Part shown: piece after piece, positions 1-25,228 of the stretch | Layout: every line of letters starts with the position of its first letter | Position numbering within the stretch: the stretch's first letter is position 1 | Origin: a virus | Length of the DNA: 25,228 bases | Reading direction: 5' to 3' (one strand) | IMG/VR virus record: IMGVR_UViG_3300025889_000873 | Coordinates: 1-25,228 of that record | Position numbers and translations under genes: made by a program | The notes under the pieces: model-generated | What the model saw: the letters and a program-made list of their open reading frames with translations, nothing else | Database searches by the model: none | Told to the model about the DNA's origin: nothing

Positions 1-1
1 A

Positions 2-265
2 TGGAACGACGTGGCCGATTATGAGTGTAACGAAGCCACCGTATCTTTTAGGTCAACTTTTGCGCCCCTGAAGGAAACTAAGGAATCAACCGGAGCGAGT
101 GGAAGGCTGTTAATTTCAAAGAACACTGGAAGCCGATGGGGTGAACCTTGCCCCGATTGCGCGCTTCCAGGTCTTTACATGATCACTTTAAAAGGAAATA
201 AAATTTTCACTAAAGATGATCCCAATTGCTATAAGCAAACCGTGTCATGGTATTGGAAAAAATAG
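2..265 (+). CDS. Unrecognised phage protein, 5'-truncated
   Basis: The reading frame is open from the left edge of the window to a TAG at 263-265. The true start probably lies outside, although a GTG at 11 could begin an 84-residue protein. The visible part holds a CPDC pair around the middle and two more cysteines (in YEC and NCY), which could bind a metal. It ends in an aromatic, basic tail (SWYWKK). I do not recognise the family. The next gene starts inside its 3' end (ATG at 247), so the two are probably translated together. Compact packing and the partner gene support it being real. Confidence 0.5.
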   Translation, partial: WNDVADYECNEATVSFRSTFAPLKETKESTGASGRLLISKNTGSRWGEPCPDCALPGLYMITLKGNKIFTKDDPNCYKQTVSWYWKK

Positions 266-546
266 ACGACGAAACAAGTCGGGAACAGAGGATTCGGGAG
301 TCTCTGAACTCCATGCGTCAAAAGGGGATTCCCGAATCCATGATTAATGCAATGGGCCGAATTTTGCGGCGACATAAAAAAGGAACAAAATCGCGCCTTA
401 ATCAATTTTCCAAACCCATCGTGGGCGATTGCGTATCCGATACCCTGAAAAGCGAATGGGAGGCTAATATAGCTTCCAGGGATGCCGACCAGGATTTCCA
501 GGAGCGCGTCGAATATATAAACCGCGCTTTTGATAAAATCCGTTAA
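247..546 (+). CDS. Unrecognised small basic protein (99 aa)
   Basis: The ATG at 247 overlaps the end of the preceding gene by 19 nt, a typical phage arrangement. The 99-residue product is highly charged and predicted mostly helical. A basic stretch near residues 38-50 (RILRRHKKGTKSR) could contact nucleic acid. No catalytic motif is apparent. I do not recognise the family. Its place before a DUF1064-like gene suggests the edge of an early or accessory region, which is inference from position only. Confidence 0.55.
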   Translation: MVLEKIDDETSREQRIRESLNSMRQKGIPESMINAMGRILRRHKKGTKSRLNQFSKPIVGDCVSDTLKSEWEANIASRDADQDFQERVEYINRAFDKIR

Positions 547-569
547 TAAGTTATTATTTCATTCACGCC

Positions 570-710
570 ATGTCCGACCTTAGTTATTTAAAACAACTCA
601 CCGAACAATTAATGCACCGTGATAACTTGAACGGTGCGACTCTCAAGGGGGAAGCAATGCAACGCAATAACACATCATGTTTAAGATTCCCCCTAGGAGG
701 AACCAAATAA
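570..710 (+). CDS. Tiny ORF of 46 aa, possible gene
   Basis: This frame runs from the ATG at 570 to a TAA at 708-710. The TAA overlaps the ATG of the next gene (TAATG). The product begins MSDLSYLKQL and has no recognisable domain. There is no clear Shine-Dalgarno before its start, which lowers confidence. It fills what would otherwise be a 160-nt gap in a genome packed end to end, and its stop is positioned for translational coupling to the downstream gene. It could instead be untranslated leader. Confidence 0.4.
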   Translation: MSDLSYLKQLTEQLMHRDNLNGATLKGEAMQRNNTSCLRFPLGGTK

Positions 711-928
711 TGTCCGATTGGGCCGAATGGTCAAAACACGTTTTAAATTCCCTAGAAAGAAGCGACAAAAACCTTCAGAAGTTAGATGAAAAAATCACCG
801 GACTTTTAGAAAAACTTATTTTATTAGAACGCGAAATATTATTATTTAAAACCAAAATCACATTGATAGGAACCGGCGCGGCCGGGTTATTAGTAACCGT
901 GATTGAATTGATAAAACTTTTGAAGTGA
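710..928 (+). CDS. Small coiled-coil plus membrane-helix protein, holin/XhlA-like
   Basis: The start at 710 is chosen because an AGGAGG lies at 695-700 with 9 nt spacing. An upstream in-frame ATG at 677 would put that site inside the gene. The 72-residue product has an N-terminal charged helix rich in Leu, Lys and Glu (about residues 8-45, coiled-coil-like) and one C-terminal hydrophobic helix (about residues 48-68, GTGAAGLLVTVIELI), ending in lysine. This is the layout of the small XhlA/hemolysin-type membrane proteins common in phages, which often sit in lysis modules. No endolysin is adjacent; the only one seen is at 19452. A role as holin or holin accessory is therefore a guess. The next gene overlaps by 4 nt. 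Confidence 0.6.
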   Translation: MSDWAEWSKHVLNSLERSDKNLQKLDEKITGLLEKLILLEREILLFKTKITLIGTGAAGLLVTVIELIKLLK

Positions 929-1299
929 AAGCAAATAAATATAAAGCACAAAAAACCAGGATCGACGGGCTAACCTTCGCAAGTAAAGGCGAGGCGTCAT
1001 GTTATGAGGTTTTAAAAAATGATCCCGAAATTGAAATCCTTCAAACGCAACCGCAAGTTTATCTCACCGCCGCGAAGATTCTTTATAAACCCGATTTTAA
1101 ATGCAAAGAAAAAAAGACCGGGTTAGTTTTTTACGTTGAATATAAAGGCGTCGAAACCGCGTCATGGCGCATCAAAAAGAAGTTATGGAAATCCTACGGG
1201 CCTTCATTCCTTCAAATTTTTAAAGGCTCCTATAATACCGGAATAAAAATGGTTGAAGAAATAAAGCCGGTTCGAAAGTATTGCTTCGAGTGTTCTTAG
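925..1299 (+). CDS. DUF1064-like protein with PD-(D/E)XK nuclease pattern
   Basis: It starts with GTG at 925, overlapping the previous stop (GTGA). The 124-residue product opens with the NKYKAQKT...DG...F.SKGEA signature of phage DUF1064 proteins. Candidate nuclease residues fall in the expected order: Glu23 in SKGEA, Asp57 in YKPDF, and Glu72 and Lys74 in VEYKG. Members of this family are thought to have a restriction-endonuclease-like fold and act on phage DNA structures, possibly as junction resolvases. That activity is family-level inference. Three cysteines near the C-terminus (YCFEC) are a local extra. It is the last rightward gene before two leftward genes. Confidence 0.8.
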   Translation: MKANKYKAQKTRIDGLTFASKGEASCYEVLKNDPEIEILQTQPQVYLTAAKILYKPDFKCKEKKTGLVFYVEYKGVETASWRIKKKLWKSYGPSFLQIFKGSYNTGIKMVEEIKPVRKYCFECS

Positions 1300-1330
1300 G
1301 GTTTATATTGTGACTTCATTCATTCTCAAT

Positions 1331-1376
1331 CCCCCCCATTATGCGCGGCCCTTTCGTTAAGTATTGCGCGGGGGGG
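1331..1376. terminator. GC-rich hairpin between converging genes
   Basis: Seven C at 1331-1337 can pair with seven G at 1370-1376, and GCGC at 1343-1346 with GCGC at 1366-1369, leaving a small bulge and a loop. The hairpin sits in the gap between the end of the rightward DUF1064-like gene (1299) and the end of the leftward phosphoesterase gene (1381). A bidirectional transcription stop would be expected there. There is no good T-tract on either side, so factor-independent termination is not certain. Confidence 0.5.
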
Positions 1377-1380
1377 AAAT

Positions 1381-2415
1381 TTAAATTTCAAAAATATTCG
1401 GTCCGAATTCGCTGATATATCCGATCGCGTGACCCCATCGTGGCTCTGGTCCTGGTAAATACGAAAACGCTTTTGAAGAAGGATCCCCCAAATATCCAAG
1501 ATCCATTTCAAAAAGCATTCTGGCCGTTTTATCCGTGTTTAAACTTGCGACCGTTTCGACCGGATTCCAAACCAAACCAGGTCGATGAGTATGACACCGA
1601 ACAACGTGCATTTTGTGTTGCGATCTATGCAATCCGATTTGTCCCTTGTATCCATGAGTGTATGCAACGTTACCGCCGATCACAAAAGGTTCCTTTAAAT
1701 TAAAATGCGTTTCCACGCCGTCGAACAAATACTTTTTTCTAAAATCCGTTTCGTATTCAATTTCCGGGTTTTTATTAATCATTGAAATATAACCGCGCGC
1801 ATCATGATTCCCTAAGAGTTGAATCATCCGAATATCTTTTGAGCCGATCATATCCCTAATGGATCCCCAAAAAAATTCAAGTTGTGTTCGGGCGATGTCT
1901 ATTTCAATGTCGGGAGGAAGTACCGAAGTTTTTGGGGATGGGAAACGAGAATAAGCGAGCAAATCAAAAGCGTCGCCGCATTGTGCCACGTTTTTGACTA
2001 ACCCTTTACCGATCATAAATTCACAAAAAGCCAAAACCTTTTCGATTTTTTCCTTATCCCACCACGGGCAATGCATATCACCTAGCGCAATAGTAGGTTC
2101 GAAGGTTTCGAAGTGCGGAATGCTTGCGCCTAGTTTTGGCATTTCCAAAAGTTCATCAATATTCCTTTTATAAACTTGCGTGATCCGTTCCTTAACTTCC
2201 GACTTCATTTCCTTTTTAGATTTTTGCCTGGACGATTCAAGACCGGCGGAAATCCTGGCAATGGTCCAGGAGCTAAAAACCTCGTTGATTCGACGTTTGG
2301 AAAATTTTCCTATCGTGAGATATTCCGATCTAGTCAATGCGGGGTTGTTCAACTCAAGTGCAACCCGCTTTAGGTCTTTTATTATTTCGTGCGTCAAATC
2401 CTTTGAACCCATCAA
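1381..2415 (-). CDS. Calcineurin-like phosphoesterase with N-terminal homing-endonuclease-type repeat
   Basis: The 344-residue product carries the full metallophosphoesterase motif set in order: GDMH (residues 112-115), CGDAFD (146-151), GNHD (202-205), a lone His in YTHG (254) and CHTH (274-277). These residues bind two metal ions, so it should be an active phosphoesterase. Its substrate (nucleic acid, nucleotide or protein) cannot be read from sequence. Residues about 10-59 (KDLKRVALELNNP...W..AR.SAGL) look like the homing-endonuclease-associated repeat, a small DNA-binding unit found beside nuclease-like domains in phages. Residues 60-100 are a charged linker. The ATG overlaps the end of the adjacent leftward metallopeptidase gene by 4 nt, so the two form a pair transcribed leftward. 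Confidence 0.88.
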   Translation of the reverse strand: MMGSKDLTHEIIKDLKRVALELNNPALTRSEYLTIGKFSKRRINEVFSSWTIARISAGLESSRQKSKKEMKSEVKERITQVYKRNIDELLEMPKLGASIPHFETFEPTIALGDMHCPWWDKEKIEKVLAFCEFMIGKGLVKNVAQCGDAFDLLAYSRFPSPKTSVLPPDIEIDIARTQLEFFWGSIRDMIGSKDIRMIQLLGNHDARGYISMINKNPEIEYETDFRKKYLFDGVETHFNLKEPFVIGGNVAYTHGYKGQIGLHRSQHKMHVVRCHTHRPGLVWNPVETVASLNTDKTARMLFEMDLGYLGDPSSKAFSYLPGPEPRWGHAIGYISEFGPNIFEI

Positions 2416-2801
2416 ATCCCCCGGTTTAATATTCTTGTTAAATGTTCAACCGTTTTTTCCTCAACTTCGATCAATTCCCTATGCGTGACCAGGGTTCCCG
2501 ATAAAAGTTGCGCGCTTGAATTGCTTAATCCCGATAAAACAACGTGCAAAAGTTCGTGGCAAATCACCTCGTTTAAAATATTGGGCGGCTTTAAGGCGTG
2601 GGCGTTTACGGTTATAAGCGCGCGAGTATAGGAATTATCAATCGAAACATTGGCAGCATAATCCGCCGAATCGTTCACTTCGAATTCGAGACGAATATCC
2701 CATGATTCGAGCATAAGCGCCCGAATCCAATAATTAACTTCACGGGTGACCTTAGCCTTTTTTGTTTTATTCCAAAAACTCACCGAATAATGGTCCCCCA
2801 T
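2412..2801 (-). CDS. Phage HEXXH zinc metallopeptidase-like protein
   Basis: The 129-residue product has a HELLH zinc-binding helix at residues 82-86, preceded by a strand and hydrophobic turn (NEVICHELLH) as in SprT-like and related minimal zincins. A later acidic helix (VEEKTVEHL) could supply the third ligand. The N-terminal part with alternating hydrophobic residues and a VNAHAL strand fits the edge of a zincin sheet. Such short metallopeptidases recur in phage accessory regions; their targets are unknown. It is the first gene of the leftward pair. No Shine-Dalgarno is evident before its ATG. Confidence 0.75.
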   Translation of the reverse strand: MGDHYSVSFWNKTKKAKVTREVNYWIRALMLESWDIRLEFEVNDSADYAANVSIDNSYTRALITVNAHALKPPNILNEVICHELLHVVLSGLSNSSAQLLSGTLVTHRELIEVEEKTVEHLTRILNRGI

Positions 2802-2832
2802 TAATACTTAAAATAAAAACGCACCGCGCAAG

Positions 2833-2861
2833 TTGACGAGAATTGATCCAAAAACTATTTT
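2833..2861 (+). promoter_or_regulatory. Candidate sigma70 promoter for the tail-fibre block
   Basis: TTGACG at 2833-2838 and TATTTT at 2856-2861 are separated by 17 nt, in the short gap between the leftward metallopeptidase gene and the rightward genes that lead to the tail fibre. Transcription would begin near 2867, almost at the ATG at 2868, giving a leaderless or nearly leaderless message for the small zinc-ribbon gene. The -35 is good and the -10 only fair. Confidence 0.4.
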
Positions 2862-2867
2862 TTATTA

Positions 2868-3038
2868 ATGTTAAAAGACGAGATAAAATTCCTTTGTGTG
2901 TCTTGCGAGGGAATACGGTCGAACATCGTTCCGACTTATTGCGGCGAATGTTTTTCCGATTTATCCGAAGACGAACAAATCAAAAACGTGATGTCATTGA
3001 AACCTCATTACGTCGCCTTTTGGACTTTTAGTTTTTAA
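2868..3038 (+). CDS. Tiny CxxC zinc-ribbon protein (56 aa)
   Basis: This frame encodes 56 residues with two CxxC pairs, CVSC at residues 10-13 and CGEC at 25-28, the spacing of a small zinc ribbon. An acidic stretch (SDLSEDEQ) and an aromatic tail (FWTFSF) follow. The cysteine pattern argues for a real gene over chance. The following gene begins 2 nt after its stop. No Shine-Dalgarno is present; a promoter candidate just upstream would make it leaderless. The function is not recognisable. Similar small zinc proteins in phages are often regulatory. Confidence 0.6.
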   Translation: MLKDEIKFLCVSCEGIRSNIVPTYCGECFSDLSEDEQIKNVMSLKPHYVAFWTFSF

Positions 3039-3040
3039 TT

Positions 3041-3349
3041 ATGGCCTATTCACCGAATCGCATTGAAAAAACACAATTAACCGTCGACAAGGGTTCGCCC
3101 GGTGCGTCGGATCATAGGAATATCGGCGCGACCACTATTGATGGGGTTGAAGCCTTGAACGTTTCAATAAAAGAGGGTTTACTTTCGGGCGTGACTTTCG
3201 ATTTTATCGGAGTGACCTATCCCACTTCCACAACCGAAAATTTTACATATAGGACAGGAGGAAGCGGGGGGACGATCACCGCCGTTATCGAGCTAACCTA
3301 TACCAATTCGTCAAAAAGTGATTTAACTTCCGTTGAAAGGCTGCAATAA
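3041..3349 (+). CDS. Small tail-fibre-associated protein (102 aa)
   Basis: The 102-residue product is Ser/Thr/Gly-rich and strand-rich (GVTFDFIGVTYPTSTTENFTY, TAVIELTYTN), resembling phage appendage proteins and not an enzyme. It lies 2 nt after the zinc-ribbon ORF and overlaps the next start by 1 nt, at the head of the tail-fibre operon. A structural or adaptor role near the fibre is inferred from composition and position. I do not recognise a named family. Confidence 0.65.
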   Translation: MAYSPNRIEKTQLTVDKGSPGASDHRNIGATTIDGVEALNVSIKEGLLSGVTFDFIGVTYPTSTTENFTYRTGGSGGTITAVIELTYTNSSKSDLTSVERLQ

Positions 3350-3501
3350 TGCCTTGGAAGTTTAACCCGTTCACCGGTTCACTTGATTATTACGAAACGG
3401 GCGCGGGCGGTTCGGCTTTTGATCCCGACGTTATTGTGACGGCGGAGGATTCTAGCGTTTCCGTGTCGAACAGTGGGAACGTTATAACTAAGGAATTTTA
3501 A
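3349..3501 (+). CDS. Short conserved-type fibre-proximal protein (50 aa)
   Basis: The ATG at 3349 overlaps the previous stop (TAATG), and the frame ends at the TAA at 3499-3501. The product begins MPWKFNPFTGSLDYYE, an opening I recall from many very short phage proteins encoded next to tail fibres. A Gly-rich linker and a V/S-rich end follow. Its function is unknown; a fibre-attachment or virion minor component is plausible. An AAGGA near its end serves as ribosome site for the giant fibre gene. Confidence 0.65.
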   Translation: MPWKFNPFTGSLDYYETGAGGSAFDPDVIVTAEDSSVSVSNSGNVITKEF

Positions 3502-3503
3502 TT

Positions 3504-6500
3504 ATGAGTTTTCATAAAGATTTAACAGACACCGACATTCACGCCCTGACGTTCCAAACCTTCGCGGATCAAGCGGCGCGCCTGGCATATAGTTATCAAG
3601 CGGCCGATGTTCACAAAATGGTTTATCAAACGGACACCGGAACTTATTTCCTGGTAAAAAGTACAACCCCGACGTTTCAGGAAATCGGTGCGGGCGGCGG
3701 AGGGGGAAGCTCGACATTCACCGGCCTAACAGATACACCGGCGAATTATACCGGCCACGCCGAAAAAGTTGTGAAAGTTAACGCGGGCGAAACGGCGGTC
3801 GAATTCACAACCCCGGGAAATTTAGAACTTGCAAGGGTTTCGGGTTCAACCTTTTCGACAATTCAGCATCTACAGGATATTTTTCATAGCTCCGGGGTTA
3901 TTTCGGGCGGACAAATCACGGATGACACCGACGGAACCATAACGGTTGCGGCCGGAACGGGATTAATTCGCGCGACCAATTCCGAAACCGCTGAAATAAA
4001 GTATACCGACTGGGCGGCCGAATCGGGCGCAAATGTTGCATTGACAGATAATGACATGAATTATGTTTATGTGGAATGGAACGCGGGAACGCCTCAAGTT
4101 ATAGCCTCCATCACCGAGCGAACGGACTATCAAACTAACATTTTGCTAGGGACCGTTTATAGGTCGGGAACGACGCTTCACATTACAGAAGACACCCGCC
4201 CCGCCGTAGGTGATCAAGCAGCAAAAATTATTCGAAGACTAACCGCCGTTGTTCCATTTGCCAGGGAATCGGGCGGCGTTATTAGTGAAACGGGAACGCG
4301 AAGCATTGCTATTAGTGCGGGTATTTGGTGGGAAGGCTTGACCCAATTTTCTACGGCGGCGTTTAATTCGAGCGTCTCTGATACGTTTAGAACTTTTTAC
4401 TGGAATGGAACATCGTGGGTTGAAACCGCCTCGCAAACTCAAATTGACAACACCCAATATAATGATTTTGGAGTCGGCCTAGCCACACTTTCAAATAATG
4501 CATATGGTGTTCACTGGATTTATCTAGCTCAAGACGGCGATGTATATTCCGTTTATGGTCAAGGCGATTATACATTATCGCAAGCGCAAGAATCGGTTCC
4601 CAATGGGGTTCCGGGACATTTTGCCGAAAACCATGCTCGCCTAGTTGGAAAGGTCATAATAAAAAAGAACTCCTCGTCATTCACTCAACTTGACAGCGCA
4701 TTCGATTTAACACTAAGCCCCGTTGCAGCATCGGAACATTCATCATTATTAAACTTAGGCGCGGATGATCACACGCAATATTCTTTAATTAGTTCTCAAG
4801 CGGGCGCGCCTACTTCAACCCCTTCAAGGGTCGGCGAGGTTAACGTTGATACAACGGCGGACGATGCTTATATTTCGGCGGGAACGGGCTCAAGTTCCGA
4901 TTGGAAACTTGCCAGTGAAACCGCAACTAGCATAAAAACAAAATACGAATCTAATGCGGACACAAACGCATTTACCGACGCCGAACAAACCAAGGTAGGT
5001 TACTTAACCGTGACACAAGCGGTTGACCTGGACACAATGGAAACCGACATTGCAACCAACAACGCGAAGGTTAGCAATGCAACCCACACGGGCGAAGTGA
5101 CAGGAAGCGGAGCATTGACCGTTGACAAAACCGCGATCACTAACAAAACACTTGTGACCGCCGCATCAACCGATCATGTCCTGGTGGCCGACTCTAGTGA
5201 TTTGGATAATCTTAAAAAAGTTTTGGTTTCTGACCTTCAAGGATCGGGAACGGACAATGACGCTATACATGATAATGTGGCCGGTGAGATTGCTTTAATA
5301 ACTGAAAAGGTTTCCCCGGTATCCGCCGACCTTTTAGTCATTGAGGATTCCGCCGATACGAACAATAAAAAGAGAATCCAGGTCGGAAACATTCCCCACG
5401 ATTCATTAAGTGGTTTTGTGGCCAATGAACATATTGACTGGACCGCCGCAAGTGCGGGAACCATTCATGCGACAAACTACGTTGATAACGACACAACCGA
5501 TCACGCGCTTTTAACTAATAAGGGAACAAATACCCACGCGCAAATCGATTCTCATATCGCCGACGCTGATAAGCACCGGGATATTTTACAAGGGGTTATT
5601 GCATCGCGCCCCGCATTCGGAACCGCCGGCCGGTACTATTACGCAACCGATGAAAAGAAATGGTACTATGACACGGGCGCCGCATGGGATTTAAGCGTGG
5701 CGACTCCGGACACACACACACACACCGCGTCGGAAATAACCGATTTTGACGCGGAGGTTTCTAATAATTCCGACGTTTCGGCTAACACCGCGAAGGTTAG
5801 CAATGCGACACATACGGGCGATGTCACGGGATCAACGGCGCTCACTATTGCTGCCAATGCCGCTGATAATACAAAAATATCGGACATGGCGCAAAATACC
5901 ATTAAGGGAAGAATTACCGCCGCAACGGGCGACCCGGAAGACTTAACCGCCGCGCAAGTTCGAACGATAATAAATGTTGAAGACGGTGCAACCGCCGATC
6001 AAACGGGCGCGGAAATTAAAACGGCTTATGAAGCCGAGGCCAATACTAATGCCTATACAGACGCCGAACAAACCAAGGTCGGTCACTTAACCGTGACACA
6101 AGCGGTTGACCTGGACACAATGGAAACCGACATTGCAACCAACAACGCGAAGATTTCTAATGCGACTCACACGGGCGAAGTTACGGGAAGCGGAGCGTTG
6201 ACCGTTGATAAAACGGCGATCACAAATAAAACTTTAGTGACAGCGGTGGGAACGGATCACGTTTTAATTGCCGACGCATCGGATACCGACAATTTAAAAA
6301 AGGCGCTTGTTTCGGATTTCCTAGGGGCGGGAACCGATAACGACGCGATCCATGATAACGTAGCCGGGGAAATTTCATTAATTACTGAAAAGGCTTCACC
6401 TGTTTCGGCGGATTTATTAATTATTGAGGATTCGGCGGATTCCAATAATAAAAAGCGCGTACAAATTGGAAACCTGCCAGGCGGCGGCGGTGGGATAACT

Positions 6501-8024
6501 ATTGATTCAACCGCTATCACTAGCGGGGCAAGTGGTAGGGTGCTTTTTGAAAATGCATCGAACCAAGTTTCAGAGAGTGATGATCTTTATTGGGATGACA
6601 CTAATAGTCGGTTAGCTATTGGCAATACTTCACCCTCAAACCCTTTGCATATTACGGACACCAAATCGGTGACCGTAGTAGAACCTACCATTGAACTTGA
6701 CGGGACGATTGATATCAGCACCGCTGCGGGTATCCACATGGGGGTTCGTGGTGCTCAAACAATTAAAAGTGCCGGGGATGGGGGATTCTCCGGGAGTTTA
6801 TTTTTTAGAGACGCGAATACATTCACGCATGACGACGCAGCCGACACGGATTTAGGCTATTATTATAGTTATGATTCGACGCCCACGGTTGACGCCGGGG
6901 CGGGTTTTGATATTACTGGACTGGACCTTTACGGCTATCGAAGTTCGCCAAATTTCACCCAGGATACCGATGAAACTATTGCAGTAGATGAGTATGCGGG
7001 GTTATTGCTTCAAGGTACATTTGATAACGGGGCGACCGCCACAAATGCTTACGCCGCAAAATGCGAGGCCATGACTGGAGTTACTAACTTTCACGGCTTC
7101 CACGTTGATAATCAAACCGCCTCGACTTCAACCGATGCTTTTTCCACTGATATGGCAAGTGGAACAGGAAAAAAAGCCATTAATTGTACTGGCACCGCTG
7201 AATCTTATTTGGGCGGTAACTTAACGGTTGATGGTAATAACGTAGAATTTAGCAACGCAAATTTGATTGTGGGGACTAGCTTTACCCCCACGTCAACTAT
7301 ACAGTCGATTGACGATATAGAGGCCGGAACAGTGCTAAGTGCGGGGAGTTTCATTGCAACGTCGGCGACTAATTTTAGAAAAACAACTTTTAGTTCGGGC
7401 GCGCACGCATCGAATGAAGATATCGAGTTAGTATTCCCAACAAATACGGGATCGGCCGACCAGGTGCTAAAAATTAGTGGTACCCCTAGCGGCGGCGTCC
7501 ATAATTTGGTTTGGGCTAATGATAACGCATCGGGTACTGCTGCTGATTATCAGGAAGCACAATTAACCGCCGATGATAGTGGGCGACAAAACGACACCGC
7601 CGTTGACTTAACTAACAAAGTTTCAGGTTTGACCGTTACTTTAACGGGCGGTAAAAGGTACAAAGTTTTAGGGAACATGCGCGTATTAACCGCATCGGCT
7701 ACCCCCGATATCCTATGGAGTATTTTTGCGGATACTGGAAGTAGCGTCGTTGTTAGTGACATGTCAGTGGTCTTTAGGGGCGCCGCCGTGGACGATACAA
7801 GCAGCGCGGCATGGGCGCAAGGTAACGTGATAGAAGTATTAGGCGATGTACCCGCCTCTAAAGCGGGCGTGGTAGCGAACCAAGTACAGCACTTTGAGGT
7901 TCAGGGTTACATAAACGTAACCACGGGCGGCGATATTACTTTGATTTATGCTCAGGGTACATCTAATTCTAACGCCGTAACCTTAAAGGACGATTCTTGG
8001 TGGAGTTTTACGGAGGCGGTTTAA
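3504..8024 (+). CDS. Large tail fibre / receptor-binding protein (1506 aa)
   Basis: The start ATG at 3504 has AAGGAA upstream. The protein is long, Thr/Ala/Asp-rich and strand-rich. An N-terminal head (about residues 1-62) ends in a Gly-rich hinge near residues 63-70. The shaft consists of repeated fibre modules. A long unit at about residues 491-632 is repeated at about 852-993, and a shorter related piece (ANTAKVSNATHTGDVTG) lies near 755. An HTHT motif (near residue 737) resembles the HxH metal sites of fibre shafts. The C-terminal 130 residues form a strand-rich tip with HFEVQGYINV and a final WWSF, likely the host-binding end. No C-terminal self-cleaving chaperone is evident. The protein is encoded before its probable chaperone at 8026. 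Confidence 0.88.
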   Translation: MSFHKDLTDTDIHALTFQTFADQAARLAYSYQAADVHKMVYQTDTGTYFLVKSTTPTFQEIGAGGGGGSSTFTGLTDTPANYTGHAEKVVKVNAGETAVEFTTPGNLELARVSGSTFSTIQHLQDIFHSSGVISGGQITDDTDGTITVAAGTGLIRATNSETAEIKYTDWAAESGANVALTDNDMNYVYVEWNAGTPQVIASITERTDYQTNILLGTVYRSGTTLHITEDTRPAVGDQAAKIIRRLTAVVPFARESGGVISETGTRSIAISAGIWWEGLTQFSTAAFNSSVSDTFRTFYWNGTSWVETASQTQIDNTQYNDFGVGLATLSNNAYGVHWIYLAQDGDVYSVYGQGDYTLSQAQESVPNGVPGHFAENHARLVGKVIIKKNSSSFTQLDSAFDLTLSPVAASEHSSLLNLGADDHTQYSLISSQAGAPTSTPSRVGEVNVDTTADDAYISAGTGSSSDWKLASETATSIKTKYESNADTNAFTDAEQTKVGYLTVTQAVDLDTMETDIATNNAKVSNATHTGEVTGSGALTVDKTAITNKTLVTAASTDHVLVADSSDLDNLKKVLVSDLQGSGTDNDAIHDNVAGEIALITEKVSPVSADLLVIEDSADTNNKKRIQVGNIPHDSLSGFVANEHIDWTAASAGTIHATNYVDNDTTDHALLTNKGTNTHAQIDSHIADADKHRDILQGVIASRPAFGTAGRYYYATDEKKWYYDTGAAWDLSVATPDTHTHTASEITDFDAEVSNNSDVSANTAKVSNATHTGDVTGSTALTIAANAADNTKISDMAQNTIKGRITAATGDPEDLTAAQVRTIINVEDGATADQTGAEIKTAYEAEANTNAYTDAEQTKVGHLTVTQAVDLDTMETDIATNNAKISNATHTGEVTGSGALTVDKTAITNKTLVTAVGTDHVLIADASDTDNLKKALVSDFLGAGTDNDAIHDNVAGEISLITEKASPVSADLLIIEDSADSNNKKRVQIGNLPGGGGGITIDSTAITSGASGRVLFENASNQVSESDDLYWDDTNSRLAIGNTSPSNPLHITDTKSVTVVEPTIELDGTIDISTAAGIHMGVRGAQTIKSAGDGGFSGSLFFRDANTFTHDDAADTDLGYYYSYDSTPTVDAGAGFDITGLDLYGYRSSPNFTQDTDETIAVDEYAGLLLQGTFDNGATATNAYAAKCEAMTGVTNFHGFHVDNQTASTSTDAFSTDMASGTGKKAINCTGTAESYLGGNLTVDGNNVEFSNANLIVGTSFTPTSTIQSIDDIEAGTVLSAGSFIATSATNFRKTTFSSGAHASNEDIELVFPTNTGSADQVLKISGTPSGGVHNLVWANDNASGTAADYQEAQLTADDSGRQNDTAVDLTNKVSGLTVTLTGGKRYKVLGNMRVLTASATPDILWSIFADTGSSVVVSDMSVVFRGAAVDDTSSAAWAQGNVIEVLGDVPASKAGVVANQVQHFEVQGYINVTTGGDITLIYAQGTSNSNAVTLKDDSWWSFTEAV
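4977..5400 (+). repeat. Tail-fibre internal repeat, copy 1
   Basis: First copy of a module of about 140 residues, beginning at DAEQTKVG and ending near VGNIP. The second copy lies 1083 nt (361 codons) downstream. The two differ mostly at silent third positions and by conservative changes, except for a fully identical block at 5002-5069. Confidence 0.85.
6060..6482 (+). repeat. Tail-fibre internal repeat, copy 2
   Basis: Second copy of the fibre module, matching the copy at 4977 in frame and ending near IGNLP, after which a GGGGG hinge leads to the distal part of the fibre. The stretch 6085-6152 is identical to 5002-5069 (68 nt), while neighbouring parts have drifted. Confidence 0.85.
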
Positions 8025-8025
8025 A

Positions 8026-8457
8026 ATGAAGTATTATGCTTATAGGTGGATAGGTAAGAAAAAGGTTTCTATCATGCGGCGCGAGTCCGAGGAGGCTTGC
8101 AGGGCGCGGCTATCTGAAAAACACGAATTTTTAGGCGAGGTCGAAGGACCGCCTAGCGGGGTTTTCGGCGAATCCTCATGGATTTGGGATGGCGAAAAAG
8201 TGGTTTGTGACCTGGTAGAAATAAGGCGCAATAAGATAGAAACGATTCGAACGATGCGAAATGAAAAACTAAAGGAAACGGATTTCGATTGGGTTAATCA
8301 TTCTTCCAGGGGTTCGTCCGGCGCGCGAGATAGAAAAAAAGTTGAATCAATAAAAATAAAACTTAGGGACATGATTCCTTTGCAGGAAGAAAAATTAAAC
8401 CTAATGACCGACGCGAATCAAATTGAATCATACGAACCGGAATGGCCGGTTGAATAA
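8026..8457 (+). CDS. Tail-fibre assembly chaperone-like protein (143 aa)
   Basis: It starts 1 nt after the fibre gene, with GGAGG inside the fibre's last codons as ribosome site. The C-terminal half carries an R.EKLKETDFDW segment followed by a long helix ending in KIKLRDMIPL. This matches the general pattern of phage tail-assembly chaperones (an R..LL..TDW helix, then an R..LRD helix). The N-terminal half has a small domain with a WIWDGEKVV strand. It probably helps the long fibre fold and trimerise; this is inferred from the motif and from its position directly downstream of the fibre. Sequence similarity is weak, so another fibre accessory role is possible. Confidence 0.6.
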   Translation: MKYYAYRWIGKKKVSIMRRESEEACRARLSEKHEFLGEVEGPPSGVFGESSWIWDGEKVVCDLVEIRRNKIETIRTMRNEKLKETDFDWVNHSSRGSSGARDRKKVESIKIKLRDMIPLQEEKLNLMTDANQIESYEPEWPVE

Positions 8458-8462
8458 AATTT

Positions 8463-8819
8463 ATGGCAAGACCTAGAAAAAAAATCGACGAAGAACTTTT
8501 AAAAGAACTTGCGATGATTCAATGCACGCAAGAGGAAATGGCTTCAATCTTAAAGTGCAGCGTTGATACATTGCAGCGCCGGTATTCCGACGTTCTGGCC
8601 GAAGCGCGGGAAAATGGGAAAATGTCTTTAAAGCGCGCAATGTATCGAAAGGCCGTGGTCGAGGGTAATCCCACCATGCAAATTTGGTTGTCTAAAAATT
8701 GGCTTCGCTATTCGGACAAAACGGAAATCACGCCGGGCGAAGGGGCGAAATCCCTGGTCGATATTATTAAGGCCTCGGTGGGTAAAAAGATGGAACCCGA
8801 AAAGTCGGAAGGCAAATAA
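8463..8819 (+). CDS. terS: Small terminase subunit-like HTH protein
   Basis: The 118-residue product begins MARPRKKIDEELL and has a helix-turn-helix of the resolvase/terminase kind at about residues 18-40 (CTQEEMASILKCSVDTLQRR). A helical part follows with SLKRAMYRKAVVEGNPTMQIWLSKNWL. This layout, with the GNPTMQIWL segment, is typical of one class of phage small terminases that recognise the packaging site and guide TerL. Unlike the usual order, TerL does not follow directly: a leftward gene cluster and an XRE gene intervene (TerL begins at 10536). The ATG has no clear Shine-Dalgarno. Two hairpins follow the stop. Confidence 0.75.
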   Translation: MARPRKKIDEELLKELAMIQCTQEEMASILKCSVDTLQRRYSDVLAEARENGKMSLKRAMYRKAVVEGNPTMQIWLSKNWLRYSDKTEITPGEGAKSLVDIIKASVGKKMEPEKSEGK

Positions 8820-8820
8820 A

Positions 8821-8858
8821 AAGCGCGCCCCAAAAGGATTAACTTTCAAGGCGCGCTT
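8821..8858. terminator. Hairpin after the TerS-like gene
   Basis: AAGCGCGCC at 8821-8829 pairs with GGCGCGCTT at 8850-8858 (9 bp) around a 20-nt loop, starting immediately after the stop of the TerS-like gene. It is a probable end of the rightward tail-fibre/TerS transcript. A T-tract is lacking, so its efficiency is uncertain. Confidence 0.6.
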
Positions 8859-8861
8859 AGT

Positions 8862-8888
8862 GGGCATTAATGAGGCATATTAATGCCC
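8862..8888. terminator. Second hairpin in the convergent gap
   Basis: GGGCATTAAT at 8862-8871 is the perfect complement of ATTAATGCCC at 8879-8888, with a 7-nt loop. It lies between the rightward TerS-like gene and the end of the leftward cluster, so it could terminate either strand. It could also be a protein-binding palindrome. Confidence 0.55.
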
Positions 8889-8905
8889 GGTTGGTATGAC
8901 TTCGA

Positions 8906-9061
8906 TTAACCTTCCATGACTTCCAGGTCTTTAACTTCGGTCGTGGCGTATTCAATTTCCAGGGCTTCCAGGTCTTTAATAAAGCGTTCCCTGGCTTTTG
9001 TGCTTTTAAAACAAAAAACTTCGTTTCCATCGTCTAATTTCACGGCTATTAAGTAATTCAT
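8906..9061 (-). CDS. Unrecognised acidic small protein (51 aa)
   Basis: On the minus strand an ATG at 9061 is preceded by GGAGG with 9 nt spacing. The 51-residue product begins MNYLIAVKLDDGNEVF and is followed by an amphipathic, acidic helix (KDLEALEIEYATTEVKDLEVME). A basic patch (KSTKARERF) sits between. It has no recognised family. The small size, acidity and location at the end of a regulated leftward operon resemble phage early or anti-host proteins, but that is only inference. A slightly earlier ATG is too close to the ribosome site to be favoured. Confidence 0.65.
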   Translation of the reverse strand: MNYLIAVKLDDGNEVFCFKSTKARERFIKDLEALEIEYATTEVKDLEVMEG

Positions 9062-9064
9062 TCT

Positions 9065-9118
9065 TCATTTCCTCCGCTTTTTATCCAATGCCTCTTTTAA
9101 CGCGCTTAGGTATCCCAT
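9065..9118 (-). CDS. Possible 17-aa mini-ORF, translation-coupled
   Basis: The ATG at 9118 overlaps the stop of the upstream gene (TAATG on the minus strand), and a GGAAGGAAGG lies just before it. The frame encodes MGYLSALKEALDKKRRK, a short amphipathic helix with a basic end, and stops 3 nt before the start of the 51-aa gene. It may be a real micro-protein or simply a bridge that keeps ribosomes moving to the next gene. Confidence 0.35.
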   Translation of the reverse strand: MGYLSALKEALDKKRRK

Positions 9119-9417
9119 TAAGCCGCCTTCCTTCCCTTTGCTACCTTCAAGGTAGAATAGTGACTTTTCACCTGGTATTGCTTCAAGAAGGCTTCGCCGT
9201 GATCCCGGAGGATTGCGTCGGTATCGATTACGGTTCGGCTTCGGTCTTCGGTGATAATCACGAAGTCGCCGAAATCCATCGCTCCATCATCCCCTAGGAT
9301 TCCCTCAATCTTAGTTTTCAATTCCTTTTCGAGTGCGGTGATTTCCTTTTTTTGTTCGCGCACGCGCTTGAACTGTTTTGCCAATTTTATTTTTGATTCG
9401 CTTTTTGTTTTTTTCAT
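9118..9417 (-). CDS. Phage protein with recombination-associated-type C-terminal segment (99 aa)
   Basis: The start at 9417 is preceded by the same ACGGAG leader that precedes the neighbouring gene. The 99-residue product has a Lys-rich coiled coil (about residues 1-40), then a compact domain with GDFVIITEDRSRTVIDTDAI...HGEAFLKQY.VKS....LKV. That pattern (strand, R/T, D..A/L, then 'Y.K.S...L.V') recalls segments found near YqaJ-type phage exonucleases and related recombination proteins. No exonuclease is encoded here. The functional link is a weak memory-based inference. It lies in the leftward operon, 20 nt after the 79-aa gene. Confidence 0.65.
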   Translation of the reverse strand: MKKTKSESKIKLAKQFKRVREQKKEITALEKELKTKIEGILGDDGAMDFGDFVIITEDRSRTVIDTDAILRDHGEAFLKQYQVKSHYSTLKVAKGRKAA

Positions 9418-9437
9418 TTCATTCTCCGTTTTGGTTT

Positions 9438-9677
9438 TTAGTTTTTTGATAGAATAAATTTTGCAACGACTTCGAGGGCTTCTTCGCTTGAATCCCTAAC
9501 GTGCGACCAGTCAAAACACTGTTCTTTTGCGAACCCATAGTCAATACCTCCAAATCCATCGCAAAGAAGATAAGCATTGATCCACTGTTCGGGAGTTAAA
9601 AGGTGATTGAGTTTCCCGTTGAAATGCATCGTTTCAATCACGATTTCTCTATTTGTTAACAATCGACTTTTTTTCAT
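9438..9677 (-). CDS. Unrecognised protein of leftward operon (79 aa)
   Basis: It is the first gene behind the leftward promoter at 9720-9748, and its ribosome site ACGGAG stands 6-7 nt before the ATG at 9677. The 79-residue product is helical with a tryptophan-rich middle (PEQWINAYLLCDGFGG...FDWSHV) and an acidic helix near the end (SSEEALEVVAKFIL). No family is recognised. Being promoter-proximal in a regulated minor operon suggests a regulatory or early role. Confidence 0.65.
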   Translation of the reverse strand: MKKSRLLTNREIVIETMHFNGKLNHLLTPEQWINAYLLCDGFGGIDYGFAKEQCFDWSHVRDSSEEALEVVAKFILSKN

Positions 9678-9707
9678 TTCATTCTCCGTTCTTTCAGGTT
9701 TATTGCC

Positions 9708-9725
9708 TGATATGTATATATCATA
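9708..9725. promoter_or_regulatory. Operator candidate O1 (18-bp near-palindrome)
   Basis: TGATATGTATATATCATA contains TGATAT and its exact complement ATATCA around a 4-nt centre. The same 18 bp occurs at 10096-10113. It overlaps the -10 and start region of the leftward promoter, the position where a bound repressor would block RNA polymerase. Outer flanks CCTGA (9706-9710) and TCAGG (9735-9739) add a wider inverted repeat not shared with the second copy. Confidence 0.65.
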
Positions 9726-9748
9726 TCGAATTAATCAGGTATTGTCAA
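9720..9748 (-). promoter_or_regulatory. Leftward sigma70 promoter PL1
   Basis: Read on the minus strand, a perfect TTGACA (-35, 9748-9743) and TATGAT (-10, 9725-9720) are separated by exactly 17 nt. Transcription would start near 9713 and run into the 79-, 99- and 51-aa genes. An operator candidate overlaps the -10 and start point. Confidence 0.85.
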
Positions 9749-9752
9749 CTTT

Positions 9753-10064
9753 TTATTTATTGTTCGAATTTCCCTTAATTTCTTCCTCCATAGCAATGAC
9801 CAGGGGAAGGAGGGCTTTTTTTGTCCCGGCGCTTAGAACTTCTTTTGATTCGCCATTTTTGCCGATCACTTGCATAACACAATGCTTGCGACCGATTTTT
9901 TCGTGATAATAATGGCCGATATTTTTAGAATTGTCTTCAGGGTTGATTTTTTCTCTAGGGCTTTTTGTCACGATGTTTAAGAAAAGTATCCAGTCGATTA
10001 AGTCAATATCTAATCGGGTAGTTTTTTTCTTCATTGTTTTTTTCTTCATTGTTTTTCTTTTCAT
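9753..10064 (-). CDS. Unrecognised Lys-rich-N-terminus protein (103 aa)
   Basis: The ATG at 10064 is chosen because GGAG lies 9 nt upstream and the leftward promoter at 10108-10136 places its transcript start between this ATG and the longer in-frame start at 10136. The N-terminus repeats MK(R/K)K T three times, encoded partly by a tandem 15-nt repeat, so ATGs at 10049 and 10034 could also serve. The rest has a hydrophobic helix (DLIDWILFLNIVT) and a strand region (HCVMQVIGKNGESKEVL) but no known motif. Its end reaches to 5 nt from the -35 of the next leftward promoter. Function unknown. Confidence 0.6.
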   Translation of the reverse strand: MKRKTMKKKTMKKKTTRLDIDLIDWILFLNIVTKSPREKINPEDNSKNIGHYYHEKIGRKHCVMQVIGKNGESKEVLSAGTKKALLPLVIAMEEEIKGNSNNK

Positions 10065-10094
10065 TCTCTTTTTCTCCGTTTCAAGCTTTATTGC

Positions 10095-10123
10095 TTGATA
10101 TGTATATATCATAGCAATATAGT
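10095..10123 (+). promoter_or_regulatory. Rightward promoter candidate PR overlapping PL2
   Basis: TTGATA at 10095-10100 and TATAGT at 10118-10123 are exactly 17 nt apart on the plus strand. Each matches the sigma70 consensus at 5 of 6 positions. Transcription would start near 10130, about 60 nt before the XRE gene. It occupies nearly the same DNA as PL2, so the two cannot easily fire together. Confidence 0.6.
10096..10113. promoter_or_regulatory. Operator candidate O2 (identical 18-bp near-palindrome)
   Basis: This second copy of TGATATGTATATATCATA covers the -10 of the leftward promoter PL2 and almost all of the -35 of the rightward promoter candidate PR. Binding of one dimeric regulator here could shut both. 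The adjacent XRE-family gene is the obvious candidate for the binding protein. Outer flanks here are TTGCT/AGCAA, different from the first copy. Confidence 0.65.
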
Positions 10124-10136
10124 CAGGTATCGTCAA
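10108..10136 (-). promoter_or_regulatory. Leftward sigma70 promoter PL2
   Basis: On the minus strand TTGACG (10136-10131) and TATGAT (10113-10108) are 17 nt apart. It resembles PL1 across the whole core, including an ATACCTGA after the -35. It would drive the 103-aa gene and perhaps read on into the genes further left. Confidence 0.8.
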
Positions 10137-10188
10137 CCCTTTTTTTAATGCTAGTAATCATTCGGTTTTTTGTGCTTAATTGGGGGGG

Positions 10189-10539
10189 ATGGCTAAAAAC
10201 GACCAGGAAACGTTTGGAACACTTATAAAGGAAGCGCGGGAAGGCGAGCGTTTAAGCCTTCGTGCGGCTTCTCACCTATGCGGATTATCCCATGGATACT
10301 TAGGCGCGCTTGAACACAATCGCGCCGGATCGATCCCGTCGACCGAAACCCTGGAGAAAATAGCGCGCGGGTTTAACCTGGATATTTCAAAACTAAAAAG
10401 GTTAGCCCAAGAAATCGAAGTCGAAAAAAAGGAAACATCGAAACACGGTCGCGAGTTTGAAAGAATTACAATCGAAGCGGGATTAACTTTCGAACGCGGC
10501 TTGCAACTTTATAAAGAGGCTTTAAAACTTTTCGCGTGA
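10189..10539 (+). CDS. XRE-family HTH regulator
   Basis: The 116-residue product has a Cro/CI-type helix-turn-helix at about residues 8-65: an 'FGTLIKEAREGERLSLRAASHLCGLS' first half, then 'GYLGALEHNRAGSIPSTETLEKIARGFNLD'. A helical tail follows that could dimerise. It should bind a palindromic operator; two identical near-palindromes lie just upstream and beyond. The ATG is directly preceded by seven G, an unusual ribosome-site arrangement, and a TTG at 10180 is an in-frame alternative. Its stop overlaps the GTG of the large terminase, so it is cotranscribed with it. It could be a repressor of the leftward operon, or a second DNA-recognition subunit for packaging. Confidence 0.85.
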   Translation: MAKNDQETFGTLIKEAREGERLSLRAASHLCGLSHGYLGALEHNRAGSIPSTETLEKIARGFNLDISKLKRLAQEIEVEKKETSKHGREFERITIEAGLTFERGLQLYKEALKLFA

Positions 10540-12110
10540 CGTTATCCGAAAATGAAATAAATAAAATTCAAAATGATATTGTTTTCCATATCGAAGAAAT
10601 TCAGGGGATCAAAACCCTAGAACCTTACCAAAAAAGAATTTGCGAAGCCGTTTCCAATTATGACCGCGTGGTGATTTCAGCGTGCCACGATGTTGGAAAA
10701 ACCTTCACCCTTTCAAGAATTGTTTTAGCGCTTGGATCAAGTTTTCCCGGTTGTAAAATAATTACGACCGCACCGACATTCCTTCAAGTCGAAAAGCTTT
10801 TGTGGGCTGAAATCCGTTCGGGTTTTCGTGATTCGGCCACGCCTTTAGGTGGTTCCATGTTAAACGTTGAATGGAAAATTTCGCCCGATTGGTTCGCGCT
10901 TGGAACCTCCCCAAAAGATGACGCCGGTTCGGGCGAAGGCCAGGGAACGGGGTCCAGGTTTCAAGGTTTTCATGGCGACATGGTTGTAATCATTTTTGAT
11001 GAGGCAACCGGTGTTCATCCGAAACGATGGGTTCAAGCCGAAGGAATGCTAACTTCGGCGAATACTAAATTCATAGCGATCGGGAATCCGACTTCCAGGT
11101 CGAGCGAATTCTTTAAATGTTTTTCGAACCCGCTTTTTAAGAAAATAAAAATTAGTTGTTTCGATTCGCCGAACCTTATTGAAAACGGCGTTTCGAATCT
11201 CGCACAATTAAAGCGCGAAGCGGATCGAATTCGGGAAATAACAGACGACGATGAGCGCCTGGACGAAATCAAAAATTATAAAGTTGTGCAACCCAAACTT
11301 ATTACGATGCAATGGGTTATCAATTCGGCTTTAAGGTGGGGTTTTGAGCATCCTCTTTTTATCTCAAAAGTTTTAGGCCAATTTCCCGACGAGGATTCCA
11401 ATGCCATTGTTAAAATGCATGACGTTGAAACCGCACAAAATCGCGAGGCTTCAACGGAAGGCGGGCGATTTATAGGGGTTGACCCCGCGCATTTTGGAAC
11501 CGATTCAACCGTGATAACAGTCATTGAAGGAAACGAACAAACGCAACGCATCGAACTCACAAAAGCCGACACTTCGGAAGTCACCGGCCGAATCGTTCGT
11601 TTAATAAATAGCCTTGAACGGCGTCAAAATGAAGTTGTGGTTATTGACGCAACCGGGATCGGCGCCGGTGTATCCGATCAACTTAGAGAACGGCGACGCG
11701 ATGGGATAATCCCGGAATCAACCTTGCTAAGACCAGTCCACTTCGGCGCGCAAGTACCCATCGAGTCGGAAAAAAAGACTTATTCAAATTTAAAGGCAAA
11801 ACTTTTTGTTGAGCTAGGCCAGGACTTAAAAAACGAATTGTCGATCCTTCCCGACTCCGTTTATTTGGAAGAACTTCCAACAATAATTTATAAGTTTGAC
11901 TCGCGTGGTCGGTATCAAATAGAATCGAAGGATGATTACAAGAAACGGACAGGGAGGGGATCGCCCGATAATAGCGATTCACTTGCGCTCGCAAATTATG
12001 GTCGAAAAAGTATTAATAAAGTAGGATCATTTGCGAAGATGTCCGGCGCAACGGGCGGAGCGGAAACAATCGGAACCCTGGTAAATTCCGGCGGTTCGAA
12101 TAATTGGTAA
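10536..12110 (+). CDS. terL: Large terminase subunit (packaging ATPase and nuclease)
   Basis: The 524-residue product contains the ATPase motor: Walker A-like CHDVGKT (50-56), Walker B VVIIFDEA (150-157) with the catalytic Glu156, and a coupling motif AIGNPT (181-186). The C-terminal RNase H-like nuclease has acidic residues in GVDPAHFGTDS (Asp316), VVVIDATGIG (Asp371) and SPDNSDSLAL (Asp478/Asp481). It cuts concatemeric DNA and pumps it through the portal. It starts with GTG, overlapping the XRE gene by 4 nt; the portal gene begins 6 nt after its stop. The length is normal for the family and no disruption is visible. Confidence 0.95.
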   Translation: MTLSENEINKIQNDIVFHIEEIQGIKTLEPYQKRICEAVSNYDRVVISACHDVGKTFTLSRIVLALGSSFPGCKIITTAPTFLQVEKLLWAEIRSGFRDSATPLGGSMLNVEWKISPDWFALGTSPKDDAGSGEGQGTGSRFQGFHGDMVVIIFDEATGVHPKRWVQAEGMLTSANTKFIAIGNPTSRSSEFFKCFSNPLFKKIKISCFDSPNLIENGVSNLAQLKREADRIREITDDDERLDEIKNYKVVQPKLITMQWVINSALRWGFEHPLFISKVLGQFPDEDSNAIVKMHDVETAQNREASTEGGRFIGVDPAHFGTDSTVITVIEGNEQTQRIELTKADTSEVTGRIVRLINSLERRQNEVVVIDATGIGAGVSDQLRERRRDGIIPESTLLRPVHFGAQVPIESEKKTYSNLKAKLFVELGQDLKNELSILPDSVYLEELPTIIYKFDSRGRYQIESKDDYKKRTGRGSPDNSDSLALANYGRKSINKVGSFAKMSGATGGAETIGTLVNSGGSNNW

Positions 12111-12115
12111 AATTT

Positions 12116-14389
12116 ATGGGAATTTTAGATATTTTTAGACGAAAGAACGAAATCAACTTCAACGAAGGACCGCAGCGCGTCAAGGTTTCGCCTCATGTCG
12201 AGGAAGTCGGTTCGTCGGGAACGGAATTAATTTCGGGTATTCTTTCGGAGGAATATCTAAGCACACTTCAAGGTACGCAAGGCGCCGATATTTTCGATAA
12301 AATGCGCCGAAGCGATGCAAAACTTAAAATGGCATTAATGGCCGTGACAAATCCAATTAAAGGCGCGAAATGGTCCGTTGACGCGGTATCCGATAATACC
12401 GAAGACCAGGTGAAAGCCGATTTTATCGATCACGTTTTCTTTAACGATCACGACAAATCATGGCGTGGGCTGTTACATGAGATTTTAACCCTTGTTCCTT
12501 TTGGTTATTCCCTTTTTGAAAGGGTTCACAAAATCGAATCGGGTGTGCGTTGGGGGAAGGAGCGCGTTATATGTTACAAAACATTCGCGTTTCGTTCTCA
12601 AAGAACGATTGAAAATTGGAACCTGGACGATGACGGGATTTTGGAATCCGTTTCACAGTATGCGTTCGGCGATAATCAGAAGGTCGTGGACATTCCCGCG
12701 CAATTCTTGACCCTGTTTTCCCTTGATCGCGAGGGGGAAAACTTCGAAGGCGTCTCCATGCTTCGCCCATGCTACGGCGCATGGATGCGAAAAAATGTTT
12801 ATTTAAAATTGAACGCTATAGGACTAGAAAAATTTGCGGTTCCGACCCCGATCCTAACCGTTCCCGAAGGTCTTGAGGCGGGCGATCAATACGCGCAAGC
12901 GGTTAATGTACTTAAAAAATATCTAACCCACGAACAAAACTTTATTACTAAACCCGAAGGATGGGAACTAGATTTAAACACAAACCCTTATGATCCTTCT
13001 AAAGTTCAATCCGCAATCGACGCCGAAAACGCTGAAATGATAAATGCTTTTATGGCGAACTTCCTTTTATTGGGGCAATCCGGTTCGGGTTCCTATGCTT
13101 TAAGCGAAGATTTATCAGACTTCTTTTTAAGTGGGATTGAACATATCTCCGAACTAATTTGCGAAGTTTTAAACGACGGTCCGGTGAAAGAAATAATCGA
13201 TTTGAATTTTGGGCCTCAAAAGGAATATCCAAAAATAAAATGTTCAGGAATCCGTGACAAGGCAGGTAAAGAATTATCGGAAGTAATAAAAATGATGACC
13301 GAGTCAAAGGTCATTATTCCCGACGCGCGTTTGGAGGAATACGTTCGAATGCGTTATGATTTGCCGGAGGCTTCCACGGATGGGCAAAGAATCACGGACG
13401 ATTCGACGCCTCAACCCGTGGCCGAAGCGCAATTTTCCGAGAAAAAAAAAAGCGTTTTTTCGAGAGAGAAATTTAGCAACCCTAAAAAGTTGATCGATCA
13501 CTATGACGATGACTTAAAGGCGCTTTTGCAATTTCATCTTGACGCGATCGGTAAAGATAAGGCCACAAAATTATCTAAGGTCTTTAAGAATAACCCACCC
13601 GGAAAGCATATAAGCGAAGCAAAAAAGGTCGAATTTTCGGGCGTGGGTTCATTCAAGCTTGATTTGAAACTGGGTCTTGCAATAGTCGCAATCGAAGCAT
13701 TGAACCAAGTTCAAAACGAAGCGCCCCCCGAACTTAGAAAATATAAATTTGCCGAACCGGTCGAATTCTTCGGCTTCCATGAAGACACCGAAAAGGAAAA
13801 AAGAAGAAAACTCGAAAAGGCATTCGGAAAGCTTCCCCCTAAAGTTCGGGAAAACGTTATTAATCAAGCCGACCTTTTGAGCGAAGCCCAATTAAATGAT
13901 CTTAGCAAAACCCTTTCCTTTCACTATACAAACAGCGTTGCCACAATGCGAAATCATAGGGAGCTAGAACAAGAACTTTTTGATGTCGTGGATTCGGTTG
14001 TTATAGGTCCGGCCGTTTATGTCGGCGCGACTAATATTGTTTCATCCGTTATTAATGCAACGCGAAATTCCTTTTTCTTCGCGCCCGATGTTTACGAGTC
14101 AATCGAGGTTTTAACTTTTGAAAATCCAAACCCCAAAACTGATATTTGCACAAATTTAAAGGGGAAAACATTTTACCCGGATCAACCGGGCGCGTCGAGA
14201 TACCTTCCCCCGTTGCATCATAATTGCAAATCATATTTGGTTCCTGGTTTTGTCGGTCAAAAAAACCCGAAGCCGAATCCCGGAGGATTAAGACCCACGG
14301 GAACGGAAAAACAAATCGAGACAATGGAAAAACAAATTAAGTTTGGTGAAGACTTGACGAAAATAACTGATGGGGAAAATATCGGATAA
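12116..14389 (+). CDS. Portal protein fused to a MuF-type minor head domain
   Basis: The ATG at 12116 is preferred over the in-frame TTG at 12104 because MGILDIF is a typical portal opening. Residues about 1-440 form a Mu gp29/DUF935-like portal: 'LLHEILTLVPFGYSLFERVHK', then 'FAVPTPILTVPEG' and 'MANFLLLGQSGSGSYAL'. After a charged linker with EKKKSVF, residues about 590-757 resemble the MuF (Mu gp30) minor head domain, with 'TDICTNLKGKTF' (Cys near 677) and 'PPLHHNCKSYLVP' (near 697-710). In Mu these are two genes; here they form one 757-residue chain. The portal ring is the DNA gate at the head vertex, and the MuF part may be carried into the virion. Confidence 0.9.
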   Translation: MGILDIFRRKNEINFNEGPQRVKVSPHVEEVGSSGTELISGILSEEYLSTLQGTQGADIFDKMRRSDAKLKMALMAVTNPIKGAKWSVDAVSDNTEDQVKADFIDHVFFNDHDKSWRGLLHEILTLVPFGYSLFERVHKIESGVRWGKERVICYKTFAFRSQRTIENWNLDDDGILESVSQYAFGDNQKVVDIPAQFLTLFSLDREGENFEGVSMLRPCYGAWMRKNVYLKLNAIGLEKFAVPTPILTVPEGLEAGDQYAQAVNVLKKYLTHEQNFITKPEGWELDLNTNPYDPSKVQSAIDAENAEMINAFMANFLLLGQSGSGSYALSEDLSDFFLSGIEHISELICEVLNDGPVKEIIDLNFGPQKEYPKIKCSGIRDKAGKELSEVIKMMTESKVIIPDARLEEYVRMRYDLPEASTDGQRITDDSTPQPVAEAQFSEKKKSVFSREKFSNPKKLIDHYDDDLKALLQFHLDAIGKDKATKLSKVFKNNPPGKHISEAKKVEFSGVGSFKLDLKLGLAIVAIEALNQVQNEAPPELRKYKFAEPVEFFGFHEDTEKEKRRKLEKAFGKLPPKVRENVINQADLLSEAQLNDLSKTLSFHYTNSVATMRNHRELEQELFDVVDSVVIGPAVYVGATNIVSSVINATRNSFFFAPDVYESIEVLTFENPNPKTDICTNLKGKTFYPDQPGASRYLPPLHHNCKSYLVPGFVGQKNPKPNPGGLRPTGTEKQIETMEKQIKFGEDLTKITDGENIG

Positions 14390-15422
14390 TATGGATTTCA
14401 GATTCCCCCCCATCGAAATTAAGTTCGACGAACAACTAAGGTCTGTTTTAGAACGGAACACGAACACGGAAAACGTTAGGGTTCCCGACCGGGTTCAACT
14501 CTTGCGCGTCGGCACTTTTCATCACGCCCAATTCGGCGAAATTAAAGTGACCGAATCGATGCTTCATCGAATGCGAGACAATTTCGAAAAAAAGGTTCGG
14601 GGAATTGACCTTGCGATCGACTATAAACACGACTCCGAAGCCGAAGCCGCCGGATGGATTCGAAACCTTGAACTTCACGAAGGCGAAAAGGGTTTGGAAT
14701 TATGGGCCGTAGTCGATTGGACCGCAAAGGGTGAGAAGAAATTGCACGAAAAGGAATTCCGATACCTAAGTGCCGACTTCGCAATGGATTATAAAGACAA
14801 CGAAAGTTTAATCAGTTTTGGACCGACGCTATTCGGCGCGGGTTTAACTAATCGCCCGGTCGTAAAGAATATGCAAGCGGCCGTGGCATTAATGGAAACA
14901 AAGGAAACCGAAATGAAAAAAGAAGAAATGTCTGAGGAATTAATGGAAGACAAAAAGGAAGAACTTCAAGAGGAAATGAAGGAAGACAAAAAAGAGGAAA
15001 TGGCCGAAGAACTTCCTGAAGAAAAAAAAGAGGAAGAAGAACCTAAAGAGGAAGAAGAAAAACCCGACATGGAAAAAATGGTCGAGGAACTTAAAAAGAA
15101 AATTGAGGAACTTGAAGCCGAGAACATGAAATTAAAAGGCGAGGCTCAACTTTCCGAGAAAAATTCAAAGTTTGATGTTCTTTTGTCCGAAGGAAAGTGC
15201 GTTGAAGCACAGCGCGATGCGTACATTGAGGGCGACCTGGTCAAGTTTAGCGAACTAGCCGGATCGGTTAACCTAAAGGCAAAAGGAAACGAATCAAAAG
15301 TTCAAAAAGATGATCGCGACCTTGATACTCGAATTGTCGAACTAGCAGACAAAATCAAAAAAGAACAAAACCTAAACCACGTTGATGCGATCACTAAGGC
15401 CGTTCATCAACTAACCGAATAA
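14370..15422 (+). CDS. Mu gpI-like capsid maturation protease with scaffold region
   Basis: Residues about 35-180 match the Mu I-protein pattern: 'IDLAIDYKHDSEAEAAGWI' and 'FRYLSADFAMDY', in which His87 and Ser134 are candidate catalytic residues. The second half is a very acidic, Glu/Lys-rich coiled coil (about residues 182-255), as expected of a scaffold around which the capsid assembles before digestion. The final part (STKFDV-like to the end) is helical. The ATG at 14370 overlaps the portal gene by 20 nt. An ATG at 14391, right after the portal stop, would give a protein 7 residues shorter; neither has a strong ribosome site. Confidence 0.88.
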   Translation: MGKISDNMDFRFPPIEIKFDEQLRSVLERNTNTENVRVPDRVQLLRVGTFHHAQFGEIKVTESMLHRMRDNFEKKVRGIDLAIDYKHDSEAEAAGWIRNLELHEGEKGLELWAVVDWTAKGEKKLHEKEFRYLSADFAMDYKDNESLISFGPTLFGAGLTNRPVVKNMQAAVALMETKETEMKKEEMSEELMEDKKEELQEEMKEDKKEEMAEELPEEKKEEEEPKEEEEKPDMEKMVEELKKKIEELEAENMKLKGEAQLSEKNSKFDVLLSEGKCVEAQRDAYIEGDLVKFSELAGSVNLKAKGNESKVQKDDRDLDTRIVELADKIKKEQNLNHVDAITKAVHQLTE

Positions 15423-15440
15423 ACCAGGAGAAAACAAAAA

Positions 15441-15821
15441 ATGGCTTCAACTAAAGCACCCGAAATTTTGACTTTTTTCGCCGACGCTGCAATCGCTAAG
15501 GGAAAGGCCGTGAAAATCGGTTCCGACTCTAAGCACGTTGCGCTAGGCGTTCTAAATACTGACCGTTGTTGCGGTCTTGCTCAAAGCGCAAGCGCCGCCG
15601 CCGAAGAACTTATCGAAGTTGCACTCCCAGGAGGAGGCGCAAAGGCACTTCTAGGCGAAACCGTTGCCGCCGGCGATGACCTTGTGTCTCACACCGATGG
15701 AACACTTGTTAAACCAAATGCAGCCGGTGACGAAATTATCGCGCGCGCTATGGATTCCGGGGTTTCCGGTGACCTTATCGACGTGATTGTGGTTGTTTCT
15801 AGCGCAAGTGCAGCACAATAA
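15441..15821 (+). CDS. Capsid decoration/stabilisation protein, DUF2190-like
   Basis: A strong ribosome site AGGAG precedes the ATG. The 126-residue product is Ala/Gly/Val-rich and strand-rich: 'FADAAIAKGKAVKIGSDSKHVALGV', 'AAGDDLVSHTDGTLVKPN' and 'IARAMDSGVSGDLIDVIV'. This matches the small beta-barrel proteins (DUF2190 type) placed between protease/scaffold and major capsid genes, which cap or stabilise the capsid shell. It and the following capsid gene have almost identical ribosome sites, fitting equal, high output. Confidence 0.78.
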   Translation: MASTKAPEILTFFADAAIAKGKAVKIGSDSKHVALGVLNTDRCCGLAQSASAAAEELIEVALPGGGAKALLGETVAAGDDLVSHTDGTLVKPNAAGDEIIARAMDSGVSGDLIDVIVVVSSASAAQ

Positions 15822-15851
15822 TTTTTTTAAATAAATAGGAGAAAATAAAAA

Positions 15852-16787
15852 ATGTCTCAAATGAACGCACAAGTCGATAAATTACTAACGGAAGTATCCG
15901 ACGGATATGTACCTGAAGGTTTTATTTGTGAGCAACTTCTACCAGTTGTTAAGGTTAAGCAATTCAGCGGATTACTCGGCGCCTATGGTGATTCTCACCT
16001 TAGAATCGAATCATCCGTATTGGGTGGACGCGGTGAAGCTAGAAGGGTTGAGTCGGTTACTCGCTCAACTTCTCAATACTTGATCGATAGTCACGCACTC
16101 GAAGAAATTCTCACTCCAAGGGATTACATTAACAGCGATAAGCCTTTCGACGCTGAACGCGATACGGTTATGGCCCTTAACACTATGCTTTACCTTGAAA
16201 AAGAAAAAGCACTCGCCGACTCACTAGGCGATACCGCCGTCTTGACTCAAAACACGACCTTGAGTGGAACAAGTCAATACAGCGATTATACAAACAGCGA
16301 TCCCCTGGCCGACTTTTCAGTCGCTAGGAAAACGGTTCATGCCGCCGTGGGTAAAGCACCTGACACAGCCGTTATGTCATGGGATGTTTTCGATACACTC
16401 CGTTTTCACCCTGGAATCCTCGACGCGCTTGGATTCAGCGCCAACCGCGCCGGAATGCTCGAACAGTCTGAACTTGCCCGCGCCCTAAATGTAAAGAGAA
16501 TCCTTATTGGGGAAGCTCAATACAATAGTGCGAAGGAAGGTCAATCTGATGTCCGTTCCGATGTTTGGGGAAAGAACATCATTTTCGCCGTTGCACCCGC
16601 AAAAGCCGAAAAATATCAGACTTCGCTAGGGTATCGCATGGAGTTAATGGGCAAGGGACCGCGACGCGTTTATAAAACCCGCGTTGATAACCCTCCCGAA
16701 TCCACGCGCCTAATCGTTGCCGACGATTATCAGCAACTTTTAAGCAAGACCTCGGCGGCTTATCTTATTAAAGACGCCATCGCTTAA
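15852..16787 (+). CDS. Major capsid protein (HK97-type fold expected)
   Basis: The 311-residue product follows the decoration gene with a strong AGGAG site. Features typical of capsid proteins include 'EGFICEQLLPVVKV' near the N-terminus, 'FDAERDTVMALNTMLYLEKEKALAD', 'VMSWDVFDTLRFHPGILDALGF' and 'LARALNVKRILIGEAQYNSAKEGQ', then 'DVWGKNIIFAVAP'. Position after portal, protease/scaffold and decoration protein supports the call. There is no obvious N-terminal delta domain, which agrees with a separate scaffold. Codon choice leans to preferred codons (for example more CTC and CTT leucines) compared with neighbours, as for a high-copy protein. A terminator hairpin follows. Confidence 0.9.
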   Translation: MSQMNAQVDKLLTEVSDGYVPEGFICEQLLPVVKVKQFSGLLGAYGDSHLRIESSVLGGRGEARRVESVTRSTSQYLIDSHALEEILTPRDYINSDKPFDAERDTVMALNTMLYLEKEKALADSLGDTAVLTQNTTLSGTSQYSDYTNSDPLADFSVARKTVHAAVGKAPDTAVMSWDVFDTLRFHPGILDALGFSANRAGMLEQSELARALNVKRILIGEAQYNSAKEGQSDVRSDVWGKNIIFAVAPAKAEKYQTSLGYRMELMGKGPRRVYKTRVDNPPESTRLIVADDYQQLLSKTSAAYLIKDAIA

Positions 16788-16805
16788 TTATAATTAAGTA
16801 AAACA

Positions 16806-16853
16806 GGGGCGCGCGCCTACCTAGCCAATTCACCGCGCGCCCCTTCACTTTTT
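16806..16853 (+). terminator. Terminator after the major capsid gene
   Basis: GGGGCGCGCG at 16806-16815 pairs perfectly with CGCGCGCCCC at 16834-16843 (10 bp), followed by TTCAC and six T at 16848-16853. Placed 19 nt after the capsid stop and with no new promoter visible downstream, it probably lets only part of the transcripts continue. Confidence 0.75.
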
Positions 16854-16867
16854 TCGGAAGGTTTTTT

Positions 16868-17077
16868 ATGTTTATTTGCAATCGAAATTTTAACGATGGA
16901 ACCGGTCCTTATCTTAAAGGCGACGTTTACCAGGGAACCGGTGAACTATTGGAAAAATGCATTCAGCGGGGATGGATTGACGAAGTTAAAAAACCCGAAG
17001 CGCCTAAGATGGAAGGAAAATCCGAAATCTTAGAAGAAAAGCCTAAGAAAAAAAGAAAAAAGAAAAAAGAGGATTAA
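16868..17077 (+). CDS. Small protein with very basic C-terminus (69 aa)
   Basis: It has a GGAAGG site 7 nt before the ATG. The first 40 residues form a compact segment (FICNRNFNDGTGPYLKGDVYQGT...CIQRGWID), a pattern I recall from short proteins that follow the capsid gene in some phages. The last 15 residues are nearly all Lys/Arg with a final ED, suggesting contact with DNA inside the head or with an acidic partner. It could be a head-completion or internal protein. The function is not established. Confidence 0.65.
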   Translation: MFICNRNFNDGTGPYLKGDVYQGTGELLEKCIQRGWIDEVKKPEAPKMEGKSEILEEKPKKKRKKKKED

Positions 17078-17080
17078 GGA

Positions 17081-17512
17081 TTGGCATATTGTCTTAATTC
17101 CGACATAGCTTCGGAGTTTAAAAATATCACTTTCAACGCTTCAACTTCGGTCACGGATACCGAAGTTGATGAATTGATCGCGCAATCGGACGAAATTATT
17201 GATGGGTATTTGACTAATAAATACACCGTACCGATCACGGGCGTTAAAGCCTTAAAAGTTGTGAAAAGAATTTCGATTGGCCTAACCGTTCAACGACTGA
17301 TTCCTATTTTAAGGGTAAAAACCGGGGTTGATAAACTAGACCAGGACACGCAATCCATTTCGACGAATGCCGAAAGGCTTTTGAAAGATATTATTTCAGG
17401 ATCACTCGACCTTTCCGATGCTGAAAAAGCCTCAACCGGCCAGGGTTTCAAATCTTATGCGAATGATAACTCTCTTGAACATAAATTTCAGCGCGGAATC
17501 GATCAATGGTGA
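17081..17512 (+). CDS. Head-tail connector, Mu gp36-like (DUF1320)
   Basis: It starts with TTG at 17081, with GAGG about 8 nt upstream. The 143-residue product shows the gp36/DUF1320 layout: a short N-terminal segment (AYCLNSDI), 'VDELIAQSDEIIDGYLTNKYTVPI' and then helices ending in 'DIISGSLDLSDA'. These proteins sit between the portal and the tail, forming an adaptor ring. It is followed within 6 nt by a gpG-like gene, the usual connector order. Confidence 0.85.
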   Translation: MAYCLNSDIASEFKNITFNASTSVTDTEVDELIAQSDEIIDGYLTNKYTVPITGVKALKVVKRISIGLTVQRLIPILRVKTGVDKLDQDTQSISTNAERLLKDIISGSLDLSDAEKASTGQGFKSYANDNSLEHKFQRGIDQW

Positions 17513-17518
17513 TTCGCC

Positions 17519-18019
17519 GTGACAAAATACGAAATAGATGACCGCGCAAGTTTAGACCGGGCAATTAAAAAAGCGCAAAAAGATTGCGCCGATTTGCGCG
17601 GGGCATTCTCCGAAATAGCCCGATCCTTTTATAAGTACCGTTCCGATATTTGGAACCTTAAAGGTCCAGGATTATTTGACGATTTATCGCCTAAATATAA
17701 AAAGCAAAAGGAAGGCGACGTCGGTTTTGTTTATCCTATCCTGGTTCGTGACGGTGCTTTAAAAGCGGCAATGATTGGCGGCGGGAACCGATGGAACAAC
17801 GGCGGGAACCTAACCATAATCGGGAAGCAATTCGCCGTTTTGGGAGTTCGCGATGAAGTAATCCCTTATGCAAAATTCCATCAACGTGGAACGTCAAAAA
17901 TGCCCGCGCGCCCCTTCCTGTTTATAGGGGAAGGAAACGAAATTAAGACTTATAAAAATATATTGAAAACCTGGTCCGTTAAACAGGCCACAAAATCGGG
18001 GGTGTTTAAACGTGGCTAA
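17519..18019 (+). CDS. Tail completion / virion morphogenesis protein, Mu gpG-like
   Basis: It starts with GTG at 17519. The 166-residue product has the family's landmarks: 'FDDLSPKYKKQK', 'YPILVRDGALKAAM', 'YAKFHQRGTSKMPARPFLFIG' near the C-terminus. The 'PARPF' motif is characteristic of Mu gpG/phage S-type tail completion proteins, which join tail and head. It overlaps the next gene by 8 nt, so both are likely translated in series. Confidence 0.85.
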   Translation: MTKYEIDDRASLDRAIKKAQKDCADLRGAFSEIARSFYKYRSDIWNLKGPGLFDDLSPKYKKQKEGDVGFVYPILVRDGALKAAMIGGGNRWNNGGNLTIIGKQFAVLGVRDEVIPYAKFHQRGTSKMPARPFLFIGEGNEIKTYKNILKTWSVKQATKSGVFKRG

Positions 18020-18488
18020 ATATGACATTGAAAACTTTTTTAATGACCTGGAAACCTATTTGAAGTCGAGTCTTAATAGTAAAATCACGGAAATAAACAC
18101 GGAAAAAAACGACGGAATTACATTAAACCCCGTTGCTAATGATGCTTATTTTTTCTTGAACCTGGATGAATCGGTCGCGAATTATGACCCCTTCATTTTT
18201 TACACCATTGCGGGCGTGGAATCGGACGGAATAGGACCCCACACCGGAAAGAGTTATTTGATCGACGTTGCCTTGATTATGTCTAACCCTGGGAATGACG
18301 CGGATGCTCGCTCGCGCACGCTTCGTTATCATCGCGCCTTAGAAGAATTAATAGAGAGCGCCTTTTCAAAAATTACTGACTCCATTAATTTAAAGGTAAA
18401 TAGTTTGGAACCCGTGACGTTCGCCTCGCAGGAAGACTCGCGCCTTTTTCGCGCCGTGGGCGTCCAATTAAGTTTTAGTTTAAGCTAA
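18012..18488 (+). CDS. Tail terminator-like protein (158 aa)
   Basis: It begins with GTG at 18012 inside the gpG-like gene. The size (158 aa), the alternating strands and helices (YLIDVALIM, RTLRYHRALEELIESAF, 'FRAVGVQLSFSL' as a C-terminal strand) and position directly before the major tail protein fit a tail terminator or minor tail protein that caps the tube. No exact family is recognised, so the call rests on gene order and fold-like features. Confidence 0.7.
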   Translation: MAKYDIENFFNDLETYLKSSLNSKITEINTEKNDGITLNPVANDAYFFLNLDESVANYDPFIFYTIAGVESDGIGPHTGKSYLIDVALIMSNPGNDADARSRTLRYHRALEELIESAFSKITDSINLKVNSLEPVTFASQEDSRLFRAVGVQLSFSLS

Positions 18489-18506
18489 ACGAAAGGAAAT
18501 TTTAAA

Positions 18507-19394
18507 ATGGCATTATCAGACCCACGAAGTATTTTCGGAGTTCATTCCGTTTCTGCATACGATAGAACAACCCGCGAATTTAAGGGAATCCTAAAGGTTT
18601 TAGGTTCCTCCTCACTCACGATCAATTCGGAGATGTCCCCACTAACCGGTGGGTCATCGAAATTCCCATGGCACATTGAAGACGGCGCAATGACCGCCGA
18701 ACTTGCTCTGACTTTTCGTCAATATGACTCCTGGATTTACGAATTATTTTTAGGCAAGGCCGCGACCGACATTTCGGCCGAAGCAAGCGGAAACGTTTCT
18801 ACTCTTGAGAACACCGTTGGAACTTCAGTTTTTGATGCCACAACCGGTATCGCCTCAATCGCCGCCGAATCCGGCCAGGAATCGGAATTAAAGTTCGCGC
18901 ATTATGTTGTTAAGGCGGTTTCCGCAACCACTATCGACATTTACGCATCAAGTGACGCCGATTTCGGTCGTGGAACCCTTGAAGATTTCGAAAATGATCT
19001 ATTAAAAATCACTCCTTCACCCTTGACCGTATCGGGAACCGGCGGCGTTACTTCGGTAGCTAACTTCGGACTAGAAATCACCGGTGGAAGCGGCGCGGTC
19101 GCACTTGTAACCGATGACGTCGCAATCTTTAGAGTTCGACCCGTTCACACCGGCGGCGCAATGGAAGTTGTTATCGGAGGTCAATCCGACTCACTTCCCG
19201 AATTCGGCGCCGTTGTAATGGCGAAGAAAAGAGGGAATGGTGAGCTATTCGAAGCCGAACTGTACCGAGTTAAGGCTGCCGGGCTGCCTATCAACTTCAA
19301 TGAAAACGAATGGAGCGAGGCAAGCGTAACCGCACAGGCGTTTAATGACTCCGCACGCGGCGGAATTGGGCGATTCCGATTCGTTAAACCCTAA
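18507..19394 (+). CDS. Major tail (tube) protein
   Basis: The ATG has AAAGGAAA upstream. The 295-residue product starts MALSDPRSIFGVHSVSAYD, is Gly/Ala/Thr-rich and strand-rich, and has 'FPWHIEDGAMTAELALTFRQYDSWIYELFLGKA'. It ends with 'GELFEAELYRVKAAGLPINFNENEWSEASVTAQAF', a closing strand seen in tube proteins. The middle (residues about 95-215) looks like an inserted decorative domain, since basic tube proteins are shorter. Placement after the tail-terminator-like gene and before the chaperone/tape-measure genes confirms it. A strong terminator follows. Confidence 0.88.
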   Translation: MALSDPRSIFGVHSVSAYDRTTREFKGILKVLGSSSLTINSEMSPLTGGSSKFPWHIEDGAMTAELALTFRQYDSWIYELFLGKAATDISAEASGNVSTLENTVGTSVFDATTGIASIAAESGQESELKFAHYVVKAVSATTIDIYASSDADFGRGTLEDFENDLLKITPSPLTVSGTGGVTSVANFGLEITGGSGAVALVTDDVAIFRVRPVHTGGAMEVVIGGQSDSLPEFGAVVMAKKRGNGELFEAELYRVKAAGLPINFNENEWSEASVTAQAFNDSARGGIGRFRFVKP

Positions 19395-19410
19395 TTGATC
19401 GATTTAATTT

Positions 19411-19449
19411 CCCCCGCACTTGCTTTATGTTTAAGTGCGGGGGATTTTT
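19411..19449 (+). terminator. Strong intrinsic terminator after the major tail gene
   Basis: CCCCCGCACTT at 19411-19421 pairs perfectly with AAGTGCGGGGG at 19433-19443 (11 bp, 11-nt loop), followed by ATTTTTAT. It is 16 nt after the tail-protein stop. The 3' arm also supplies the only plausible ribosome site of the next gene. Confidence 0.88.
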
Positions 19450-19451
19450 AT

Positions 19452-20117
19452 ATGCAAAAACAAATCGAAGAACCGGAGCGAATTAGTATTTCCGAACCCG
19501 GTCAAAACCTTTTATCTTGCCCGTTCGCTACCGACTTAGGAAATGAACATGAAACGCGCGGGAATTATCCGGACGATTACCCAATGGGCGCGGTTATCCA
19601 TTACACGGCGGGCGAAGGTTCCGGGATGGGAACGGTTAACCAGGGGAAGCGCGACGGATTGGCCTATTGGGTTATTGATCGCGGGGGGGAAATTTTCCAA
19701 ACCCACCGCCTTGACCGTTGGGGTTATCACGCCGGTCGTTCTTATTATGGAGGCTTGGGAAAATCCGTTTCAAAAAGGCTTTTGGGAATTGAATTAATAT
19801 CAGCGGGAAAGTTGACGCAAGCCGGTCCAGGAAAGTTTTTAACCTGGTACGGGAAGTCAATCCTTCAAACGAATGTCCGAATGGTTGAAAGTCGGGACAA
19901 CATAATCGGCGGCGCTTATCATAAAATAACAAACGAACAATGCGACGCATTAATCACTCTTTTGATTTGGTTAAAAAATAATAATCCGGAAGTTTTTAGT
20001 TTCGAATATGTTATCGGACACGACGAAGCGGCCAGGGGAAGGAAAACCGATCCCGGCGGCGTGATCCCCTGGGCAATGCCCGAACTAAGGGAACACTTGA
20101 CTGAGTGGAACAAATAA
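19452..20117 (+). CDS. AmpD-like N-acetylmuramoyl-L-alanine amidase (endolysin or virion lysin)
   Basis: The 221-residue product is an Amidase_2 enzyme that cuts the bond between N-acetylmuramic acid and L-alanine in peptidoglycan. Zinc ligands and catalytic residues are visible: His50 in VIHYTAG, His190 in IGHDEA, Asp200 in KTDPGG, Lys198 and Glu114 in GIELIS. The His190-Lys198-Asp200 spacing equals AmpD's His154-Lys162-Asp164. The ATG at 19452 is chosen because the upstream in-frame TTG (19395) would translate the terminator hairpin. No signal peptide or binding domain is seen on this start. It sits between major tail protein and tail chaperone, not in a lysis cassette, so it may be a virion-linked lysin or an inserted moron. 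Confidence 0.92.
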   Translation: MQKQIEEPERISISEPGQNLLSCPFATDLGNEHETRGNYPDDYPMGAVIHYTAGEGSGMGTVNQGKRDGLAYWVIDRGGEIFQTHRLDRWGYHAGRSYYGGLGKSVSKRLLGIELISAGKLTQAGPGKFLTWYGKSILQTNVRMVESRDNIIGGAYHKITNEQCDALITLLIWLKNNNPEVFSFEYVIGHDEAARGRKTDPGGVIPWAMPELREHLTEWNK

Positions 20118-20132
20118 GATTATTTTTCGCTT

Positions 20133-20600
20133 ATGGCGAATAAACTTCCACAAATTAGCGATTTAAACCCTCAACCCTCCGAAATTAACTTATGGGTTGA
20201 CGATGTTTTGGAAACCTTCAACTTGCGCCCCTTCGGTTTATCGGATGAAGAATGGTTGCGGAATAAGTTCGGCCAGGAGGAAGTCCAAAAGATTTTCGAA
20301 GAACTTCGATTGACCGAAATTTCTATGATTATTTTTCATCAATTAGTCGAAAAACACGTTTTTAAGGCGATTCGAATTAAAGACTATGACGACGATGGGG
20401 TTGAGGCTGAAATCATGCTCACGGGGCCAATGCGCGTTCGTCAAGGCATACGGGGAATTGAACATAAAATCGAAGTTGTTCGGTCATTGCTTCAAACTAT
20501 AGGAATTTCCCGGCCGATCCTGGATGAATTAACCGAAGAAGAAGTAAAAAAGCATAATAAAAAAAAAGCGGTGAGCAAAAAGAAGAAATCGGTGAAATAG
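20133..20600 (+). CDS. Tail assembly chaperone, short product
   Basis: The 155-residue product lies between major tail and tape-measure genes, the standard place for the gpG-type chaperone. It is mixed helical ('DEEWLRNKFGQEEVQKIFEELRLTEISMIIFHQL') and ends in a lysine-rich tail (KKHNKKKAVSKKKKS). Its last codons contain an A-run that allows a -1 frameshift into a second open frame, yielding a longer form. These chaperones coat the tape measure during tail assembly. There is no clear Shine-Dalgarno at its ATG. Confidence 0.85.
   Translation: MANKLPQISDLNPQPSEINLWVDDVLETFNLRPFGLSDEEWLRNKFGQEEVQKIFEELRLTEISMIIFHQLVEKHVFKAIRIKDYDDDGVEAEIMLTGPMRVRQGIRGIEHKIEVVRSLLQTIGISRPILDELTEEEVKKHNKKKAVSKKKKSVK
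20559..20567 (+). promoter_or_regulatory. Programmed -1 frameshift site (A9 run)
   Basis: Nine A precede GCG. The heptamer A-AAA-AAA at 20561-20567 fits the X-XXY-YYZ slippery form in the reading frame of the chaperone. The -1 frame has a stop at 20558-20560 and is then open to 20890, so the shift must occur within or after this run, exactly where the slippery heptamer is. Confidence 0.85.
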
Positions 20601-20890
20601 ACTGGGGCGATATTTTTGACCGCATCGCGTCGAATTATGGCTATACCTTCGAACAAATCGGAAGGATGACATTAAGACAGGTTTCCATCGCTTTAAAATA
20701 TATCGACGTTCGACTTCACAATGATTTTGTTTTGAAGGCTTCCATTCACGGGCATAAAATCCCCTTAAAAAACGCTCACCGAAAACGAAATAATGCTGTA
20801 CAATCGGAATTTAATAAAGATGAAGAAAAGGCTTTAGATGAAGCAATGCGCCGAGCCATGGAACGGGTTTCGGCGATGAAAAAAGGATAA
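20567..20890 (+). CDS. Tail assembly chaperone C-terminal extension (-1 frame)
   Basis: After the slip, the frame adds about 107 residues (SGEQKEEIGEIDWGDIFDRIASNYGYTF..., '...IGRMTLRQVSIALKYIDVRLHND') to the first 145, giving a fusion of about 252. The 'W.DI..RIA..YGYT...I..MTL' segment resembles the GT part of tail chaperones, which follows Mu-like and lambda-like gpG. It has no strong start of its own; an internal ATG at 20666 would omit the conserved opening. It ends 6 nt before the tape-measure start. In lambda the minor fusion form (gpGT) binds the tape measure; the same role is inferred here. Confidence 0.85.
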   Translation, partial: SGEQKEEIGEIDWGDIFDRIASNYGYTFEQIGRMTLRQVSIALKYIDVRLHNDFVLKASIHGHKIPLKNAHRKRNNAVQSEFNKDEEKALDEAMRRAMERVSAMKKG

Positions 20891-20896
20891 AAGGAT

Positions 20897-23419
20897 TTGT
20901 CACAAAACGACGTTACGGTAAAAATCGGCGGTGATTCGTCCGAACTTAAAGAGGAATTGGGTTCGGTCAAAAAAAGCGCCCGCGATTTAGAAAAAGACTT
21001 GGCAAAAGTTGCCACAATTTCCGCCGCCGCATTCGCCGGGTTAACCGCCGCGCTTGGGTTAACCGTTGCACAATTCGCAAAATTCGATAATGAAATGCGC
21101 GGGGTCAAAACCCTTTTGACGGATACCGCATTCGGAACAACTTCACTTGAAGTCGGCTTTAAAAAAATGTCTGACGAGGCGCTCGCGCTTGGAAGTACCG
21201 TTCCCGTTGAAATTGGGAAGGTCACAAAAGCGTTATTCGATACGGTTTCGGCGGGCGTTGACGCGGGGGATGCGACTAAGTTCGTTGCCGAAGCCGCGAA
21301 GCTTGCCGTTTCAGGATTGACCGACGTTTCCGTTGCAACCGATGGAATGACTTCGGCTTTAAATGCTTATGGTGAAAACGCGAGTCGCGCTAATGCGATA
21401 GCATCAAAATTCTTCGTGGCACAAAAACAGGGAAAAACAACCGTTGAAGAATTGGCGTCGGGATTTGGTTTAGTAGGTTCAACCGCATCGGCGATGGGCG
21501 TTTCAATGGATGAGTTATTCGCTTCGGTTTCCGCCGTGACGTCGGCGGGCGTTCGAACGAATGCCGCGTACACTGGATTAAAGGCGGCGCTCGCAAATAT
21601 TTCCGCACCCACCGAAAAGGCAAAAGAGGAAGCTAAAGCGTTAGGGATTGAGTTTAATGCGGGCGCGCTTCGGGCGAAGGGTTTTTCCGGGTTTCTTGAT
21701 TCTATAAAAAATAGCGCGGGATTCACTAAGGATTCAATAACTAAACTTTTCGGATCGGTTGAGGCGCAAAATATCGTTTTTGCACTTGCCGGAAAACAGT
21801 CAAAAAATTTCGCCGACAACTTAAAGTTATTGGGCGATGAAACAAAATCGGCGGATATTGCTTCGAAGGCGTATGACACACAATCGAAGTCATTAACTAA
21901 CCGAATGAAGATTTTAAAAGGCCAGGTTACGGCGCTAGCAATTCAAATCGGCGAAAAACTTGAACCGGTTGTTTCAGAAGGCGTCGCAATTATAAGTTTA
22001 TTTTTTAAAAAATTAGAACAAAACAAAAGCCTTGTAAAAGTTATCGCTTTAGTCGGAACATTGGGCGTCGCGTTGACGGGAATAGTCGCAACGTTATCCG
22101 TTGCCGGTCTTGCGTTCCTAAAGTTTTGGGCGGTATTAAAAAGCGGGGTTTTAATTTTCGGGGCGCTTAAACTTGCCGCCGTTGCACTTGCGGGCGCAAC
22201 CGGGATCGGTCTTTTGGTTATAGCAATCACAACCCTAGCGTCAATTTGGGATGGAAAAATCAAATTCATGACCGACCTATGGGATAGCCTAGTCAATAAG
22301 GTGAAGGCGGGCGCCGCTTTAGTATCTAAGTTTTTAGGAATCGAAGTCGCACAAGAACAACCCGCCGCCGCCGGTCCAGGAACCTCCCCCGATGCGCCCA
22401 AAGAAGACCCAAACGCCGCCGGTGAAGCCGTAGCACAAAAAAAAGCGGCTCAACTTGCTGCTGAACAGGCGGGCAATGATGCATTGACCGAAGAACAAAT
22501 CAGGTTTAGAGAGGAAAACCTAGCGCGCGCGGAGGAAGCCGACGAACGGGAAAAAGAAATCGCCGCTGCAAAGCGCGAAGCGGAAAAAGAAAAAAAGGAA
22601 ATCGAAAACCTTGAAGACCTGGAAGAACGTCAAGCGCATTTCGACGCACTATATGAACAGGATGAAGAATTCCGAAACGCTTTTAATGAATTAAGCGCCG
22701 CCGACCAGGAAAAACAAAAGAACGAAATTTTAAAGAACGTCGAAACCGAAAAGAACATGAAAAGAAAAGCGGCCGATGACGCGTTCAAAGCCGCCGAAGC
22801 AAATCGCAAAAAAGAACGTGACGCGAAAACACTACACGCAAAAGCGATGTTAAAAATCGACGAATTCCAACAAAGCGCGCAATATAAAGGCGTCAAATCC
22901 GCATTCGGTGAATTGGGCGCGCTTGCAGAATCGGAAAATGAAAAACTCAAAAAAATCGGAAAGGCCGCATCTATCGTAAATATGACGATCGCGGGGATCG
23001 AATCGGCGATTAATATTTATCGGGGTTTTTCAACTATTCCAATAGTCGGACAGGCGCTAGGAATCGCGGGCGCCGCCGCATCATTAATTTTTACCGGCAC
23101 CAAGATTGCGCAAGTTCAAGCGTTAAACCAGGGGGGATTTGTTCAACCGAATTCCGCTATTTCTCAAGTAATGGGATCAGGACCGGATCGGGATTCGGTT
23201 TTAACCGCATTGACTCCCGGCGAATTAGTTATCCCTAGAAATAGCGCGTCGGAAGTTTTGGACGCCGTTGCGAGCGTTCGCGCGCAAGAAAACGAGGAAA
23301 CCGACGAAACCGCCGCATCAAGTCGTGAAATAATTATCGGATTCACGGAACAGGCTTCGGAGTTTTTAACAGTTAACCAAATCGAAGACCGCGCAATCGG
23401 TGTTTCGAGGGAGGGTTAA
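20897..23419 (+). CDS. Tape measure protein
   Basis: It starts with TTG at 20897, after AAAGGA. The 840-residue product has an N-terminal coiled coil, a 'FDNEMRGVKTLL' segment and 'TTVEELASGFGLVGSTASAMGVSMDELFASVSAVTSAG', the PhageMin_Tail signature. A hydrophobic, Ala/Leu/Gly-rich block is at about residues 380-450. A long Lys/Glu coiled-coil rod follows (about 515-690), then a small C-terminal part (QGGFVQPNSAISQVMGSG...ELVIPRNSA). Its length sets tail length; about 0.15 nm per residue would suggest a tail of roughly 125 nm. No embedded lytic domain is visible. Confidence 0.93.
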   Translation: MSQNDVTVKIGGDSSELKEELGSVKKSARDLEKDLAKVATISAAAFAGLTAALGLTVAQFAKFDNEMRGVKTLLTDTAFGTTSLEVGFKKMSDEALALGSTVPVEIGKVTKALFDTVSAGVDAGDATKFVAEAAKLAVSGLTDVSVATDGMTSALNAYGENASRANAIASKFFVAQKQGKTTVEELASGFGLVGSTASAMGVSMDELFASVSAVTSAGVRTNAAYTGLKAALANISAPTEKAKEEAKALGIEFNAGALRAKGFSGFLDSIKNSAGFTKDSITKLFGSVEAQNIVFALAGKQSKNFADNLKLLGDETKSADIASKAYDTQSKSLTNRMKILKGQVTALAIQIGEKLEPVVSEGVAIISLFFKKLEQNKSLVKVIALVGTLGVALTGIVATLSVAGLAFLKFWAVLKSGVLIFGALKLAAVALAGATGIGLLVIAITTLASIWDGKIKFMTDLWDSLVNKVKAGAALVSKFLGIEVAQEQPAAAGPGTSPDAPKEDPNAAGEAVAQKKAAQLAAEQAGNDALTEEQIRFREENLARAEEADEREKEIAAAKREAEKEKKEIENLEDLEERQAHFDALYEQDEEFRNAFNELSAADQEKQKNEILKNVETEKNMKRKAADDAFKAAEANRKKERDAKTLHAKAMLKIDEFQQSAQYKGVKSAFGELGALAESENEKLKKIGKAASIVNMTIAGIESAINIYRGFSTIPIVGQALGIAGAAASLIFTGTKIAQVQALNQGGFVQPNSAISQVMGSGPDRDSVLTALTPGELVIPRNSASEVLDAVASVRAQENEETDETAASSREIIIGFTEQASEFLTVNQIEDRAIGVSREG

Positions 23420-23421
23420 TC

Positions 23422-24264
23422 ATGGCAATAACAGGCGGGGTTAAATTTTTCGACAATAACAAAATTCTATTTTCAAAAGGTGCGAGCGCCGCCGCATCGT
23501 CCGGCGATATTGTTTCCGATTATGCAATCGACCGCAACCCTTCGAGTTATTGGATTTCAGTCGGTTCGGACGATACAACCGCCGAAACCCTGGAAATCAC
23601 TTTTCCGAACGGCGCCCAAACCATTGATCGGCTTTTTATCCTGGATCATAATTTAAAAGATTTCAAAATTGAGTGGGATAATGCTTCGGTTTGGACCGCG
23701 TTTTCTAACGTTTTGGGAATTGATGGAACCAAGTCGGGAATAGTAGAAACAACTTTTGGCGAAAATACTTGTTATTATGAGTTTGACGCGGTTACGACTT
23801 CAAAAATTAAAATCACAATGAACAAAACGCAAGTTGTCGACGCTGAAAAGTATATTAACCAGGTAATTGCGACCGAAGAACTAGGAACACTTCAAGGCTT
23901 CCCGGAGATTTCCTCCGTTGACAGCGATAGAAACGAACGAAAAAAGAAAATGTTATCCGGTAAAATGCTAGTCATAAAATCGGAAGAATCATTTTCAACT
24001 AAACTTTCCTTTAAAAAATACCCCGCGTTATATTCGAGCGATTTGGATTTAATGGTTGACCTTTTTGAAAAGGAAACGAATTTCCTGGTTTGGTTATGTG
24101 GTGGGAAGTACGGTTCGAATAATTTCCGATATGCCTTGCGGGGGTTTAGGCTTCAAGACTTAAAAACGGTTCAAATGATTAAAGCCTTTAAAGTAAAATA
24201 TGACAAAAACATTTATATCAATGGTGTGAATTTTAGCGTTAACTTCGAAGAAGTGGTTGATTAA
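23422..24264 (+). CDS. Distal tail protein with discoidin-like N-terminal domain
   Basis: GGGAGGG precedes the ATG. Residues about 10-150 show a discoidin/F5-8-type sandwich pattern: 'SDYAIDRNPSSYWISVGSDDTTAETLEITF', 'DRLFILDHNLKDFKIEWD', 'TSKIKITM'. Such domains bind sugars or surfaces. The second part ('KKMLSGKMLVIKSEESFSTKLSFKKYP...LVWLCGGKYG') has the sheet character of the distal tail proteins that begin the tail tip. Position right after the tape measure fits a distal tail role. The cell-surface binding is inferred from the fold type, not proven. Confidence 0.75.
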   Translation: MAITGGVKFFDNNKILFSKGASAAASSGDIVSDYAIDRNPSSYWISVGSDDTTAETLEITFPNGAQTIDRLFILDHNLKDFKIEWDNASVWTAFSNVLGIDGTKSGIVETTFGENTCYYEFDAVTTSKIKITMNKTQVVDAEKYINQVIATEELGTLQGFPEISSVDSDRNERKKKMLSGKMLVIKSEESFSTKLSFKKYPALYSSDLDLMVDLFEKETNFLVWLCGGKYGSNNFRYALRGFRLQDLKTVQMIKAFKVKYDKNIYINGVNFSVNFEEVVD

Positions 24265-25228
24265 TGTCCGTTCGTTATCGCGTATATTTAACACCTCAAG
24301 TAACAAAAGGAACCTATGGAACCGAAATTGAAATTTCCGACCGGGTTACTCTTTCGGGTCTTAACAAGATGCGCAAAAGCCTTGATTCCTCCGATTTTGA
24401 TATTGGCGCTTATTATTATGGAGACATTAATTTAACCGGCGCAAATGATGACGGGTTTTTCAGTGAAGACGATGATCGATCCGTTTTTCCCGGTGGCCGT
24501 GACCTCTCAAAAGTTCGGGTTTCCTTCGATGAATCCGGGACGGAAACGACTCTTTTTAAGGGATTAATAAACGAAGAATCAACCCGATTAAATATCGTCA
24601 CGAATTCAATCCAAATGAGGGTATTGAGCCAGGACTCTGTTATCCGAACGGCAAAAGTTAACCCGGCGGTTATTCCGAACGGGGTTTCCGCTTCAAGTGC
24701 TATGCTAACAATTTTAAACCAGGCCCATATCACAAACATTTTAGGCGTTGACGCGGGAAATATAAATGTTCCCTATGATCCTAATATCGACGATGGTTCA
24801 CAGTATGATAATTTGAGCGTTCGAGATGTTTTAAACGAGCTTTTATTGATAAGCAATTCGGTCATGTTTATTGATTCAAACGATGACATTATCATTCGTT
24901 CAAGAAATGAAAACGCGAACCCTATCCGATACCTTTACGGACCTTTTGACATGAACGGTCGGGAAAATATTGTCGCTGTAAAGAAATTCAATAACGGAAA
25001 ACATCGCATGGTGAATTCGGTTAAGGTTAATAATTCAGAAGTGAACGACGGTGATTTGATTAATACGTTCGGATTTAAACAAAAGAAAATCGACGTTGAC
25101 TCCATAACGGCGCAAGCGACCGAAGAAGCGATCGCGCAAGTAATCCTGGACGAATTCAAGGCGCCTAAAATTGAATTGGAATTAACAGTTAAAACCGAAC
25201 TTGCAAAAAACTATGATTTACAGGATCG
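24264..25228 (+). CDS. Baseplate/tail hub-like structural protein, 3'-truncated
   Basis: The ATG at 24264 overlaps the previous stop (TAATG), and the frame remains open to the window edge (321 codons). The visible part is strand-rich with 'DFDIGAYYYGDINLTGANDDG' and 'KVRVSFDESGTETTLFKGLI', then 'DGSQYDNLSVRDVLNELLLISNSVMFIDSNDDIIIRSR'. This resembles the hub barrels (gp27-like) of phage tail tips, which have a substrate-like ring and then a 'one residue per state' domain. It probably continues with a tip or lysin domain outside the window. The exact family is not certain. Confidence 0.65.
   Translation, partial: MSVRYRVYLTPQVTKGTYGTEIEISDRVTLSGLNKMRKSLDSSDFDIGAYYYGDINLTGANDDGFFSEDDDRSVFPGGRDLSKVRVSFDESGTETTLFKGLINEESTRLNIVTNSIQMRVLSQDSVIRTAKVNPAVIPNGVSASSAMLTILNQAHITNILGVDAGNINVPYDPNIDDGSQYDNLSVRDVLNELLLISNSVMFIDSNDDIIIRSRNENANPIRYLYGPFDMNGRENIVAVKKFNNGKHRMVNSVKVNNSEVNDGDLINTFGFKQKKIDVDSITAQATEEAIAQVILDEFKAPKIELELTVKTELAKNYDLQD

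Follow-up and report, generated by a model that had tools for sequence, protein, structure and literature searches.

An XRE-regulated accessory cassette proposed between the small and large terminase genes of an uncultured phage

Introduction

The genes for the small and large terminase subunits, terS and terL, are usually adjacent in tailed phages. Several described systems nevertheless offer points of comparison for a locus in which this pair is separated. One is the phage moron, exemplified in prophage ST64B by an accessory locus that runs antisense from a promoter of its own (PMC7067206). Another is the acr-aca operon, whose helix-turn-helix (HTH) Aca proteins recognize inverted repeats within the core promoter and end a strong early burst of transcription that would otherwise be harmful to later phage transcription (PMC9410906). 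Divergent CI/Cro switches and the YqaJ/RecE-like exonuclease and RecT recombination modules are also relevant.

This work describes a locus in an uncultured phage where a block of four small leftward genes (g1 to g4) and a rightward XRE-family regulator gene lie between terS and terL. A literature search for terS-terL inserts found no close parallel. The reading that we consider rather probable is that an early, moron-like accessory cassette, carrying its own regulator, was inserted between the two terminase genes and that the XRE protein shuts the cassette off.

The phage genome

The window, that is, the whole stretch of DNA analyzed here (25,228 bases), corresponds to the entire IMG/VR record IMGVR_UViG_3300025889_000873. 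A near-identical record, IMGVR 3300025769_000739, overlaps both window ends, and by arithmetic the two jointly complete a circular genome of about 36 kb. Since their junction (window 24799-25228) is 97% identical, they represent different strains of the same phage. Outside the structural genes, the genome encodes RecT, a ParB-like protein, a DNA methyltransferase, and a Holliday-junction-resolvase-like protein.

The rightward genes upstream of terS encode a 1506-aa fibre-like protein and then a 143-aa protein. The fibre-like gene contains an internal 400-bp duplication (window 4973-5372 versus 6056-6455, 80% identity). The 143-aa protein (window 8026-8457) is 93% identical to that of the L001 strain, while the other compared genes reach 99-100%, and its gene appears to be a local hot spot of variation. 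A second leftward pair amid rightward genes (window 1381-2801) encodes a metallophosphoesterase that carries an HNH-associated repeat, together with a weakly SprT-like protein.

Anatomy of the terS-terL interval

The interval begins behind a rightward terS-like gene (8463-8819, 118 aa), which matches the terminase small subunit family PHROG 309 (E 2.6e-9). The minus strand that follows carries g1 (8906-9061, 51 aa), g2 (9118-9417, 99 aa), g3 (9438-9677, 79 aa), and g4 (9753-10064, 103 aa), each preceded by a GGAG-type ribosome site. According to a coding score based on codon usage and trained on other genes of the same phage, these four genes reach 0.18-0.45 bits/codon, compared with about 0 or negative values for opposite-strand ORFs. 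Behind g1, an intrinsic terminator for the leftward operon (8821-8858, minus strand; 16-bp stem followed by a T-run) is preceded by a second minus-strand hairpin (8862-8888, from the fold of 8815-8905); folded jointly, the two hairpins reach -37.6 kcal/mol (z -6.7 versus shuffles). The translation start regions of g2 and g3 are identical over 23 nt (window 9408-9430 and 9668-9690), and in each the start codon is overlapped by a reading frame of two codons (ATG AAA TGA).

On the plus strand, the XRE regulator gene (10189-10539, 116 aa; Pfam HTH_3, E 2.3e-8) is followed by terL (10536-12110; PHROG 2, E 2.8e-30), whose GTG start at 10536 agrees with that of the TerL from the closest relative, L005, and overlaps the 3' end of the XRE gene by 4 nt. 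The XRE start is most likely ATG 10189 and not the first in-frame TTG (10180). A run of seven G (window 10182-10188) stands directly before this start codon, making an unusual and poorly recognizable ribosome site. The leftward small genes and the two hairpins that the initial annotation had placed between the TerS-like gene and XRE-TerL were thus all confirmed in position.

The block is absent from TerL relatives

To place this arrangement among related phages, 11 TerL relatives from IMG/VR were read, with TerL identities of 44-67%; in none (0/11) do leftward genes or an XRE gene precede terL. In L005 (TerL 67%, TerS 52%), TerL is the next gene after TerS, with a gap of 155 bp, and in L014 (TerL 47%, TerS 38%) TerL again comes next and overlaps TerS, with neither block nor XRE in either case. 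The other nine relatives have a same-strand gene before terL, again with no leftward block and no XRE, the small upstream gene being a candidate terS in most of them. In L006, a DNA methyltransferase gene (L006:1998-3668) stands directly before terL, indicating that the junction upstream of terL tolerates cargo. Relatives of the XRE protein were likewise missing from five TerL-relative records searched and from the ORFs of the loci fetched, and viral-contig scans recovered none beyond the phage itself.

Because the TerL relatives lack both the leftward genes and XRE, the block and its regulator are best interpreted as an insertion in one lineage, loss in all relatives being less likely. A conserved terS-block-terL module was rejected on account of this absence. 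The initial annotation had proposed that one regulator wires packaging and leftward genes together. When synteny of the block with XRE-TerL was compared across related phages, the adjacent terS and terL of L005 and L014 largely contradicted such wiring as a general or conserved feature; for the phage itself the proposal survives, and the local anatomy makes joint regulation plausible.

The leftward proteins

Among the leftward products, g2 is recognizable. It matches PHROG 434 (RecE-like exonuclease) at positions 275-366 of 372 (E 3.1e-6) and PHROG 1956 (E 1.6e-4), and it aligns with the C-terminus of a RecE-like nuclease in locus L119; PHROG 434 covers most of that nuclease, and PHROG 1956 matches the end of it. 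No match to the YqaJ nuclease domain (PF09588) was found in g2. The PHROG profiles and the L119 protein place g2 as the C-terminal domain of a YqaJ/RecE-like exonuclease standing alone, without the nuclease. BLASTP of g2 against the nuclease of locus L084 found nothing, a profile search for stand-alone g2 relatives (alignment A3) returned the phage itself only, and tblastn against the phage collection was uninformative for both g2 and g3. With a pLDDT of 57.7, the AlphaFold2 model of g2 was poor, and it was left out of the fold search. The RecT-like gene of the phage (L081:1377-2267) lies elsewhere in the genome than g2, and no exonuclease gene was found beside it.

The g3 protein belongs to a widespread phage family without a name, defined by the motif DGFG...DWSHVRDSS. 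Its first relative was detected in L084 (51% over 61 residues), and a two-row profile search extended the family to 30 viral contigs, 2 from the phage itself and 28 others, several being near-duplicates. Members were drawn from window 9438-9677 and loci L084 and L092-L120; in alignment A2, G..G and DWSHVRDS are present in 21/21 members aligned. A scan of cellular genomes added one relative, in a Methylobacterium assembly. The family has no match in Pfam, NCBIfam, PADLOC, or PDB sequences, PHROGs gave a weak match to 1/21 members, and the literature searched yielded no paper on the motif. The AlphaFold2 model of g3 is all-helical (pLDDT 94.8); it matched no PDB fold and, in BFVD, a single entry that is another uncharacterized phage protein.

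The L084 relative of g3 is encoded upstream of genes for CsrA, a YqaJ nuclease, and RecT, and the L119 relative within about 1.5-3.5 kb of RecT and the RecE-like nuclease. The L113 relative closely faces terS-terL from the opposite strand, in a region where a topoisomerase-family gene is also present, and the L115 relative likewise sits on the strand opposite TerS. The DWSHVRDSS family is the most durable new item of this analysis: a small, confidently modelled phage family outside Pfam, NCBIfam, PADLOC, and PDB, and a candidate for host or defence interaction.

The remaining two proteins are orphans. For g1, a very weak likeness to DUF5659/DUF3110 (E about 0.1) fell below the cut-off, and no relatives were found among the ORFs of the loci fetched. 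The same ORFs held no relatives of g4, for which viral-contig scans gave only the phage itself; g4 displays a lysine-rich N-terminal repeat (D4). Lacking relatives, g1 and g4 have no tie to early functions. Remote-homology searches therefore bear out for g1 and g4 the earlier view that no leftward protein could be named, but not for g2, which is recognizable, or g3, which defines a family although an unnamed one.

Duplicated promoters and a shared palindrome

The leftward genes are headed by two copies of one unit, at 9696-9762 and 10084-10150, which are 82% identical and extend to about 98 bp at ~80% by BLASTN. Read on the minus strand, each copy presents TTGAC[A/G]-17-TATGAT, a palindrome over the expected start, a small hairpin, a GGAG site, and then g3 or g4. 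The predicted promoter P1 (9720-9748, TTGACA-17-TATGAT, 11/12 consensus) precedes g3-g2-g1, and the predicted promoter P2 (10108-10136, TTGACG-17-TATGAT, 10/12 consensus) precedes g4. The palindrome, TGATATATACATATCA, is 16 bp long and near-perfect, and its two copies in the window represent candidate operators. The first (9708-9723) spans the -10 and start site of P1; the second (10096-10111) lies at P2 and overlaps the -35 of a predicted rightward promoter for XRE-terL as well (10095-10123, plus strand, TTGATA-17-TATAGT, 10/12 consensus). No rightward promoter was found at the g3 copy of the repeat.

Folding and repeat alignment place a hairpin in the 5'-UTR of each predicted transcript, TCAGG/CCTGA for P1 (9694-9710, minus strand) and TCAAGC/GCTTGA for P2 (10081-10098, minus strand). 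The stem is preserved between P1 and P2 despite changes on both sides, a weak signal that comes from two copies only.

The palindrome occurs in the window as 4 strand-matches against 0.12 expected (0/100 shuffles), and the remaining 12 kb of the genome holds one two-mismatch match, inside a tail gene. The promoter-operator pattern was absent from viral contigs outside the two near-identical records; the palindrome is known from two copies, in near-identical strains only. The strong promoters and operator candidates of the initial annotation thus fared unequally: promoter consensus matches as a set are not above chance (5 versus 4.2 expected in shuffles), whereas the duplicated unit and its palindrome are.

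These repeats could also belong to a simple moron without cross-talk, where P1 and P2 are constitutive, the palindrome is no more than a component of a duplicated promoter, and the target of XRE is terL, its own gene, or something different. The palindrome does sit within the larger duplicated stretch, and its repetition may reflect duplication alone. However, the repeat alignment shows the -10 and palindrome stretch fully kept while the spacer and flanks have diverged, and we regard this explanation as unlikely.

The XRE regulator

The XRE gene is present in a single copy in the genome, and its product is the sole HTH-family match above the cut-off in the block, g1-g4 matching none. It stands divergent from the small-gene operon and not inside it, heading the terL operon and facing the leftward operon across the palindrome-bearing promoter region. 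Its position makes joint control of the packaging and leftward genes plausible on anatomical grounds. A restriction-modification controller was considered and rejected, as the block contains no R-M gene.

The weak relatives of XRE in named phages (28-40% identity) are repressors of temperate phages, namely phi105 and Streptococcus prophages. Together with the palindrome shared by the divergent promoters, this likeness would suit a lysogeny or carrier-state switch, with XRE as a CI-like repressor keeping leftward early genes off. Against this, neither a tyrosine integrase (PF00589) nor a serine resolvase (PF00239) was matched in the two records that together appear to close the genome, the divergent pair has a single HTH gene, the leftward genes are not replication genes, and the block is absent from relatives. 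Such a switch seems improbable. An early character fits the leftward set better than lysogeny, because some relatives of g2 and g3 are encoded near recombination or replication genes and the genome yielded neither an integrase nor a resolvase; the initial annotation had left both options, early or lysogeny-like, and it is the former that is favoured here.

The same anatomy recalls a strict counter-defence cassette, with anti-CRISPR proteins or other defence inhibitors among g1-g4 and XRE as an Aca-type autorepressor. Like acr-aca loci (PMC9410906, PMC9765179), the block combines small orphan proteins, strong predicted promoters, and a structural-region location with core-promoter inverted repeats and an HTH_3 protein. 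Comparison of g1-g4 with Pfam and NCBIfam families and PADLOC models, none of which is a dedicated Acr library, gave no match; g2 resembles an exonuclease domain; and Aca genes are normally downstream in the same operon, whereas the HTH gene here is divergent. A strict cassette of this kind is accordingly doubtful.

Proposed mechanism

The preferred reading, an early accessory cassette that XRE shuts off, builds on elements read directly from the DNA (the genes with their coding frames, the terminator, the promoter units and their duplication, the palindromes, block absence in relatives, and the family placement of g2 and g3) and adds to them XRE binding, repression, timing, read-through, and protein roles as proposals. 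P1 and P2 would drive a strong leftward burst of g4-g3-g2-g1 that stops at the terminator behind g1. XRE, made from the facing promoter, would then bind the palindrome at the -10/+1 of P1 and P2 and turn the burst off, and it would limit its own synthesis because the P2 palindrome covers the -35 of the XRE-terL promoter. With the leftward promoters off, rightward read-through across terS, XRE, terL, and the head genes could proceed late in infection. Repression by XRE of P1, P2, and its own promoter is proposed on the acr-aca precedent and is the most likely role of the protein by that analogy. An XRE-driven hand-over to the packaging operon could also take place, as XRE is divergent and leads into terL.

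The cassette products may act in early phage DNA metabolism or in host or defence interaction. As a free exonuclease C-terminal domain, g2 might serve as an adaptor for the exonuclease-less phage RecT, and g3 would be a widespread early-region protein.

A bolder version can be offered tentatively, at low confidence. The cassette may have taken over the entry to the head and packaging operon, with XRE translation coupled to terL and one autoregulated divergent promoter switching both early accessory and packaging genes without a lysogeny module, g3 representing a new fold family used early. Returning to the preferred reading, its broader meaning is that two terminase genes which are usually neighbours can accommodate an accessory cassette between them, one that places a regulator of its own at the start of the packaging operon.

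Comparison with known systems

The cassette is lineage-specific, probably self-regulated and early in character, and probably no lysogeny module; it is not a conserved packaging switch, and it shares features with four known systems. With CI/Cro switches it has in common divergent promoters that share an operator-like palindrome beside a CI/Cro-type HTH protein, but it possesses one HTH protein instead of two opposing repressors, and no integration genes. With YqaJ/RecE-like exonuclease and RecT modules (PHROG 434, PF09588) it is connected by the C-terminal-domain match of g2, the RecT of the phage, and the g3 relatives that in some cases adjoin such modules; it differs in that g2 lacks the nuclease domain and RecT is encoded elsewhere in the genome.

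The likeness to morons lies in its absence from relatives at the same site, as L005 and L014 demonstrate, and in a predicted promoter and terminator of its own, on the opposite strand within the structural region. Unlike in morons, its XRE gene overlaps terL and heads the packaging operon, in a phage without a detectable integrase. The likeness to acr-aca operons comprises small proteins, strong predicted promoters, a core-promoter inverted repeat, and an HTH_3 regulator alongside; the differences are that XRE is divergent and not downstream in the same operon, and that g1-g4 match no known family. By its anatomy, the cassette is a moron-like insertion, while its working would be acr-aca-like, departing from that system in one defining feature, the HTH gene within the same operon.
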